Positions 1 through 64,000 of a stretch of 64,000 nucleotides of DNA are shown here, piece by piece. Both the position numbers and the translations under genes were made by a program. The DNA is from Hyphomicrobiales bacterium (GTDB lineage Bacteria > Pseudomonadota > Alphaproteobacteria > Rhizobiales > Rhizobiaceae): the NCBI GenBank assembly GCA_900468535.1, contig UBTY01000009.1, forward strand, positions 186,001 through 250,000, given 5' to 3'. Position 1 is the stretch's first letter; each line of letters opens with the position of its first letter. The notes beneath the pieces were generated by a model that searched no databases, was not told the DNA's origin, and worked only from the letters and a program-made list of their open reading frames with translations.

Positions 1-379
1 ATTGATCGACCAGATCACGGGTCAGGCCCTCGCGCATGTAGAGCGCGGTCATTTGGTTCAGCCATGCCTGGATGACATTGAGCAGCAGCAACATGCCTGC
101 GATCAGCCCGAAGACTTTGAGCTGATGGAAGAAGCCTGGCAGGTCGCGTCGTGAGATGGCGTCGTAGAACGGCGCGTTCCATTGGTTGAGAATGACGGTC
201 GCATAGGCGGTCGCGAGAATGATGCCGATCAGTGCCGTTCCAAGGGCAAGGACCCGTCCACGGACGCTCGAACTCCAAAAGGCGGCAAACATCACTTTCA
301 CGCGGTAGGCGAGGCTAAGTTCGTAGCCTACCCTGTCTTGTGCCTGGATGGTCGGCTTGGCCTTCACATCATCTGCCAT
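1..379 (-). CDS. ABC transporter with SbmA/BacA-like membrane domain (N-terminal part only)
   Basis: Reading the minus strand from the ATG at 379 gives 126 residues that run off the window, so only the N-terminus is seen. It starts MADDVKAKPTIQAQDRVGYE and has two hydrophobic segments (about residues 47-66 and 88-106). Between and after them are the blocks NQWNAPFYDAI and LTRDLVD, which I recognise from the SbmA/BacA/YddA family of fused permease-ATPase proteins linked to uptake of peptides or cobalamin-like compounds. AAGGAAG lies 4 bases before the start. The gene is divergent from metA. The ATPase domain is outside the window, so the full-length form and the substrate are inferred. Confidence 0.75.
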   Translation of the reverse strand, partial: MADDVKAKPTIQAQDRVGYELSLAYRVKVMFAAFWSSSVRGRVLALGTALIGIILATAYATVILNQWNAPFYDAISRRDLPGFFHQLKVFGLIAGMLLLLNVIQAWLNQMTALYMREGLTRDLVDQ

Positions 380-523
380 TCTGCTTCCTTAACCGGTCCG
401 TTCGGTGTGAATAACATGGTGCGTGGGCATGTCCAGCAACAGATTCTACCATGCTTTAACGCGCGAGTTACCCCGCCGACCGCCTGCCATTGATTTGGCG
501 CCCGACAAGGGTTATTTAAGGGG

Positions 524-580
524 CTCCGTGGTGATTTGGCCGGCCGGCTTGCAGCCACGTTAAAGAAGTAGCTAAAGGGC
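524..580 (+). promoter_or_regulatory. SAM-II riboswitch in the metA leader
   Basis: The element has the SAM-II layout: P1 arms CGTGG (527-531) and CCACG (555-559) enclose TGATTTGGCCGGCCGGCTTG, followed by the conserved tail TTAAA...AGTAGCTAAAGGG that forms the pseudoknot. SAM-II elements are typical of alphaproteobacterial metA and bind S-adenosylmethionine. Here the tail holds a purine-rich AAAGGG that could be masked on ligand binding, which would turn off methionine synthesis when SAM is plentiful. Confidence 0.9.
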
Positions 581-628
581 CGCGTGCGGACCGATAGCGA
601 TATTTCGTTTTTTTATCGAGTGACCGCA

Positions 629-1552
629 ATGCCCATCAAGATTCCCGACACGTTGCCTGCCTTTGAGACGCTTGTTCAGGAAGGTGTGCGCGTAATGACC
701 GAGACGGCGGCAATCCGCCAGGACATTCGCCCCCTGCAGATTGGCTTGCTCAATCTCATGCCGAACAAGATCAAGACGGAATTGCAGATGGCCCGCCTCG
801 TCGGCGCCTCGCCGCTGCAGGTCGAGCTTTCTCTTGTGCGGATCGGAACCCACAAGGCGAAAAACACGTCGGAAGATCATCTTCTCTCCTTCTACGAAAC
901 CTGGGAGGAGGTCAGGCACCGCAAATTCGACGGTTTCATCATCACGGGGGCGCCGATCGAGACGCTGCCCTACGAAGACGTGACTTATTGGCAGGAAATG
1001 CAGCGGATTTTCGACTGGACCAACACCAACGTCCATTCGACCATGAACGTCTGCTGGGGCGCGATGGCCGCGATCTACCACTTCCACGGCGTTCCCAAGT
1101 ACGAGCTCAAGGAAAAGGCTTTTGGCGTCTATCGCCACAAGAACCTCAAACCTTCCTCCGTGTATCTCAATGGGTTCTCCGACAATTTCGAGGTGCCGGT
1201 GTCGCGCTGGACCGAAGTGCGCCAGGACGACATCGAGAAATCGAAGTCGCTCGAAATTCTGATGGCGTCGAACGAGATGGGGGTCTGCCTTGTCCACGAG
1301 GACGAGGGCAAGCGCCTCTACATGTTCAACCACGTTGAATATGATTCAACGTCGCTGGCCGACGAGTATTTTCGCGATGTCGATGCCGGTGTTCCCATCA
1401 AGATGCCGCACAACTATTTCCCACACAACGATCCGACGATCGCGCCGCAGAACCGGTGGCGCGGCCACGCACACCTGCTCTTCGGCAACTGGATCAACGA
1501 GATCTATCAGACGACGCCCTATGATCTGGAGGAGATCGGCAAAAGCCGGTGA
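629..1552 (+). CDS. metA: Homoserine O-acyltransferase (MetA), predicted acetyl-CoA specific
   Basis: 307-residue enzyme that acylates the hydroxyl of L-homoserine in the first committed step of methionine synthesis. The start at 629 gives the family N-terminus [12 protein letters not shown]; an in-frame GTG at 584 lies just 3 bases behind the riboswitch and would add 15 unconserved residues. The nucleophile is Cys142 in NVCWG, and the HVE motif (FNHVEYD) supplies the other catalytic residues. Residue 111 is Glu (GAPIE), where E. coli has Gly. In characterised MetA proteins Glu111 selects acetyl-CoA over succinyl-CoA, so O-acetylhomoserine is the likely product. A strong terminator follows. 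Confidence 0.95.
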
Positions 1553-1560
1553 TCTTGTAG

Positions 1561-1591
1561 AGCGCCGCGGCAATGCCAGCGGCGCTTTTTT
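1561..1591 (+). terminator. Rho-independent terminator after metA
   Basis: A perfect 8-bp stem, AGCGCCGC (1561-1568) with GCGGCGCT (1579-1586), has a 10-base loop and runs into six Ts. It begins 8 bases after the metA stop and separates metA from galM. Confidence 0.9.
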
Positions 1592-1665
1592 ATGTCGCAG
1601 TGGTTGCGATTTGTCGCAAACGGGAGCAGTTTCCCTGCCGAAATCATGGATTCATGGATAGCCTT

Positions 1666-2688
1666 ATGACGAATAATTTGGTGCGGGAAGTTTTCGGACA
1701 TACCACGACGGGCGAGACCGTCTATCGGGTGGAGATCAAGGGCGGCGGTTTGACCGCCAAGGTCATCAGCTGGGGCGCTGTCATTCAGGATCTTCGCCTT
1801 GACGGGCACGATGCACCCCTGACGCTCGGCTTTGATGATTTCGAGAGCTATCCGGCCCATTCGTCATATTTCGGCGCGACGCCCGGCCGCTGCGCCAACC
1901 GTATCGGCTCCGGCAAGTTCACGCTCGACGGCAAGTCGTACCAGCTCGATCTGAACGAGAATGGTGTCACGCATCTTCATGGCGGCAGCGATAACATTGC
2001 GAAGCAGAACTGGACGATCGTCGAGCATGACGTCGATCGCGTCGTCCTGAAGATCGTCGATCCCGACGGTCGCTCAGGCTATCCAGGCAACTGCACGATC
2101 CAGGCAACCTATCGGGTTCACGGTTCAGGCGAACTGTCCGTCACTTACGAGACGACGACCGACCAGCCGACGATCGCCAACGTCTGCCAGCACGCCTACT
2201 TCAATCTCGATGGCCGCGAGGATACCCTTGGTCATGACATCATGATCGCGGCCGATGGCTATCTCGTCACCGACGAGCGTCAGATCCCGACGGGCGAAGT
2301 ACGTCCCGTCGAGGGAACAGCGTTCGATTTTCGCGAGATGGCTTCGATGAAGCGCTTCGAAGGCGGCGAGCAGGCGCTGTACGATCACAACTTCTGCCTT
2401 TCCAGCGAGCGCACGGCCAAGCGTTCCGTCGTGCTGGCCCGCAGCCTGCACTCGGGCGTGTCGCTTGAAGTGCGCACGACCGAGCCGGGTGTCCAGTTCT
2501 ATGCAGCGTTCAAGCTTGACGTTCCCGTGCCTGGTATTGGTGGACGCAAGTATGGACCGTTTGCCGGTTTCTGCCTGGAAACGCAGGTCTGGCCGGACGC
2601 CATCAACCACGAAGCATTCCCGAATGCCGTTGTTCGTCCGGGCGAAGTGCTGCGTCAGGAGACCGACTACATCTTCTCGAAGAACTGA
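1666..2688 (+). CDS. galM: Aldose 1-epimerase (mutarotase)
   Basis: Interconverts the alpha and beta anomers of hexoses such as galactose and glucose in the cytoplasm. The 340-residue length from the ATG at 1666 matches the family; an ATG at 1654 is also possible. A longer open frame from 1573 begins inside the metA terminator and is unlikely. Family motifs are present: FGATPGRCANRI, the first active-site His in LHGG, the second in NVCQHAYFNLDG, and the catalytic Glu in CLETQVWPDAINH near the C-terminus. The gene seems to be a single transcription unit closed by its own terminator. Substrate preference cannot be read from the sequence. Confidence 0.9.
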   Translation: MTNNLVREVFGHTTTGETVYRVEIKGGGLTAKVISWGAVIQDLRLDGHDAPLTLGFDDFESYPAHSSYFGATPGRCANRIGSGKFTLDGKSYQLDLNENGVTHLHGGSDNIAKQNWTIVEHDVDRVVLKIVDPDGRSGYPGNCTIQATYRVHGSGELSVTYETTTDQPTIANVCQHAYFNLDGREDTLGHDIMIAADGYLVTDERQIPTGEVRPVEGTAFDFREMASMKRFEGGEQALYDHNFCLSSERTAKRSVVLARSLHSGVSLEVRTTEPGVQFYAAFKLDVPVPGIGGRKYGPFAGFCLETQVWPDAINHEAFPNAVVRPGEVLRQETDYIFSKN

Positions 2689-2722
2689 CCGTCGGTTCTC
2701 GCATCTCCGATTTGACATCAAG

Positions 2723-2752
2723 ACCCCCGCTATTTTGACGCGGGGGTTTTTC
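2723..2752 (+). terminator. Rho-independent terminator after galM
   Basis: Perfect 8-bp stem ACCCCCGC (2723-2730) with GCGGGGGT (2740-2747), loop of 9 bases, then TTTTTCTTT. It separates galM from the amino-sugar operon. Confidence 0.9.
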
Positions 2753-2771
2753 TTTGCGTGCCGCTTGTAAT

Positions 2772-2813
2772 TGGTTCCAAATAGGTTCTATTGTGGTTCT
2801 ATGGATAGAACCA
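2772..2813 (+). promoter_or_regulatory. Candidate operator of the GntR regulator: phased GGTTC repeats plus palindrome
   Basis: GGTTC occurs at 2773, 2784 and 2795, exactly 11 bp apart, so the copies face the same side of the helix. The last copy is half of a perfect palindrome, TGGTTCTATGGATAGAACCA (2794-2813), that covers the ATG of the regulator gene at 2801. HutC-type GntR proteins bind palindromes with TGGT/ACCA ends, and autoregulation is common. That this protein binds here is inferred. Confidence 0.6.
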
Positions 2814-3574
2814 GTCTGATTGCCGAAATCGAGAGCCGTGGTTTGCGCGATACCCAGCGCAGTGGCCCGCTTTACAAGCGATTGGCGGCGGCTCTCACCG
2901 GGCTCATTCAGGAGGGCTTGCTCAAGCCCGGGACAGCGCTGCCGAGCGAACGCGATCTTTCGGAGTCTCTCCAGATCGGCCGCGTTACCGTGCGTACCGC
3001 GTATCGTGATCTTCTGAATGCGGGGACACTGGAATCGCGGCATGGCAGCGGTACTTTCGTTTCCGGAAGCGTGCAGCGAATGGAGCAGTCGCTTTGGCGA
3101 CTTTCATCATTTTCGGCAGATATGCGCTCGCGCGGTCGCGTACCGACCGCAAAAATTCTGTCGCGCACGATTGCGACACCGTCGCCTGAGGAGGCCTTTT
3201 TGCTTGGCCTCGGTTTGGATGAGCAGGTTCTCCGGCTCGATCGCTTGCGCCTGGCCGATGGGCAACCTTTGGCGATCGAGCGGTCGGTGGTGCCATTAAA
3301 GTTTCTGGGCACCAGCCAGGGTAACGAGGGGTCGCTCTACGACGCGCTGGCCGCGAGCGGGAACCGGCCGGTGCGAGCGGTCCAGCGACTGACAGCCGTT
3401 ATCCTCGACCGGTCATCGGCAGCGGCACTCGAGGTGAAGGCAGGCGCCCCCGCCTTGCTGATCGAGCGCGTCTCGCGCCTCGATGACGAACGCCCCGTTG
3501 AATACACGCGGTCGCACTATCGCGGCGACGCATATGACTTCGTTGCAGAATTGAGAATTGGAGAAGAGCCATGA
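2801..3574 (+). CDS. GntR/HutC-family transcriptional regulator of amino-sugar use
   Basis: 257 residues from the ATG at 2801 (an in-frame start at 2771 lies upstream of most of the operator and is less likely). Residues about 15-85 form the GntR winged helix (LPSERDLSESLQIGRVTVRTAYRDL, with GSGTFVSG at the wing). The rest resembles a UTRA ligand-binding domain, ending with the characteristic YTRSHYRGDAYDF. It is the first gene of an operon with a NagB-II-type deaminase and nagA, and overlaps the former by 4 bases. The effector is probably a phosphorylated amino sugar such as GlcN-6-P or GlcNAc-6-P. By position it is equivalent to NagR/NagQ-type regulators. Confidence 0.88.
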   Translation: MDRTSLIAEIESRGLRDTQRSGPLYKRLAAALTGLIQEGLLKPGTALPSERDLSESLQIGRVTVRTAYRDLLNAGTLESRHGSGTFVSGSVQRMEQSLWRLSSFSADMRSRGRVPTAKILSRTIATPSPEEAFLLGLGLDEQVLRLDRLRLADGQPLAIERSVVPLKFLGTSQGNEGSLYDALAASGNRPVRAVQRLTAVILDRSSAAALEVKAGAPALLIERVSRLDDERPVEYTRSHYRGDAYDFVAELRIGEEP

Positions 3575-4602
3575 GTGAGACACAGTCGTTGATGTTGCAG
3601 GAAGCCGGGCAATCCCCGGAGGTCGTTGCGACGCTTCTCGAGAAGGAGAACAAGGTCTTTGCAGAGATCGCGAAGCTGTTTTCGGACAACGCTCCCGGTG
3701 TCGTCACTACAGCGGCACGCGGGTCTTCCGATCACGCGGCGACGTTCTTCAAATATCTTCTGGAGATCAGTTGCGGCATACCTGTTGCTTCGATCGGCCC
3801 CTCGATCGCGTCCGTTTATGCGGCGCCGCTGCATCTGAAGGGTGGGGTGCACTTCACCGTCTCGCAGTCCGGAGCGAGCCCCGATATCGTCGCTCTGCAG
3901 GACGCCGCCAAACGCGGTGGTGCGACGACGATCGCCGTGGTCAATGTGGTCGACAGCCCGCTCGCAAAGCAGGCGGATATCGTCCTTGGGCTCAACGCGG
4001 GACCTGAAAAGAGCGTTGCGGCAACCAAGTCCTTCATCGCCTCGGTCGCAGCCTTGTCGGGCGTAACGGCGGCGATTGGCGGCAAGCGCGATCTTCAGCA
4101 CGCGTTAGAAAAGCTTCCCGAGGCGCTGCTTTCGACCGCCGGTATCGACACGGCTGCCGCCGAGGAGGTACTTTTGGGCGCAACCTCGCTCTATACGGCC
4201 GGTCGAGGGCCTGCCTTCGCGATCGCTCTTGAGGCGGCCTTGAAGGCAAAGGAAACGGCAAGCCTGCACGCGGAAGCCTTCTCGCTGGCGGAACTGATGC
4301 ATGGGCCGATGCGTCTCGTGCAGCCGGGCTTCCCAATCGTTGCCTTTGCGCCTGATGATGCGGCCTATGCAAACAATGTCCAGGCCCTGGAGCGACTGCA
4401 GAAGCTTGGTGCGACCGCCGTGCCCTTTTCCTCGCAACCGTTGGCCGGCATCAATCTTCGTGTTCCGACGACGGGTAATGGACTTCTGGACCCCTTGGTG
4501 TCCTTGCTCGTCTACTATCGCCTGATTGAGTCCGTGACGCGTCGCAAGGGCTTTGATCCAGACAAGCCGGCAAACCTGCTGAAGGTTACGGAGACGATGT
4601 GA
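3571..4602 (+). CDS. SIS-domain glucosamine-6-phosphate deaminase, NagB-II type
   Basis: 343 residues with two SIS (sugar isomerase) domains, about 35-170 and 195-330, like the isomerase half of GlmS but without the glutaminase half. Motifs include AARGSSDHAA, SQSGASPDIVAL, and the second-domain GRGPAFAIALEAALKAKET and HAEAFSLAELMHGP, as in GlmS. Next to nagA the most likely reaction is GlcN-6-P to fructose-6-P plus ammonia, the NagB-II role described in proteobacteria that lack classical NagB. An AgaS- or FrlB-like role cannot be excluded. GGAGAAG lies 4 bases before the start, and ATGA overlaps the regulator stop, which implies translational coupling. Confidence 0.8.
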   Translation: MSETQSLMLQEAGQSPEVVATLLEKENKVFAEIAKLFSDNAPGVVTTAARGSSDHAATFFKYLLEISCGIPVASIGPSIASVYAAPLHLKGGVHFTVSQSGASPDIVALQDAAKRGGATTIAVVNVVDSPLAKQADIVLGLNAGPEKSVAATKSFIASVAALSGVTAAIGGKRDLQHALEKLPEALLSTAGIDTAAAEEVLLGATSLYTAGRGPAFAIALEAALKAKETASLHAEAFSLAELMHGPMRLVQPGFPIVAFAPDDAAYANNVQALERLQKLGATAVPFSSQPLAGINLRVPTTGNGLLDPLVSLLVYYRLIESVTRRKGFDPDKPANLLKVTETM

Positions 4603-5747
4603 TGCAACGCAAGGTCTTTACCGGCGCTCGCATCTTTGATGGCGAGCGGTTCCACGACGAGAAAGTCCTGATCGTGGCGGACGGTCGGGTCGAGCGAATT
4701 GCCACGGCGGGCGATCATCCCGCTGGCGAAACTGTCGTGCTCGACGGCGGCATTCTTTGCGCCGGTTTCGTCGACGCACAGGTCAATGGCGGCGGTGGGC
4801 GGATGCTGAACGATCAGCCGTCCGTCGAGTCGATGTACATGATTGCCGATGGGCATCGCCCTTACGGCACGACAGTGCTTCTGCCCACTCTCATCACGGA
4901 TACCGCCAGCGCGACGCTCTCGGCCATTGAAGCCGCCAAGCATGCCGTCGAAACGAATAGAGGTGTTGGAGGTCTGCATCTCGAAGGCCCGCATCTTGCT
5001 CCAACTCGCAAGGGTGCGCATCTCGCCGAATTGATGCGGCCCGTGGAAGACAAGGACGTCGAGGCATTCATTTCAGCCAGGCAGTCGATCGGCACGTTGA
5101 TGGTGACGATTGCGGCGGAGCAGGTGACCGCCGGACAAGTGCGAAAGCTCAACGATGCCGGCGTAATCGTCAGCATCGGGCATTCGGATTGCTCCAGCGA
5201 GGCGGCGGAAGCACTATTCGATGCCGGCGCGCGCGGAGTCACGCACCTCTTCAATGCCATGAGCCAGATGGGCCATCGCACTCCCGGTCTGGTTGGCGCG
5301 GCGCTTGATCACCCGTCGGTCTGGTGCGGCATCATTGCCGACGGCCACCACGTCGATCCTAAGGCGCTACGCGTCGCGCTTCGCTCGAAGCGCGGGGAGG
5401 GCAAGCTCTTCTTCGTGACGGATGCCATGTCTTTGGTCGGCTCCGAGCTCAATAGCTTTACGCTCAACGGTCGCACGGTTCGTCGCGAAAAAGGCGGCTT
5501 CTGCTCCAAGCTCGTGCTTGCCGATGGGACGCTTGCGGGTTCGGACGTGGATATGGCATCCGCGATCCGCTATGGCGTCACCTATCTGGATCTCACCCTT
5601 GCCGAGGCGCTGCGTATGGCGACGATTTATCCTGCTCGCTTCCTGCAGCTTCACGATCGGGGCAGCCTGCGGCCAGGCGCGCGTGCGGATCTCGTTCACA
5701 TGAGCGACTCTGTCGACATTCACCGGACATGGATTGGCGGCGAGTAG
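4602..5747 (+). CDS. nagA: N-acetylglucosamine-6-phosphate deacetylase
   Basis: 381-residue amidohydrolase that removes acetate from GlcNAc-6-P, giving GlcN-6-P for the upstream deaminase. The metal-site motifs are visible: HLEGPHL (Glu), GHSDCSS (His), THLFNAMS (His) and the catalytic Asp in FVTDAMSLVG, with IIADGHHVD in substrate binding. The ATG at 4602 overlaps the previous stop as TGATG; a GTG at 4599 is in frame. Last gene of the GntR-NagB-II-NagA operon. No sugar transporter lies beside it, so uptake must be encoded elsewhere. Confidence 0.93.
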   Translation: MQRKVFTGARIFDGERFHDEKVLIVADGRVERIATAGDHPAGETVVLDGGILCAGFVDAQVNGGGGRMLNDQPSVESMYMIADGHRPYGTTVLLPTLITDTASATLSAIEAAKHAVETNRGVGGLHLEGPHLAPTRKGAHLAELMRPVEDKDVEAFISARQSIGTLMVTIAAEQVTAGQVRKLNDAGVIVSIGHSDCSSEAAEALFDAGARGVTHLFNAMSQMGHRTPGLVGAALDHPSVWCGIIADGHHVDPKALRVALRSKRGEGKLFFVTDAMSLVGSELNSFTLNGRTVRREKGGFCSKLVLADGTLAGSDVDMASAIRYGVTYLDLTLAEALRMATIYPARFLQLHDRGSLRPGARADLVHMSDSVDIHRTWIGGE

Positions 5748-5882
5748 CCCGCGCATTCGTCAATGCAGTGTTGACGATCGGTCGCCAAAGTTCACTCTAT
5801 CGAGCCGAGTGGTAGAGGCGCATATTTTTTCCCAGTTGAAGCAACGGCATCCAGCCGCTGCTTCCTTGGAAGGAATGCTTCT

Positions 5883-6029
5883 ATGGCACAGCTACTCGTG
5901 AATTCCAGCGTTGCAATTCTGATCGCAGCAGCATTTCTGGGCACGGCGCTTGCCGCGATCCGCAACGAAACGCAGACAATGCAGCGTATACCCGTGAGGA
6001 TTAGGCAACGCCGTCAGGGCAACCGTTGA
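5883..6029 (+). CDS. Small hydrophobic protein, 48 residues
   Basis: Unrecognised short gene in the 531-base gap between nagA and phbB. It reads MAQLLVNSSVAILIAAAFLG at the start and has one hydrophobic segment (about residues 8-26) followed by a basic tail (RIRQRRQGNR), the layout of a small single-pass inner-membrane protein. Support for translation is AAGGAA 7 bases before the ATG. No database comparison was possible; it could be a fortuitous frame, but the ribosome site and amphipathic layout favour a real gene. Confidence 0.5.
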   Translation: MAQLLVNSSVAILIAAAFLGTALAAIRNETQTMQRIPVRIRQRRQGNR

Positions 6030-6112
6030 CTGACCGAATGTTTCCTTAAATCAGCCCCAATATCGACACCGGTCTCCAGCACGAATGTCTGCACCGGACT
6101 TGGGAGACGAAC

Positions 6113-6259
6113 ATGACCAGAATCATCGGAGCGGCAGCATTCCTGACCATTGCGATTGCTACCTACGCGGCTTCGATCAATCCTTATGAAACCAAGCCGC
6201 TGCAGCAGTCGCTACAGCGGGATGGTCAGACAGTCGAGCACACCGGATCGGTGCGCTAG
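6113..6259 (+). CDS. Small protein with N-terminal hydrophobic segment, 48 residues
   Basis: Second short frame in the same gap. It starts MTRIIGAAAFLTIAIATYAA, which looks like a signal peptide or membrane anchor (possible cleavage after TYAA), followed by a polar tail rich in Gln. GGGAGA lies 5 bases before the ATG. It stops 19 bases before the 3' end of phbB, which is on the other strand. Function unknown; a secreted or anchored micro-protein is the most that can be said. Confidence 0.5.
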   Translation: MTRIIGAAAFLTIAIATYAASINPYETKPLQQSLQRDGQTVEHTGSVR

Positions 6260-6278
6260 GGCACACGGGATTCGTGCG

Positions 6279-7004
6279 TTAGACGAAGAGCTGTCCGCCG
6301 TTGGCGCTCAAGGTTGAACCCGTGATAAAGCCGGCGTCATCGGAGACAAGGAACACAACGCAGCGCGCCACTTCTTCCGGCTCCCCAAGTCTTCCAACTG
6401 GAATCTGCGGGATGATGCGTTCGTTCAGCACCTTCTCGGGCACCGCGAGAACCATCTCGGTGCCGATGTAGCCGGGGCAGATCGCGTTGACCGTGATGTT
6501 CTTCGCCGCGCCTTCCTGGGCCAGCGCCTTGGTGAAGCCCAGATCGCCTGCCTTTGCGGCCGAGTAGTTGGCCTGTCCCATCTGGCCTTTCTGACCATTG
6601 ATCGACGATATGTTGACGATGCGGCCAAAGCTCCGTTCGCGCATGCCGCCCCAAACCTGATGGGTCATGTTGAACAGGCCGGTCAGGTTGGTGTTGACGA
6701 CCTCATGCCACTGCTGCGGGGTCATCTTGTGGAACATGGCGTCCCTTGTAATCCCGGCGTTGTTGATAAGAACTTCGACAGGTCCGACCTGCGCTTCGAC
6801 CTCGGTAAGGCCTTCGCCGCAAGCGGCATAGTCAGACACATCCCACTTGAAGACCGGAATGCCGGTCGCATCGTGGAATGCCTTGGCCTTCTCGTCGTTG
6901 CCCGCATAATTGGCGGCGACTTTATAGCCAGCGTTTTTCAGCGCGAGAGAAATCGCAGCACCAATGCCTCGGGTGCCGCCGGTAACGACCGCTACTCTGC
7001 TCAT
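6279..7004 (-). CDS. phbB: Acetoacetyl-CoA reductase (NADPH), PHB synthesis
   Basis: 241-residue short-chain dehydrogenase that reduces acetoacetyl-CoA to (R)-3-hydroxybutyryl-CoA, the monomer of polyhydroxybutyrate. Seen: cofactor loop TGGTRGIG (8-15), NNAG (81-84), and catalytic Ser134, Tyr147 and Lys151 (NISSINGQKG...NYSAAK). The block INGQKGQ.GQ.NYS is diagnostic of PhaB/PhbB rather than FabG. GGGGAG precedes the ATG by 6 bases. It is 67 bases downstream of phbA on the same strand, as in other rhizobia. The synthase gene phbC is not in this window. Confidence 0.95.
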   Translation of the reverse strand: MSRVAVVTGGTRGIGAAISLALKNAGYKVAANYAGNDEKAKAFHDATGIPVFKWDVSDYAACGEGLTEVEAQVGPVEVLINNAGITRDAMFHKMTPQQWHEVVNTNLTGLFNMTHQVWGGMRERSFGRIVNISSINGQKGQMGQANYSAAKAGDLGFTKALAQEGAAKNITVNAICPGYIGTEMVLAVPEKVLNERIIPQIPVGRLGEPEEVARCVVFLVSDDAGFITGSTLSANGGQLFV

Positions 7005-7071
7005 GTTTCGCTCCCCTGTGTAAGGCTCCGCTATACTGCGGAGCTTGATAGTTCACGCATCGATAGGCGGT

Positions 7072-8253
7072 TCACAGTGCCTCGAAGCACATGGCGACAC
7101 CCATGCCGCCGCCGATGCAAAGTGTTGCCAGACCTTTCTTTGCACCGCGTCTCTTCATCTCGAACAGCAACGTGTTGAGGACGCGTGCGCCGGAGGCACC
7201 GATCGGATGGCCAATAGCGATCGCGCCGCCGTTGACGTTGACGATCGCAGGATCCCAGCCGAGATCCTTGTTGACCGCGCAGGCCTGTGCGGCGAACGCT
7301 TCGTTGGCCTCGATGAGATCGAGATCGGAGACGGACCAGCCGGCCTTTTCGAGAGCCTTGCGCGAAGCCGGGATTGGCCCCGTTCCCATCACCTGCGGAT
7401 CAACGCCGGCGGTCGCCCAGGAAACGATGCGGGCAAGTGGCTGAATACCGCGCCGGGATGCCTCGGCTTCCGTCATCAGCAGGGCTGCGGCGGCCCCGTC
7501 GTTGAGACCGGAGGCGTTGCCCGCCGTGACGGTGCCTTCCTTGTCGAACGCCGGACGGAGCTTTGTCATCCCGTCGATCGTTGCGCCGTGGCGGATGTAC
7601 TCGTCGGCATCAACGGTCACGTCTCCCTTACGGGTCTGGATGACGTAAGGCACGATCTCATCCGCGAAACGACCGGCTTTCTGCGCCGCTTCCGCCTTGT
7701 TCTGCGAGGCAACGGCAAACTCGTCCTGCTCGCTGCGGGAGAGTTGCCACTGCCGGGCAATGTTCTCCGCCGTCACGCCCATGTGGTACCCATAGAACGC
7801 GTCGGTGAGGCCATCCTTGATCATGGTGTCGATCATCTTCATGTCGCCCATCTTGACGCCGCTGCGCAGGTGCGCAGCATGCGGCGCCATCGACATCGAC
7901 TCCTGGCCGCCGGCCACGATGATCTTTGCGTCACCGAGAGCGATCTGTTGCATTCCGAGTGCTACGGCGCGCAGTCCGGAACCGCAAAGCTGGTTGACGC
8001 CCCACGCGGTCGCTTCCTTCGGAACACCGGCCTTCATCGCAGCCTGACGCGCCGGATTCTGCCCTTCGCCGGCCGGCAACACCTGGCCCAGGATAACTTC
8101 GTCGACCTCGGCGGCATCGACGCCAGCACGTTCCAGTACACTTTTAACGGCCGCCGCGCCCAGCTCATGCGCCGGTACGGTTGCGAACGCGCCGTTGAAA
8201 GAACCAACCGCCGTACGCGCGGCGCTAGCGATGACGATAGAAGGATTGGACAC
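7072..8253 (-). CDS. phbA: Acetyl-CoA C-acetyltransferase (beta-ketothiolase)
   Basis: Condenses two acetyl-CoA to acetoacetyl-CoA, the first step of PHB synthesis. I start it at the GTG at 8253 ([18 protein letters not shown] follows), which has AGAGGAG 7 bases upstream and yields 393 residues, the family's normal length; an ATG at 8325 would add 24 unconserved residues. Catalytic residues are Cys90 ([10 protein letters not shown]), His349 (GHPIGASG) and Cys379 (CIGGGMG). First gene of the phbA-phbB pair and divergent from the regulator phaR. Confidence 0.95.
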
Positions 8254-8490
8254 GGGCAGTCTCCTCTTTGCACCGACACATATGAGGTGAAACTGACAAA
8301 GCTTCGGCGTCGAGTCAAACGACATTAGCCTTCAAGAGAATTTTCGGAAATGCTTACATATGGACAAATTATCCCTACCGTAAAAGGGGTTGCCGCATCG
8401 CACAAAGAGATTGTCACCGGCCTTCTTTTGCGTCTACACTCCCCGGTGGAGGAGCTTCCATAACAATCAGACGGGCTTCGGGAGACTGAT

Positions 8491-9063
8491 ATGGCGAAGA
8501 ATGAGGGTCAGATCGTAATCAAGAAATACGCCAATCGCCGCCTTTATAATACAGGAACCAGCACATACGTTACGCTGGAAGACTTGGCGGAGATGGTGAA
8601 GAAGGGGGAGGATTTTACGGTCCAGGACGCCAAGAGCGGGGATGACATCACCCACTCGGTGCTGACACAGATCATCTTCGAACAGGAATCAAAGACTGGG
8701 AACACGCTGCTGCCGATTTCATTTCTGCGTCAGCTGATCACCTATTACGGCGACCAGATGCAGATGGTGGTTCCGAGCTTCCTCGAGCATTCGATGAAAG
8801 CATTCACGGAACAGCAGTCGCAGATGCGCGAGCAGGTCACGCGTGCCTTCGGCGAAACGCCGATCGGCAAGAACCTGCAATTGCCGATGCAGATGGTCGA
8901 AGATCAGGTGCGCCGGAACACCGAGATGTTCCAACAGGCAATGCAAATGTTTTCGCCCTTCATGACGCCCCCTGCAAAGGAGACGCGCAAGGCGGAAGCA
9001 AAGGACATCGACGAGTTGAAGCAGCAATTGCGCGCGCTTCAAAACAAGCTCGACAGCCTCTGA
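8491..9063 (+). CDS. phaR: PHB synthesis regulator PhaR (AniA)
   Basis: 190 residues. The N-terminal third (IKKYANRRLYNTGTSTYVTLEDLA...) is the PHB/PHA accumulation regulator DNA-binding domain, followed by a Gln/Met-rich middle that binds PHB granules and a short coiled-coil tail (DELKQQLRALQNKLDSL). In rhizobia PhaR/AniA represses phasin genes and adjusts carbon flux between PHB and exopolysaccharide. GGGAG lies 6 bases before the ATG. It is divergent from phbA, and the 237-base gap must carry both promoters. I did not find an operator I could defend. Confidence 0.93.
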   Translation: MAKNEGQIVIKKYANRRLYNTGTSTYVTLEDLAEMVKKGEDFTVQDAKSGDDITHSVLTQIIFEQESKTGNTLLPISFLRQLITYYGDQMQMVVPSFLEHSMKAFTEQQSQMREQVTRAFGETPIGKNLQLPMQMVEDQVRRNTEMFQQAMQMFSPFMTPPAKETRKAEAKDIDELKQQLRALQNKLDSL

Positions 9064-9125
9064 AAGTGATTGGACTGAATCTGCCGGGTCCGCGGTTCAA
9101 CCGCTGATCCGGCAATAGCGGTCTT

Positions 9126-9533
9126 TCAAAGTCCGATCGAGACGTCCCGGCCGGCACTTCGGACCGACACGGCGAAGCCGCCGACCACGTCGATCAGAGC
9201 AATCGTCATCAGTATGAAGAAGACTTGTGTTGCGGCGTCCTGAACGAGCAGAAACTCGACTAGGAACGCGATGAACACGAGCATGGAGAGCATATGGTTG
9301 GCGAGACTTCCGCCACCATTTTTTGTCGCCTTCAATATCTCAAAGAATAGAACGCAAAGCGCCAAGACTATGAACAGGTCGCCGAGCGACATGCTCCAGA
9401 TCGCGCCTGAAATCATCGACAGCACGACCACGTCATTATTCAGCGACGGAAGTCCGCCACTGCCCATTAGGCCCAACATTGCAAGATTGTAGAGAACAAA
9501 AGGAATGATCATCAGCGGAAAGGCGTTGAACAT
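9126..9533 (-). CDS. Four-helix inner-membrane protein of unknown function
   Basis: 135 residues from the ATG at 9533, chosen over an ATG at 9623 because GAGGGAGA lies 9 bases upstream and the upstream frame overlaps the rpmF terminator. Four hydrophobic stretches are visible (about residues 5-25, 45-65, 83-103 and 110-128) with short polar loops such as KATKNGGG. It resembles small conserved rhizobial membrane proteins that I cannot name. It lies downstream of rpmF but behind a terminator, so it probably has its own promoter. Convergent with phaR. Confidence 0.7.
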   Translation of the reverse strand: MFNAFPLMIIPFVLYNLAMLGLMGSGGLPSLNNDVVVLSMISGAIWSMSLGDLFIVLALCVLFFEILKATKNGGGSLANHMLSMLVFIAFLVEFLLVQDAATQVFFILMTIALIDVVGGFAVSVRSAGRDVSIGL

Positions 9534-9615
9534 GTAGCAGAATCTCCCTCGACGGAAGAATAGTGCCGCAAATCTCCGTGTCACTTCAAGGCACGAAAAC
9601 AATACATTGCCGCTA

Positions 9616-9645
9616 AAACGCAAAAGGCCGGCACATGGCCGACCC
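9616..9645 (-). terminator. Rho-independent terminator after rpmF
   Basis: On the minus strand GGTCGGC (9644-9638) pairs with GCCGGCC (9632-9626), with one G-U pair, and is followed by TTTTGCGTTTT. A second hairpin, TTTGCGC-GTAA-GCGCAAA-like, sits at 9658-9674 directly after the rpmF stop. Confidence 0.75.
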
Positions 9646-9680
9646 TGCGATCATCATTTGCGCGTAAGCGCAAACAGATA

Positions 9681-9866
9681 TTATGCGCTTTCCTTCGGCG
9701 TCAGAACCTGACGGCCGCGATACATACCGGTCTTCAGATCGATATGGTGCGGGCGACGCAGTTCGCCGGAGTTCTTGTCTTCAACGTAGGTCGGAGCCTT
9801 CAGTGCGTCTGCAGAGCGGCGCATACCGCGCTTGGACGGGCTCGTTTTTCTCTTCGGTACAGCCAT
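9681..9866 (-). CDS. rpmF: 50S ribosomal protein L32
   Basis: 61-residue basic protein of the large ribosomal subunit. The start [20 protein letters not shown] is the conserved L32 N-terminus, and the length is that of alphaproteobacterial L32. This version lacks the two CxxC zinc motifs of the zinc-binding paralogue, so it is the zinc-independent form. In alphaproteobacteria rpmF often lies after mtgA; here two genes (a GST and a DUF1868 protein) stand between them on the same strand. Confidence 0.97.
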
Positions 9867-10021
9867 TTTAATTACTCCACTTCACGGGCAAACACATCCA
9901 ACGGCCAGACTGGCGGCCGAAACGACATATCGCGATTTCGGAAATTTTGCGCGCTTATACATGCCTTGTAGGGACTTGACCAGTCCCCAAGCTTATTTTT
10001 TGAGATTCCCCAGATTCTTCT

Positions 10022-10669
10022 TCAGACCTCATCTTCCTGAACGATCCAGGGCTCGGCGCGGGCAGCCTCTTCCCAGGCTCGCCAGGCAGGATGCGCCTTT
10101 ACTTCCGCGATGTAGCTCAGTGTGTCGCTGGCAGTGACGAGGTCGTAAGTATCGAACCGATTGACGACCGGCGCAAACATCGCATCAATTCCCGAAAAAG
10201 CTCCGAGCAGGAATGGCCCGCCCGAGCGAGCGCGGAGGTCACGCCAGATCGCCTCAATGCGTGCGACATCCGCCATCACGCCATCGGCCAAGGCTATCTT
10301 TCCCTTGGCGCGCCTGATGTTCATCGGGCAGGCGTTGCGAAGATGATGGAAGCTGGACAGCATCTCCATGGAGGCGGCCCGCGCTACCGCGCGCTTGTCC
10401 CGCTCCTTGGGCCAGATTCCGGCCTCGGGGAAAAGCTCGGCGACATACTCGATGATGGCGAGAGATTGCCAGACGCGAAGCTCTCCATGCACCAAGACCG
10501 GCACCTGCCCATTCGGCGAGAATTCCTTGAAGTGCTGATTTCCTGTCGCGAAATCGAATGGAACAACCACTTCCTCGAACGGAATGCCGCCCGCGGTCAT
10601 CGCAATCCAGGCTCGGAATGACCAGGACGAATAGTTCTTGTTGCCGATGTAGAGTGTAAGCTTGTCCAA
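10022..10669 (-). CDS. Glutathione S-transferase family protein
   Basis: 215 residues. The N-terminal thioredoxin-like half (about 1-80) has NKNYSSWSFRAW, whose Ser residues align with the active-site Ser of bacterial theta/zeta-like GSTs, then NGQVPVLVHGELRVWQSLAI, the cis-Pro and glutathione gamma-glutamyl site (QS). The all-helical half follows. The start is TTG at 10669 with AAGGAACGG upstream; no better start is available. It begins 14 bases after the DUF1868 gene and is probably co-transcribed. Substrate unknown. Confidence 0.88.
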   Translation of the reverse strand: MDKLTLYIGNKNYSSWSFRAWIAMTAGGIPFEEVVVPFDFATGNQHFKEFSPNGQVPVLVHGELRVWQSLAIIEYVAELFPEAGIWPKERDKRAVARAASMEMLSSFHHLRNACPMNIRRAKGKIALADGVMADVARIEAIWRDLRARSGGPFLLGAFSGIDAMFAPVVNRFDTYDLVTASDTLSYIAEVKAHPAWRAWEEAARAEPWIVQEDEV

Positions 10670-10683
10670 ATCCGTTCCTTCGA

Positions 10684-11442
10684 TCAGTTATCGATATCGA
10701 ATATCAGCCGTTCCTCGAAATGGTTCATGTCCTCGAAAGTGCAGAACGCGGGCGGCCTCAATTCCAAAACCGGAGCGCTTTCGCGCAATTCCTCCAGCGA
10801 CTCATGCAGCATTGCCTGCCATGCGGGAAGTGCTTCGTCATCGAGCCTCCTTATCGGATAGCAGAAAGTAATGTGGAACGCATAGGAATCGTGATCCGGA
10901 TGCCTGTATCCGAACACCTCGGCAAAGGCGTTCCGCCACGCCGCGAGCGCCTTGCGGTCCTCGATCGATGCGCCAGCCACGGTCAGTCCGACTGGCGTGA
11001 CCTCGGTCACCTCGACGCGAAAAGGATCGAGAGCGCGGAAGGACTGCAGGCGGGACAGGTAGATCTCGCTCATCCGGTTGATGTCGGTATCGAGGGAGAC
11101 GTCTTGCGGCCAAAACGGCAGTCGCCGGCGGTATTCGATGATCCCCTGAAACAGCGTCATATGGAGGCTCGAAACCGGCGTGAACGCAAACTGGGACGCT
11201 TCCTTCATCATCAGGAATTTCTGGCGAGCACGCAGGATTGCGCTTTGCGAGCGCGAACCGTCCACCAGATGGCAGACGACAGTGTTGCCGGGTTCGGGAA
11301 GAAACTCGCCGGCGTCGTCGTAACGCGTGCCGAGATGCGGGATCGGAGCGGGATTGTGGGTGCTGGAGTAGCGAAGCAGAGAAGGCGAAAAGGGGGAGGG
11401 CATGGGTGGATTATCCGGGGTTTCGACGGGAGGCACGTCCAT
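10684..11442 (-). CDS. DUF1868 protein of the 2H phosphoesterase type
   Basis: 252 residues (a start at 11403, MPSPFSPSLL, is also possible). Two separated HxT motifs, LHMTLF near residue 93 and FHITFC near residue 194, are the paired catalytic signature of 2H phosphoesterases, which act on cyclic phosphate or 2'-5' bonds in RNA and nucleotides. The region TRYDDAGEFLPEPGNTVVCHL matches what I know of DUF1868. It lies between mtgA and the GST gene on one strand. The substrate is unknown; RNA ends or a cyclic nucleotide are possible. Confidence 0.75.
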   Translation of the reverse strand: MDVPPVETPDNPPMPSPFSPSLLRYSSTHNPAPIPHLGTRYDDAGEFLPEPGNTVVCHLVDGSRSQSAILRARQKFLMMKEASQFAFTPVSSLHMTLFQGIIEYRRRLPFWPQDVSLDTDINRMSEIYLSRLQSFRALDPFRVEVTEVTPVGLTVAGASIEDRKALAAWRNAFAEVFGYRHPDHDSYAFHITFCYPIRRLDDEALPAWQAMLHESLEELRESAPVLELRPPAFCTFEDMNHFEERLIFDIDN

Positions 11443-11491
11443 ACGTCTGGATCACGACTGTCGGATGACACAGCCGAGGGATAAGCTCTGC

Positions 11492-12202
11492 TCAGTCGTA
11501 GATGCACCTGATATATTCGCCGGAGCTGCGGGCACGCCTCTCGATGACGGCGGCCAGCCTGCGCAGCCCCCGGCCGGGCTTGCCGGCATTGCGATCAATG
11601 GGATTGGGGAGTGAGACCGCGAGCAGGGCGGCCTGGCGGCTGCTCAACTTCGAAGCAGGCACCTTGAAGTGATGGCGCGCGGCTGCCTCGATGCCGTAGA
11701 TTCCCGGTCCCCATTCGGCAATGTTCAGGTAGATTTCCATCAGGCGGCGCTTCGACCAGATGAAATCCGCCGTGACGGCCAGCGGCAGTTCAAGCGCCTT
11801 TCGGACGAAAGACCGGCTGTTCCAGAGAAAGAGATTCTTCGCCGTCTGCATCGGTATGGTGCTGCCGCCACGGGTCGAATGGCCGGCGAGAGTATCGGCG
11901 ACCAGCATGCGCATTTCCGCCCAGTCCACGCCGCCATGAAAGCAGTACTGGCCATCTTCCGACATCATGACCGACTGTACCAATACTGGCGATATGTTGT
12001 CGATCGATACCCATTGGCGATCGTAGCCCCGCAACAGGACGAGATCACGGAGCATCAACGTCGAAACGGGGTGAATGAAGGGGACGAGATAAAGAACGAT
12101 AAGCACGTAGGGAAGGACGGCGAGTGCAGCCAAGGCAAGGACGATACGCATCATGACCGGGCGACCTCTCAGCCACAGAAGGATGCGCCTGTGGAACGGC
12201 AC
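11492..12202 (-). CDS. mtgA: Monofunctional peptidoglycan glycosyltransferase
   Basis: Family 51 glycosyltransferase that polymerises lipid II into glycan strands at the inner membrane. One N-terminal membrane helix ([21 protein letters not shown]) anchors a periplasmic domain with the catalytic Glu in [14 protein letters not shown] and the motifs [25 protein letters not shown] and [15 protein letters not shown]. The start is uncertain: the frame stays open into the divergent ispA gene, so I chose the GTG at 12202 with GAGGA 10 bases upstream (236 residues). A TTG at 12238 is the main alternative. Confidence 0.9.
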
Positions 12203-12372
12203 GGCGCTGCTGTCCTCTGTCTCCGGCGTGATATCCAATTCCCCGACCCAGTCTTGTTCCCTGTCTCTCCATACCGCCTGCAAACAGGCATTGCCAGAGA
12301 CAAAGGAAATCTTGGACAAGTGATCGACAATTCCGTTGCAAGCCGAAGCCCGCTCATGCCAAACAGCCCGGC

Positions 12373-13287
12373 ATGAGCGCAAACATCGACACTTTTGAAA
12401 ACCGATTGTCCTCCAACGCGGCCGCGATCGAGGCGCTGCTCGACAAGCTGCTGTCATCAGAGGTGCTGAGCGACGAGATCGCCCGACCGGAACGTTTGCG
12501 CGCTGCCATGCACTATGCCGTGCTCAATGGCGGAAAGCGCCTGCGGCCGTTTCTCGTGGTCGAGGCGACGGCATTGTTCAGTGGAGATCGCGATGCGGCC
12601 CTGAGGGTCGGTGCGGCGCTTGAATGCGTGCACTGTTATTCGCTGGTGCATGACGATCTTCCGGCGATGGATGACGATGATCTGCGTCGTGGTAAGCCGA
12701 CCACACATATTGCCTTCGATGAAGCGACGGCAATTCTCGCCGGCGACAGCCTGCTGACCTATGCCTTCGACATCATTGCCTCGACGCAAGGCGCCCTTGC
12801 GGAATCGAGCAAGGTCGCTCTGGTGCTCGCTCTCGCGCGCGCCGCGGGTGTCGGCGGAATGGCGGGTGGCCAGGCGCTTGATCTTGCCGCCGAGAAACAG
12901 AGCCCCGACGAGCAGGGCATCATCACTCTCCAAGCTATGAAGACAGGTGCTCTCATCCGTTTTGCCTGCGAGGCTGGCGCAATTATCGCAGGCACGCCGG
13001 CTAACGATCGCGCGCGGCTACGGCTTTTCGGCGAGAAGATTGGTCTTGCCTTCCAGCTCGCCGACGACGTTCTCGATCTGACGGCGGACGCAGCGACGAT
13101 GGGCAAGGCTACCGGCAAGGACGCAAGCCGCGGTAAGGGTACGCTCGTCGGGCTGCATGGACTTGGTTGGGCAGAGGCAACGCTCAACCGGCTCGTTCAA
13201 GAAGCCGAGGAACTCCTGGCTCCCTACGGGGATCGAGGCAGGGTGCTTGCCGATGCCGCGCGGTTCGTGGCCAATCGCAAAAGCTGA
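12373..13287 (+). CDS. ispA: Farnesyl diphosphate synthase (short-chain polyprenyl synthase)
   Basis: 304-residue trans-prenyltransferase that joins IPP to DMAPP and GPP to make farnesyl diphosphate for ubiquinone, undecaprenyl and hopanoid precursors. Seen: GGKRLRP for IPP binding, first Asp-rich motif [20 protein letters not shown], and second motif [12 protein letters not shown]. It faces mtgA across a gap of about 170 bases. The MEP-pathway gene ispG lies 0.8 kb downstream on the opposite strand, so the two isoprenoid genes are neighbours but not an operon. Confidence 0.93.
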
Positions 13288-13406
13288 AATGTGACCGTGA
13301 CAAGATTTCTTCCGGGCTTGCTTCTTTGTGCCTTGCCTCGGAGGAAATGCGTCGCATAAGCTCGGTAGCCGAGACGCTGGCGCGTGCCGGCAAACATGAG
13401 GCATCC

Positions 13407-14045
13407 ATGCACGAGACCCTGAGCTACCTTCCGCAGATCCTGCCTGCCTACATCGCCTATATCGTCGCCGTCATCAGCCCCGGCCCGGCCATCATGGCGA
13501 TCGTCTCGACATCGATGGTGCATGGCCGCAAGGCCGGGATGACGATCTCGCTCGGCATTTTCGCCGGCTCTTTCACCTGGGCCTGCGCTGCTGCCCTCGG
13601 GCTTGCCACCATCCTGCACACCTATGCGGTCGCGCTTGAGATCCTGAAGATCTTCGGTGGCCTCTATCTGCTCTATCTCGCCTACAAGGCCTTCAAGACG
13701 GTGCGCGCAAACCACGACATCCCTCAGGCCACAACGCCGAAGAACATGTCGACGCGTGCGCTGCTGCTGCGCGGCTACGGCATCCACGTCACGAATCCGA
13801 AGGCGATCTTCGCATGGCTGGCAATCATCGCGCTCGGCATGCCGCAGGGCGCGCCGGCATCCGTTGCCGGGCTGATCGTCGGTATCTGCCTGACGACAGG
13901 CTTCATCGTCTTTATGGGCTATGCTGTGCTCTTCTCAACACCGCAGGCGCTGAAGATCTACGCCAGCCTGCGCCGCTGGATCGAAGGCGCCATGGCAGCC
14001 TTCTACTGCTTCGCCGGGCTGAAGCTGCTCACCAGCCGCATCTGA
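13407..14045 (+). CDS. LysE/RhtB-family exporter
   Basis: 212 residues from the ATG at 13407 with TGAGG 6 bases upstream; frames further upstream overlap ispA and are not conserved. Six hydrophobic helices are visible, with the family signature AVISPGPAIMAIVSTSMVHG in the first and HVTNPKAIFAW in the middle. Members export amino acids or related metabolites such as homoserine, threonine or lysine. The lysine-catabolism cluster here is 20 kb away, so no link can be drawn. Its 3' end faces ispG at 27 bases. Confidence 0.88.
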   Translation: MHETLSYLPQILPAYIAYIVAVISPGPAIMAIVSTSMVHGRKAGMTISLGIFAGSFTWACAAALGLATILHTYAVALEILKIFGGLYLLYLAYKAFKTVRANHDIPQATTPKNMSTRALLLRGYGIHVTNPKAIFAWLAIIALGMPQGAPASVAGLIVGICLTTGFIVFMGYAVLFSTPQALKIYASLRRWIEGAMAAFYCFAGLKLLTSRI

Positions 14046-14072
14046 TCTTGGATGAAGAAGCGACGGCGCGGA

Positions 14073-15326
14073 TCACTCTGCCGCCGTCCTGTTCTGGCCA
14101 AAACGCTTTTCAATGTAGTCGGCGACCAGTGCCTCGAAATCGCCGGCGATATTCGGGCCGCGCAGCGTCATCGCCTTCTGCCCATCGATATAGACGGGTG
14201 CCGCCGGGCTTTCGCCGGTTCCCGGCAGCGAGATGCCGATGTCGGCATGCTTGCTTTCGCCCGGACCGTTGACGATGCAGCCCATGACGGCGACGTTGAG
14301 CGCTTCGACGCCCGGATACTTGTCGCGCCAGGCTGGCATGTTCTTGCGCAGGTCGTTCTGGATATTCTGCGCCAGTTCCTGGAAGACCGTCGACGTCGTA
14401 CGGCCGCAACCGGGACAAGCCGCGACAACGGGAATGAACTGGCGGAAGCCCATGACCTGCAGGATTTCCTGCGCCACCTGCACTTCGCGGGTGCGGTCGC
14501 CGTTCGGCTCCGGCGTCAGCGACACGCGGATCGTATCGCCGATCCCATGCTGCAGCACATAACCCATGGCGGCCGAGGACGCGACGATGCCCTTCGAGCC
14601 CATGCCGGCCTCGGTAAGCCCGAGATGCAGCGCATGGTCCGAGCGCTCCGACAGCATCGAATAGACGGCGATCAGGTCCTGCACTTGGCTGACCTTGGCC
14701 GAGAGGATTATGCGGTTGCGCGGCAGGCCGATCTCTTCGGCGAGATTGGCAGAGATCAGCGCCGACTGCACGATCGCCTCGCGCGTCACCTGGCGGGCCG
14801 AGAGCGGCGAGCCGGCGGCCGAGTTCTGGTCCATCAGCGCGGTCAGCAGTTCTTGATCGAGCGAGCCCCAGTTGACGCCGATACGCACCGGCTTGTCGTA
14901 ACGGATCGCCATCTCGATGATGTCGCCGAACTGCTTGTCCTTCTTGTCCTTGAAGCCGACATTGCCCGGATTGATCCGGTACTTCGCCAGCGCCTCGGCG
15001 CAATCGGGATGATCGGCAAGCAGCTTGTGGCCGATATAATGGAAGTCGCCGACCAAAGGCACATCCATGCCGAGCCTGAGCAGCCGGTCGCGGATGCGCG
15101 GTACGGCGGCAGCACTCTCGTCGCGATCGACGGTGATACGGACGAGTTCCGATCCGGCCTTGAATAGAGCAGCCACCTGGGCGACCGTCGCGTCAATATC
15201 GGCCGTATCGGTATTGGTCATCGACTGGACGACGACGGGCGCGCCGCCTCCGACGATGACGCCGCCGACATCGACGGCAACGGATGCGCGGCGCGGTTTC
15301 GGATCAAAATCCGTAGCTGAAGACAT
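14073..15326 (-). CDS. ispG: 4-hydroxy-3-methylbut-2-en-1-yl diphosphate synthase
   Basis: Penultimate enzyme of the MEP isoprenoid pathway; converts MEcPP to HMBPP with a [4Fe-4S] cluster. 417 residues from the ATG at 15326 ([21 protein letters not shown]); a start at 15401 would add 25 unconserved residues. The N-terminal TIM barrel carries [12 protein letters not shown] and [10 protein letters not shown]. The C-terminal cluster-binding region has CPGC in [13 protein letters not shown], a third Cys in [18 protein letters not shown], and the conserved Glu in that motif. Confidence 0.95.
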
Positions 15327-15425
15327 GGATAGAGCTCTTGAACCCTTAAAATTCGTGCCTTTCAGGTGGATCATGACCGCCCGCTTGTCAACCCGCGGCA
15401 TCCATCACTTTGTTTGACGTCAGTC

Positions 15426-16619
15426 TCAGTGACCACCACCCGAAATACCGTCGGCATAGCGCGCCAGATTGGAAAGCGCCAGCACGACGAGGAGAAGCAC
15501 CGGCAGCGCCATGAACACGACGGAGAAGCCGATGTGTTCCGCCACAAAGCCGATGGCCGACGGCGCCACGAGCATGCCGGAATAGCCCATGGTGGTGACG
15601 ACGGAGATACCGATGCCGGCCTTCAGGTGGGGAATATTACCTGCTGCCGAAAAGGCGATCGGCACCATGTTGGAGATACCGATGCCGCAGAAGGCGAAGC
15701 CGAGGATGGCGATCTCCGCATTCGGCGCGAAGCCAGCGAGCAGCATGCCTACGATGGCGAACAAGGTGCACATCCGGAGCGTCTTGACGCCGCCCAGGCG
15801 GTCGCGAACCAGATCGCCGGCAAAGCGCATCGCCGCCATCGTCAGCGAGAAGGCCGCAAATCCAAAGCCGGAGAGCGCGATCGAGGCTCCGAGTTCCTCG
15901 CGCAGGTAGAGCGCGCCCCAATCGAGCACGGCACCTTCCGGCATCATTGAGAACAGCGCGACGAGACCGAGCAGCCAGGGCAGCGGAACCATCGGCAGCC
16001 GGGTCTTTTCCTTCTTGGTGTCTGGATGCGGCTGGTCTGCAAGGATCATGTTCCAGGCAACGGCAAGCGTGACGGCGGCGAGTGCCGTGGCGACGACGGC
16101 ATGCGCCAACACGCCGAAATGCGCGATCAAAAGTCCGCCGAGGCCGGCTCCGATCAAGCCGCCCAGACTCCAGAAGGCGTGGCAGGACGACATGATCGCC
16201 CGCCGCATCGATTGCTCGACGGCGACGGCATTCGCATTCATGGCAACATCCATGGCGCCCATGAACCCGCCGAACAGGAAGATCGCGATTGCCGCGGTCA
16301 CGACGTTGGGTGCCAGCGTCAGGGCCAGCAGACAGGGCAACAAGCAAACCGCCATGACGAGCACAACGAGGCGCGATCCGTGCCGGGCAATCTGCGCGCC
16401 AGCAAGCGGCATCAGTGTCAGCGAACCGATCCCGAGCACCAGGATCATCAGCCCGAGCTGGAACTTGCTGAGATCAAGCCGCTCGGCGAACTCAGGAATC
16501 TTCGGCGCCCAGGAACCGACAGTGAAGCCGTTGATCAAGAACAGCAGCGACACAGCGACCCTATTCTTCGTGATGTAGCCGCTTTTTGCCTGCGGCGCCA
16601 AATTGACATGACTATCCAT
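15426..16619 (-). CDS. MFS transporter, YbjJ/FucP-like
   Basis: 397 residues with about 12 membrane segments. The start at 16619 (MDSHVNLAPQ) has GGAAG 7 bases upstream. The N-terminal half shows INGFTVGSWAPKIPEFAERL, typical of the YbjJ branch, and an MFS loop motif follows. The second half begins at about residue 210 after a charged loop (HPDTKKEKTR). A DeoR regulator sits 67 bases upstream on the same strand, so a sugar or sugar-derivative substrate regulated by that protein is likely. The exact substrate is unknown. Confidence 0.85.
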   Translation of the reverse strand: MDSHVNLAPQAKSGYITKNRVAVSLLFLINGFTVGSWAPKIPEFAERLDLSKFQLGLMILVLGIGSLTLMPLAGAQIARHGSRLVVLVMAVCLLPCLLALTLAPNVVTAAIAIFLFGGFMGAMDVAMNANAVAVEQSMRRAIMSSCHAFWSLGGLIGAGLGGLLIAHFGVLAHAVVATALAAVTLAVAWNMILADQPHPDTKKEKTRLPMVPLPWLLGLVALFSMMPEGAVLDWGALYLREELGASIALSGFGFAAFSLTMAAMRFAGDLVRDRLGGVKTLRMCTLFAIVGMLLAGFAPNAEIAILGFAFCGIGISNMVPIAFSAAGNIPHLKAGIGISVVTTMGYSGMLVAPSAIGFVAEHIGFSVVFMALPVLLLVVLALSNLARYADGISGGGH

Positions 16620-16686
16620 TATTTCTTCCATTTTCCGGCGGCACCGTGCCTCCCTGGCCGATACCGGATTGACGTATGCGCGTGGC

Positions 16687-17460
16687 CTAAAGAGCCACGA
16701 CTGTTCTGCACCCGCGATCGCGGTATTGGACGAGCATATCCGGATCGGCGTCGCGCTCGACGACCAGGCATTCGCAATGAGAAACCGGGAGCACGGCATG
16801 AGGGGCCGCCGTGCCGAATTTCTCGGAGGTTGCCGCGACCAGCACGCGCCTGCTGCGCGATGCCGCAAAACGCTTGAACTCCGCGTCTTCGAAGCCGAAG
16901 GTGGTGACTCCCGATGTTAGATCGATGCCGCAGGCGCCGAGGATGCAGAGGTCGGGCGACAAGGCCTCCATGTCGCGCATGGCCTTGGCGCCCAGCGAGC
17001 CTCCCACCTGCCTGTCGAGCAGGCCGCCGATCAAAACGACATTCAAGCCCGGCTTCTCAAGCAGGGCCGTGGCAATCGCCGGCGCATTCGTTGCAGCTGT
17101 CAGCGCCATGTCGATCGGAAGCGCCGACGCAATTGCGAGATTGGTGCTGCCTGCATCGAAGAACACCGTCGAACCCGGCACAATCTCGGAAACGGCGGCG
17201 AGCGCAAGCGAGTGTTTTCGATCCGGCGCCTGAGTGGCGCGGTGGCTGAGCGTTCCGCCGGCTGGCGCTAACGGCAGCGCGCCGCCATAGACCCTTTCGC
17301 AGAGGCCGGCCGCCGCCATCTCGCGAAGATCGCGCCGAACCGTATCTTCCGAAACGCCAAACTCCGCCGCAAGTTCGGCGGCGATAACTCGGCCTTCCGA
17401 CTGCAACTTTCGCGCAATCGCGCTTTGTCGTTCTGCCAGCAGCAGCTCATTTCCGCTCAT
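16687..17460 (-). CDS. DeoR-family transcriptional regulator
   Basis: 257 residues. The N-terminal helix-turn-helix (ELAAEFGVSEDTVRRDLREM, then GLCERVYGGA) is the DeoR signature. The C-terminal DeoRC sensor has the phosphosugar-binding blocks FFDAGSTN and GACGIDLTSG. It is upstream of and probably co-transcribed with the MFS gene, and divergent from the amino acid ABC importer gene at 17699. It most likely represses the MFS gene until a sugar phosphate accumulates. Confidence 0.9.
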   Translation of the reverse strand: MSGNELLLAERQSAIARKLQSEGRVIAAELAAEFGVSEDTVRRDLREMAAAGLCERVYGGALPLAPAGGTLSHRATQAPDRKHSLALAAVSEIVPGSTVFFDAGSTNLAIASALPIDMALTAATNAPAIATALLEKPGLNVVLIGGLLDRQVGGSLGAKAMRDMEALSPDLCILGACGIDLTSGVTTFGFEDAEFKRFAASRSRRVLVAATSEKFGTAAPHAVLPVSHCECLVVERDADPDMLVQYRDRGCRTVVAL

Positions 17461-17618
17461 GCCGATTTGCCCTGAAGACCGAGATCAGACAACAACACGT
17501 ACAAACGTGCATAAACATGCATTGCCAGCGGTTAGGTGTTTTGGCAATTCACAAAATGAAACACTCGGTACAAAACACGCGATAAATGAGAAAATTTTTC
17601 GCAGATGCCGATTTTCTT

Positions 17619-17632
17619 CGCAGTTTTCTGCG
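17619..17632. promoter_or_regulatory. Inverted repeat between the DeoR gene and the ABC importer
   Basis: CGCAG-TTTT-CTGCG is a perfect inverted repeat about 67 bases before the importer ATG, flanked by further TCGCAG copies at 17599 and 17635. The 238-base gap is AT-rich and must hold both divergent promoters. Which protein, if any, binds here cannot be told. Confidence 0.3.
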
Positions 17633-17698
17633 CATCGCAGCGCCCTATTTTCTGCAATTTTCAACACATCGAACACACTTCGTGAATTGGATAGAAAA

Positions 17699-18472
17699 AT
17701 GAACCTCCTAAAAACCATCGCCGCTGCAGCCCTGATTCAGGCCGCTGCGCTCCTTCCCGCCGTTGCCGGCGAAAACCTCGCCGCCGTCAAGTCTGCTGGT
17801 GTGTTCAAGATCGGCACCGAGGGCACTTATGCCCCGTTCACCTACCATGACGACAGCGGCAAACTTGTCGGCTTCGACGTCGAGATCGGCGAAGCGGTTG
17901 CTGCGAAGCTCGGCGTCAAGGCCGAGTTCGTTGAAGGCAAGTGGGACGGCCTGATCGCCGGCCTCGACGCGAAGCGTTACGACACCGTGATCAATCAGGT
18001 CGGCATCACCGACGCGCGCAAGCAGAAGTATGATTTCTCCGAGCCTTACATTGCCTCTAAGGCTGTGCTCATCATTCGCGATGGCGACGACAGCATCAAG
18101 GGCTTTGCTGATCTGAAGGGCAAGAAATCGGCACAGTCGCTGACCAGCAACTTCGGCAAGCTTGCCGAACAGTCCGGTGCCGAACTGGTTGGGACTGACG
18201 GTTTTGACCAGTCGATCCAGCTGGTGCTGACCAAGCGCGCCGACGCGACGATCAACGACAGCCTGTCCTTCCTCGATTTCAAGAAGCACAAGCCCGATGC
18301 ACCGGTAAAGATCGCCGCCCAGCAGGAAAATGCCGACTACTCCGGCATCATCATCCGCAAGGGCGAGCCGGAACTGCTTGATGCCATCAACAAGGCACTG
18401 GCCGACATCAAGGCCGACGGCACCTACAAGAAGATCTCCGACAAGTACTTCGGCCAGGACGTTTCGAAGTAA
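17699..18472 (+). CDS. Polar amino acid ABC transporter, substrate-binding protein (cystine-like)
   Basis: 257 residues from the ATG at 17699. A signal peptide (about 1-23, ending PAVAG) is followed by a family 3 solute-binding domain: GTYAPFTYHDDSGKLVGFDVEIG, WDGLIAGLDAKRYDTVINQVGIT and FSEPYIASKAVLIIR. The overall pattern is closest to the FliY/TcyA cystine-binding proteins, but binding of another polar amino acid is possible. First gene of an operon with a permease and an ATPase. A strong hairpin follows and may boost the amount of this subunit. Confidence 0.88.
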   Translation: MNLLKTIAAAALIQAAALLPAVAGENLAAVKSAGVFKIGTEGTYAPFTYHDDSGKLVGFDVEIGEAVAAKLGVKAEFVEGKWDGLIAGLDAKRYDTVINQVGITDARKQKYDFSEPYIASKAVLIIRDGDDSIKGFADLKGKKSAQSLTSNFGKLAEQSGAELVGTDGFDQSIQLVLTKRADATINDSLSFLDFKKHKPDAPVKIAAQQENADYSGIIIRKGEPELLDAINKALADIKADGTYKKISDKYFGQDVSK

Positions 18473-18529
18473 GTCGCCGCGACAGGCAGTCTTGCTGCCG
18501 CCGCCACATCCTTTATATGTGCGTGAAAA

Positions 18530-18555
18530 GCGTCCAGCGAAACCTCGCTGGACGC
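18530..18555 (+). terminator. Intra-operon hairpin after the binding-protein gene
   Basis: Perfect 10-bp stem GCGTCCAGCG (18530-18539) with CGCTGGACGC (18546-18555), 6-base loop, then ATCTTGTTTG. The weak T tract suggests partial termination or 3'-end protection of the binding-protein mRNA rather than a full stop, since the permease follows 22 bases later. Confidence 0.65.
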
Positions 18556-18576
18556 ATCTTGTTTGAGGATTGACCT

Positions 18577-19257
18577 TTGCCTCACTGGCTTCAACTGATG
18601 GCGGAGTCGCTTGGCCCGCTCCTCTGGGCCGGCCTGATCTTCACGATCCCGCTGACGCTCCTGTCCTTTACGTTCGGTCTGATCCTTGGCCTGATCACGG
18701 CGATCGCGAGGCTCTTCGGCGCAGCACCTCTCGCTGCCATCGCCCGCTTCTATGTCTGGGTCATCAGAGGCACGCCGCTTCTCGTACAGCTGTTCGTGAT
18801 CTTCTACGGCTTGCCAAGCGTCGGCATCCTGCTCGATGCCTTCCCGGCGGCCCTGATCGGCTTCACCCTCAATATCGGTGCCTACAGCTCCGAGATCATC
18901 CGCGCCGTCATTTCCTCGGTGCCCAAGGGGCAATGGGAAGCAGCCTATTCGATCGGCATGAGCTGGCGTCAGGCGATGAGCCGCACGATCCTGCCGCAGG
19001 CCGGGCGCGTCGCCGTGCCTCCGCTTTCCAATACCTTCATCTCGCTGGTGAAGGACACGTCGCTAGCGGCCGCCATTACGGTGCCCGAACTGTTCCAGGC
19101 AGCGCAGCGTATCGTTGCAACCACTTACGAGCCGCTTATTCTCTATATCGAGGCAGCTTTCATATACCTTGCTCTGAGCTCGGTTCTGTCCGCGCTGCAG
19201 GTTCGCCTTGAGCGTCGGTTCGCGCGCTATGGCGGCATGCTGGAGGCAAACGCATGA
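18577..19257 (+). CDS. Polar amino acid ABC transporter, permease
   Basis: 226 residues, HisM/GlnP type. The start is TTG at 18577 (TTG CCT CAC TGG) with GAGGA 8 bases upstream. Five membrane helices are visible, and the coupling-helix EAA motif reads EAAYSIGMSWRQAMSRTILPQA. The LSNTFISLVKDTSL block is typical of amino acid importers such as the cystine system TcyB. Its stop overlaps the ATPase start (ATGA), so the two are translationally coupled. Part of the binding protein-permease-ATPase operon. Confidence 0.92.
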   Translation: MPHWLQLMAESLGPLLWAGLIFTIPLTLLSFTFGLILGLITAIARLFGAAPLAAIARFYVWVIRGTPLLVQLFVIFYGLPSVGILLDAFPAALIGFTLNIGAYSSEIIRAVISSVPKGQWEAAYSIGMSWRQAMSRTILPQAGRVAVPPLSNTFISLVKDTSLAAAITVPELFQAAQRIVATTYEPLILYIEAAFIYLALSSVLSALQVRLERRFARYGGMLEANA

Positions 19258-20015
19258 TCGAGCTTTCGCACATCGAAAAACGCTTTGGTGATGCCGTTAT
19301 CCTGAAGGGCATCAGTATCCGTATTCCTGAGGGCAATGTCACGGCGCTGGTCGGCCCCTCCGGCGGCGGCAAGAGCACGTTGCTGCGTTGCATCAACCTT
19401 CTGGAGATCCCGACCGCAGGCACGATCCGCCTTGGCGACGAAAAGCTGAGCTTTGCGCCGGGCCAGAAGACGGGCTGGCAAGCGATCCAGAAGATTCGCC
19501 GGCAGACCGGCATGGTGTTTCAGAACTTTCAGCTGTTTCCGCACCAGACCGCCATCGAGAATGTGATGGAGGGCCTCATCACGGTCCTGAAATGGCCAAA
19601 GGACAGGGCGCGCGAACGGGCGATGGAACTGCTGACGAAGGTCGGCATGGCGCACAAGGCCGACGCCTGGCCTTCGACACTGTCGGGTGGCCAGCAGCAG
19701 CGCGTGGCGATCGCCCGTGCGCTTGCTCCATCGCCGCGTGTTCTTCTCTGCGACGAGCCAACCTCGGCGCTCGACCCCGAACTCTCGGCTGAAGTTGTCG
19801 ACGTCCTCGGTCGCCTCGCCAGCGAGGGTACGACCATGGTGATGGCAACGCACGACCTGCGCCTTGCATCGAAGATCGCCAATGACGTGGTTTTTCTCGA
19901 AGCCGGCAGCGTCGTCGAGACGGGCAGTGCGCGGAATATCTTTACTGCGCCGGAGCGCGAGCGCACCAAGCGCTTCATCTCAACGATAAACGCCGCCCAC
20001 ACCTACGATATCTAG
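19254..20015 (+). CDS. Polar amino acid ABC transporter, ATP-binding protein
   Basis: 253 residues. Walker A GPSGGGKST, Q-loop MVFQNFQLFPHQT, signature [15 protein letters not shown], Walker B VLLCDEPTSALDPE and the switch His in ATHDLRLA are all intact. Overlaps the permease by 4 bases and ends the operon. Sequence around LRCINLLEIPTAGTIRLGD is typical of the HisP/GlnQ subfamily. Energises import of the amino acid bound by the first gene's product. Confidence 0.93.
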   Translation: MIELSHIEKRFGDAVILKGISIRIPEGNVTALVGPSGGGKSTLLRCINLLEIPTAGTIRLGDEKLSFAPGQKTGWQAIQKIRRQTGMVFQNFQLFPHQTAIENVMEGLITVLKWPKDRARERAMELLTKVGMAHKADAWPSTLSGGQQQRVAIARALAPSPRVLLCDEPTSALDPELSAEVVDVLGRLASEGTTMVMATHDLRLASKIANDVVFLEAGSVVETGSARNIFTAPERERTKRFISTINAAHTYDI

Positions 20016-20053
20016 GCACGAGCGGCGTTCGAATTCGGTACCGTTCAGGAGTG

Positions 20054-20088
20054 ACAGGTCGCATCCGTCGAGACGCGACTTGTCTTTC
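20054..20088 (+). terminator. Probable terminator after the amino acid importer
   Basis: ACAGGTCGC (20054-20062) pairs with GCGACTTGT (20075-20083) with one G-U pair; loop of 12 bases, then CTTTCTG. It lies in the 79-base gap between the convergent importer operon and efp. Confidence 0.5.
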
Positions 20089-20094
20089 TGCTGA

Positions 20095-20664
20095 TTAGTT
20101 CTTTGCGCGTTCGACGTAGGAATTGTCTTCCGTCGCGATCACGACGCGGGTGCCGGCATCGATGTGCGGCGGGACCGAGGTGCGGACGCCGTTCGACAGC
20201 ATGGCCGGCTTGTAGGAAGACGATGCCGTCTGGCCCTTGACGACCGGCTCGGTCTCGGTGATCTCGAGCGTTACGTGCCGCGGCAGCTGCAGGGCAAGTG
20301 CGACGCCTTCGTGCATCGACAGGATGCAGACCATGCCTTCCTGCAGGTAGGCCTTCTGGTCGCCCATGGTTTCGACGTCGACGACGACCTGGTCGTAGGT
20401 TTCCGGGTTCATGAAGTGGAAGCCTTCGCCGTCCTCATAGAGGAACTGGTGATTGACGTCTTCCACGAAGGCGCGCTCGACCTGCTCGGTCGTGCGCCAG
20501 CGCTCGGACACCTTCACGCCATCGACGATGCGGCGCATGTCGACCTGGGTGACCGGCGTGCCCTTGCCCGGGTGGAAGTTGTTGGCCGTCAGAACGACGT
20601 AAAGCTTGCCGTCAACATCGAGGACGTTGCCCTTGCGAACAGAAGAGGCGATGATCTTGACCAT
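20095..20664 (-). CDS. efp: Translation elongation factor P
   Basis: 189-residue, three-domain tRNA mimic that rescues ribosomes stalled at polyproline stretches. Lys34 at the tip of the first domain (FHPGKGTP) is the residue that receives (R)-beta-lysine in the EpmA/EpmB system. The enzymes for this are encoded right across the divergent 149-base promoter region, which explains the Lys34 form. C-terminal OB domain ends with [18 protein letters not shown]. Confidence 0.97.
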
Positions 20665-20813
20665 AAGAGTTCCTTGTAACTCGGCTTTTGGCGTCGTAGA
20701 GGACTGTCGAAATAGTCCCGGAGACGCAATCAGGTATTCTTTGGGGGCGCAACTAACCTAAAATCCGGCAAATTGCCAGCCCTGGATTGGCTGATCGGTC
20801 AGGACTTGTTCGA

Positions 20814-21878
20814 ATGAAAGCTTCGATCACCAATGTCTCCCCCTGGTGGACGCCCAGCGTTCATGCGGACCGTCGTCCGTTCCTGATGGGGCGGAATGCT
20901 GTCCAACTGGCCGTGCGGGGGTATTTCCTGCGCGAAGACTTCGTCGAGGTCGACACGGCGGCGCTGCAGGTTTCTCCCGGAAATGAAGCGCATCTCCATG
21001 CGTTTGTCACCGAAGCGCTGACGACCGACGGGCAGGCGACGCCTCTCTATCTCCACACCTCGCCGGAATTCGCGTGCAAGAAGCTGCTGGCCGCCGGCGA
21101 GCAACGGATTGCCTGTTTCGCCCATGTCTACCGCAATCGCGAGCGCGGACCTCTTCATCACCCTGAATTCACGATGCTTGAGTGGTATCGAACTGGCGAG
21201 AGCTATGAGAGCCTGATGCACGATTGCTCCAGGATCGTCGCTCTTGCTGCGGAAACGACGAAGAATCCGAAGTTCGTCTATCGCGGCAAGGAGTGTGATC
21301 CCTTCGCCGAAGCTGAGAGGCTCAGCGTTGCCGCGGCATTCGACCGGTTTGCCGGTATCGACCTGCTGGCATCGATTTCGTCTGATGGTTCGACCGATGT
21401 CGAGCGTCTGGCATCCGACGCAAGGAGCAACGGGATTCGCGTTGCCGATGACGACGGCTGGGCAGATGTCTTCAGCCGTGTGCTGGTCGAACGCGTGGAG
21501 CCGCATCTTGGCGTCGGGCGTATGACGATCCTCGACGAGTATCCCGTTTCGGAAGCGGCGCTTGCGAGGCCTTCCGCGCGGGATCCCCGCGTGGCCGAGC
21601 GGTTCGAGGCCTATATTTGCGGCGTCGAGCTTGCTAACGGCTTCGGGGAGCTGACCAACGCTGTGGAACAGCGTCGACGCTTCGAGATCGAAATGGCGGA
21701 AAAGTCGCGGATCTACGGCGAGACCTATCCAATCGACGACGATTTTCTGGATGCGCTGGCGATCATGCCTGATGCGAGCGGTATTGCACTCGGCTTCGAT
21801 CGCTTGGCGATGCTCGCTACCGGTGCGTCGCGGATCGACCAAGTGCTGTGGGCGCCTGTCGCGGAGTATGGGCAATGA
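20814..21878 (+). CDS. epmA: EF-P-(R)-beta-lysine ligase (GenX/PoxA/YjeA)
   Basis: 354-residue paralogue of the class II lysyl-tRNA synthetase catalytic domain without the anticodon-binding domain. It attaches (R)-beta-lysine to Lys34 of EF-P. Motif 2 reads FAHVYRNRERGPLHHPEFTMLEWYR and motif 3 GIALGFDRLAML. The ATG at 20814 (MKASITNVSPWW) has AGGAC 8 bases upstream and is preferred over a start at 20787. Divergent from its substrate gene efp and overlapping epmB by 4 bases. Confidence 0.95.
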   Translation: MKASITNVSPWWTPSVHADRRPFLMGRNAVQLAVRGYFLREDFVEVDTAALQVSPGNEAHLHAFVTEALTTDGQATPLYLHTSPEFACKKLLAAGEQRIACFAHVYRNRERGPLHHPEFTMLEWYRTGESYESLMHDCSRIVALAAETTKNPKFVYRGKECDPFAEAERLSVAAAFDRFAGIDLLASISSDGSTDVERLASDARSNGIRVADDDGWADVFSRVLVERVEPHLGVGRMTILDEYPVSEAALARPSARDPRVAERFEAYICGVELANGFGELTNAVEQRRRFEIEMAEKSRIYGETYPIDDDFLDALAIMPDASGIALGFDRLAMLATGASRIDQVLWAPVAEYGQ

Positions 21879-22924
21879 ATGTCGTGAGGCCGGTCAAGTC
21901 GCTCAACGACCTTTCCGAAGCCGGTCTGCTTCAGGGCCGGGACAAGGCCGAGCTTGAGAAGGTTTCGGCGCGCTACGCGATTGCGCTCACGCCTACCATT
22001 GCGGGATTGATCGATCCAGCTGATCCGGCCGATCCCATCGCGCTTCAGTTCGTGCCTGATGCCGCGGAACTTCACGTTACTCCCGAAGAGCGAGCGGATC
22101 CGATCGGAGATCATGCCCATAGCCCGGTCGAAGGGATCGTGCATCGTTACCCGGACCGCGTGCTTCTCAAGGCCGTGCACGTCTGCCCAGTTTACTGCCG
22201 CTTCTGCTTCCGGCGTGAAATGGTTGGCCCTCAGGGGCTTGGAACGCTCGACGCGGCGGCGATGACGGCTGCGTTCGACTACATCCGGTCGCATGACGAG
22301 ATATGGGAGGTCATTCTGACTGGCGGGGATCCGTTGGTGCTGTCGCCTCGTCGCCTGGGTGACATCATGGGTGAACTGGCATCCATCAGCCACGTCAAGA
22401 TCGTCAGGTTTCACACGCGTGTCCCCGTCGTCGATCCGCAGAAGATCGATGCGGCGCTGATCGACGCGCTGAAGCGTAGCGGCAAGACGGTTTACGTTGC
22501 CCTGCATGCCAATCACCCGCGCGAAATGACGGACGAAGCGCGGTCCGCGTGCGGTCGTCTTGTGGATGCGGGTATCGCCATGGTCAGCCAGTCCGTGCTC
22601 CTGAAGGGCGTCAATGACGATCCGGCAGTGCTTGCCGCGCTGATGAGAGCCTTTGTCGAGACGCGCGTGAAGCCATACTATCTTCACCATCCCGACCTTG
22701 CGCCGGGCACCAGTCACTTCCGCCTGACGATCGAGGAGGGGCAGAAGATCGTCGCGGCGCTGAGAGGCCGGATCTCCGGACTCTGCCAGCCGAGCTATAT
22801 TCTCGATATACCCGGCGGTTATGGCAAAGCAGCCATCGGAGCACAACCTATCCGACATATGGAGGATGGATGCTATATCGTGTCCGACTTCCAGGGGCGT
22901 GAGCATACCTATCCGCCCACCTGA
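21875..22924 (+). CDS. epmB: EF-P beta-lysylation protein, lysine 2,3-aminomutase type
   Basis: 349-residue radical SAM enzyme that turns L-lysine into (R)-beta-lysine for EpmA. The cluster motif CxxxCxxC is Cys104, Cys108 and Cys111 (HVCPVYCRFCFRRE). The sequence has the KamA family blocks LTGGDPLVLSPRRL and YYLHHPDLAPGTSHFR. ATGA overlap with epmA indicates coupled translation. The shorter length compared with true clostridial KamA (about 416) fits EpmB. The free-standing aminomutase role of long KamA proteins is therefore unlikely. Confidence 0.95.
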   Translation: MNVVRPVKSLNDLSEAGLLQGRDKAELEKVSARYAIALTPTIAGLIDPADPADPIALQFVPDAAELHVTPEERADPIGDHAHSPVEGIVHRYPDRVLLKAVHVCPVYCRFCFRREMVGPQGLGTLDAAAMTAAFDYIRSHDEIWEVILTGGDPLVLSPRRLGDIMGELASISHVKIVRFHTRVPVVDPQKIDAALIDALKRSGKTVYVALHANHPREMTDEARSACGRLVDAGIAMVSQSVLLKGVNDDPAVLAALMRAFVETRVKPYYLHHPDLAPGTSHFRLTIEEGQKIVAALRGRISGLCQPSYILDIPGGYGKAAIGAQPIRHMEDGCYIVSDFQGREHTYPPT

Positions 22925-23187
22925 TAGTTCAGCCACGCGAAAGACGTACTGAATCAGGACGATTTGTCGCGCACATCCGGTGCCGCCGCAGTTGCGGCCT
23001 CTAAGTTAAGTTTTTGGTATATTTCGATTTTCTTGCGCCGTCGCGCTCGGTTCTTCGTTTTTAATGACCGGGGTTATTTTCCTTTAACTACGTCATTTAG
23101 GGGAATCTTGGCTTTTCGCGAATAGAGCTAGTGTTATTGAGGCGTTAGTTGCCCCCTCGGGATATGATGATCTTGGAGATATTACGA

Positions 23188-23439
23188 ATGAATACGACAA
23201 TCCGCGAACTTCTGGTCAAGTTCGGTAAGCTTCCTGTCGCCGTTGACCAAGTGGCCGATGAAGCGGATCTCTACGCAGCGGGTCTTACTTCCTTTGCTTC
23301 CGTACAGCTGATGCTCGGCATCGAGGAAGCGTTCGACATCGAATTCCCGGATAACCTTTTGAATCGAAAGTCTTTCGCCAGCATTTCGGCGATTGCCAAG
23401 ACGATCGAAGTCATCAAAGACAGCCGGAAAGTTGCTTAA
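23188..23439 (+). CDS. Aminoacyl carrier protein (ACP-like, phosphopantetheine-binding)
   Basis: 83-residue acidic ACP fold. The expected phosphopantetheine site is Ser35 in AAGLTSFASVQL; the usual DSL is replaced by TSF, as I recall for the small carrier proteins served by seryl-tRNA-synthetase-like ligases in rhizobia. GGAG lies 9 bases before the ATG. It is the first gene of a tight run: its TAA is followed immediately by the ATG of a flavoprotein gene, and a matching amino acid:[carrier protein] ligase is third. That it carries glycine or alanine is inferred from the characterised Bradyrhizobium and Agrobacterium ligases. Confidence 0.85.
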   Translation: MNTTIRELLVKFGKLPVAVDQVADEADLYAAGLTSFASVQLMLGIEEAFDIEFPDNLLNRKSFASISAIAKTIEVIKDSRKVA

Positions 23440-24621
23440 ATGAACATGCCGGTCAAAATCACGGAAGAAGATCTGAGTGTCAGGGTTTCCCGGGTTGCGG
23501 CAATCGCTGCCAAGCACGCGGACTCCGTTGATTTTGAAGCGAGGTTCCCGAGCGAAGCTGTTGAGGCAATGAAGGCCGAGCGGCTGCTCGGCATCCAGAT
23601 CCCCAGCCAGTTCGGTGGGGAGGGCGCAACGATCGCACAGATCGCCGAGCTCTGCTCGATGCTGGGTCAGGCCTGTTCGGCCGCGGCGATGGTGTTTGCG
23701 ATGCACCACATCAAGCTCTGCAGCCTTGTCGAGCACGGTGAAAGCAGTGAATGGCACCGTTCCTTCATGCGCCGTGTGGCCGCCGAGCAGCTGCTCGTCG
23801 CATCCGCGACCACGGAGGGCGGCATCGGCGGCAATCTCCGAAACAGCATCTGCGCTATTTCGATCGAGGGCAAGACCTGCCGTCTGGAGAAAGATGCAAC
23901 AGTCATTTCCTACGGCTCCTATGCCGATGCGATCATGATCACGTCTCGCGCCCATGCGGATGCGGCGTCTTCGGATCAGGTTCTGACCGTCTTCCTGCGC
24001 GATCAGTACACGCTCGAAAAGACTCACGTCTGGAACACGCTCGGCATGCGCGGAACCTGTTCCGACGGCTTCCTTTTCAAGGGTGAGGCGCCGGCCGACC
24101 AGATCTTGCCGAAGCCGTTTGCGGAAATCGCGGCGCAATCGATGCTCGCCTCCTCGCATCTCCTGTGGAGCAGCGTCTGGTATGGCATCGCGGTCGATGC
24201 GGTTGCTCGCGCGCAGGCATTCGTTCGTGCCGCTGCGCGCAAGTCTCCAGGTTCGCCGCCGCCGGGTGCGCTGCGCCTCGCCGAGGTTTCCAATCTTCTG
24301 CAGATGGTTCGATCCAACGTGGTCGCCGGGCTGAAGGCATATGAAGACGCCAAGAGCGATGGCGACAAGCTCTCGTCGATGGGCTTTGCGGTGACGATGA
24401 ACAACGTCAAGATCGCGTCGTCGGAGACCATTCTCGAGATCATCAACCATGTGATGCTGATCTGCGGCATCATGGGGTACAAGAATGGCACGCCTTTCAG
24501 CGTCGGCCGTCATCTGCGCGATGCACATTCGGCGCAACTTATGATTTCCAACGACCGCATACTCGGAAACACGTCGAGCATGCTGCTGGTCCACAAGCAG
24601 GACACAAGTCTACTGGGGTGA
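23440..24621 (+). CDS. Acyl-CoA-dehydrogenase-fold flavoprotein, probable carrier-protein-linked oxidoreductase
   Basis: 393 residues with the ACAD fold: N-terminal helices (to about 115), middle beta domain with [12 protein letters not shown], and C-terminal helical FAD-binding domain with [18 protein letters not shown]. In typical ACADs the C-terminal region reads RDA...IYEGT with a catalytic Glu; here the equivalent is ISNDR, so that base is missing or replaced. It starts directly after the carrier protein gene with no gap and ends 4 bases before the ligase. It may oxidise or hydroxylate an aminoacyl group held on the carrier protein, like prolyl-S-PCP dehydrogenases. Substrate is not known. 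Confidence 0.75.
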
Positions 24622-24625
24622 TGAC

Positions 24626-25534
24626 ATGGATGCACAAGTGACGTTTCTCGATCGACTCTTCGAATCGGGACTTCTCATCGATACCGGAGTTGATGGCCTC
24701 TATGGTCGCAGCGGGCAGTTCGAAGACGTCATCGCCGCCTTCGAACGTTTGATCGATAAGTTTGGTGGCGCGGATTGCGCTGAAGCCATGCGTTTCCCGC
24801 CTGGCATGAACCGCGCGTTCTTTGAGAAGAGCGGTTACATGAAGAGCTTCCCGCAGCTTGCGGGTACCGTCCACAGCTTCTGCGGCAACGAGCTCGATCA
24901 CGTCAGTCTCCTTCAATGCATGGAAGTGGGTGAGGACTGGACAGCGGAGCAGAAGGCTACCGACATCGTTCTGACGCCTGCCGCCTGCTATCCGCTCTAT
25001 CCGACTGTTGCCAAGCGCGGTCGCCTGCCGGCTTCGGGCGGCTTGTTCGACCTGCAGTCCTACTGCTTCCGCCATGAGCCGTCGCAGGATCCTGCGCGCC
25101 AGCAGCTCTTCAGGATGCGTGAGTATGTCTGCATGGGTACCGAGCAGCATGTCACCGATTTCCGCCAGCGGTGGATGGACCGTGGCGTTGAAATGATGAG
25201 CGCCGTGGGGCTCGATGTGACGATCGACGTCGCAAACGATCCGTTCTTCGGCCGCGCCGGCAAGATGCTTGCCAACAATCAGCGCGACCAGAATCTCAAG
25301 TTCGAGCTGTTGATCCCGATCACTTCGGTCAGCAAGCCCACCGCCTGCATGAGCTTCAACTACCATCAGGACGCCTTCGGCACCAAGTGGGGTCTCAACC
25401 TCGAAGATGGCAGCGTCGCGCATACGGCATGTGTCGGCTTCGGGCTCGAGCGGATCGCTCTTGCGCTTTTCCATCACCACGGACTCGACGTTAAGGAGTG
25501 GCCTGCGAAGGTGCGCCAAGCGCTGTGGGGCTGA
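24626..25534 (+). CDS. Amino acid:[carrier protein] ligase (seryl-tRNA synthetase-like)
   Basis: 302-residue truncated homologue of the atypical methanogen-type seryl-tRNA synthetase catalytic core, without a tRNA-binding domain. Characterised homologues activate glycine or alanine with ATP and load it on the phosphopantetheine arm of a small carrier protein rather than on tRNA. The zinc triad of this family appears as Cys121 (AACYPLYP), Glu166 (REYVC) and Cys270 ([14 protein letters not shown]), the last within class II motif 3. Motif 2 is around [21 protein letters not shown]. It sits two genes after its probable partner, the carrier protein. Confidence 0.9.
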
Positions 25535-25542
25535 GCGTATCC

Positions 25543-26505
25543 ATGACGGCTGTGTTCCCGGGGATCCGCCCCGAGGGCTACGAGCCACATGACTTGCATT
25601 CAAGCGAACGCATGTGGCCTGAGACCAACTGCTATGTCGACCTGTGGATCGAGGTGCTGAGCGCTGCCGGCGTTTCGCCGGAGGCCATGCTTGGCTTCAC
25701 ATTGACGCAGGATTTCGAAGGCGACCAGTTCACCTTCTTCAAGGTGCCGTTAGAAGATCTGGAGGCACTCTACGATATCCGCGTGACGGAGCTTGCGATT
25801 TTCGATGAGGTGCATCGGCACGTCGAGACGCAGATCGCGCGTGGTCGGCTTTGCCTGATCGAGATGGATTCCTTCTACATGCCGGATACGCTGGGCACGG
25901 CCTATAGGACCGAGCACGGCAAGACGACGGTTGCGATCAACCGTCTCGATTTTACCGGCAAGCGGATCGAGTATTTCCACAACGGCGGCTATCACGCGCT
26001 GCAGGGCGACGATTTCGACGGCCTTTTCCAGTTTCATCTCTCGGAAACAGATCCGCCGTTCCTTCCCTATACCGAGTTCGCCAAATTCCCTGACAGAACA
26101 AAGCCGAAGGCCGAGGTTCTCGACGTGGCAAGACGCCTGCTTGCAACCCATTTCAAGCGCCGTCCGCCGTCGAATCCGATCCGCGCCTTTGCAAGCGTCT
26201 TTCCTCAACAGGTGGAGGCGGTCGCCGAGCGGCCGTTCGGCTTCTTCCACAAGTACGCCTTCAACACCTTGCGGCAGTTTGGCGCCAATTTCGAACTTGC
26301 CGCGGATCACCTGCTTTGGCTTTCAGGAGATGAGTTCTCTGAGGCGGCCGATCACGCCCGCCGGATTTCCGAGGTCGCAAAGTCTGTCCAGTTTCAGCTC
26401 GCGCGCGCCGTAACGCGCAAGAAGTTCGAGCCTTTGGCGACTGTACTTGATCCTGCCGCAGATGCATGGGATTCCATGATGGCTTCGCTTGCGGAGCGTC
26501 TGTGA
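25543..26505 (+). CDS. DUF1839 protein, possible aminoacyltransferase
   Basis: 320 residues from the ATG at 25543. I recognise the DUF1839 blocks TNCYVDLWIEVL, FTLTQDFEGDQFTFFK and IEMDSFYMPDTLGTAYRTEHGKTT. The spacing of Cys30, His125 (RTEHGKT) and Asp136 (INRLDF), with the LxEMDSFYMP strand before the His, resembles BtrH-like proteins that transfer an aminoacyl group from a carrier protein to an aminoglycoside. From this and the position right after the ligase I infer an acyltransferase role, which is not shown. It follows the ligase by 8 bases and precedes the GH2 gene by 16. Confidence 0.7.
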   Translation: MTAVFPGIRPEGYEPHDLHSSERMWPETNCYVDLWIEVLSAAGVSPEAMLGFTLTQDFEGDQFTFFKVPLEDLEALYDIRVTELAIFDEVHRHVETQIARGRLCLIEMDSFYMPDTLGTAYRTEHGKTTVAINRLDFTGKRIEYFHNGGYHALQGDDFDGLFQFHLSETDPPFLPYTEFAKFPDRTKPKAEVLDVARRLLATHFKRRPPSNPIRAFASVFPQQVEAVAERPFGFFHKYAFNTLRQFGANFELAADHLLWLSGDEFSEAADHARRISEVAKSVQFQLARAVTRKKFEPLATVLDPAADAWDSMMASLAERL

Positions 26506-26521
26506 AGCCGAGGGCCTGAGA

Positions 26522-28996
26522 ATGCGGGGGAGACTGGCGAGTATTGGAGCGGAAACGACTCCGCTCAGCGAAGGCTGGAATCTGGTGCTGACGGAGCCAG
26601 ACGCTTGCGCCTCTCCGCACGAGTTGCCGCTATCCGGACATGTCATTCCTGCTGAAGTGCCTGGCACCGTTGCTGCTGCCCTGGAAAGAGCTGGGCTATT
26701 CGACCGTGAAAGTCCGCGGCCGCTCGACACGCAGGATGCCTGGTATGTCTGCCGCCTGTTCGACGCTCCGCCTGGTGATGCCATTCTCCGGTTCGAGGGT
26801 CTTGCGACGCTCTGCCATGTCTTTCTGAACGGCCAGGAGATCCTCGCTTCCGAAAGCATGTTTACCATGCATGAGGTCCCGGTCACGCTTTCGGGTGGTG
26901 ATGAACTGGCCATGTGTTTTCGCGCGCTGGCGCCGCGATTGTCGGAAAGTGGCCCGCGTGCGCGCTGGCGACCGCAGATGATTACGCCGCAAGGTCTGAA
27001 GAACGTCCGGACGACGCTGCTCGGCCGGATGCCCGGATGGTGTCCGGAAATTCATGCTGTCGGGCCCTGGCGTGCGGTGACGCTCGTCCGGCGCGATGTG
27101 GTTTCCATCGACAATGTTTCGGTGCGAGCGACACTTGAAGAGGATGGAACCGGCAAGCTCAGCGTCTCTCTCTATGCCGATGTCGACAATCCAAGTCTGA
27201 TGCTGCGATGTGCCGGTCGCGAGCAGCCGTTCGAGAAGGTGGGAGAGAAGCATTACTCCGCTATTCTCCGGTTGTCCGATGTCGAGGCCTGGTGGCCTCA
27301 CACGCATGGCGAACCACATCTCCATGCGTTTTCAATTGTCGTCGATGGTGTCGAGGTCGATGCCGGAAGAACCGGCTTTCGGCAGATCGAGGTCGACCGC
27401 GGTGAGGACGGCAGAGGCTTCGGACTGCGGCTGAACGGAGAGCCGGTTTTCTGCAGGGGTGCAGTCTGGACGACCGCCGACATCGTGCGGCTGCCGAGCG
27501 AGCGGCGTGACTACGAACCGTTCCTTCGTCTCGCCGCCGAGGCTGGGATGAACATGATCCGCGTCGGCGGGACCATGGCGTACGAAACGCCCGAGTTCTA
27601 TGCCCTGTGTGACGAGTTGGGCCTGCTCGTCTGGCAGGACTTCATGTTTGCCAACTTCGACTATCCGAAGAACGACAAGGCTTTCATGGCTCATGTGCAT
27701 GCCGAGGTGGAAGAATTTCTGCACGGCGTCCAAGGATCTCCGTCGATAGCGGTGCTTTGCGGCGGCAGCGAGATCTACCAGCAGGCGGCAATGCTCGGAC
27801 TTCCTGCCGAGTTCTGGAGCAATCCGATCACCGAGGAAGTCATTCCGGCAATCGCATCGCGGTTGCGGCCCGATGTGCCTTACATTCCGAACTCACCTTT
27901 CGGTGGGGCGATGCCGTTTTCACCGAATTCGGCGGTGACGCATTACTATGGTGTCGGCGCCTACATGCGCCCGCTAGCAGATGCGCGTCGCGCCGATGTG
28001 CGCTTCGCTGCGGAAAGCCTCGCCTTTGCGCATGTCCCGCAGCAGAAGACGTTGCAGCGATATCTCGATGTGCCGCCGGTCCACAGCCCCCTCTGGAAGG
28101 CGCGCGTACCCCGCGATCGCGGCGCCTCGTGGGATTTCGAGGACGTCAGGGATTTCTACCTCGGCGAACTTTACGACGTTGATCCGGCTGCCCTGCGTCG
28201 CGAAGACAAGGATCGCTATCTTGATCTCTCCCGAGCGGTCACCGGCGAGGTGCTCGAAGAGACTTTCGCGGAGTGGCGCAGGAGCGGCTCGCGCTGCAAT
28301 GGTGCGCTGGTCTGGACGCTCCAGGACCTGCTTCCGGGCCCCGGCTGGGGGGTGATCGATTCGACCGGAGAGCCGAAGCCGATCTGGTACGCGATGCGAC
28401 GTGCATTCCGGCCCGTGCAGGTGGTGTTGACGGACGAGGGAACCAACGGGCTCGACGTTCACGTCATCAACGAGACCAATCATATCCTGAAGCTTGATCT
28501 TGAGATCGTTTGCCTTCGTCGCGGCAAGCAGCACGTCGTCAGTGGCGGACGCATACTGACGCTGGAGCCGAGAAGCCGCGAAACCTTTGCGGCTACAGAC
28601 CTTTTCGGTGCGTTTTTCGATACGACATACGCGTTTCGCTTTGGGCCGCCATCACATGACGTCGTCGTCGCGCGGCTGCGCTTGCCGGATGGCGGGCTGG
28701 TTGTCGCGGATGCGTTCTATTTCCCGATCGGGCGCGCCAAGGCATGCCATGATGTCGATATCAGCGTCGCTCTCACACGCGACGACAAGCGCTGGTTCGC
28801 CGATCTGACAACGGATTGCCTTGCGCAATCGGTCCATCTGACCGCCGACGGCTTCAGGGCAAGCGACGACTGGTTTCATCTCGCTCCGGGAGCGCCGAAG
28901 CGTGTCGAGCTTTTACCCTTGCCGGGAAAAAGCGAGGAAGATGCCCCATCCGGCGAAGTCGCAAGCATCGGCTGTGCCCGATCCTTTGCATTCTAG
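26522..28996 (+). CDS. Glycoside hydrolase family 2 protein, beta-mannosidase-like
   Basis: 824 residues from the ATG at 26522 (GAGGG 9 bases upstream). N-terminal jelly-roll domain (to about 170), immunoglobulin-like domain, then a TIM barrel from about 280 to 610. The acid/base Glu417 in CGGSEIYQQ is preceded by Ser instead of the usual Asn of GH2 enzymes; the probable nucleophile is Glu498 (RFAAESLAFAH). No signal peptide is present, so it acts in the cytoplasm, which is odd for a scavenging glycosidase. Fifth gene of the carrier-protein run; may trim or remodel a cytoplasmic glycan intermediate. Confidence 0.85.
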   Translation: MRGRLASIGAETTPLSEGWNLVLTEPDACASPHELPLSGHVIPAEVPGTVAAALERAGLFDRESPRPLDTQDAWYVCRLFDAPPGDAILRFEGLATLCHVFLNGQEILASESMFTMHEVPVTLSGGDELAMCFRALAPRLSESGPRARWRPQMITPQGLKNVRTTLLGRMPGWCPEIHAVGPWRAVTLVRRDVVSIDNVSVRATLEEDGTGKLSVSLYADVDNPSLMLRCAGREQPFEKVGEKHYSAILRLSDVEAWWPHTHGEPHLHAFSIVVDGVEVDAGRTGFRQIEVDRGEDGRGFGLRLNGEPVFCRGAVWTTADIVRLPSERRDYEPFLRLAAEAGMNMIRVGGTMAYETPEFYALCDELGLLVWQDFMFANFDYPKNDKAFMAHVHAEVEEFLHGVQGSPSIAVLCGGSEIYQQAAMLGLPAEFWSNPITEEVIPAIASRLRPDVPYIPNSPFGGAMPFSPNSAVTHYYGVGAYMRPLADARRADVRFAAESLAFAHVPQQKTLQRYLDVPPVHSPLWKARVPRDRGASWDFEDVRDFYLGELYDVDPAALRREDKDRYLDLSRAVTGEVLEETFAEWRRSGSRCNGALVWTLQDLLPGPGWGVIDSTGEPKPIWYAMRRAFRPVQVVLTDEGTNGLDVHVINETNHILKLDLEIVCLRRGKQHVVSGGRILTLEPRSRETFAATDLFGAFFDTTYAFRFGPPSHDVVVARLRLPDGGLVVADAFYFPIGRAKACHDVDISVALTRDDKRWFADLTTDCLAQSVHLTADGFRASDDWFHLAPGAPKRVELLPLPGKSEEDAPSGEVASIGCARSFAF

Positions 28997-29093
28997 GCCG
29001 CGCGGTCCGGAAAAATCGACCGGCTTTGCAAACCAATTTTGAAAGACTTTCACATTAGCATGGCCGGCATCAGACGGCTTGAACGGGATTGAC

Positions 29094-32000
29094 ATGTCGA
29101 AGGGAATTATTGCGAATTCGGTGATGAACGGAGCTGCAGGCATGCTGCTGCTGCTGACCGGGTTCCTTTCGTCCATCATTACCGCCCGTCTTCTGGGACC
29201 GGAAGCAAACGGCATAATTGCATTCTCGCTCTGGCTCGTCGTTACAGGCGCCTCGATTGCTGAACTGGGATCGAGCATTACGCTTGGGAAGACGCTGCCG
29301 CAGCTGCAGGCCGAAGGGTTCGACGCGCGTCGCAGGCTGGGGTTCGCATCGCTGCTCGTCACTGTGATGCTGTGCTCGACGGTCGTTCTGGTTGGCCTTT
29401 ACGCCCTGTTCTTCCTGACTTCGGAGGAAATGCACTGGGCAAAGACGGCGCCCTCGATCGCATATGTGACCGCCGCGCTCTTCTTCGTTCAGTCGATCGG
29501 GTCGTTCGTCAAATTCTACCTCATCAGTGAGCGCAGGCTCGGGGATTTCTTCAAGCTCGCGATCGGTGTCTGCGTCCTGCAGCTTGTCGGTGTTGGCGCA
29601 GGAGCGATCTTCTACGGTGTCGAGGGCGTGCTTGTCGGCTATCTTCTCGGACAGCTCGTGTTCTTCGTCGCGACTCTGCCCATCCTCTTCACCAAGCGGG
29701 ATCGATGCGGCGTGCCGCTGAAGTATTTGGCAACCTCGTCCGTCATGATCGCGGCGCAGTTCCTGATCGACTCGATCTTCCTGAACAGGGTCGAAATTCT
29801 CTTCCTGCAGCAGTTCTGGTCGGTCGAAATGGTCGGCTTCTATGCGGTGGGTCTGTCGATCGCCAATATCGCGCTGCAGCTGCCCATCCAAATGACCGGC
29901 AGCCTCTTGCCCTACTATTCCGAGCGGCGGCACACGAGCGACGACCGCGCCTTGCCGGTAGAGGTTTTCGCGGCCGTTACACGCAGCATGGCCTACATCA
30001 TTCTGCCGATGAGTTTCGGGCTTGCAGCCATTTCCGGCGAGTTGGTCCGGGTCATCTTCGGCGAAGCTTTCGACAGAAGCGGCACTGTCGTGGCACTGCT
30101 CGCGCTTGCTGCGCCCTCTTATACGTTCATGCAGACCCTGAGCCTCTATCTTCTGTCGATGGACAGGGTGCGCGATCGCGTTCGCGTCAGCGTCGTTGCC
30201 GCCGCGATCATGACGCTCGGATGTCTTGTGGTTGTGCCCTACTTCGCCGCCGAGGGCGCTGCAGTCGTCAGAATCGCCGTGTTCACGATAATGTGCGTGA
30301 TCATGGTTCGCCAGACTGGGTTCGGGAATCAGCTTTCAGGTCTATATGTAAGCCTATTGAAGACGATGACGTCAGCGGCCATTTGCGCTTGTATTGCTAT
30401 CGTTGTTTTACACTTCCTAAACGGTTCTGTTGGACTTTTGATCGCAATAACGGCCGGGGGGCTCGGTTATATTGTCGCATTGAATATCCTGAACGTAATT
30501 CCGTCCGAGGATGCCGAGGTTATGCTTTCAATTGTGGAGAAAATGCCTAGCTCGCTCAGAGGGCGTGCCAGGAAGGCTGTGGAGTTCATAGCGCCCGTCA
30601 ATCGCGACAGGGCCGAAGAGACGGCTCCAGCCGATGTCCAGTCGGATGACGATCTCTATGCGGGAACCGCGGACGGCGCCGGCCGGGAGGCAGCGATTCC
30701 GTTTGCGTTCGGTGAGACGGTCGCACTGTTCAAGCCGGAGACCACAGGCGTCAAAAAGCGCTCGACCGCGGTACTTTTCGTCAACCCCTGGGGTTTCGAG
30801 GAAATGTGCACCCGGCGCTTCTTCCGCGTTGCAGCCGAGCATTTCGCAGATGTTGGCGTGCCGAGTCTCCGGTTCGATTATCCGAACACCGGCGATGCGC
30901 TCGATCTCGGAGCTGCGCCTGCGAGCCTCGCGGTCTGGGAAGATTCGATCCGTTTGCACGCTGAGAAACTCAAGGAGCTCAGCGGTTGCGATCGCATCGT
31001 GTTCGTGGCCCAGGGCCTCGGTGCTACGCTGGCGCAACGGATTGGCCACACGATAGATGGTCTGGATGCCGTCGTCATGCTCGGCCCGGTTCTCAACGGT
31101 CGTTCCTACCTGCGCGAGCTCAGCGCATGGTCGAAGTTCATCAATCATCATCTCGGCCTGACGGAGGACGATCTTCCGAAGGACCAGCACATCATTGCCG
31201 GTCTCGTTCTGCCTGACGGCATTGCGGCCGAATTGTCCAAGCTGAAGATCGGAACGCCGGAACGGATTGCCGCTCCTCGTTACCTTATCCTGGAGCGTCC
31301 GTCGCGTGCCGACGAGACGGCTTTCGCCGACGGCCTCGGCGCTCTTGGCGCTGCGGTCGAGCAGCGGCCATTCGATGGCTATGACGATCTCGTAACCGAT
31401 CCGCTGTTCGCCAAGGTTCCGCTTGGCACGGTACACATGCTTGCCGAATGGATGGATGCGCACACGTCGCTCGATAGCAACGATGCGCGGTCCGTACAGG
31501 CCGTCGATGCCGGAGTGCTCAAAGGAAACGGCTTCGAAGAGGTGCCGGTACGCTTCGGTGAGTTCAATCACCTTGTCGGCGTGATCTGCCGTCCTGTCGG
31601 ACCCGCAAGCGGAAACGCCGTGCTGTTTCTCTCGACCGCCTATGACCGTCATTGCGGTTGGGGGCGGACGATCGTCGATATGGCCCGCAATCTGGCATTG
31701 GAGGGAGTTGCCTCGCTGCGGTTCGACTCGGCAAATGCTGGCGATAGTCCGCCACGGCCCGATGCGCCGGCTCAGATTCTCTACTCGGCTACTCAGAACG
31801 AGGATGCACGCGCGGCCGTGGATCTGCTGGAGACTGTCGTTCCCGGCCCGCTGATGGTGGCAGGGCGATGCAGCGGCGGATATCTGGCGATCCGGGCGGC
31901 TGTCGCGGACGACCGCCTGAAAGCAGCGGTGTCGATCAATCCGTTCGTGTTCTATTGGGATCCGAATCTGGCCGTCGAGAAGAGGCACGTGGTTTCCGTT

Positions 32001-32420
32001 CCACGCAGCTTCGAGGATTACGGCGAGCGCCTGGCGAGCATGGATACGTTCAAGCGCCTGATACGTGGCGACGTCGACATCAAGGCGGCTGTCAAGAATG
32101 TGTTCATTGCCTTCGCGCGACGCATGTCGGTGCGCATTGCTCCGCTGATCGAATACCTGCCGGGCCGTCGCCACACCGCTGTCGAGGTCAAGCGGTCGTT
32201 CTCGATCTTCGGCAAGCGAAAGGTGCCGCTAACGCTGATCTACAGTGAGGGCGATGTCGGTCTCGAGCATATGTACTTCCATTTCGGCCCGGGTGGCCGG
32301 AAGTTCGCGCGCCATCCGAATGTCCGGCTGGTGATGCTGGCCGACGCCGATCACAACCTTACGCCGCCGGAATCACGGCGAACCGTGTTCCAGGAAATCG
32401 TTCGGCTGGCAAAGGGTTAA
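29094..32420 (+). CDS. Fusion of a Wzx-like oligosaccharide flippase with two alpha/beta-hydrolase domains
   Basis: 1108 residues in one uninterrupted frame. Residues about 1-470 are a polysaccharide flippase (MOP superfamily; 12 or more helices, with SSIITARLLGPEANGIIAFS near the start). A charged linker follows. Hydrolase domain A (about 553-800) has FVNPWGFEEM and SLRFDYPNTGD, but its nucleophile elbow AQGLG places Gly641 where Ser is needed, so it is probably inactive. Domain B (about 830-1108) has SLRFDSANAGDS and GRCSG with Cys926 as possible nucleophile, plus His1087 in DADHNL. It follows GH2 by 97 bases and meets the GT4 gene tail to tail. Confidence 0.85.
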   Translation: MSKGIIANSVMNGAAGMLLLLTGFLSSIITARLLGPEANGIIAFSLWLVVTGASIAELGSSITLGKTLPQLQAEGFDARRRLGFASLLVTVMLCSTVVLVGLYALFFLTSEEMHWAKTAPSIAYVTAALFFVQSIGSFVKFYLISERRLGDFFKLAIGVCVLQLVGVGAGAIFYGVEGVLVGYLLGQLVFFVATLPILFTKRDRCGVPLKYLATSSVMIAAQFLIDSIFLNRVEILFLQQFWSVEMVGFYAVGLSIANIALQLPIQMTGSLLPYYSERRHTSDDRALPVEVFAAVTRSMAYIILPMSFGLAAISGELVRVIFGEAFDRSGTVVALLALAAPSYTFMQTLSLYLLSMDRVRDRVRVSVVAAAIMTLGCLVVVPYFAAEGAAVVRIAVFTIMCVIMVRQTGFGNQLSGLYVSLLKTMTSAAICACIAIVVLHFLNGSVGLLIAITAGGLGYIVALNILNVIPSEDAEVMLSIVEKMPSSLRGRARKAVEFIAPVNRDRAEETAPADVQSDDDLYAGTADGAGREAAIPFAFGETVALFKPETTGVKKRSTAVLFVNPWGFEEMCTRRFFRVAAEHFADVGVPSLRFDYPNTGDALDLGAAPASLAVWEDSIRLHAEKLKELSGCDRIVFVAQGLGATLAQRIGHTIDGLDAVVMLGPVLNGRSYLRELSAWSKFINHHLGLTEDDLPKDQHIIAGLVLPDGIAAELSKLKIGTPERIAAPRYLILERPSRADETAFADGLGALGAAVEQRPFDGYDDLVTDPLFAKVPLGTVHMLAEWMDAHTSLDSNDARSVQAVDAGVLKGNGFEEVPVRFGEFNHLVGVICRPVGPASGNAVLFLSTAYDRHCGWGRTIVDMARNLALEGVASLRFDSANAGDSPPRPDAPAQILYSATQNEDARAAVDLLETVVPGPLMVAGRCSGGYLAIRAAVADDRLKAAVSINPFVFYWDPNLAVEKRHVVSVPRSFEDYGERLASMDTFKRLIRGDVDIKAAVKNVFIAFARRMSVRIAPLIEYLPGRRHTAVEVKRSFSIFGKRKVPLTLIYSEGDVGLEHMYFHFGPGGRKFARHPNVRLVMLADADHNLTPPESRRTVFQEIVRLAKG

Positions 32421-32427
32421 GGCCGGC

Positions 32428-33594
32428 TCAGCCGGCGATCAGCTGCTCGTAGACCGAGATGTATCGGTCTGCGACGACGTCCCAGGAATAATCACCTGCT
32501 TCTTTCAGCAGTTGCGCCCGAATTGCGGGCGCTTTTGCCTGAAGACGTTCGAAGGCTGCGTCCAGCGCGTCTGCCGCCGTCGCCGCATCGGAAAAGTCCG
32601 TCACCGAGATCTGTTCGTGGCGTTCCGCCAGTGTCTTGTAGGCTTCGTTGGCATTCAGCACTGGCAGGAGGCCTGCGCTCATAGCCTCCAGCGCGACGAG
32701 ACCGAATCCTTCGTAAGCCGACGCCGACGCGAAGATCGACGCGCCTGACATGATCTGGCGAATGGCGTCGTTTTCAGGCGAAACGTGGATCGTGATTGCC
32801 GTTTCGATACCGAGTTTCTTGGCCTGCTCGACAAGCTCGTTTCGGCTCAGATCATACTCCACCCCGATGATATCGAGATGCCAGTCTTCCGATCGGGTCC
32901 TCAAGGCGGCAAGGCTCGCGAGCAGATTATCCAGCCGCTTGTTCGCCGAGAATCGGCCGATGGTGACGATTCGACGCCGCGGGATCCTGGAAGCCTTGTC
33001 TGCAAACTTGCCGATATCTGCACCGTTCTCGATGACGATGGTCCGGCTCGGCGCAATCTTCGAGAACTGCCGGAGATCGGACATGCTGCAGCCGATCACC
33101 TTGTCGTAGGCCATGGCTGAAAGGCGGGTGATGGTCTGAAACCAAACCTTCTTCAGGGATGCGTAGTTCGGGGTGTGGAAGAAACCGCCATGCGTCGTCA
33201 CGACCATCGGCTTCCGATGCATCGGCCGCCCCCAGGCGAGCGCGTCGTAAAAGAAATCGATCGCGTGGACGTGGATGAGATCAGCGTCCGAGAGGTGGCG
33301 GAAGACCTGCGGCGCGATCGGATATCGCGTGCTGCCCGACCACGGGATACGGACGACCTCAGTGCCGTTTATGAACTCATGAGCCGGCAGTTTGGAATCG
33401 GGCGTCGTGAACAGCGAGTCCAAGGTAACGACCCGGACGCGGTAACCGCGCTTGAGCGTGTGCTTTGCAAGGTTTGAGACAACGTCTTCCAGGCCGCCGC
33501 GGTTCGGCAGGAACTGGCGGATGACGTGGACGATCAGCGGCGCGGAAGCGACTGATGGCTCTGCGTCTTTGACGTAGGTTTCGACGGCTGACAT
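32428..33594 (-). CDS. GT4-family glycosyltransferase
   Basis: 388 residues with the GT-B fold. The N-terminal domain has FLPNRGGLEDVVSNLAKH (donor/acceptor loop) and the C-terminal half begins IVTIGRFSANKRLDNLL; the EX7E motif is EGFGLVALE in SASAYEGFGLVALEAMSAG. No signal peptide or membrane helix; such enzymes add a sugar from a nucleotide donor to a lipid-linked glycan at the inner membrane face. GGGGTGAG precedes the ATG. It is convergent with the flippase fusion gene (7-base gap) and probably works in the same glycan pathway. Confidence 0.9.
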   Translation of the reverse strand: MSAVETYVKDAEPSVASAPLIVHVIRQFLPNRGGLEDVVSNLAKHTLKRGYRVRVVTLDSLFTTPDSKLPAHEFINGTEVVRIPWSGSTRYPIAPQVFRHLSDADLIHVHAIDFFYDALAWGRPMHRKPMVVTTHGGFFHTPNYASLKKVWFQTITRLSAMAYDKVIGCSMSDLRQFSKIAPSRTIVIENGADIGKFADKASRIPRRRIVTIGRFSANKRLDNLLASLAALRTRSEDWHLDIIGVEYDLSRNELVEQAKKLGIETAITIHVSPENDAIRQIMSGASIFASASAYEGFGLVALEAMSAGLLPVLNANEAYKTLAERHEQISVTDFSDAATAADALDAAFERLQAKAPAIRAQLLKEAGDYSWDVVADRYISVYEQLIAG

Positions 33595-33665
33595 GGCTCA
33601 CCCCTTTGGCCGCACATGGCCAAGAGTTACAATCCAGCCAACAGAACTACGCGCGTCGTTAAGGT

Positions 33666-33679
33666 GGCGTTTAAACGCC
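33666..33679. promoter_or_regulatory. Short perfect palindrome between the GT4 and RAM-domain genes
   Basis: GGCGTTTAAACGCC is a 14-bp perfect palindrome in a 135-base gap, about 72 bases upstream of the GT4 start. No T tract follows on either strand, so an operator is more likely than a terminator. The binding protein is unknown. Confidence 0.3.
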
Positions 33680-33729
33680 GTCTTTGCTGATTTTAGTCGT
33701 CGGCAAAGTTAACCGATCATGATCCGCAA

Positions 33730-33966
33730 TCAGAATGCCTTGAAGGTCAGCGTCGTCAGCGAGCGGACAATGCCCGGGATATTGGCAATGTTGTCGTTAA
33801 TGAATTTTCCGATGTCCTGCCCGTCCTGGATGTAGACTTTCAGGAGAAGGTCATAGTCGCCGCTCGTGGAATAAAGCTCCGACACCAGTTCGGTCTGGTA
33901 GATGGCGTCGGCAACTTCATAGGTCTTGCCTGGAGCGCACTGGAGCTGGACGAAAATCGGCTTCAT
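33730..33966 (-). CDS. Stand-alone Lrp/AsnC ligand-binding (RAM) domain protein
   Basis: 78 residues from the ATG at 33966, with AGGA 8 bases upstream. The whole protein is the effector-binding domain of Lrp/AsnC regulators (MKPIFVQLQCAPGKTYEVAD, then TSGDYDLLLKVY) without the DNA-binding helix-turn-helix. Such proteins form ring-like oligomers, bind amino acids and can modulate full-length Lrp paralogues. The gene lies 68 bases beyond the stop of the LysR gene on the same strand, so they might be co-transcribed. Confidence 0.85.
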   Translation of the reverse strand: MKPIFVQLQCAPGKTYEVADAIYQTELVSELYSTSGDYDLLLKVYIQDGQDIGKFINDNIANIPGIVRSLTTLTFKAF

Positions 33967-34034
33967 GGGGAGTTCCTGCGTAGAATTCAGTTCGGGCCGC
34001 ATAATGGTCGAAATGACCGTGTGGACGCAAGCTG

Positions 34035-34925
34035 TTATGCCGAAGCTTCCTTTACGATCCAGTCGCGAAAGGCCGCGAGGGGCGCATAATCCGCACGCTC
34101 AGGAGGATAGGCGAGATAATATCGCTCGCTGCTTTCCGTTTCGCGATCGACGGCGGCGACGAGGTCGCCTCTCTTGCGCTCCTCTTCGATCAGGAATGTC
34201 GGCAGCAGCGCTACCCCGAGACCAGCGATAGCAGCCTGGGCGGCGGTCGCGAACTGATCGAACAGCATGCCATGTACGTTCTGGAACGGCACGCCATTGT
34301 CGCCGAACCATTGCTCCCAAGCATCCGGTCGCGTTGTCAGATGCAGCAGCGGCAGGTCGAGCAGGTCCTCCGCGCTGCTGATCGAGTGGAGATCGCGGAA
34401 GGCCGGGCTGCAGGCGGGGACGGTTCTCTCGGACATCAGAAATGTCAGCTCGGCTCCCGGCCAATGGGCATGACCGAAATGGATGGCGGCGTCGATCGAA
34501 TCGAGCCGGAAGTCGAACGAGGAGAGCCGCGTGACGAGGTTGATAGTCACGCCGGGATTGGTTGCCAGAAAACGGCCGAGGCGAGGCGCCAGCCATCGTG
34601 TTCCGAAGGTTGGGAGAATGGCGAGGTTGAGCGTGCCTCCGTGCGGATTGGCGCGCAGGTTCAGCGAGGCGTTGGAAATACGCCGCAATGCTTCGCGGAT
34701 CTCGCGAGCATAGCTGTCGCCGGCCAGCGTCAATCGCACCGTCTGGCGCTCGCGAATGAAAAGTTCGACGCCGAGTTGCTCTTCCAGAGCCCTGATCTGC
34801 CTGCTGACTGCACTCTGCGTCAGGTCCAGTTCGCGTGCGGCGGCGGTGACGCTGCCGGTTCTCGCCACGGATTCGAAGGCGCTGAGCAGCGATGTGGAAG
34901 GTAAAAAACGCCGTGAAGGCAGCAT
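34035..34925 (-). CDS. LysR-family transcriptional regulator
   Basis: 296 residues: winged HTH at the N-terminus (SVTAAARELDLTQSAVSRQIRALEEQLGVELFIRERQTVRLT) and a periplasmic-binding-like effector domain of the GcvA group (LAILPTFGTRWLAPRL). Divergent from the hglS-amaA-amaB genes with a 109-base gap carrying a LysR-type box. It probably activates those genes in response to a lysine-derived compound. The effector is not identified. Confidence 0.92.
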   Translation of the reverse strand: MLPSRRFLPSTSLLSAFESVARTGSVTAAARELDLTQSAVSRQIRALEEQLGVELFIRERQTVRLTLAGDSYAREIREALRRISNASLNLRANPHGGTLNLAILPTFGTRWLAPRLGRFLATNPGVTINLVTRLSSFDFRLDSIDAAIHFGHAHWPGAELTFLMSERTVPACSPAFRDLHSISSAEDLLDLPLLHLTTRPDAWEQWFGDNGVPFQNVHGMLFDQFATAAQAAIAGLGVALLPTFLIEEERKRGDLVAAVDRETESSERYYLAYPPERADYAPLAAFRDWIVKEASA

Positions 34926-34929
34926 GGGT

Positions 34930-34946
34930 CATTCCATTTGAGAATG
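34930..34946. promoter_or_regulatory. Candidate LysR-type operator
   Basis: CATTC-CATTTGA-GAATG is a dyad with a 7-base centre, containing the T-N11-A spacing of LysR boxes. It starts 5 bases upstream of the lysR ATG, between this gene and hglS. The fit to one family member cannot be tested here. Confidence 0.45.
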
Positions 34947-35034
34947 AGCTATTTCCTAAATGTCGATATTTCTAGGTTCTGCGTGCTTGTAAAGGACTCT
35001 ATCGATCAAATTCGGAATGAACGCGGAGTTCACC

Positions 35035-36447
35035 ATGCAGGCAGGTTTCGTTTCCACAGATCGCATTCGCTCTCTCTTCACGGAGGCGATGTCGCAGATG
35101 TACCGGGCTGAGGTGCCTCAGTACGGAACGTTGCTGGAGTTGGTCGCCGAGGTGAATGCCGAAGTGCTTGCTACCAATGCCGATCTTCGCGAGCGCCTGA
35201 CCCGCGCGGGGGAGCTGGAGCGTATCGACGTGGAGCGCCACGGTGCGATCCGCCTCGGCACTGCGGAAGAACTTCACACGATTCGCCGACTCTTTGCGGT
35301 CATGGGCATGCAGTCCGTTGGCTATTATGATCTTTCGGTTGCCGGGGTTCCGGTTCATTCCACCTGTTTCCGCCCGATCGACGATCAATCGCTGAGCATC
35401 AACCCGTTCCGGGTGTTCACATCCCTGCTGCGTCTCGAATTGATCGAGGATGAAGGGCTGCGTGCTGAAGCTGCGGAGATTCTCGCGAAACGCCGCATCT
35501 ACACCGATCGCGCGATCGAGCTGATCGAGCGGCATGAACGCGCGGGCGGGCTGACCGAGGCGGAGGCGAAAGAGTTCGTTGCCGAAGCGCTCGAAACGTT
35601 TCGCTGGCACGGCGAAGCGACCGTCAGTGCCGAGACCTACAAGCGCCTGCACGACGCCCATCGCCTGATCGCGGATGTCGTCAGTTTCAAGGGGCCTCAT
35701 ATCAACCATCTGACGCCGCGGACGCTTGACATCGATGCCGTTCAGCAGCGGATGCCCGAGCGTGGAATTACGCCGAAGGCCGTCATCGAGGGGCCGCCGC
35801 GGCGGGAATGCGACATCCTGCTGCGCCAGACGAGCTTCAAGGCGTTGGAGGAATCGATCCTGTTTGCCGGCGCTGACGGTGCCGCCGAAGGAACCCACAC
35901 GGCACGCTTCGGGGAAATCGAGCAGCGTGGGGTGGCGCTCACGGCGAAGGGCAGGGCGCTCTACGATCGGCTGCTGGCGTCTGTTCGCGGCGAGGTGCAG
36001 GTTGGCGCCGCCGGTGCGAAGGCCAAAGATTATGACGCCGAGCTCTCCGAGCGCTTCCAGGAGCTGCCGGACGACTGGAGCGCACTTCGGAAGCAGGAAC
36101 TGGCCTTCTTCCATTACTCCGCGACGCCCGCGGGTATTGCGGCTGCGGTCACCGGACAGCTGCCGTCGAATGCCGAGGAGCTGATCGCGAAGGGATATCT
36201 GACGTTCGATCCGATCGTCTATGAAGACTTCCTGCCTGTCAGCGCCGCTGGCATCTTTCAATCCAATCTCGGCACCGACCAGCAGCAGAACTATGCGACC
36301 CGATCAAACCGCGCGGCATTCGAAGAAGCCCTTGGCGCTGAGGTCACGGACGAGCTTGATCTTTATGCGGAACGGCAGGCCCGCTCGCTCGAAACCGCCA
36401 TCGACTTGCTCGGGCTTGCGGCGCTACAGTTGAGGCCGGTCGCCTGA
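35035..36447 (+). CDS. hglS: 2-oxoadipate dioxygenase/decarboxylase (DUF1338, HglS/YdcJ)
   Basis: 470 residues from the ATG at 35035 (GGAG 8 bases upstream; another ATG at 35017). HglS enzymes convert 2-oxoadipate to D-2-hydroxyglutarate with an Fe(II) centre in lysine breakdown. The metal and substrate residues known from Pseudomonas HglS are found at matching positions: His69 and Arg73 (ERHGAIR), His225 (HINHLTPRT) and Glu294 (FGEIEQRG). The adjacent genes supply the earlier steps of a pipecolate/aminoadipate route, which supports this role. Divergent from the LysR regulator. Confidence 0.9.
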   Translation: MQAGFVSTDRIRSLFTEAMSQMYRAEVPQYGTLLELVAEVNAEVLATNADLRERLTRAGELERIDVERHGAIRLGTAEELHTIRRLFAVMGMQSVGYYDLSVAGVPVHSTCFRPIDDQSLSINPFRVFTSLLRLELIEDEGLRAEAAEILAKRRIYTDRAIELIERHERAGGLTEAEAKEFVAEALETFRWHGEATVSAETYKRLHDAHRLIADVVSFKGPHINHLTPRTLDIDAVQQRMPERGITPKAVIEGPPRRECDILLRQTSFKALEESILFAGADGAAEGTHTARFGEIEQRGVALTAKGRALYDRLLASVRGEVQVGAAGAKAKDYDAELSERFQELPDDWSALRKQELAFFHYSATPAGIAAAVTGQLPSNAEELIAKGYLTFDPIVYEDFLPVSAAGIFQSNLGTDQQQNYATRSNRAAFEEALGAEVTDELDLYAERQARSLETAIDLLGLAALQLRPVA

Positions 36448-36509
36448 CGGTTTCCTGAGTAATCCACCGGCGCTACAATGCCGCCAATCTCGTTTCATGG
36501 ACAAGCTTG

Positions 36510-37793
36510 ATGCTGAATGATCCGCGCTCCCACGGGCTTTGGGAAAAGACCGCTCCACCGGCTCCCGTGACCTCATCTTTGGACGGGAGCGTTTCCGCCG
36601 ACGTCGTCGTCATCGGTGGAGGCTATACCGGCCTTTCGGCGAGCCTGCATCTGGCGAAAGCTGGCGCGAAGGTCGTCTTGTTGGAGGCCAAGGAAGTCGG
36701 GTTCGGCGGCGCCGGCCGAAATGTCGGGCTCATCAATGCCGGGATGTGGGTCATGCCAAATGACCTGCCCGGCGTGCTCGGCCCCGTCTATGGCGAGCGC
36801 CTGCTCGACCTCCTTGGCAACGCGCCCAAACTGGTGATGGAGCTGATTGAAAAGCACTCGATCGCTTGCGAACTCGAGCGCAATGGGACCCTTCATGTCG
36901 CCGTCGGGCCGGATGGCCTGAAGGAGGTTCAGGACCGCCATAGCCAGTGGGCAGCGCGTGGCGCTGCCGTCACGCTGCTTGATGCGGCAGAGACGACGAG
37001 ACGCGTCGGCAGCGACGCTTACACCGGTGCGCTGCTCGACATGCGTGCCGGTACCTTGCAGCCGTTGGCCTATGCTCGCGGCCTTGCTCATGCGGTTGTT
37101 GCCGCCGGTGTTCGTCTCCACACGTCGAGCCCTGTCATTGCCGCCGAGAAGAACGGCAGCCGCTGGACGGTTCGCACCGATAAGGGTGATGTGACCGCCG
37201 ATTGGGTCGTGGTTTCGACCGACGCTTACAGCATCGGGCCGTGGCAGCAGGTTCGCAACGAGCAGGTGCACTTGCCCTACTTCAATTTTGCGACGACGCC
37301 GTTGAGCGACAATCTGCGCAAGTCGATCCTTGGCGGTCGCGAGGGCGTATGGGATACGAAGGAAATCCTGTCGTCATACCGTATGGACAAGGCGGGACGG
37401 CTTGTATTCGGCAGCGTTGGCGCGCTGCGCAACACCGGGCTTTCCGTGCACAAGGCGTGGGCCAAGCGCTCGCTGCGCAAGCTGTTTCCGCAGATCGGCG
37501 ATGTCGAGTTCGAATGCGAGTGGTACGGCAAGATCGGGATGACCGACAATGCACTGCCGCGATTCCACAAGTTCGCGCCGAACGTCGTCGGTTTTTCCGG
37601 ATATAATGGTCGCGGTATCGCGCCCGGCACGGTTTTCGGGCGCACGCTCGCGCAGCATATCCTCGGTCATCTCAGTGAGGCCGATCTGCCCTTGCCGATG
37701 ACGGCGCCTCTCGAGCCGCGCTTCCGCGCCGTCAAAGAATTATGGTACGAGGCTGGCGCGCAGGTCGCCCACTTCGCCGATGCACGCCTTTAA
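36510..37793 (+). CDS. FAD-dependent DAO-family oxidase, L-pipecolate oxidase candidate
   Basis: 427 residues from the ATG at 36510. N-terminal dinucleotide fold DVVVIGGGYTGLSASLHLAKAG with the ribose-binding Glu in VLLEAKEVGFGGAGRN; the C-terminal FAD contact is FSGYNGRGIAPGTVFGR. It resembles PuuB/OrdL and AmaA proteins that oxidise secondary amines. Between hglS and an amaB-like gene, the most economical substrate is L-pipecolate (giving 2-aminoadipate semialdehyde). Other amine or D-amino acid substrates remain possible. Confidence 0.8.
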   Translation: MLNDPRSHGLWEKTAPPAPVTSSLDGSVSADVVVIGGGYTGLSASLHLAKAGAKVVLLEAKEVGFGGAGRNVGLINAGMWVMPNDLPGVLGPVYGERLLDLLGNAPKLVMELIEKHSIACELERNGTLHVAVGPDGLKEVQDRHSQWAARGAAVTLLDAAETTRRVGSDAYTGALLDMRAGTLQPLAYARGLAHAVVAAGVRLHTSSPVIAAEKNGSRWTVRTDKGDVTADWVVVSTDAYSIGPWQQVRNEQVHLPYFNFATTPLSDNLRKSILGGREGVWDTKEILSSYRMDKAGRLVFGSVGALRNTGLSVHKAWAKRSLRKLFPQIGDVEFECEWYGKIGMTDNALPRFHKFAPNVVGFSGYNGRGIAPGTVFGRTLAQHILGHLSEADLPLPMTAPLEPRFRAVKELWYEAGAQVAHFADARL

Positions 37794-37815
37794 AAATATG
37801 AGGTTGGAACACGAC

Positions 37816-39354
37816 ATGACTATCAACGCTATCGATCTCGCCACAGAGACAAAGACACTGCTTTCCGAACTTGGCGTCCAGACGGACCGCTTTACAGGCG
37901 GCACGCTTCGCGTCACCTCGCCCGTCACAGGCAAGGAAATCGGCGCGCTGAAGGAGCATTCGGCTGCTGACGCGAAGGCTGCGGTCGCCGAAGCCCAAAA
38001 GGCGTTCCTCGCGTGGCGTTCCGTTCCCGCGCCGAAGCGCGGCGAACTGGTCCGCCTGCTCGGTGAAGAGCTGCGTGCCGCGAAGACCGCCCTTGGCCGC
38101 CTGGTTTCCATCGAAGTCGGGAAGATCACCTCCGAGGGGCTGGGCGAGGTCCAGGAAATGATCGATATCTGCGATTTCGCCGTCGGTCTGTCGCGGCAGC
38201 TGTACGGCTTGACGATCGCGACCGAGCGTTCCGAGCATCGCATGATGGAAAGCTGGCATCCGCTCGGTGTCGTCGGTATCATCTCGGCGTTCAACTTCCC
38301 CGTTGCGGTCTGGTCCTGGAACGCGGCGCTTGCGCTGGTCTGCGGCAACTCCATCATCTGGAAGCCTTCCGAGAAGACGCCGTTGACGGCGCTGGCGACC
38401 CAGGCACTCTTTGAAAAGGCGCTGAAGCGCTTTGTTGCCGAAGGCGGCCAGGCGCCAGCCAATCTTGCTGCATTGCTGATCGGTGGACGTGAGCTCGGCG
38501 AGGTTCTCGTCGACAATCCTAAGGTGCCGCTGATTTCGGCGACGGGCTCGACGGCCATGGGCCGTGCGGTTGCCCCGCGGCTTTCGCAGCGTTTCGCACG
38601 CGCCATTCTGGAACTCGGCGGAAACAATGCCGCGATCATCTGCCCGACTGCCGACCTCGACCTGACGCTGCGCGGCGTCGCTTTCTCGGCAATGGGCACG
38701 GCTGGTCAGCGCTGCACGACCTTGCGCCGTCTGTTTGTGCATGAAAGCGTCTACGACAAGCTCGTCCCGCGCCTGCAGAAGGCCTATGGCTCGGTCTCGA
38801 TCGGCAATCCGCTCGAAAGCGGCACGCTAGTCGGTCCGCTGATCGACAGGCAGGCCTTCGATAAGATGCAGTCGGCACTGGCCGAAGCGAAGGCTGCCGG
38901 CGGCAAGGTCACCGGTGGTGAGCGTGTCGAAAACGATGCCTCCGAGGCTTACTACGTTCGCCCGGCTCTCGTCGAAATGCCGTCGCAGTCCGGCCCGGTT
39001 GAGCACGAGACCTTCGCGCCGATCCTTTACGTGATGAAGTACAGCGATTTCGATGAAGCGCTCGAACTGCACAATGCGGTTCCGCAGGGCCTGTCCTCGT
39101 CCATCTTCACAAACGACATGCGCGAGGCAGAGGCCTTCGTTTCGGCGCGCGGTTCTGATTGCGGCATCGCCAACGTCAACCTCGGTCCTTCCGGCGCTGA
39201 AATCGGCGGCGCGTTCGGCGGTGAAAAGGAAACGGGTGGCGGTCGCGAGTCCGGATCCGATGCGTGGAAAAGCTATATGCGCCGCGCGACGAACACGATC
39301 AACTACGGCAAGACGCTGCCGCTTGCACAGGGCGTCAAGTTCGACGTTGAGTGA
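37816..39354 (+). CDS. amaB: Aldehyde dehydrogenase of the antiquitin (ALDH7) type, 2-aminoadipate semialdehyde dehydrogenase candidate
   Basis: 512 residues from the ATG at 37816. Catalytic Cys in TAGQRCTTLRR, general base Glu in ILELGGNNAAII, NAD-binding GSTAMGRAV. The NLGPSGAEIGGAFGGEKETGGGRESGSD block is typical of ALDH7/AmaB, which oxidises 2-aminoadipate-6-semialdehyde to 2-aminoadipate in lysine catabolism. It is 22 bases after the oxidase gene and is closed by a strong terminator. No transaminase that would turn 2-aminoadipate into 2-oxoadipate is in the cluster. Confidence 0.85.
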   Translation: MTINAIDLATETKTLLSELGVQTDRFTGGTLRVTSPVTGKEIGALKEHSAADAKAAVAEAQKAFLAWRSVPAPKRGELVRLLGEELRAAKTALGRLVSIEVGKITSEGLGEVQEMIDICDFAVGLSRQLYGLTIATERSEHRMMESWHPLGVVGIISAFNFPVAVWSWNAALALVCGNSIIWKPSEKTPLTALATQALFEKALKRFVAEGGQAPANLAALLIGGRELGEVLVDNPKVPLISATGSTAMGRAVAPRLSQRFARAILELGGNNAAIICPTADLDLTLRGVAFSAMGTAGQRCTTLRRLFVHESVYDKLVPRLQKAYGSVSIGNPLESGTLVGPLIDRQAFDKMQSALAEAKAAGGKVTGGERVENDASEAYYVRPALVEMPSQSGPVEHETFAPILYVMKYSDFDEALELHNAVPQGLSSSIFTNDMREAEAFVSARGSDCGIANVNLGPSGAEIGGAFGGEKETGGGRESGSDAWKSYMRRATNTINYGKTLPLAQGVKFDVE

Positions 39355-39374
39355 TCGCTGTCACTCTGCATGAG

Positions 39375-39408
39375 AAGGCGACGGCGCAATCGTGCCGTCG
39401 CCTTTTTT
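39375..39408 (+). terminator. Rho-independent terminator after amaB
   Basis: Perfect 11-bp stem AAGGCGACGGC (39375-39385) with GCCGTCGCCTT (39394-39404), 8-base loop, T tract TTTTTT. Confidence 0.95.
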
Positions 39409-39416
39409 GTTTCCGG

Positions 39417-39433
39417 TCTAGAAGCGTTCTAAA
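39417..39433. promoter_or_regulatory. Irr-type (ICE-like) box upstream of fbpA
   Basis: TCTAGAA-GCG-TTCTAAA is an inverted repeat differing by one base from the TTTAGAA-N3-TTCTAAA form I recall for the rhizobial ICE motif bound by Irr. It lies about 130 bases before the fbpA ATG. Confidence 0.6.
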
Positions 39434-39435
39434 AT

Positions 39436-39450
39436 TGATCAAATATCTCA
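39436..39450. promoter_or_regulatory. RirA-type iron-responsive operator (IRO) box
   Basis: TGA-TCAAATATC-TCA matches the rhizobial IRO consensus TGA-N9-TCA exactly. It is 2 bases from the Irr-like box and just downstream of the amaB terminator, the position expected for the promoter of fbpABC. RirA would repress the operon when iron is plentiful. Confidence 0.6.
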
Positions 39451-39559
39451 AGTATTTGTGATCGGGCAGCCCGTGCTGAAACTTGAAATGCTAATTCAAG
39501 AAAAATATACGAACTTCACCGCGTCCGGGGACGTGGAGTGAACCAGCATGGAGGGTATC

Positions 39560-40588
39560 ATGGACTTTTCCTTTAACCGTCTTTCGGGTGCAATGGCTGT
39601 CGCAACGGCTTTGTTTGCCGCTACTGCTCTGACGAGCGGCGTTGCACGGGCAGACGATTCCGAAGGTATCGTGGTCTACAATGCGCAGCATGAGAGCCTT
39701 GGCCGCGAATGGGTCGATGCCTTCACGAAGGAGACCGGCATCAAGGTGACGATGCGTCAGGGCAGCGACATGCAGTTCGCCAACCAGATCATCCAGGAAG
39801 GCGATGCCTCTCCCGCAGACGTCTTTCTGACCGAGAACTCGCCGGCGATGACGCTGGTGGACAGCGCCGGCCTGTTTGCTCCCGTTGACAAGGACACGCT
39901 GGCTCAGGTTCCGGAAGAGTATCGCCCTTCAGATGGCATGTGGACCGGCATTGCCGCTCGTTCGACCGTCTTTGCCTACGACAAGACCAAGCTGACGGAA
40001 GACAAGCTGCCGAAGTCGCTGCTCGACCTGGCTGATCCGGCCTGGAAGGGCCGCTGGGGTGCATCTCCGGCCGGCGCCGATTTCCAGGCGATCGTCAGCG
40101 CTCTGCTTGAGCTGAAGGGCGAGGAAGCAACGGCTGCCTGGCTGAAGGCACTCAAGGAAAACGCAACGCCCTACAAGGGCAACAGCGTTGCCATGAAGGC
40201 TGTCAACGCCGGCGAAGTCGAAGGCGCGGTCATCTATCACTACTACTGGTTCGGCGATCAGGCGAAGACCGGCGAAAACAGCAAGAACGTTGCGCTTCAC
40301 TACTTCAAGAACCAGGACCCGGGCGCATTCGTCAGCATTTCCGGCGGCGGCGTCCTCAAGTCGAGCCAGCACGCGAAAGAGGCGCAGGCGTTCCTCAAGT
40401 ACGTGACCAGCAAGGCGGGACAGGAGATCCTGAAGACGGGCACGTCCTATGAATACGCCATCGGCAAGGATGCTGCTTCTAACGATAAGCTTGTTCCGCT
40501 CAGCGATCTGAATGCGCCCAAGGTCGATGCCGCGAAGCTCAACAGCAAGAAGGTCACCGAACTGATGACGGCTGCCGGCCTCATCTAA
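39560..40588 (+). CDS. fbpA: Ferric iron ABC transporter, periplasmic binding protein
   Basis: 342 residues from the ATG at 39560 (GGAGGG 4 bases upstream). The signal peptide ends near SGVARA-DDS. The mature protein has the classical FbpA iron ligands: His in VYNAQHESLG, Glu in TENSPAM and the Tyr pair in YHYYWFGD. It captures Fe(III) in the periplasm for FbpBC. First gene of the operon; iron-type operators lie 110-145 bases upstream and a hairpin follows the gene. Confidence 0.93.
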   Translation: MDFSFNRLSGAMAVATALFAATALTSGVARADDSEGIVVYNAQHESLGREWVDAFTKETGIKVTMRQGSDMQFANQIIQEGDASPADVFLTENSPAMTLVDSAGLFAPVDKDTLAQVPEEYRPSDGMWTGIAARSTVFAYDKTKLTEDKLPKSLLDLADPAWKGRWGASPAGADFQAIVSALLELKGEEATAAWLKALKENATPYKGNSVAMKAVNAGEVEGAVIYHYYWFGDQAKTGENSKNVALHYFKNQDPGAFVSISGGGVLKSSQHAKEAQAFLKYVTSKAGQEILKTGTSYEYAIGKDAASNDKLVPLSDLNAPKVDAAKLNSKKVTELMTAAGLI

Positions 40589-40660
40589 GCTCTTCTGCCT
40601 CGGTCTTTGAAGCCAAAACTGTTGCTTTTGGCTCAAGAAAACCTTACGGCATGCGCAGTG

Positions 40661-40696
40661 GCAACCGCTTTTCCATAAGCGGTTGCCTTCCTTTTT
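40661..40696 (+). terminator. Intra-operon hairpin between fbpA and fbpB
   Basis: Perfect 10-bp stem GCAACCGCTT (40661-40670) with AAGCGGTTGC (40677-40686), loop TTCCAT, then CTTCCTTTTTC. It may attenuate transcription so that the binding protein is made in excess over the permease. Confidence 0.75.
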
Positions 40697-40777
40697 CAGC
40701 GTTTGAAGGCGGTTGCCTTGCTGCAGGACAATAGATTGCTCGCTCCTGGCCATGATGCGCCAAAGGTGCGGCCAGTT

Positions 40778-42319
40778 ATGGGATTGGATCGGCTGCGTTC
40801 CCGCATGCCGCATGTTTCCGTCGTCTTCGTCGCTTCCTTTGTTGCGCTGCTCAGCCTCGTTCCGCTTGGCTTCATTGCCTGGATTACCATCGATGTCGGC
40901 TGGCAGACGGTGCGCGAACTCGTGTTTCGTCCCCGCGTTGGCGAATTGCTGGTCAATACGGTTTTCCTGGAAGCGCTCACGGTGCCGTTGTCGATCGCAC
41001 TGGCTGTCACGTTGGCCTGGCTCACCGAGCGCACCGACATACCTTTCGGGCGCCTGTGGTCCTGGCTTGCGGTCGCTCCCCTCGCGGTGCCGGCTTTCGT
41101 ACACAGCTACGCCTGGGTCAGCCTCGTTCCGGGGATGCGCGGTCTGACGAGCGGCGTCTTCGTTTCGGTGCTTGCCTACTATCCGTTTCTCTATCTTCCC
41201 GTCGCTGCCGCCTTGCGGCGGCTCGATCCGGCAATCGAGGATGCGGCTGCTTCCCTTGGGCTGAATTCCTGGGGTGTCTTCTTCCGGACGATACTGCCGC
41301 AACTGCGGCTAGCGATCTGTGGCGGTTCGTTGCTCATCGCGCTGCACCTGTTGTCGGAATACGGGCTCTACGTGATGATCCGCTTCGACACCTTTGCCAC
41401 GGCGATCGTCGATCAGTTTCAGTCGGCCTATAACAGCCCTGCGGCGAACATGCTCGGTGGTGTGCTAGTCGCCTGCTGCGTGCTCCTGCTTTCCCTCGAG
41501 GTGTTGATCCGGGGTAACGAGCGCTATGCGCGTGTCGGTTCGGGGTCCGCGAGACCGGCCGATCGGCGCCGTCTTGGCTGGTGGGTGGTGCCTGCCATTG
41601 CTCTGCCGCTAGTTCTGGCGCTTCTGACGCTCGGTGTTCCGCTCGTGACGTTGGCGCGCTGGCTCTATCTCGGCGGCCTCGGTATCTGGCGTCTCGATAC
41701 GGTCGGTAATGCCTTCCTGCAGACCATCATTCTTGCTGTCGTTGGTGGTATCCTGGCGACGATCGCGGCAGCGCCGATGGCATGGCTTTCGGTTCGTGCG
41801 CCGGGGCGTCTTCAGCGCATTCTCGAAGCCTGTCACTACTACGTGGGTTCGCTGCCGGGTGTCGTCGTAGCGCTTGCCCTCGTGACGATCACCGTTCGGC
41901 TTGTCCTGCCGCTCTATCAGACATTCGCGACGCTGTTGCTTGCCTACGTTCTCCTCTTCCTTCCCCGCGCAATGGTCGGCCTTCGGGCAAGCATCGCGCA
42001 GGCGCCGGTGGAGCTTGAGCGGGCGGCGATGGGGCTTGGCCGGACACCCTCCCAGGCCGTTCGGCAGATAACGATGCGGCTTGCCGCACCCGGTGCCGCG
42101 GCGAGTATCGCCCTTGTCGCGCTTGGCATAACCAACGAACTGACGGCAACGCTGATGCTGGCGCCGAACGGCGTCGATACGCTGGCGACGAAGTTCTGGT
42201 CTCTCACCAGCGAGATCGATTATGTCTCGGCCGCGCCGTATGCGTTCATGATGGTCGTTCTGTCATTGCCGCTCACCCTTCTTCTTCATGCTCAATCGAA
42301 ACGGACTGCCGGACAATGA
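40778..42319 (+). CDS. fbpB: Ferric iron ABC transporter, fused permease
   Basis: 513 residues with two homologous permease halves of about six helices each, split near residue 260 by a charged loop ([10 protein letters not shown]). Each half has an EAA-type coupling loop: [24 protein letters not shown] and [23 protein letters not shown]. This double-length form is the normal FbpB/SfuB arrangement. The ATG at 40778 is chosen because the TTG at 40703 gives an unconserved extension. Stop overlaps the fbpC start by 4 bases. Confidence 0.92.
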
Positions 42320-43365
42320 CGCTGCTTACCATCAACGGCATCAGCAAGCGCTACAGCCGTGTTCAGGCGTTGGACAATATTTCGCTCGATATCGAGGCAG
42401 GCGGCCGGACGGCGATCGTCGGTCCCTCGGGCTCCGGCAAGACCACGCTTCTGAGGATCATCGCCGGCTTCGAGCAACCGGATACCGGACGCGTGACCCT
42501 TGAAGGCGATCTGCTTGCCGATGGTCCGGCTGCTGTTCCCGCGCATAAGCGCGGAATCGGGATCGTCTCGCAGGAAGGCGCGCTCTTTCCGCATCTGAAC
42601 GTTGCGGAGAATATCGGCTTTGGCATTGCGCGTGGCACGGCTGGCCGCGACGAGCGGATTGCCGAACTGCTCGATATGGTCGAACTGGACCGCAACATGC
42701 TGTCACGCCGACCGCATCAACTATCGGGCGGACAACAGCAGCGTGTGGCGCTCGCACGCGCGCTTGGCCGTCAGCCACGACTGATGCTGCTCGACGAACC
42801 GTTTTCGGCTCTCGATACCGGCTTGCGCGAGAATATGCGCAAGGCCGTGGCGCGGGTGCTTCAGGCTGCCGGGATCACCACCATCCTTGTCACTCACGAT
42901 CAGGCCGAAGCACTGTCGTTCGCCAACCAGGTTGCCGTGCTGCGTGAAGGGCGGCTCGTCCAGTCCGGCTCGCCACAGTCGCTTTACAGGCAGCCGCGGG
43001 ATCGTGAGACCGCTCTTTTCCTCGGCGACGCCGTGATCCTGCCTGCGATCGTCAGGGACGGTCTGGCGGATTGCGCGCTAGGCCGCGTGGTCGTGGATGG
43101 CAGCCACAACGGTAAAGTTGAGATCATGCTGCGGCCCGAGCAGATCCGCGTCGTGACGGATGAGGCCAATACGAACTATGGTGGCCGCGTCGTCGAAGTC
43201 GAATTCGGTGGAGCCACATGCACTGTGTCGGTTTCGCTCGAGGGCGTCGCGCTCCCGCCGATCCTGATCAAGACCTCGAGCGTGGCCTTGCCGGCTCGCG
43301 GTGACCGGGTTCGTCTCGACATTGCCGGGAAGGCGCATGTCTTTGCCGGCCGGGCGTCAGGCTGA
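42316..43365 (+). CDS. fbpC: Ferric iron ABC transporter, ATP-binding protein
   Basis: 349 residues. Walker [11 protein letters not shown], signature [15 protein letters not shown], Walker [13 protein letters not shown] and the switch His in VTHDQAEAL, followed from about residue 240 by a TOBE-like regulatory domain ([29 protein letters not shown]). The regulatory domain is usual for FbpC. Last gene of fbpABC. Its 3' end overlaps that of the convergent glycosidase gene by 9 bases. Confidence 0.93.
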
Positions 43366-44685
43366 CTTTCGTTCGGTTTCGCTCACGCTTTCGTCCAGCC
43401 AGCCTCCGGTAAAGCCGGCCAGTTCCAGGCCGTGCCGTATTACTGGTGATCGGCGCATCAGGTTCCAGATGAAGTCGGAACGATCGTTCTCGATCGACAT
43501 GACAAGGAGCCCTTGGTCGATACCGACACATCGATCGTCCACCCAGCCCTCCGGCCGCTTCGTCTTCACGGTCGGATTGAAACCACCGGGGAAGCGGTCT
43601 TCATAGAGCAGATTGGGATAGGTCGACAGCAACGCGCGCACGCCGTCGATGGACGCCTGGCGATCATAAGGCAGCGATGCAAGTGCGGCCCAGGGCGCGA
43701 TCGTGCCGTCATCCGGGCCGAGTGGTGCACCGCGCGCGGCATAGCCGAGAACGCGCGGGTGACGACCACCCCGCATGTTGCGAGTCGGCGGCGGGCCATC
43801 GGATGCAGAGAGCCCCCAGACATCCCTGTTGTAGCCTACGAAATGACCGGGATTGCGTTCGGCGTAGTCGCGCTGCACGGCGATCGATATCTGGGTGTTG
43901 CGGAAATAGTCGAGGTTCCGCTCCCTCATGGGCTTGTCCTTGATGCCTCGGAAATCGATCCAGGCATGCGAGAAGAAATGGATGAACAGCGGGCCGGCGT
44001 AAAGATACGGCTGCTCGCCAAACAGCATCCACGAATAGCTCGAGGTGAAGGCGTCATAGCTCGATGGCGGGACTGGGTACGTCGGTGACGCAAGCGCCAG
44101 CGTATAGAGCAGGACGGCTTCGTCATAGCCCTGCCAACGCCAACGGAGAAAGCCGCTGCCTGGCTTCCATCCCATGCAGATGGTCTGGCCCTTGTTCAGG
44201 GCCCAATGCCAGTCGATCCGTTCGTAAACAAGTGTTGTCAGCCGTCTGATGTCAGCCTCGGTTTCGTCGGGACCGTCGAAATAGGCTGCTGCCGTCAGCA
44301 TGCCGGCCACAAGCAATGTCGTGTCGATGGTGGAAAGCTCGCTGTTCCACGCACGATGGCCGGTATCCATGTGCAGGAAGTGGTAGAAGAAACCCCTGTA
44401 GCCTATCGCGTGCCGTTCCCGGCCCTGATGGCCCTCGGCGAAGAAGCACAGCGTCTTTCTTGTTCGCTGCGCGGCCTCCGCCCGCTCCATCCAGCCGCGC
44501 TCGACAGCGACGGTGTAGGAGGACAGTGCAAAGCCGACCGCCGCAATGCTGCAGGGCACGCCGGCAACTGACGTATCGGCGACCAATCCGTTCTCCGGGT
44601 TGTCGTGTTTCAGGAAATAGCTGAAAGCGGCCTTCTGCAACCTGTCGATCAGCGCGGCATCCGCCTCGTCGTTCCGTTGTAGCAT
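43357..44685 (-). CDS. Glucoamylase-like PF10091 protein, GH144-type beta-1,2-glucanase candidate
   Basis: 442 residues forming an all-helical (alpha/alpha)6-type sequence with GYRGFFYHFLHMDTGHR, ELSTIDTTLLVAGML, GYDEAVLLYTLALASP and GPLFIHFFSHAWIDFRG. This is the PF10091 family, which includes endo-beta-1,2-glucanases of GH144 and the related domain of cyclic beta-1,2-glucan synthases. No signal peptide is seen, so a cytoplasmic role in turnover of beta-1,2-glucan is plausible but inferred. It begins 50 bases after thiE on the same strand, without an obvious terminator between. Confidence 0.8.
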   Translation of the reverse strand: MLQRNDEADAALIDRLQKAAFSYFLKHDNPENGLVADTSVAGVPCSIAAVGFALSSYTVAVERGWMERAEAAQRTRKTLCFFAEGHQGRERHAIGYRGFFYHFLHMDTGHRAWNSELSTIDTTLLVAGMLTAAAYFDGPDETEADIRRLTTLVYERIDWHWALNKGQTICMGWKPGSGFLRWRWQGYDEAVLLYTLALASPTYPVPPSSYDAFTSSYSWMLFGEQPYLYAGPLFIHFFSHAWIDFRGIKDKPMRERNLDYFRNTQISIAVQRDYAERNPGHFVGYNRDVWGLSASDGPPPTRNMRGGRHPRVLGYAARGAPLGPDDGTIAPWAALASLPYDRQASIDGVRALLSTYPNLLYEDRFPGGFNPTVKTKRPEGWVDDRCVGIDQGLLVMSIENDRSDFIWNLMRRSPVIRHGLELAGFTGGWLDESVSETERKSA

Positions 44686-44735
44686 GCGCTCCAGCCCAGT
44701 TTGTTTCCTGCCCTGTGTTCACCATGTTGAAGCGG

Positions 44736-45353
44736 TCAGGACAAATCAATCCTTTTTGAGCCCGTCGCCGAAATCCATTGTCGTGTTTTTTCTTCCGGGC
44801 TCTCGTTCAAGGTTATGTCGGTGACGACAGCCGCGCTGTCAGCGCCGTGTTCGAAGACGCCGTCTATCCGATCGATATTCAGCCCGCCGATCGCGACCAG
44901 TGGAAGCTCGCCGACGAGCGATTTCCAGTGACGAAGCCGCTCCAGGCCCTGCGGCGCCCATTTCATCTGCTTGAGTATCGTCGCGTAGATGGGGCCGAGC
45001 GCGACATAATCAGGGCTGGCTGAAAGCGCCGCCGTCAGTTCCGCCGCGTCGTGGGTCGAGACGCCAAGCTTCAATCCGGCGCTTCGGATCGCTCCGAGGT
45101 CGGCATCCGCGAGGTCCTCCTGTCCGAGATGGATAAAGTCGCAGCCCTCTTCGATTGCAAGACGCCAGTAATCGTTGACGATCAGCTGGCACCGATTGGC
45201 TGCGCAAATGTCCTTCGCACTGCGAATCTCTTTTCGCAGCTCCGTCTCACTGCGGTCCTTGATCCGCAACTGAACGAGCTTGACGCCAAGCGGAACAAGC
45301 CGGGCTATCCATTCGGAGCTATCCACGATCAGGTAAAATGGATCGAGCTTCAT
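44736..45353 (-). CDS. thiE: Thiamine phosphate synthase
   Basis: 205-residue TIM barrel joining the thiazole and HMP-pyrophosphate moieties to thiamine phosphate. Seen: [19 protein letters not shown], the Mg/pyrophosphate region [10 protein letters not shown], and [20 protein letters not shown] and AIGGLN are the phosphate-binding loops. Last of the five thi genes, with its start 4 bases inside thiG. No thiD (HMP-P kinase) is present in the window, so that step is encoded elsewhere. Confidence 0.92.
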
Positions 45354-46123
45354 GCAAAGACAGCCTTTCCGATGACGGGTGTGGAGGGTGCCGCCATATC
45401 GCGCGGCTCAAGCATTCCGGCTTCGTAGGCCTGTCGCCCTGCGTCGATCGCCTTGGCAAAAGCACTGGCCATTGCCGTAGGATCGCCGGCGCCGGCAACC
45501 GCGGTATTGAGCAGGACAGCATCGAAGCCCAACTCCATGACCGCAGTTGCATGGGACGGGCGCCCGATACCGGCGTCGACGATCAGCGGAACATCGGGGA
45601 AGTGAGCGCGCATCGCCCTGAGCGCCGATGGATTGAGCGGGCCGGCGGCACTCCCGATCGGTGCGCACCAGGGCATCAGTACCTTGCAGCCCGCTTCCAG
45701 CAGCCGCTCGGCTACGACGAGGTCGTCAGTCGTGTAGGGGAAGACCTCGAAGCCTTCGCCGGTAAGAATACGCGCGGCTTCGACGAGGCCGAAGACATCC
45801 GGCTGCAGCGTGTCGTGGTTTCCTATGACCTCGAGTTTGATCCAGTTCGTCGCGAAGACCTCGCGCGCCATCTTGGCTGTCAGCACGGCTTCCGACACGC
45901 CGTGGCAGCCGGCGGTATTCGGCAGAACGCGGACGCTGAGCCCTCGGATCATCTCGAAGAAGGCACCACCGTTTCGGCCACCCGCAGCTTCGCGGCGGAG
46001 AGAGACTGTCACGATTTCCGTTTCTGACTGGCGGACTGCTTCGGAGAGCTTCAGGGGCGAAGGGTATCGGGCGGTGCCTAAGAGCAGCCGGGATTCGACA
46101 TCTGTTCCATAGAATGTGGGCAT
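45350..46123 (-). CDS. thiG: Thiazole synthase
   Basis: 257-residue TIM barrel that forms the thiazole ring from deoxyxylulose phosphate, dehydroglycine and ThiS-thiocarboxylate. The Schiff-base Lys is in NWIKLEVIG, and [16 protein letters not shown] and [11 protein letters not shown] are conserved phosphate/substrate blocks. It follows thiS by 2 bases and overlaps thiE by 4, so all three are coupled. Confidence 0.95.
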
Positions 46124-46125
46124 CG

Positions 46126-46323
46126 TCAGCCTCCTTGCATCGGAGACAGGATCTCGATCCTGTCGTTATCGTTGAGTGCGCAATCCATGCGGTCCTCGCG
46201 ATGGACGAGTTCGCCATTGACAGCAGTTGCCAGCCAGTCGCCCTCGTAGTCGAGCGACGTCAGCAATTCGGAAAGTGTCGATGCTCCGCTGTCGTGGGAT
46301 TCTCCGTTGATGATCAATCTCAT
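46126..46323 (-). CDS. thiS: Sulfur carrier protein ThiS
   Basis: 65-residue ubiquitin-like protein ending in GlyGly (SPMQGG), whose C-terminus is thiocarboxylated to give sulfur to ThiG. The block [15 protein letters not shown] is typical. Start overlaps the thiO stop by 4 bases. No thiF is nearby. Confidence 0.95.
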
Positions 46324-47294
46324 AGGGATCTCTCTCCTCTCGGGTGGTCGCTGAAGGCAAGGTCAACAGCTTCCGCCGCCATTGTCGGCGCGAGCAGAAA
46401 GCCGTGCCGATAGAGCCCGTTCAGCGTGATGACGTTGCCGTGGCGAGCGACGCGCGGGAAATTGTCGGGGAATGCCGGACGGACGCCGGCGCCTGTTTCT
46501 GTCACGATGGCATCGGCAAACGCCGGATGCAGGGTATAGGCCGCGTTGAGCAGTTCCATCAGCGACCGGGCTGTGATCGGGCCTGAAAATTCCGTCTCGA
46601 TCATTGTGGCGCCGATCATGAAGCGGCCTTTGGCGCGGGGGACGATATAGACGGGAATACGTGGATGCAGCAGGCGGACGGGCCGAGCAAGGGCTATCTC
46701 GTCGGTCGCGAGGTAGAGCATTTCGCCCCTGACGCCACGCAGGCCGGGGAGGGTTCCGATGCGGGCCGCGCCGGTACAATCGATAGTGCGATCGTAGCCG
46801 TCATCCCCGTCGGCCTCGGCCGTGAAAGTCACGCCCGCAGCGGTGAGATTGGCGCGGAGCGCCATCAAAACCTGCCGCGGATCGAGATGGGCTTCTCGCG
46901 GCAAGAACAGACCCTCGCGAAAGCGGCCGGCAAGACTGGGCTCCAGCGCAGCGATCTCTGCCTCGTCAAGCCAATGATATCCTGTCGTCCGGCTAGCGAA
47001 CCGCCTTAGCTCGCTTTGATCGCGCGGTGGCGCGAGCACCAGCGTACCGTTTCTCGTCACAAGGTCGGGCAGGATCGCCTCCCAACGGTCAGGAGCGTCC
47101 TCGCCTCTTTCCAGCACCGAAGCGTCAGCACTTTCGCGCTCGCACCAGGGCGCGAGCATTCCGCCAGCGAGCCAGGAGGCCGCGCCGGCGAAGTTTGCGT
47201 GCGGCTCCAGCATGATGACATCTGCGCCGCGGCTTTGCAGCTCGTGCGCCACGGTGAGGCCGGCGACGCCGGCCCCTTTGACAAGAACACGCAT
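46320..47294 (-). CDS. thiO: Glycine oxidase ThiO
   Basis: 324-residue FAD enzyme that oxidises glycine to dehydroglycine for the thiazole ring. Starts MRVLVKGAGVAGLTVAHELQ (dinucleotide fold); later blocks are SWLAGGMLAPWCERE, DPRQVLMAL and NGLYRHGFLLAPTMA. The ATG at 47294 is 1 base after the thiC stop; frames further upstream overlap thiC and are not protein-like. It is the aerobic alternative to ThiH. Confidence 0.93.
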   Translation of the reverse strand: MRVLVKGAGVAGLTVAHELQSRGADVIMLEPHANFAGAASWLAGGMLAPWCERESADASVLERGEDAPDRWEAILPDLVTRNGTLVLAPPRDQSELRRFASRTTGYHWLDEAEIAALEPSLAGRFREGLFLPREAHLDPRQVLMALRANLTAAGVTFTAEADGDDGYDRTIDCTGAARIGTLPGLRGVRGEMLYLATDEIALARPVRLLHPRIPVYIVPRAKGRFMIGATMIETEFSGPITARSLMELLNAAYTLHPAFADAIVTETGAGVRPAFPDNFPRVARHGNVITLNGLYRHGFLLAPTMAAEAVDLAFSDHPRGERSL

Positions 47295-47295
47295 C

Positions 47296-49330
<2,035 letters not shown>

Positions 49331-49512
49331 CCCCTGGTGAATGCCTCAACGGTAGGCCGGGTGATCCGAATCGTCAAGCACCGGTCCGGTAATGCGGAAT
49401 CAGCTGATCGAGAGCGACTACAAAACGCTGTGGTTATCTGCAGGAAATAGATATGGGAATCAGTGGCTTGTCATTTCACGCCAAAACAAGAAAGCGGTGG
49501 CGTGTGGCAAAG

Positions 49513-49547
49513 CCCAAAAACACAAAAGCCTCGGAGAACCGAGGCTT
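49513..49547 (-). terminator. Rho-independent terminator after tRNA-Gly
   Basis: On the minus strand AAGCCTCGG (49547-49539) pairs perfectly with CCGAGGCTT (49534-49526), loop TTCT, followed by TTGTGTTTTT. It lies 20 bases beyond the tRNA 3' end. Confidence 0.85.
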
Positions 49548-49566
49548 AAAGCGTCTTTAGGAAAAC

Positions 49567-49641
49567 TGGAGCGGGCGAAGGGATTTGAACCCTCGACCCC
49601 AACCTTGGCAAGGTTGTGCTCTACCCCTGAGCTACACCCGC
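49567..49641 (-). tRNA. tRNA-Gly (anticodon GCC)
   Basis: On the minus strand the cloverleaf is complete: acceptor GCGGGTG/CGCCCGC with one G-U pair, D arm GCTCAGGGGTAGAGC, anticodon arm CAACCTTGCCAAGGTTG with GCC in the loop, T arm GAGGGTTCAAATCCCTT, discriminator T and encoded CCA. It reads GGC and GGU glycine codons and has its own terminator. Confidence 0.95.
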
Positions 49642-49896
49642 TCAATCCACATCGGTCCGGGGTAGTTGTGAGGACCGTGGGCGCCACCTTGCGGCGACGG
49701 GCGCTATATCGCCCAAACGATTTTCAAATGCAACAGGGAAATGACGGAAAATCGAAGAAAAATTTCGAAGGCCGATGTCTATTGGTCGAGAAGGCCGCAA
49801 ATGCAGGCAAAAGCGGCGATTGTGAACATTGCAAAAGATCGATCCGGAACTTAATCAGGACGTCAATCACTGCGTCACGCCCAGACAGGATCCGAA

Positions 49897-50406
49897 ATGA
49901 CCGACGTCAAACCCAAGACCGCCGACGATCTATTCACGTTTCTGGATGGGTTGGGAATCAAGCACAGCACGAAGACGCATGCTCCGGTCTTTACCGTTGC
50001 CGAATCGGTTGCCCTGCGAGACGAGATTCCGGGTGGGCACACGAAGAACTTGTTCGTAAAGGACAAAAAGGATCAGTTCTTCCTGCTCACCGTCGAAGAA
50101 AACGCGACGGTCGACCTGAAGACCGTCCATACGTTGATCGGCGCCGCAAGCAAGGTATCCTTCGGCAAGCCGGAAAAGCTCCTGGAATATCTCGGCGTCG
50201 TGCCCGGCTCCGTGACCGCGTTTGGCGCAATCAATGATACGGGCGGCAATGTCACCTTCGTTCTCGATGCGGAGCTGATGAAGGAGGATATCGTCAACTG
50301 CCATCCGCTTTCCAACGATGCCACGACCTCGATCGGCAGTGCGGACCTCGTTCGATTTATGGAAGCGACGGGCCACAAGCCGCTTGTCTTGAAAGTGACG
50401 TCCTGA
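49897..50406 (+). CDS. YbaK/ProXp-type tRNA-editing protein
   Basis: 169-residue free-standing INS-domain protein of the YbaK/PrdX family. The catalytic-site region GGHTKNLFVKDKKDQFFLL with its invariant Lys, and the later GGNVTFVLDAELMKEDIVNCHPL and TTSIG, fit ProXp-ala (PrdX), which removes alanine from mischarged Ala-tRNA-Pro. Discrimination from other ProXp subtypes is by overall likeness only. It lies 255 bases from the tRNA-Gly gene (the gap shows nothing I can identify) and 53 bases before the thioredoxin-TPR gene. Confidence 0.85.
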   Translation: MTDVKPKTADDLFTFLDGLGIKHSTKTHAPVFTVAESVALRDEIPGGHTKNLFVKDKKDQFFLLTVEENATVDLKTVHTLIGAASKVSFGKPEKLLEYLGVVPGSVTAFGAINDTGGNVTFVLDAELMKEDIVNCHPLSNDATTSIGSADLVRFMEATGHKPLVLKVTS

Positions 50407-50459
50407 CATACGATTTTAGCGCTAGAAAAGCCGGCTGACCGGCACGGCGGGAGATACCC

Positions 50460-51422
50460 ATGAGCGGCAACGACAACCCTTACAGCAATTCCTATGGCCA
50501 GATGTCTGCTTCGGCGAGCTTCGGCGCGGCGCCGGCGGCTGCCGGAGGCTACATCAAGGACACGACCACCGCGACCTTCGCGAAGGATGTCATCGAGGAG
50601 TCCCGTAACCAGCCGGTACTCGTCGACTTCTGGGCGCCCTGGTGCGGTCCCTGCAAGCAGCTTACGCCCGTTATCGAGAAGGTCGTGAATGAGGCCGAGG
50701 GACGCGTCAAGCTGGTGAAAATGAATATCGACGATCATCCGTCGATCGCTGGCCAGCTCGGCATTCAGTCCATTCCCGCGGTCATCGCCTTCGTCGGCGG
50801 GCGTCCGGCTGATGGTTTCATGGGAGCCGTGCCTGAAAGCCAGATTCGCGAGTTCATCGATCGAGTTGCCGGTCCGGCCGGAGCTGATCAGGCGGCAGAA
50901 ATAGAGGCCGTGCTGAAGGAAGCCGACGAACTGCTTGCCGGCGGAGACGTCAATGGTGCCGCGCAGCTCTACGGGGCTGTCATGCAGGCAGATCCCGAGA
51001 ATGCCAAGGCGCTTGCCGGCATGGCAAACTGCATGATTGCCGCCAATCAGCACGAACGGGCACGCGAAGCTCTGACGGACCTTCCCGAGGCGATTGCCAA
51101 CGATGCCGCTATACAGGCCGTGCTCAAGAAGCTCGAGCAGATCGAAGAGGCCCGCAAGCTCGGCGATCCCGTTGCACTCGAACACGAACTCGTGACAAAT
51201 CCGGACGCCCATGAAGCCCGGCTGAAGCTTGCGAAAATCCGCAACGTCGAGGGCAGCAGGGACGAGGCGGCGGACCATCTGCTCTACATCATGCGCAAGG
51301 ACCGCAGCTTCGATGACGACGGTGCTCGCCGCCAGCTTCTGCAGTTCTTCGACGTTTGGGGCTTCAAGGATCCGGCAACAGTTGCTGCCCGCCGCAAGCT
51401 TTCGGCGATGCTCTTCTCGTAA
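50460..51422 (+). CDS. Thioredoxin-TPR fusion protein (YbbN/CnoX-like)
   Basis: 320 residues. Thioredoxin domain about 45-140 with active site WCGPC in VDFWAPWCGPCKQLTPV and the cis-Pro loop IQSIPAVIAF, followed by TPR-like helices (EADELLAGGDVNGAAQLYGAV and similar). E. coli CnoX/YbbN has SXXC instead of CXXC; this protein keeps both cysteines, so it may have real disulfide reductase activity in addition to the holdase role. CGGGAG precedes the start. Confidence 0.9.
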   Translation: MSGNDNPYSNSYGQMSASASFGAAPAAAGGYIKDTTTATFAKDVIEESRNQPVLVDFWAPWCGPCKQLTPVIEKVVNEAEGRVKLVKMNIDDHPSIAGQLGIQSIPAVIAFVGGRPADGFMGAVPESQIREFIDRVAGPAGADQAAEIEAVLKEADELLAGGDVNGAAQLYGAVMQADPENAKALAGMANCMIAANQHERAREALTDLPEAIANDAAIQAVLKKLEQIEEARKLGDPVALEHELVTNPDAHEARLKLAKIRNVEGSRDEAADHLLYIMRKDRSFDDDGARRQLLQFFDVWGFKDPATVAARRKLSAMLFS

Positions 51423-51523
51423 GTTTATTGCGTTGACCCTTGCGTTTTCGGAGGGGTACTCCACATTTCCGTAGGTGCGGGCGCGGGGTTTTCCCGCCCT
51501 GCCAGGATGCGGGACCAGCCTTG

Positions 51524-52180
51524 ATGCAAGTGGGGAATGCAAGATATCTCAAGTCCGGTGATCTGCCTGATGCGATCGCTGTCTTTCCTTTGGCGGGTGC
51601 GCTGTTGCTGCCCACCGGCCAGTTGCCGCTCAATATCTTCGAACCGCGCTATCTTGCGATGTTCGATGCAGCGCTTACGGGAAACCGACTGATCGGAATG
51701 GTGCAGCCGGCGCTCGGCGAAAGCGACGCAAACCTCGCGTCCGTGGGTTGCCTTGGCCGAATCACATCCTTTGCCGAAACCGGGGATGGCCGGTACATCG
51801 TTTCTCTGACCGGCATTTGCCGTTTCCGACTGCTGGAAGAGAAAGATACGCACAACCCCTTCCGAATCTTTCGGATCGCGCCTTTTATCGCCGATCTTTC
51901 CGCGCGCGATGAAGAGGACGCGGTGGATCGCGCGGCACTTCTGACAGCCTTCAAGGCCTATCTCGACGCCAACAAGCTGGAAGCGGATTGGGAGAGTGTC
52001 GAGCGTGCCAGCAATCTGACGCTGGTAAACTCGCTTGCGATGATGTCGCCCTTCGGACCGGCCGAGAAGCAGGCGCTTCTCGAAGCGCCTGATTTGAAGA
52101 CGCGGGCAGAAACGCTGATCGCCATCACGGAGATCGTGTTGGCGCGCGTCTTCGGTGACTCCGACACCGTTCTGCAGTAA
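51524..52180 (+). CDS. LON N-terminal (substrate-binding) domain protein
   Basis: 218 residues from the ATG at 51524 (MQVGNARYLKSGDLPDAIAV). Only the Lon protease N-terminal domain is present: FPLAGALLLPTGQLPLNIFEPRY and LIGMVQP, with a helical C-terminal part. No ATPase or protease domain. Widespread in alphaproteobacteria next to a Trm112-like gene, as here; function unknown, perhaps substrate recognition. A start at 51440 would add a low-complexity, unconserved extension. Confidence 0.88.
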   Translation: MQVGNARYLKSGDLPDAIAVFPLAGALLLPTGQLPLNIFEPRYLAMFDAALTGNRLIGMVQPALGESDANLASVGCLGRITSFAETGDGRYIVSLTGICRFRLLEEKDTHNPFRIFRIAPFIADLSARDEEDAVDRAALLTAFKAYLDANKLEADWESVERASNLTLVNSLAMMSPFGPAEKQALLEAPDLKTRAETLIAITEIVLARVFGDSDTVLQ

Positions 52181-52189
52181 GAAACTGCC

Positions 52190-52378
52190 ATGGACGAAAA
52201 ACTAAGCCGTGTCGATCCCAAGCTGCTTGAGCTTCTCGTGTGCCCTTTGACGAAGGGGCGACTGACCTACGATCGCGAGCACAACGAGCTCGTGTCGGAA
52301 AAAGCACGCCTTTCCTATCCGATCCGCGACGGCATTCCGATCATGCTGGTATCCGAGGCGCGTAGTCTCGACGACTGA
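52190..52378 (+). CDS. Trm112-family protein (YcaR-like)
   Basis: 62-residue protein with the family pattern [23 protein letters not shown] and [12 protein letters not shown]. In other organisms Trm112 activates methyltransferases; the bacterial role is unclear. It has one Cys only, so no zinc ribbon. It begins 9 bases after the LON-domain gene and is probably co-transcribed. Convergent with the ubiH-type gene (12-base gap). Confidence 0.9.
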
Positions 52379-52390
52379 AGCCGCGAGGCT

Positions 52391-53605
52391 TTAGATCGTC
52401 TGCCCGGCGAGCAGTCTCGGATTATCAGGGGCCGTCGTACCGGCCGCCTGGCCGATAAAGAAGGATTTGAGGCCGGGCAAGCGCTCGACGATCCCGAGGC
52501 CCACATCGCGGGCGAGGCGGATCGGCGCCAGATCGTTGGAAAACAGCCGGTTCAGCACATCGGTGGTCACGCCCATTCGGAACGTGTCGAAGCGCCGCCA
52601 TGCCTGATAGCGTTCCAGCGTGTTGATCGAGCCGATATCCAGGCCGAGCCGGTCGGCCTCAACGATTGTTTCGGCAAGCGCGGCTACGTCCTTGAAGCCG
52701 AGATTGAGACCTTGGCCGGAGATCGGATGGATGCCGTGCGCCGCGTCTCCTGCAAGGGCGAGGCGAGGCGCGACGAAGGCGCGGGCAAGCGTCAGGCCAA
52801 GCGGGAAGGCGCGCTTGTCACCGACGACCTTGATGGCGCCGAGCTTGTGTCCGAAGCGGCGCTCCAGCTCTTCCTCGAAAACGAGATCGTCCGAGCGCAC
52901 CAGCCGGGCGGCCTCCTGCGTCGATTCCGTCCACACCAGCGAGGATCTGTTGTTCTTCAATGGCAGGATGGCAAAAGGGCCGGCGGGCAGGAAATGCTCT
53001 TCGGCGCAGCCGTTGTGCGGACGTTCGTGCTCGACCGTCGCCACGATGCCGGACTGGCCGTAATCCCAGCTGACAGTCTTGATGCCGGCGAGTTCGCGGA
53101 CGTGGGAGCGGACGCCGTCGCACGCGACCACCAGTCTCGCGTCAATGGTTTCGCCGTTGGAAAGAGTGACTTCGGCGTGCGTATCACCACTGTTCAGCCC
53201 GGTTGCACTTACCCCGTGGTGGATTTCGATGCCCAGGCGCCCGCAGGCGGCGCGAAGGGCCCGCACGAGCGAGAGGTTTGGAACCATATGGGCAAACGGC
53301 CGTCCATCCTGGACCTCGCCATCGAAGGTGAGAAAGACGGGCCGGACCGGATCCGACGTCTTCGAATCGGTCACGATCATCTTGTTGATCGGCTGGGCGT
53401 CCGGCTCGATCTCGTTCCAGATGCCGAAGACCTCGAGCATTTTCGTCGCCGCGGCAATAATCGCCGAGGCGCGCATGTCCTTTTCCCAGGCGCCGGCGGG
53501 AGCCGCCTCAACGATGGCGACATTCAAGTGCGGCGCCGCTTGCTTGACCGCCACGGCAGCCGAAAGGCCGACATAACCTGCACCAACAACCAGCATGTCC
53601 CGCAT
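52391..53605 (-). CDS. UbiH/UbiL-type FAD monooxygenase, ubiquinone biosynthesis
   Basis: 404-residue class A flavoprotein hydroxylase. N-terminal GxGxxG in MLVVGAGYVGLSAAVAV, the DG motif VVACDGVRSHVRELAG, and the FAD-ribose motif LALAGDAAHGIHPISGQGLNLGFKD, whose HP-GQGLN form is characteristic of ubiquinone hydroxylases. It adds a hydroxyl to the ring of a polyprenyl phenol. Which carbon (UbiH, UbiF or the alphaproteobacterial UbiL) cannot be decided from sequence alone. Divergent from tesB. Confidence 0.88.
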   Translation of the reverse strand: MRDMLVVGAGYVGLSAAVAVKQAAPHLNVAIVEAAPAGAWEKDMRASAIIAAATKMLEVFGIWNEIEPDAQPINKMIVTDSKTSDPVRPVFLTFDGEVQDGRPFAHMVPNLSLVRALRAACGRLGIEIHHGVSATGLNSGDTHAEVTLSNGETIDARLVVACDGVRSHVRELAGIKTVSWDYGQSGIVATVEHERPHNGCAEEHFLPAGPFAILPLKNNRSSLVWTESTQEAARLVRSDDLVFEEELERRFGHKLGAIKVVGDKRAFPLGLTLARAFVAPRLALAGDAAHGIHPISGQGLNLGFKDVAALAETIVEADRLGLDIGSINTLERYQAWRRFDTFRMGVTTDVLNRLFSNDLAPIRLARDVGLGIVERLPGLKSFFIGQAAGTTAPDNPRLLAGQTI

Positions 53606-53690
53606 AGCGTCTCGTTCCGTTCCTTGTGAATATCGTATTGATCTATATAGATCATCGGCACCGCACTTCCTACGTCCGGAGCCCTACAAA

Positions 53691-54575
53691 ATGACGCACA
53701 ACACCGAAAAGCCGACGGCAATGGAGACGCTGCTATCGACGCTCGACCTTGAGCCGATCGAGGTGGACATTTTCCGTGGTGTCAGCCCGCAGGTCGGCTG
53801 GCAGCGTGTATTTGGAGGTCAGGTCATTGCCCAGGCGCTGATGGCGGCGCAGCGAACCGTCGAGCGCGAACGTCTCGTGCATTCGCTTCACGCCTATTTC
53901 ATGCGGCCGGGGGATCCTTCGGTGCCGATCGTCTATCAGGTCGAGCGCATTCGCGACGGTTCCAGCTTCAACACGCGCCGGGTTGTCGCCATCCAGCACG
54001 GAAAGGCAATCTTCGCGCTTTCGGCTTCTTTCCAGATCGAGGAGCCGGGTTTTGATCACCAGATCACCATGCCTGACATACCCATGCCGGAGACGCTGCT
54101 CGACGAGCAGCAGATCGCCAGGCAATATCTTGCAAATGCACCGGCTGCGATCCGCAAATACTGGGAGCGTGAGCGACCGATCGAAATCCGGCCGGTATCG
54201 CTGACCCACTACTTTTCGGACAAGAAGCTCGATCCGGTGCAGCATGTCTGGGTGCGTGCGACGGGGCCGGTGCCGGATGATCGGCTCTACCAGGCCTCGG
54301 TGCTTGCCTACCTGTCGGACATGACGCTGCTCGATACCTCACTTTATCCGCACGGAACGTCGATCTTCGACCAGACCATTCAGGTCGCAAGCCTTGATCA
54401 TTCCATGTGGTTTCACCGGCCGATACGGTTCGATGATTGGTTGCTGTTCACGCAGGACAGCCCTTCCGCATCAGGAGCGCGAGGGTTGACGCGCGGTAGT
54501 CTCTTTACGCGAGATGGTGTCCTGATTGCGTCGGTCGCTCAGGAGGGCCTGATTCGTAAAAGGGCAAATGAATAA
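53691..54575 (+). CDS. tesB: Acyl-CoA thioesterase II
   Basis: 294 residues from the ATG at 53691 (MTHNTEKPTAMETLL), with GGAG upstream. Double hot-dog fold: FGGQVIAQALMAAQRTV and LHAYFMRPGDPSVPIVYQVERIRDG in the first half, YLSDMTLLDTSL (active-site Asp) and ASVAQEGLIR (active-site Gln) in the second. Hydrolyses medium and long acyl-CoAs. An upstream in-frame start at 53595 overlaps the divergent ubiH-type gene and is unlikely. Confidence 0.93.
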   Translation: MTHNTEKPTAMETLLSTLDLEPIEVDIFRGVSPQVGWQRVFGGQVIAQALMAAQRTVERERLVHSLHAYFMRPGDPSVPIVYQVERIRDGSSFNTRRVVAIQHGKAIFALSASFQIEEPGFDHQITMPDIPMPETLLDEQQIARQYLANAPAAIRKYWERERPIEIRPVSLTHYFSDKKLDPVQHVWVRATGPVPDDRLYQASVLAYLSDMTLLDTSLYPHGTSIFDQTIQVASLDHSMWFHRPIRFDDWLLFTQDSPSASGARGLTRGSLFTRDGVLIASVAQEGLIRKRANE

Positions 54576-54579
54576 TTTA

Positions 54580-54595
54580 TGTGCATATTTGCACA
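54580..54595. promoter_or_regulatory. Inverted repeat upstream of glnK, possible enhancer site
   Basis: TGTGCA-TATT-TGCACA is a perfect dyad 100 bases upstream of the sigma-54 promoter, a usual distance for an NtrC-like activator. The sequence has GTGC...GCAC, not the GCAC-N7-GTGC order of the NtrC consensus, so the binding protein is uncertain. Confidence 0.35.
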
Positions 54596-54696
54596 TTTGG
54601 ATATTTTTTAAGCGGTTATCGCGCGATCATTTGCCTCATTATTGGCTATGCATTTTATAACCTTTATTTTTCAATAACTTAGTTTTTGTCCCGAAT

Positions 54697-54713
54697 CTGG
54701 CACGCCCCTTGAA
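54697..54713 (+). promoter_or_regulatory. Sigma-54 promoter of glnK-amtB
   Basis: CTGGCACGCCCCTTGAA carries the -24 element TGGCAC and a -12 TTGAA, with 10 bases between GG and the GA that replaces the consensus GC. It fits nitrogen-limitation control of glnK-amtB by sigma-54. It lies 86 bases before the glnK ATG, downstream of the dyad at 54580. Confidence 0.8.
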
Positions 54714-54780
54714 TGTATATCGCCGGTCGCTGTTCGTTGAACGTCAGCGGCAAGGAGAGTCGGCTCCGCGCCGAGGATAA

Positions 54781-55137
<357 letters not shown>

Positions 55138-55165
55138 GAACGGCTGAGCAAGGAGCTTTTTTCCA

Positions 55166-56530
55166 ATGTCAATTTCGAAGTTTTCTTCTCATTTTGCGCG
55201 TCTCGGCGCTGCGTCCGCTGCGCTCCTCGCGCCGGTCGTTGCCTTCGCGCAGGATGCAGCCACCACGGCTGCTCCGGCTGCTGCTGCCGCTCCGGTTCCG
55301 GACAAGGGCGACACCGCCTTCATGTTCATTTCCACCCTGCTCGTTCTCTTCATGATCCTGCCGGGCCTCGCTCTGTTCTACGGCGGTCTCGTCCGTGCGA
55401 AGAATATGCTTTCGGTTCTGATGCAGTGCACGATGGTTGCCGCTGTTCTGATGCTCATCTGGGTCATCTACGGCTACTCCTTCGCATTCGGCGGTTCCGA
55501 CAGCCCCTATTGGGGCGGTACGGCCAAGCTCTTCCTCGCCGGTGTAACGAAAGACTCGACGGCATCGACCTTCTCGCAGGGCGTGGTCATTCCTGAGTTC
55601 ATCTTCGCGATGTTCCAGATGACCTTCGCCGCCATCACGCCTGCCCTGATCGTCGGCGCCTTTGCCGAGCGCATCAAGTTCTCGGCAGTCGTGCTGTTCT
55701 GCGCATTGTGGGCAACCTTCGTCTACTTCCCGATCGCTCACATGGTCTGGGACGCAAACGGCCTGCTCTTCAAGATGGGCGCTCTCGACTTCGCTGGCGG
55801 CACGGTCGTTCACATCAACGCCGGCGTTGCCGGTCTTATCGGCGCGATCATGGTCGGCAAGCGCACTGGCTACGGCAAGGACATGATGGCTCCGCACTCG
55901 ATGACGCTGACCATGGTCGGTGCATCCATGCTGTGGTTCGGCTGGTTCGGCTTCAACGCCGGCTCCAACCTCGAAGCTTCGGGCGGTGCAATGCTTGCAA
56001 CGGTCAACACCTTCATCGCCACGGCTGCTGCCATCGTTTCGTGGGCGGGCGTCGAAACGCTTACCCGCGGCAAGGCATCGATGCTCGGCGGCGCTTCCGG
56101 TATGGTCGCCGGTCTGGTCGCCATCACGCCTGCTGCAGGTATCGTTGGTCCGATGGGCGCGATCGTCATGGGTCTGCTCGTTTCGCCGCTTTGCTACTTC
56201 TTCGTCTCTGTCGTGAAGAACAAGTTCGGCTACGACGATACGGCTGACGTCTTCGGCGTCCACGGCATCGGCGGCATGTTCGGCGCAATCGCGACCGGCG
56301 TATTCGCCAGTGCTTCCCTCGGTGGCGTCGGCTATGCCGAAGGCGTTACCATGAGCGGTCAGGTCGTTACGCAGCTGACGGCGATCGTCACCACGATCAT
56401 CTGGTGCGGTATCGGCTCTGCGATCCTCTACAAGGTCGTCGACATCATCGTCGGCCTGCGTGTTACGGTCGAAGCCGAGCGCGAAGGTCTCGATCTCGCA
56501 ACGCACGGCGAAGCCGCTTACCACTCCTAA
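55166..56530 (+). CDS. amtB: Ammonium transporter
   Basis: 454 residues: a cleavable signal peptide (ending VVAFAQ-DAA), an Ala-rich spacer and 11 membrane helices. The pore twin-histidines are in GGTVVHINAGVAG and DVFGVHGIGGMFG. FYGGLVRAKNMLS and the FGWFGFNAGS pore block are family signatures. A cytoplasmic tail of about 25 residues interacts with GlnK. It follows glnK by 28 bases in one operon and ends at a terminator. Confidence 0.96.
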   Translation: MSISKFSSHFARLGAASAALLAPVVAFAQDAATTAAPAAAAAPVPDKGDTAFMFISTLLVLFMILPGLALFYGGLVRAKNMLSVLMQCTMVAAVLMLIWVIYGYSFAFGGSDSPYWGGTAKLFLAGVTKDSTASTFSQGVVIPEFIFAMFQMTFAAITPALIVGAFAERIKFSAVVLFCALWATFVYFPIAHMVWDANGLLFKMGALDFAGGTVVHINAGVAGLIGAIMVGKRTGYGKDMMAPHSMTLTMVGASMLWFGWFGFNAGSNLEASGGAMLATVNTFIATAAAIVSWAGVETLTRGKASMLGGASGMVAGLVAITPAAGIVGPMGAIVMGLLVSPLCYFFVSVVKNKFGYDDTADVFGVHGIGGMFGAIATGVFASASLGGVGYAEGVTMSGQVVTQLTAIVTTIIWCGIGSAILYKVVDIIVGLRVTVEAEREGLDLATHGEAAYHS

Positions 56531-56606
56531 TAAGAGCTTGCGGCGCCTGATCCGGGCGCCGCTGAACATCCCGTCGCGGCTTATTCGTCAAGTTTAAGCC
56601 GCCTTT

Positions 56607-56636
56607 GGCCCGAGCCCCACGGTTCGGGCCTTTTTA
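56607..56636 (+). terminator. Rho-independent terminator after amtB
   Basis: GGCCCGAGCC (56607-56616) pairs with GGTTCGGGCC (56621-56630) with one G-U pair, loop CCAC, then TTTTTATTTG. Confidence 0.9.
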
Positions 56637-56769
56637 TTTGTGTGATGCAAGATGTGGGTAGCGCATGGTTAACATCGCTTTAACCGTCCTTTGATTAGGT
56701 AGAGCGGACGCATTGGGCGCGAACCGTTTCGCGATTCGCACGCTTTCCAGGCATTGGACGGGTAAACAC

Positions 56770-59442
56770 ATGGCAAGAAGCACATCGCCAGCAATGGATG
56801 GCCGGCCGGAACGTTTCTCCCTTTCGGGGTTCATGTTCCGACAGGTTCAGACCCTTTTGGGCTTCGCTATCTTTCTGCTGCTCGCACTTGCGATTGCAGC
56901 GCTTGCGACGTGGAATGTGGCCGATCCGAGCTATTCCTACGCAACCGGCAACGAGCCGACCAACGTGCTGGGCTACGGCGGCGCGGCGTTTGCCGATATC
57001 CTCATGCAATTCTTCGGTCTGGCGAGCGTGGTGGCGCTGCTGCCGGTTGTCGCCTGGGCACTCGCGCTTATTTCTGGGCGCCGGCTTAGCCGGATTCCCG
57101 CCAGAGCAGCTGCCTGGGGCCTCGGGTCTGTCCTTGCCTCGGCCGTGCTTGGCTGTTTCCCGCCGCCGCTGACCTGGCCTATTCCGAACGGAATCGGCGG
57201 TGTGATCGGGGACATGATCCTGCGGTTTCCGGCGCTCTTCGTCGGCGCCTATCCGACCGGCGCGTTCGCGACCGCCGTCGGCTGCGTGTTTGCGGCTCCG
57301 ACGGCATGGATGATGTTGTTTGCGGCGGGCCTCGTCGGGCGCACGGAAGAAGAAGAGGCAGAAGAGGAAGCCGAGCAGTATGAGGCAAGCCGTTCGAAGC
57401 TTCGTTCAGTCGGTGACGACGATGACGAAGATGATGACGGTGGCGGCTGGCTTGCATTTGGTGCGCTGACCCATGCCTGGTACATGAGTCAGGCGCGCAT
57501 GCGGCGGCTTTTCGGCATAAAGCCGCGCAAACGCCAGCACGACGATTTCGAATCGCCGTATGATTTCAATGACGATGAATTCGGCAAGATGAACGAGCCC
57601 GTTCGAGCCAAGGCGCCGTCGGCACGTGGCGAACGGATGGATCCGTCGATGGAGCCACGCGCCGCTTCGCAGCGCAGGATCGTTTCCGCTCCTTCGATCT
57701 CGCTCAATGACGACGACGAGGATGATGACGGCTCGTTCGATGCCGACATGCCTCCGCGCCCCGCCGATATCCTGCCCGATGATGACGACTGGATGATGCG
57801 TGCGCCAGCGAAACAGGCCGGTGGCAAGGCGCAGCCAAGAGTTTCGCAGCCTGCAGGCCGCCCGAAGCCGGGCGCTCGTTCGGATCGCGAGCAACAGGGG
57901 TCGTTCATTCGTCCTGAGGGTTTCCAGCTTCCGTCCATGCATCTGCTTGCGGAGCCGAAGAATGTCGTGCGGGACTCCACCCTGTCCGCGGATGCGCTGG
58001 AACAGAATGCGCGCATGCTCGAGGGCGTGCTGGAAGACTTCGGCGTCAAGGGCGAGATCATTCACGTCCGCCCGGGTCCTGTGGTTACTCTCTACGAACT
58101 GGAGCCTGCTCCGGGCATCAAGTCGTCGCGGGTCATCGGCCTTGCCGACGATATCGCCCGCTCGATGAGCGCGATCGCCGCGCGCGTTGCCGTCGTGCCT
58201 GGTCGAAACGCCATCGGTATCGAACTGCCGAATTCAACCCGTGAGACTGTGTACCTTCGCGAGCTGATCGCGTCGCGGGACTTCGAGGGTTCGAAAGCCA
58301 AGCTCGCGATGGCTCTCGGTAAGACGATCGGCGGCGAGGCCGTGATCGCCGATCTCGCCAAGATGCCGCATCTTCTCGTGGCCGGAACGACCGGCTCGGG
58401 TAAGTCCGTTGCCATCAACACGATGATCCTCTCGCTGCTCTATCGCATGACGCCGGAGCAATGCCGCCTGATCATGATCGATCCGAAGATGCTCGAACTG
58501 TCCGTCTATGACGGCATCCCGCATCTTCTGTCGCCCGTAGTGACGGATCCGAAGAAGGCTGTCGTCGCGCTCAAGTGGACCGTCCGCGAGATGGAAGAGC
58601 GCTACAAGAAGATGTCGAAGATTGGCGTTCGCAACATCGACGGCTTCAACAGCCGCGTCGAGCAGGCGCTCGCCAAGGGCGAGGTCATTTCGCGCACCGT
58701 TCAGACCGGCTTCGACCGGCAGACGGGTGAGGCGATGTACGAGACGGAAGAATTCGATCTGCAGCCGATGCCTTATATCGTCGTCATCATCGACGAAATG
58801 GCCGACCTGATGATGGTTGCCGGCAAGGACATCGAAGGCGCCGTGCAGCGCCTCGCGCAAATGGCGCGTGCGGCCGGCATCCACGTGATCATGGCAACGC
58901 AGCGTCCGTCGGTCGACGTCATCACCGGCACGATCAAGGCGAACTTCCCGACCCGCATCTCCTTCCAGGTGACCTCGAAGATCGACAGCCGCACGATCCT
59001 AGGCGAACAGGGCGCCGAACAGCTGCTCGGCATGGGCGATATGCTCTACATGGCAGGTGGTGGCCGCATCCAGCGCGTCCACGGTCCGTTTGTCGCCGAC
59101 ATGGAAGTCGAGGAGATCGTCTCCTACCTGAAGACGCAAGGATCGCCTCAGTATCTCGACGCCATCACCGCCGATGACGACGAGGACGGGGACTATGGCG
59201 GCGGCCCGGCCGGTACCTCCAACCTCAGCGATTCGGATGATCCTTATGATCAGGCCGTGGCTATCGTTCTGCGTGACGGAAAGGCATCGACGTCGTATAT
59301 TCAGCGAAGACTAGGTATCGGCTACAACAGAGCCGCATCGCTGATCGAGCGGATGGAGCAGGAAGGTATCATCGGCCCGGCGAACCATGCCGGGAAGCGA
59401 GAGATCCTGGTTCCGACCGATGGTGATGTTCTCGACCGTTGA
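56770..59442 (+). CDS. ftsK: DNA translocase FtsK
   Basis: 890 residues from the ATG at 56770. Four membrane helices in about residues 25-200, an acidic and charged linker ([11 protein letters not shown] and [11 protein letters not shown]) to about 400, then the alpha-beta motor with Walker A GTTGSGKS at about 539-546 and Walker [13 protein letters not shown], and a C-terminal gamma winged-helix domain ([28 protein letters not shown]) that reads KOPS and activates XerD. Pumps DNA at the division septum. It follows amtB behind a terminator and is followed by lolA at 137 bases. Confidence 0.96.
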
Positions 59443-59579
59443 GCGTCCGACTTTTTTCATGCCGCAGCGGACTTCACGGAAACCTGATCGCTCTGAAAAC
59501 GTTAGCTTTGGCGGTTCCGTGAACACGCCTTGAAGACGCCGCGTTTCGACAGCATTCAGACTGCATAAAGGAGACTTAA

Positions 59580-60254
59580 ATGACCAACTCCGATTCCTTC
59601 CTGGATCGCATTCTGCTGACGCGGCGCCATATGCTGGGCGCGATGGCTGTCGCTGCGGCGTCCACTGCCTTGCCGGTCAATCTTTTTGCGCAGGCAGCGG
59701 CGGCTGCATCCAACAACGCTACCGCACAAGCGATCGCGGACCACTTCTCCAGCGTCGCGACCATGCAGGGCGAGTTCGTCCAGTTCGGCCCGCGGGGCGA
59801 GCAGACGGGCGGCAAGTTCTTTATCCAGCGTCCCGGCAAGCTGCGCTTCAACTATGACGACCCGTCGCCGATCCGGGTGATTGCCGACGGCAAGAACGTT
59901 GCGATCGGCAACATGAAACTGAAGACCTGGGATCTCTACCCGCTCTCCAAGACACCGCTGAGCCTGCTTTTGGCGCAGCGTATCGACCTCTCGGCCGGTT
60001 CGGTGAAAAGCGTCAAGGAAGAGTCGGATCTGACGACTATCGCGCTCGGCAACAGTACGGTCTTCGGCAATTCGACGATCACCATGATGTTCGACCCAAA
60101 AACCTACGACCTGCGGCAGTGGACGATCACCGACAATCAGGGCAAGGACACCTCGGTCATGGTCTTCAACGTGAAGACCGGTGTGCAGTTCGACGACAAG
60201 GTGTTCAAGGTGCCCTACGAGGTCATCCCGGGTACAGCCGCATACCGCGACTAA
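59580..60254 (+). CDS. lolA: Outer-membrane lipoprotein carrier protein LolA
   Basis: 224 residues. The signal region is long and has a twin-arginine-like motif (LLTRRHMLGAMAVAAASTALP), unusual for LolA, which normally uses Sec. The mature beta-sheet domain has FVQFGPRGEQTGGKFFIQRPGKLRFNYDDPSP, the LolA signature of an aromatic and Arg/Pro-rich strand. It shuttles lipoproteins from LolCDE to the outer membrane. AAAGGAG lies 6 bases before the ATG. Strong terminator follows. Confidence 0.88.
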   Translation: MTNSDSFLDRILLTRRHMLGAMAVAAASTALPVNLFAQAAAAASNNATAQAIADHFSSVATMQGEFVQFGPRGEQTGGKFFIQRPGKLRFNYDDPSPIRVIADGKNVAIGNMKLKTWDLYPLSKTPLSLLLAQRIDLSAGSVKSVKEESDLTTIALGNSTVFGNSTITMMFDPKTYDLRQWTITDNQGKDTSVMVFNVKTGVQFDDKVFKVPYEVIPGTAAYRD

Positions 60255-60278
60255 TTCTACACCACGAAACGTTTCTGA

Positions 60279-60303
60279 GGCGCCCCTCCTGGGGCGCTTT
60301 TTC
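60279..60303 (+). terminator. Rho-independent terminator after lolA
   Basis: Perfect 7-bp stem GCGCCCC (60280-60286) with GGGGCGC (60291-60297), loop TCCT, then TTTTT. Confidence 0.9.
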
Positions 60304-60376
60304 TTTGCGCGCCCGCGTTCCCTCGGCTCGATCTTTGCTCTAAAGGCAAGACCGAACGCGTCTCAAGGGTGTCCGC

Positions 60377-61180
60377 ATGAGCTTCTCGATTACCACCTGG
60401 AATATCAATTCTGTCCGGCTGCGCATGCCGATCGTCGAGCAGTTCGTTCTCAAGCACAAACCGGATATTCTCTGCCTGCAGGAGACCAAGGTTCCGAACG
60501 AGCTTTTCCCGGCGGCGCCGCTACGTGCTATGGGTTACGAGCACATCATCATCCATGGCCAGAAGGGCTATCACGGTGTAGCGATCGCCTCGCGCATTCC
60601 ACTGACGGAAGACCACCGGCAGGATTACTGCAAGGTCGGAGATGCACGCCATATCTCGGCTGTGTTCGAGCGCGGCGGCAGGCGGGTGCGGCTTCATAAC
60701 TTCTACGTGCCGGCCGGCGGCGATGAGCCGGATCGTGCCATCAATCCGAAATTCGGCCACAAGCTCGACTTTATCGAGGAGATGAAGCTGCTCAAGGCAA
60801 ATGGCGAGGCCAACACCTCGGCGATCCTCGTTGGCGATCTGAACATTGCACCGCTGGAGCACGATGTCTGGTCGCACAAGCAGTTGCTGAAGATCGTCAG
60901 CCATACGCCCGTCGAGACCGAAGGGCTGCTCGAAATCATGCGCCGCGGCGCGTGGCTCGATCTGATGCGGCACCACGTTCCGGAAAGCGAGAAGCTCTAC
61001 ACGTGGTGGAGCTATCGCGCCAAGGACTGGGAGGCTGCCGATCGCGGACGCCGTCTCGACCACATCTGGTCATCGCAGGACCTGGGGCCGCACCTGCAGC
61101 GTATCGAGATCCTCAAGGAAGCGCGCGGCTGGGACCGTCCGTCCGACCACGTCCCGGTGACCGCGCACTTCGATTTCTGA
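60377..61180 (+). CDS. xthA: Exodeoxyribonuclease III
   Basis: 267-residue AP endonuclease/3'-5' exonuclease of base-excision repair. Metal and catalytic motifs: TWNINSVR, LQETKVP (Glu36), GDLNIAP and the C-terminal SDHVPV. RLDHIW carries a further Asp. The exonuclease-specific W/R-rich YTWWSYRAKDWEAADRGRRLDH block fits XthA rather than a generic EEP enzyme. Convergent with the cyclic-nucleotide-binding gene, 6 bases apart. Confidence 0.93.
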   Translation: MSFSITTWNINSVRLRMPIVEQFVLKHKPDILCLQETKVPNELFPAAPLRAMGYEHIIIHGQKGYHGVAIASRIPLTEDHRQDYCKVGDARHISAVFERGGRRVRLHNFYVPAGGDEPDRAINPKFGHKLDFIEEMKLLKANGEANTSAILVGDLNIAPLEHDVWSHKQLLKIVSHTPVETEGLLEIMRRGAWLDLMRHHVPESEKLYTWWSYRAKDWEAADRGRRLDHIWSSQDLGPHLQRIEILKEARGWDRPSDHVPVTAHFDF

Positions 61181-61186
61181 GGGATG

Positions 61187-61642
61187 TCAGGCGAAGCGGT
61201 GAAGTTCCGCTGCCGCCTTGGCGGCAAGGGCCGCAATGTTGTCGCGAATTCGGTTTTCGATCAGCAGCGCGGCGTCGGGGTATTCCTCGATCAAACGATG
61301 GAAGAGCGGGCGGGTGATCCTGATGATCCCGGTATCCTCCGTCGCGATCGCCGTGAACTTGCGTTCGACCAGAGTAATCAGCGCCAGCTCCGATAGGAGC
61401 GTTCCGGCACCCACCACTGCTTGCACTTCCGGTTGCCCGTCACGGCCCGTACGACTGAGCTCGATGCGCCCGCTGAGAACGACGTAGGCGCTCTCGGCGG
61501 GTGAGCCTTCCCGAAACAGCATCTGTCCGCCTGAAACGACCCGACGATCGGCGCCGAAAGCGATCAGCCGCAGCTGATCTTCCGACATGCCGCCGAAGAG
61601 AGGTATCTGCGACAGCAGCCGGATATCGTCGTTAAGAGCCAT
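61187..61642 (-). CDS. Cyclic-nucleotide-binding domain protein without DNA-binding domain
   Basis: 151 residues made up of a single Crp-type cNMP-binding domain: FREGSPAESAYVVLSGRIELS and the phosphate-binding cassette LLSELALITLVERKFTAIATE, which keeps the Glu and Arg expected for cAMP or cGMP contact. There is no C-terminal helix-turn-helix, so it is not a Crp/Fnr regulator itself. Its ATG overlaps the stop of the response regulator gene by one base (TAATG), so the two are made together. A sensory partner is likely; ligand unknown. Confidence 0.85.
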   Translation of the reverse strand: MALNDDIRLLSQIPLFGGMSEDQLRLIAFGADRRVVSGGQMLFREGSPAESAYVVLSGRIELSRTGRDGQPEVQAVVGAGTLLSELALITLVERKFTAIATEDTGIIRITRPLFHRLIEEYPDAALLIENRIRDNIAALAAKAAAELHRFA

Positions 61643-62325
61643 TACGGAATGATCTTGTAGCCGCCGTTTTCCGTCACCAGAATTTCGGCGTTGGAGGGGT
61701 CGCGCTCTATCTTCTGGCGCAGGCGATACACGTGGGTTTCCAGAGTGTGCGTCGTGACGCCGGAATTGTAGCCCCAGACTTCCTCAAGCAGCACGTCACG
61801 GGTGACGACCTTCTGCTCCGCCCGGTAGAGATAGCGAATAATCGCCGCCTCTTTCTCTGTGAGCCGGATCTTCTGACCGTTTTCCATGGTCAGCAGCTTC
61901 TGGCTCGGCTTGAAAACATACGGACCGACATTGAAGGTCGCGTCTTCGCTCTGTTCATGCTGGCGAAGCTGCACGCGGATGCGCGCAAGAAGCACGGCGA
62001 AACGGAACGGCTTCGTTATATAGTCGTTGGCGCCGGCTTCCAGGCCGAGGATCGTGTCGGAATCGGTATCGTGACCGGTCAGCATGATGATCGGCGCCTT
62101 CAGGCCGCCCTTGCGCAGAAGCTTCACAGCTTCCCGCCCGTCCATATCCGGCAAACCAACGTCCATGATCAGGAGATCGATCGGCGTCGCACGCGCTTTC
62201 TCGACGCCTTTCGTGGCAGTCGTCTCCTGCAGGACCGTAAACTCGTCATAAAGGGAAAGCTGCTCCGTGAGGGTCTCGCGGAGGTCGTCGTCGTCATCCA
62301 CCAGAAGGATGGTGCGTGCGGTCAT
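61642..62325 (-). CDS. OmpR-type response regulator
   Basis: 227 residues from the ATG at 62325 (GAGGA 10 bases upstream; a TTG at 62334 is possible). Receiver domain with the acidic pocket VDDDDDLR, phospho-acceptor Asp55 (LLIMDVGLPD), Thr in MLTGHD and Lys in TKPF. The C-terminal winged helix has EEVWGYNSGVTTHTLETHVYRLRQKIERD. No histidine kinase gene adjoins it, so its kinase is encoded elsewhere. It resembles the essential CenR group of alphaproteobacteria, but I am not sure of this. Divergent from the L,D-transpeptidase gene. Confidence 0.92.
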   Translation of the reverse strand: MTARTILLVDDDDDLRETLTEQLSLYDEFTVLQETTATKGVEKARATPIDLLIMDVGLPDMDGREAVKLLRKGGLKAPIIMLTGHDTDSDTILGLEAGANDYITKPFRFAVLLARIRVQLRQHEQSEDATFNVGPYVFKPSQKLLTMENGQKIRLTEKEAAIIRYLYRAEQKVVTRDVLLEEVWGYNSGVTTHTLETHVYRLRQKIERDPSNAEILVTENGGYKIIP

Positions 62326-62465
62326 GCGGCTCAAATCCTCACCTTCGGCTTCCTAGTCCTACGCCAATTTCGATCATTGGCAAAGATCGGAAGACCAAGC
62401 GTTGTCGTATATTCTGCTATATGATTTCAATCGGTCCCCAAGCAATGCAAAGACATGTGAGAAAG

Positions 62466-63014
62466 ATGGAAAAAACAAGGCGGTCGCGAACTATACAGTC
62501 AACGATGATTATCGTTCGTCCCGCACCGCGCAATAAAAGCCGCGCTTTGATCCAATTCGATACGCTAAGGATCCCCGCTGCGATCGGTCGCTCGGGCCGC
62601 ACTGTGCTGAAGCTGGAAGGCGACGGGGCCACTCCGGTTGCCTCGATGAAGGTCCTCCATGGCTTTCGTCGCGGGGAGAAGCCGCAGCGCCTTCAAACGC
62701 CGCTTTCACTGCGCCGCATCGGTGCCGAGATGCTCTGGTGCGACCAGCCGGATCATCCCAGCTACAATCGTCTCGTCAAGGCGCCGTTCCGGCCCAGCCA
62801 CGAGGAGATGAAGCGGGCCGATAGCCTCTACGACGTCTGCCTAGTGCTCGATTGGAACATCCGTTCGCGGGCGCGGAATCGCGGCTCTGCGATTTTCTTT
62901 CATCTGATCAAACCCGGCTATGAACCGACTGCCGGCTGCGTTGCCGTTCATCCGCGTGACATGCGCCGTCTGCTACCTTTCATGCGCAAGGGCACCATCG
63001 TTCGCGTTCTCTAG
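62466..63014 (+). CDS. L,D-transpeptidase (YkuD) family protein
   Basis: About 182 residues. The YkuD catalytic motif is FFHLIKPGYEPTAGCVAVHP with the His and Cys in the expected spacing. RSGRTVLKLEGDGATPVASM is the N-terminal part of the domain. L,D-transpeptidases form 3-3 cross-links in peptidoglycan or attach proteins, and such links are abundant in Rhizobiales. The start is uncertain: I chose the ATG at 62466 with GTGAGAAAG upstream, while 62505 (MIIVRPAP) fits family members better. No signal peptide is seen in either form, so export is unclear. Confidence 0.85.
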   Translation: MEKTRRSRTIQSTMIIVRPAPRNKSRALIQFDTLRIPAAIGRSGRTVLKLEGDGATPVASMKVLHGFRRGEKPQRLQTPLSLRRIGAEMLWCDQPDHPSYNRLVKAPFRPSHEEMKRADSLYDVCLVLDWNIRSRARNRGSAIFFHLIKPGYEPTAGCVAVHPRDMRRLLPFMRKGTIVRVL

Positions 63015-63055
63015 AGTTGGGGGATGATAAAGGACGATTGGCGACCTATATGCGT

Positions 63056-63077
63056 CCCGACCCGCGTCGGGGCTTTC
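63056..63077 (+). terminator. Probable terminator after the L,D-transpeptidase gene
   Basis: Perfect 6-bp stem CCCGAC (63056-63061) with GTCGGG (63066-63071), loop CCGC, then GCTTTC. The short stem and weak T tract make it modest. Confidence 0.5.
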
Positions 63078-63150
63078 AGGCGCGCAGGGAAGCCGTTGCA
63101 TGACGAGCTCAAGCAAGCCCGTGCAATTCTGAGTTTTTGGAGAGACAACA

Positions 63151-63981
63151 GTGGCACAACAATCCGTCATTACCTTCCACGATGGAAACACTATTCCGCA
63201 GGTCGGCCTCGGCGTGTGGCGCACGCCGGCCGATATCACGGCGCCGACCGTCCGCAGCGCGATTGCAGCCGGCTACCGCCATGTCGATACGGCCGCGATC
63301 TATGAGAACGAAGACGGGGTTGGCGAGGGGATCAAGTCGTCCGGTGTGCCGCGGAGCGACATTTTCCTGACGACCAAGCTCTGGAACGACGACCAGGGCT
63401 ATGACTCGACCCTGAAGGCGTTCGACAAGAGCCTGAAGCGCCTCGGCACCGATTACGTGGATCTCTACCTCGTTCACTGGCCGGCGCCGACGCGCAACCG
63501 TTATGTGGATACGTGGAAGGCTTTCATCCAGCTAAAGAAGGATGGGCGTGCCCGGTCGATCGGCGTATCGAATTTCTATCCGGAGCATATCGACCGCCTC
63601 GTTGCCGAAACGGGCGTCGTTCCTGTCATCAATCAGATCGAACTGCACCCCGATTTTCAGCAAAAGGCTTCGCAGGCCGCGCACAAGAAGCTTGAGATCG
63701 CGACCCAATCCTGGAGCCCGCTCGGCCAGGGCAAGCTGATCGACCATCCCGTCATCGGCGGCATTGCCAAGAAGCACGGAAAAACGCCGGCCCAGACGAT
63801 CATTCGCTGGCACATGGACAGCGGGCTGGTTGTAATCCCCAAGTCCATCACGCCGTCGCGCATCGAAGAGAATTTCCAGGTGTTCGACTTTGCGCTCGAT
63901 GATGACGACATGGCGGCGATTGCCAAGCTCGATGATATCGGCGCTCGCATGGGTCCAGACCCGAAGACGGCAACTTTCTGA
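63151..63981 (+). CDS. Aldo/keto reductase, 2,5-diketo-gluconate reductase-like
   Basis: 276-residue NADPH-dependent TIM barrel. The catalytic tetrad is Asp46, Tyr51 (HVDTAAIYENE), Lys76 (TTKLW) and His109 (LYLVHWP), and the cofactor block is VIPKSITPSRIEENF. Start GTG at 63151 with GGAGAGA 6 bases upstream; it gives the normal N-terminus FHDGNTIPQVGLGVWRT. It reduces aldehydes or keto sugars; the natural substrate is not known. The window ends 19 bases later. Confidence 0.92.
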   Translation: MAQQSVITFHDGNTIPQVGLGVWRTPADITAPTVRSAIAAGYRHVDTAAIYENEDGVGEGIKSSGVPRSDIFLTTKLWNDDQGYDSTLKAFDKSLKRLGTDYVDLYLVHWPAPTRNRYVDTWKAFIQLKKDGRARSIGVSNFYPEHIDRLVAETGVVPVINQIELHPDFQQKASQAAHKKLEIATQSWSPLGQGKLIDHPVIGGIAKKHGKTPAQTIIRWHMDSGLVVIPKSITPSRIEENFQVFDFALDDDDMAAIAKLDDIGARMGPDPKTATF

Positions 63982-64000
63982 TGCGGCTGGGACGGCGGAC

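Follow-up and report, generated by a model that had tools for sequence, protein, structure and literature searches.

The first report of ligases that attach amino acids to carrier proteins dates from 2010, and the pertinent passage of a 2022 review gives the biological role of this attachment as unknown (PMC9437257). The original prediction for the locus described here likewise took it to be unclear what becomes of the loaded amino acid, but its fate had already been predicted, for the Atu2574 system, in a 2010 note in proof, and the main hypothesis is accordingly not new (PMC2922099). As that note in proof sets it out, the Atu2574 system shares with the present one an aminoacyl-tRNA synthetase (aaRS)-like ligase, an acyl carrier protein, a redox enzyme, a conserved uncharacterised protein, a glycosidase and liposaccharide genes, and the chemistry foreseen is the same: an amide on a cell-surface sugar and monooxygenation of the aminoacyl group (PMC2922099). 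Relative to the text of the note in proof, what is added here is the fold of the DUF1839 protein, the covariation of its cysteine with the ligase, and a link to exopolysaccharide genes in Burkholderiaceae.

Other described systems resemble the locus in part. CcbD is described as joining carrier protein-bound proline to an amino sugar by way of a Cys thioester (PMC12945683); it resembles DUF1839 in full-length fold, Cys nucleophile and carrier-bound aminoacyl donor, while the CcbD/LmbD lincosamide systems differ in having an adenylation-domain partner and a small-molecule product. BtrH, the butirosin ACP:aminoglycoside acyltransferase, is, in the account given of it, also papain-like and acylates an aminoglycoside with a group taken from a carrier protein (PMC10318531). 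DUF1839 differs from it in that PF08893 is its sole Pfam match at E up to 0.01, with no BtrH_N domain at that threshold, a distinction drawn by sequence profile. D-alanylation of teichoic acids by Dlt is alike in outline, in that an amino acid passes from a small carrier protein to an envelope polymer; Dlt uses the adenylating DltA and the MBOAT protein DltB, whereas an aaRS-like ligase and the papain-like DUF1839 stand in their places here.

The locus lies in a window of 64,000 nucleotides (the whole stretch of DNA that was analysed) from a Hyphomicrobiales bacterium, and is made up as follows:

23188-23439, plus strand: carrier protein (CP), 83 aa, matching PF00550 (PP-binding) and NF005480
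23440-24621, plus strand: ACAD-fold flavoprotein, matching PF02771 (Acyl-CoA_dh_N) and PF00441 (Acyl-CoA_dh_1), both over cut-off
24626-25534, plus strand: amino acid:[CP] ligase, class II aaRS-like, of the DUF1839-linked type, matching NF005479
25543-26505, plus strand: DUF1839 protein, papain-like, a proposed CP-dependent aminoacyltransferase, matching PF08893
26522-28996, plus strand: GH2 glycosidase with GH2 domains, beta-mannosidases being its nearest solved relatives
29094-32420, plus strand: fusion of a MOP flippase, a hydrolase-2 domain and a hydrolase-1 domain, with a Polysacc_synt_3 match and sub-cut-off hydrolase matches
32428-33594, minus strand: GT4 glycosyltransferase, convergent, with a Pfam GT4 match

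The order of the five genes from CP to GH2 and their gaps of 0, 4, 8 and 16 bases are exactly as first described, with the fusion, 97 bases beyond GH2, and the convergent GT4 following.

The phosphopantetheine site of the CP, Ser35, is kept in 49/49 alphaproteobacterial loci and in 19/19 aligned Burkholderiaceae CPs; similarity to DltC is below cut-off. The ligase scores 521.6 bits against NF005479, 'amino acid--[acyl-carrier-protein] ligase' (cut-off 357), and its nearest solved structures are 4h2w and 3mey (Bll0957). Homologous ligases load Gly or Ala. Cys121, Glu166 and Cys269, which we take from the Bll0957 numbering to be zinc ligands, and Arg149, Glu151 and Arg276, presumably class II motif residues by the same numbering, are present in at least 95% of both the DUF1839-linked and the DUF1839-free type. 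In the ACAD-fold protein the two usual base positions (SCAD-type and IVD-type, as we place them from an alignment to 7p98 and the known numbering) hold Ile369 and His240, respectively, each in 64/64; Glu is at neither, which makes simple desaturation unlikely. The predicted ACAD structure (pLDDT 47) is too poor for fold comparison.

DUF1839 matches PF08893 at 435.8 bits (gathering score 22.5; E 1.2e-130), and a search of PDB sequences with the DUF1839 profile gave no credible match. Its predicted structure (pLDDT 86) has only CcbD, CtaG and AziU3 as full-length fold matches (Z 16.6-17.7, rmsd 3.5-4.4, 266-289 residues aligned, with 12-14% identity to structures of this type), the next-best chain standing at Z 7.2. 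CtaG and AziU3 presumably serve the closthioamide and azinomycin (AziU3/U2) pathways, respectively, both of them for small molecules. The match takes in both parts of the fold, papain-like and C-terminal helical, over model residues about 12-320. Cys30 lies, in the predicted structure, at the start of helix 30-41, the first core helix, and is proposed, on the model, as the nucleophile; it is found, as are His125, Thr128, Thr129 and His146, in 49/49 alphaproteobacterial DUF1839 proteins. The DUF1839 triad model, as published, is Cys-(Thr/Ser)-His (PMC10318531), an order that differs from the Cys-His-Glu of CcbD.

The nearest solved relative of the GH2 protein is 5n6u, a beta-mannosidase match (E 6.4e-55). 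Glu417 (48/48) and Glu498 (47/47 rows having a letter) would by analogy be its two catalytic glutamates; the residue before the acid/base Glu is Ser in 47/48, Asn being the usual one in this family, and inspection by eye found no obvious signal peptide. The flippase-hydrolase fusion stands as originally called, and can be refined to two alpha/beta-hydrolase domains with a nucleophile in the second only: hydrolase 1 has Cys926 (41/41), Asp1054 (40/41) and His1087 (41/41), and at the nucleophile position of hydrolase 2 there is Arg (22/41) or Gly (19/41). The sub-cut-off NCBIfam matches of the fusion are hydrolase 2 and hydrolase 1, both 'exosortase A system-associated', and the best NCBIfam match of GT4, also under cut-off, is TIGR03088 (PEP-CTERM/XrtA glycosyltransferase). 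The locus thus has these three names in common with the XrtA exopolysaccharide modules, and differs from them in that a PF09721 search of this one genome found no exosortase, on which ground a tie to an exosortase is rejected here.

Of 297 genomes sampled across the order, 49 have DUF1839 and 70 have the ligase (over cut-off in 64). CP, ACAD, ligase and DUF1839 keep the same order and strand in 49/49 DUF1839 genomes, the CP always being encoded alongside, and GH2 comes next in 48, the contig of the 49th ending there. The linkage of ligase, DUF1839 and GH2, whose absence elsewhere would have refuted the original prediction, is therefore kept across the sampled genomes of the order; the link to the flippase is kept in part, seeded searches placing a flippase at 13/49 of these loci and a glycosyltransferase at 29/49. 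The double hydrolase is found near 32/49 alphaproteobacterial and 8/19 Burkholderiaceae cassettes (vs 0/20 control regions from alphaproteobacterial genomes), in either orientation and usually as a gene of its own, and is absent from the stretch around the other 17/49. Among the loci listed, those of Agrobacterium have it inverted and have no GT4, and those of the R. tropici group have neither. Fusion and GT4 are tied to the cassette less firmly than the core genes are. EF-P, EpmA and EpmB, directly upstream in 62/80 named loci and absent from the Agrobacterium stretches listed, were considered as members of the system and rejected.

A purpose for the orphan ligases had also been suggested, and this would apply to the DUF1839-linked type. 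Fifteen ligases of the order score over the cut-off and lack DUF1839; they have neither GH2 nor the double hydrolase beside them, and make up a clade of their own (support 98/100) in a ligase tree with rows under 250 aa excluded, one row mis-extracted (B_L255, branch length 10) and the bootstrap not settled, which is used solely for the single-clade status of these 15; the proposed pathway consequently does not explain all orphan ligases. Their GNAT-like neighbour was tried as a DUF1839 in disguise and dropped, there being no profile similarity.

The core recurs in Burkholderiaceae, amid exopolysaccharide genes, and 58 of the 86 DUF1839 copies there sit directly after a ligase. In a sample of 60 DUF1839-bearing Burkholderiaceae genomes, a copy with Cys30 and His146 is kept in 57/57 that have an over-cut-off ligase and in 0/3 that do not, these having Cys-less copies only. 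The catalytic Cys is lost where the ligase is lost, which ties the ligase to DUF1839 catalysis; with the fold match of the model, this supports the earlier suggestion that DUF1839 is a transferase. CP, ACAD and double hydrolase are all still present in the ligase-free loci (L253, L254 and L328), and alignment of two of them (L253 and L254) shows the CP serine retained, together with most ACAD invariants: a role for CP and ACAD that is independent of this ligase may exist. The gene list of L254, from maps in which some real genes are masked by overlapping frames, runs: VpsR-type regulator, flippase, GT2, double hydrolase, CP, ACAD, DUF1839, Crp, GT2, Wza, Wzc, GT4, with neither ligase nor GH2. 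At L214 the five core genes are flanked on one side by three GT4s and Wzy_C, and on the other by Wza and Wzc.

Such surroundings support the proposal that an exported glycan is the target. Bac_transf lies within 12 kb of DUF1839 in 15 of 18 Burkholderiaceae genomes (picked by the author from the 60), against 0.28 expected; Fisher and Poisson-binomial values for all neighbourhood counts ignore shared ancestry. At least one seeded polysaccharide class is found at 16/19 Burkholderiaceae loci and at least two at 13/19 (two loci supplied seeds), and Pfam scans identify Wza, Wzc, Bac_transf, ManC or Wzy_C in the loci scanned. The first neighbourhood control was biased, many seeds having been drawn from the cassette loci themselves; with Burkholderiaceae seeds only, the alphaproteobacterial signal drops to 15/49, vs 1/20 controls and 1/15 DUF1839-free ligase loci, one sugar-transferase seed being behind 11 loci and matched loci giving 4/20. 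Flippase proximity in alphaproteobacterial genomes depends on the radius (3/20 at 12 kb, 7/20 at 16 kb), and 18/49 alphaproteobacterial loci have no seeded flippase, GT, sugar-transferase, Wza, Wzc, Wzy_C or deacetylase.

Phenotypes are on record for the becA-R exopolysaccharide cluster, in which becG is, by the paper's description, an 'acyl-CoA dehydrogenase domain-containing protein'; its transposon mutant has smooth colonies and a biofilm OD600 of 0.84 (wild type 1.25), the mildest defect among the seven bec mutants tabulated (others 0.43-0.66), and the Bep cluster of B. cenocepacia is there termed homologous to bec (PMC5507470). Bep-overproducing B. cenocepacia makes a water-insoluble polysaccharide with Gal, Glc and Man only, extracted in 0.3 M NaOH, with spectra taken in NaOD (PMC7084887). 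The sugar-only result counts against an aminoacyl substituent, but such alkali would strip esters. We know of no amino-acid substituent on a glycan from such a cluster.

On balance, the cassette probably specifies an aminoacyl-CP pathway whose product is a decorated polysaccharide or glycolipid destined for export. The ligase would activate a small amino acid, which homology suggests to be Gly or Ala, and load it on the CP phosphopantetheine. The ACAD-fold flavoenzyme may then act on the CP-bound aminoacyl group; its missing base Glu makes oxygenation or another oxidation likelier than alpha,beta-desaturation. The aminoacyl group would next move from the CP to Cys30 of DUF1839 and on, as with CcbD, to a sugar amine (or hydroxyl). 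GT and flippase genes, with polymerase genes where these are present, would build and export the glycan, the cytoplasmic GH2 may trim or recycle beta-mannoside-like intermediates, and the Cys hydrolase may remove or transfer misplaced acyl groups. One can go further, and tentatively, to a widespread proteobacterial exopolysaccharide modification in which an aaRS-derived ligase, a CP, a base-less ACAD-fold oxygenase and a papain-like transferase add an oxidised amino acid, the Cys-less DUF1839 paralogues being carrier-docking or heterodimer partners of one active copy, re-used after ligase loss; this is possible rather than probable.

Might the product instead be a small soluble or membrane-bound aminoacyl-sugar (a signal, antibiotic or glycolipid)? 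CcbD, CtaG and other close structural relatives of DUF1839 do serve small-molecule pathways, and GTs (one or two) and a flippase are present at the Rhizobium locus, with no polymerase, Wza or Wzc seen in the stretches examined; the seeded polysaccharide classes and the Pfam names of the Burkholderiaceae loci speak against a small product, which we regard as unlikely. Proteases, too, have a papain-like fold, and one could make DUF1839 a hydrolase (a peptidase, or a thioesterase that clears mis-loaded CP) and give the transfer to another enzyme, such as the hydrolase-1 domain, with its Cys-Asp-His set and its presence, in the double hydrolase, at all three ligase-free loci. That is quite improbable: DUF1839 resembles CcbD, CtaG and AziU3, and not proteases, in having the C-terminal helical part as well as the papain-like one; its Cys disappears along with the ligase; and the 17/49 alphaproteobacterial cassettes without a double hydrolase nearby would be left with no such partner in the surrounding stretch. 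Finally, the five genes from CP to GH2 could be one pathway to which fusion and GT4, serving an unrelated envelope function, are adjacent by chance. The 97-base gap ahead of the fusion and the Agrobacterium and R. tropici group loci are as this would have them, but the recurrence of the double hydrolase near cassettes of both groups and its absence from control regions are not, and chance adjacency is unlikely.

The comparisons made here strengthen the 2010 prediction and ease its testing. The locus family offers a concrete candidate transferase with a named nucleophile and a likely class of acceptor, and the loss of the Cys alongside that of the ligase constitutes a natural experiment. If aminoacyl-CP decoration of an exported glycan is what these genes perform, then rhizobia, agrobacteria, several other families of the order and Burkholderiaceae would carry an aminoacyl substituent, possibly charged, on their surface polysaccharides, which could change adhesion, biofilm formation and contact with plant or host, and relatives of the tRNA synthetases would be linked to the chemistry of the envelope.

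The seven genes lie where the original prediction placed them and with the gaps that it gave, as gene calls bear out. Their Pfam and NCBIfam names are a carrier protein (CP), a protein of acyl-CoA dehydrogenase (ACAD) fold, an amino acid:[carrier protein] ligase (NF005479), DUF1839, GH2, a MOP flippase joined to two alpha/beta-hydrolase domains, and GT4. The DUF1839 protein shares 97% identity with its counterpart in Rhizobium sp. Root708, and the source is therefore taken to be a Rhizobium. Directly upstream of the cassette (20095-22924) stand EF-P (- strand), EpmA-like and EpmB-like genes, named by eye from the sequence. Of 80 named loci (the best 80 of a scan), 62 have such genes near their cassette, and none were found in the Agrobacterium loci examined; the adjacency is therefore a Rhizobium position effect.

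Among 297 drawn genomes of the order, DUF1839 occurs in 49 and the ligase in 70 (64 over the cut-off); 67 stretches around these genes were compared. CP, ACAD, ligase and DUF1839 follow each other in one order on one strand in all 49 DUF1839 loci (window included), with 5-451 bases, by matched parts, from ligase to DUF1839. GH2 is downstream of this core in 48 of the 49 (in locus L078 after 2.6 kb); the 49th stretch, L090, stops at a contig end. The best 80 named loci, all from Rhizobium, Agrobacterium or unnamed Rhizobiales, each have ligase, DUF1839 and GH2; ACAD is in 79 and CP in 78, some records being cut at a contig end. In a sample of the phylum DUF1839 is rare (12/299 genomes, six of them from the window's own family). 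At one locus (L108, G210:C1:2515620-2516545) DUF1839 matches in two overlapping pieces, which suggests a frameshift or sequencing error.

In a 2010 note in proof (PMC2922099), the genes linked to the ligase are those of an ACP, a redox enzyme and a glycosidase, liposaccharide genes, and the gene of a conserved uncharacterised protein, Atu2574, which would, from gene order, be the DUF1839 protein. Because that note already predicted that an amide is formed on a sugar of the cell surface, the idea that DUF1839 passes the CP-bound aminoacyl group to a glycan made by GT4, trimmed by GH2 and exported by the fusion protein is a rediscovery. A later paper (PMC9437257) still calls the role of amino acid-CP attachment unknown.

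What kind of enzyme is DUF1839? A 2023 survey (PMC10318531) places it among the papain-like proteins, assigns it a Cys-(Thr/Ser)-His set and guesses a glycan role from context. The full-length PDB matches of a structure model (pLDDT 86) built from 41 Rhizobium and Agrobacterium sequences are CtaG, AziU3 and CcbD (Foldseek E 1e-5 to 4e-3); in VIA comparison these give Z 16.6-17.7, rmsd 3.5-4.4 and 266-289 aligned residues, the next match having Z 7.2. CcbD and LmbD are reported to condense CP-tethered proline with the amino group of a thio-octose via a Cys thioester, the enzyme contacting the CP (PMC12945683). The model predicts that DUF1839 has in common with CcbD, CtaG and AziU3 a helical C-terminal part, which separates this group from the proteases in the match list.

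We call the family of genome G516 Burkholderiaceae because the cassette at locus L245 matches Cupriavidus megaplasmids (whole length, 80.6-83.9%) and the best match of the L214 cassette, covering a third of it, is to Caballeronia. Of 150 genomes of this family, 60 have DUF1839 and 63 the ligase; the two occur together in 58, whereas two genomes have DUF1839 alone and five the ligase alone. All 86 DUF1839 copies were aligned with the 49 alpha ones (those of the window's order); 58 of the 86 stand directly behind a ligase, with 35-231 bases between matched parts. Every DUF1839 genome with an over-cut-off ligase (57/57) retains Cys30 and His146 (window numbering) together in one copy or more. The remaining three DUF1839 genomes (G563, G651, G590), of three genera, have Cys-less copies only (Arg, Ala, Ser); the first two lack any ligase match, and the single match in G590 is remote (113.6 bits) and lies on a different contig. 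Since G563 and G590 have a common gene order, these are at least two independent events, not surely three.

Exactly one copy is intact in 22 of the 25 genomes with more than one. Ten of these (genera g249 and g278) carry Arg or Gln in the operon copy, and their intact copy lies elsewhere: at about 4.8 kb in seven, at 2.6 kb in G599, at 8.5 kb in G622, and in G521 on a different contig. The other twelve, of genus g248, have an intact operon copy and a distant copy with Ala, Ser or Gly. The exceptions are G634 (g248; two intact copies, one Cys-less), G657 (two cassettes, both copies intact) and G676 (both copies with Cys and His146, one with Arg at 125, neither directly behind a ligase). Copies in paralogue-bearing genomes include L245:12202-13368, L263:10063-11130, L262:9190-10284 and L248:9036-10067; the genome of each of these four has one Cys-less copy.

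At the ligase-free loci (L253, L254, L328) CP and ACAD are retained beside a Cys-less DUF1839; GH2 and ligase were not found in these stretches. L253 and L254 still have the CP serine and most of the ACAD invariants. The sets of L254 and L328 stand among polysaccharide genes. Ligase, predicted-active DUF1839 and GH2 thus behave as one unit; CP, ACAD and hydrolase can outlast them, a retention for which the proposed pathway does not fully account.

Fifteen over-cut-off ligases of the order (L109-L123), one clade in the tree (support 98/100), are without DUF1839. Their stretches have ACAD, 12 have a weak, divergent CP match on the opposite strand, and GH2 and the double hydrolase were not found in them. 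A GNAT-like protein (named by eye) is in 10 of the 15; in family f35 its gene is the next one behind that of the ligase. There may be a second, different aminoacyl-CP pathway here.

The usual ACAD base positions hold His240 and Ile369 in 64/64 aligned proteins, and His240 also in 19/19 from Burkholderiaceae; structure matches include both nitrososynthases (DnmZ, 3mxl) and dehydrogenases. The monooxygenation proposed in the note in proof (PMC2922099) would fit the missing base.

The fusion protein carries:

30711-32402 (residues about 540-1103), + strand: two alpha/beta-hydrolase domains, the first nucleophile-less, the second with a conserved Cys

The nucleophile position of the first is Arg in 22/41 and Gly in 19/41; the second has Cys926 (41/41), Asp1054 (40/41) and His1087 (41/41). 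At locus L170 the flippase is encoded apart from the double hydrolase, which at the Agrobacterium loci examined stands alone and inverted. In GH2 (26522-28996), Ser precedes the acid/base Glu in 47/48 proteins, in place of the usual Asn, perhaps reflecting an altered sugar preference at C2.

Cassette neighbours in other alpha families include a priming sugar transferase, Wzy_C, GTs, flippase, GH5 and deacetylase; in R. johnstonii 3841 GH2 and fusion are separated by a second GT. In Burkholderiaceae the neighbours include ManC, Wza, Wzc, Wzy_C, Bac_transf and a VpsR-type regulator. In whole-genome Pfam searches of genomes picked by the analyst (18 of 60 Burkholderiaceae, 20 of 49 alpha), Bac_transf is <=12 kb from a DUF1839 in 15/18 of the former (0.28 expected) and a flippase <=16 kb in 7/20 of the latter (0.33 expected; <=12 kb in 3/20); independent single-sequence seeds gave a weaker signal. 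In the becA-R exopolysaccharide cluster, as described in PMC5507470, becG, an acyl-CoA dehydrogenase domain protein, is near becE, a cyclic-nucleotide-binding protein, resembling ACAD, DUF1839 and a Crp-type gene in L254; we infer that becG would be this cassette's ACAD. Transposon mutants in the cluster are reported as smooth, the becG mutant having a biofilm OD600 of 0.84 (wild type 1.25), the mildest of seven tabulated; the screen yielded no mutant of becF, which lies between becE and becG (PMC5507470). A TIGR03100 hydrolase is listed in the homologous B. cenocepacia cluster (PMC3584217). The polysaccharide repeat reported from a Bep-overproducing strain, isolated in alkali, is without amino sugar (PMC7084887).

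Judged by the literature searches made here, we believe four points to be new: the CcbD/CtaG relationship, the covariation of Cys and ligase with Cys-less paralogues, the absence of the usual base from the ACAD, and the link to exopolysaccharide genes in Burkholderiaceae. The cassette is real, conserved and functionally coherent, and the proposed decoration of a glycan from aminoacyl-CP is rather likely to be right in outline.
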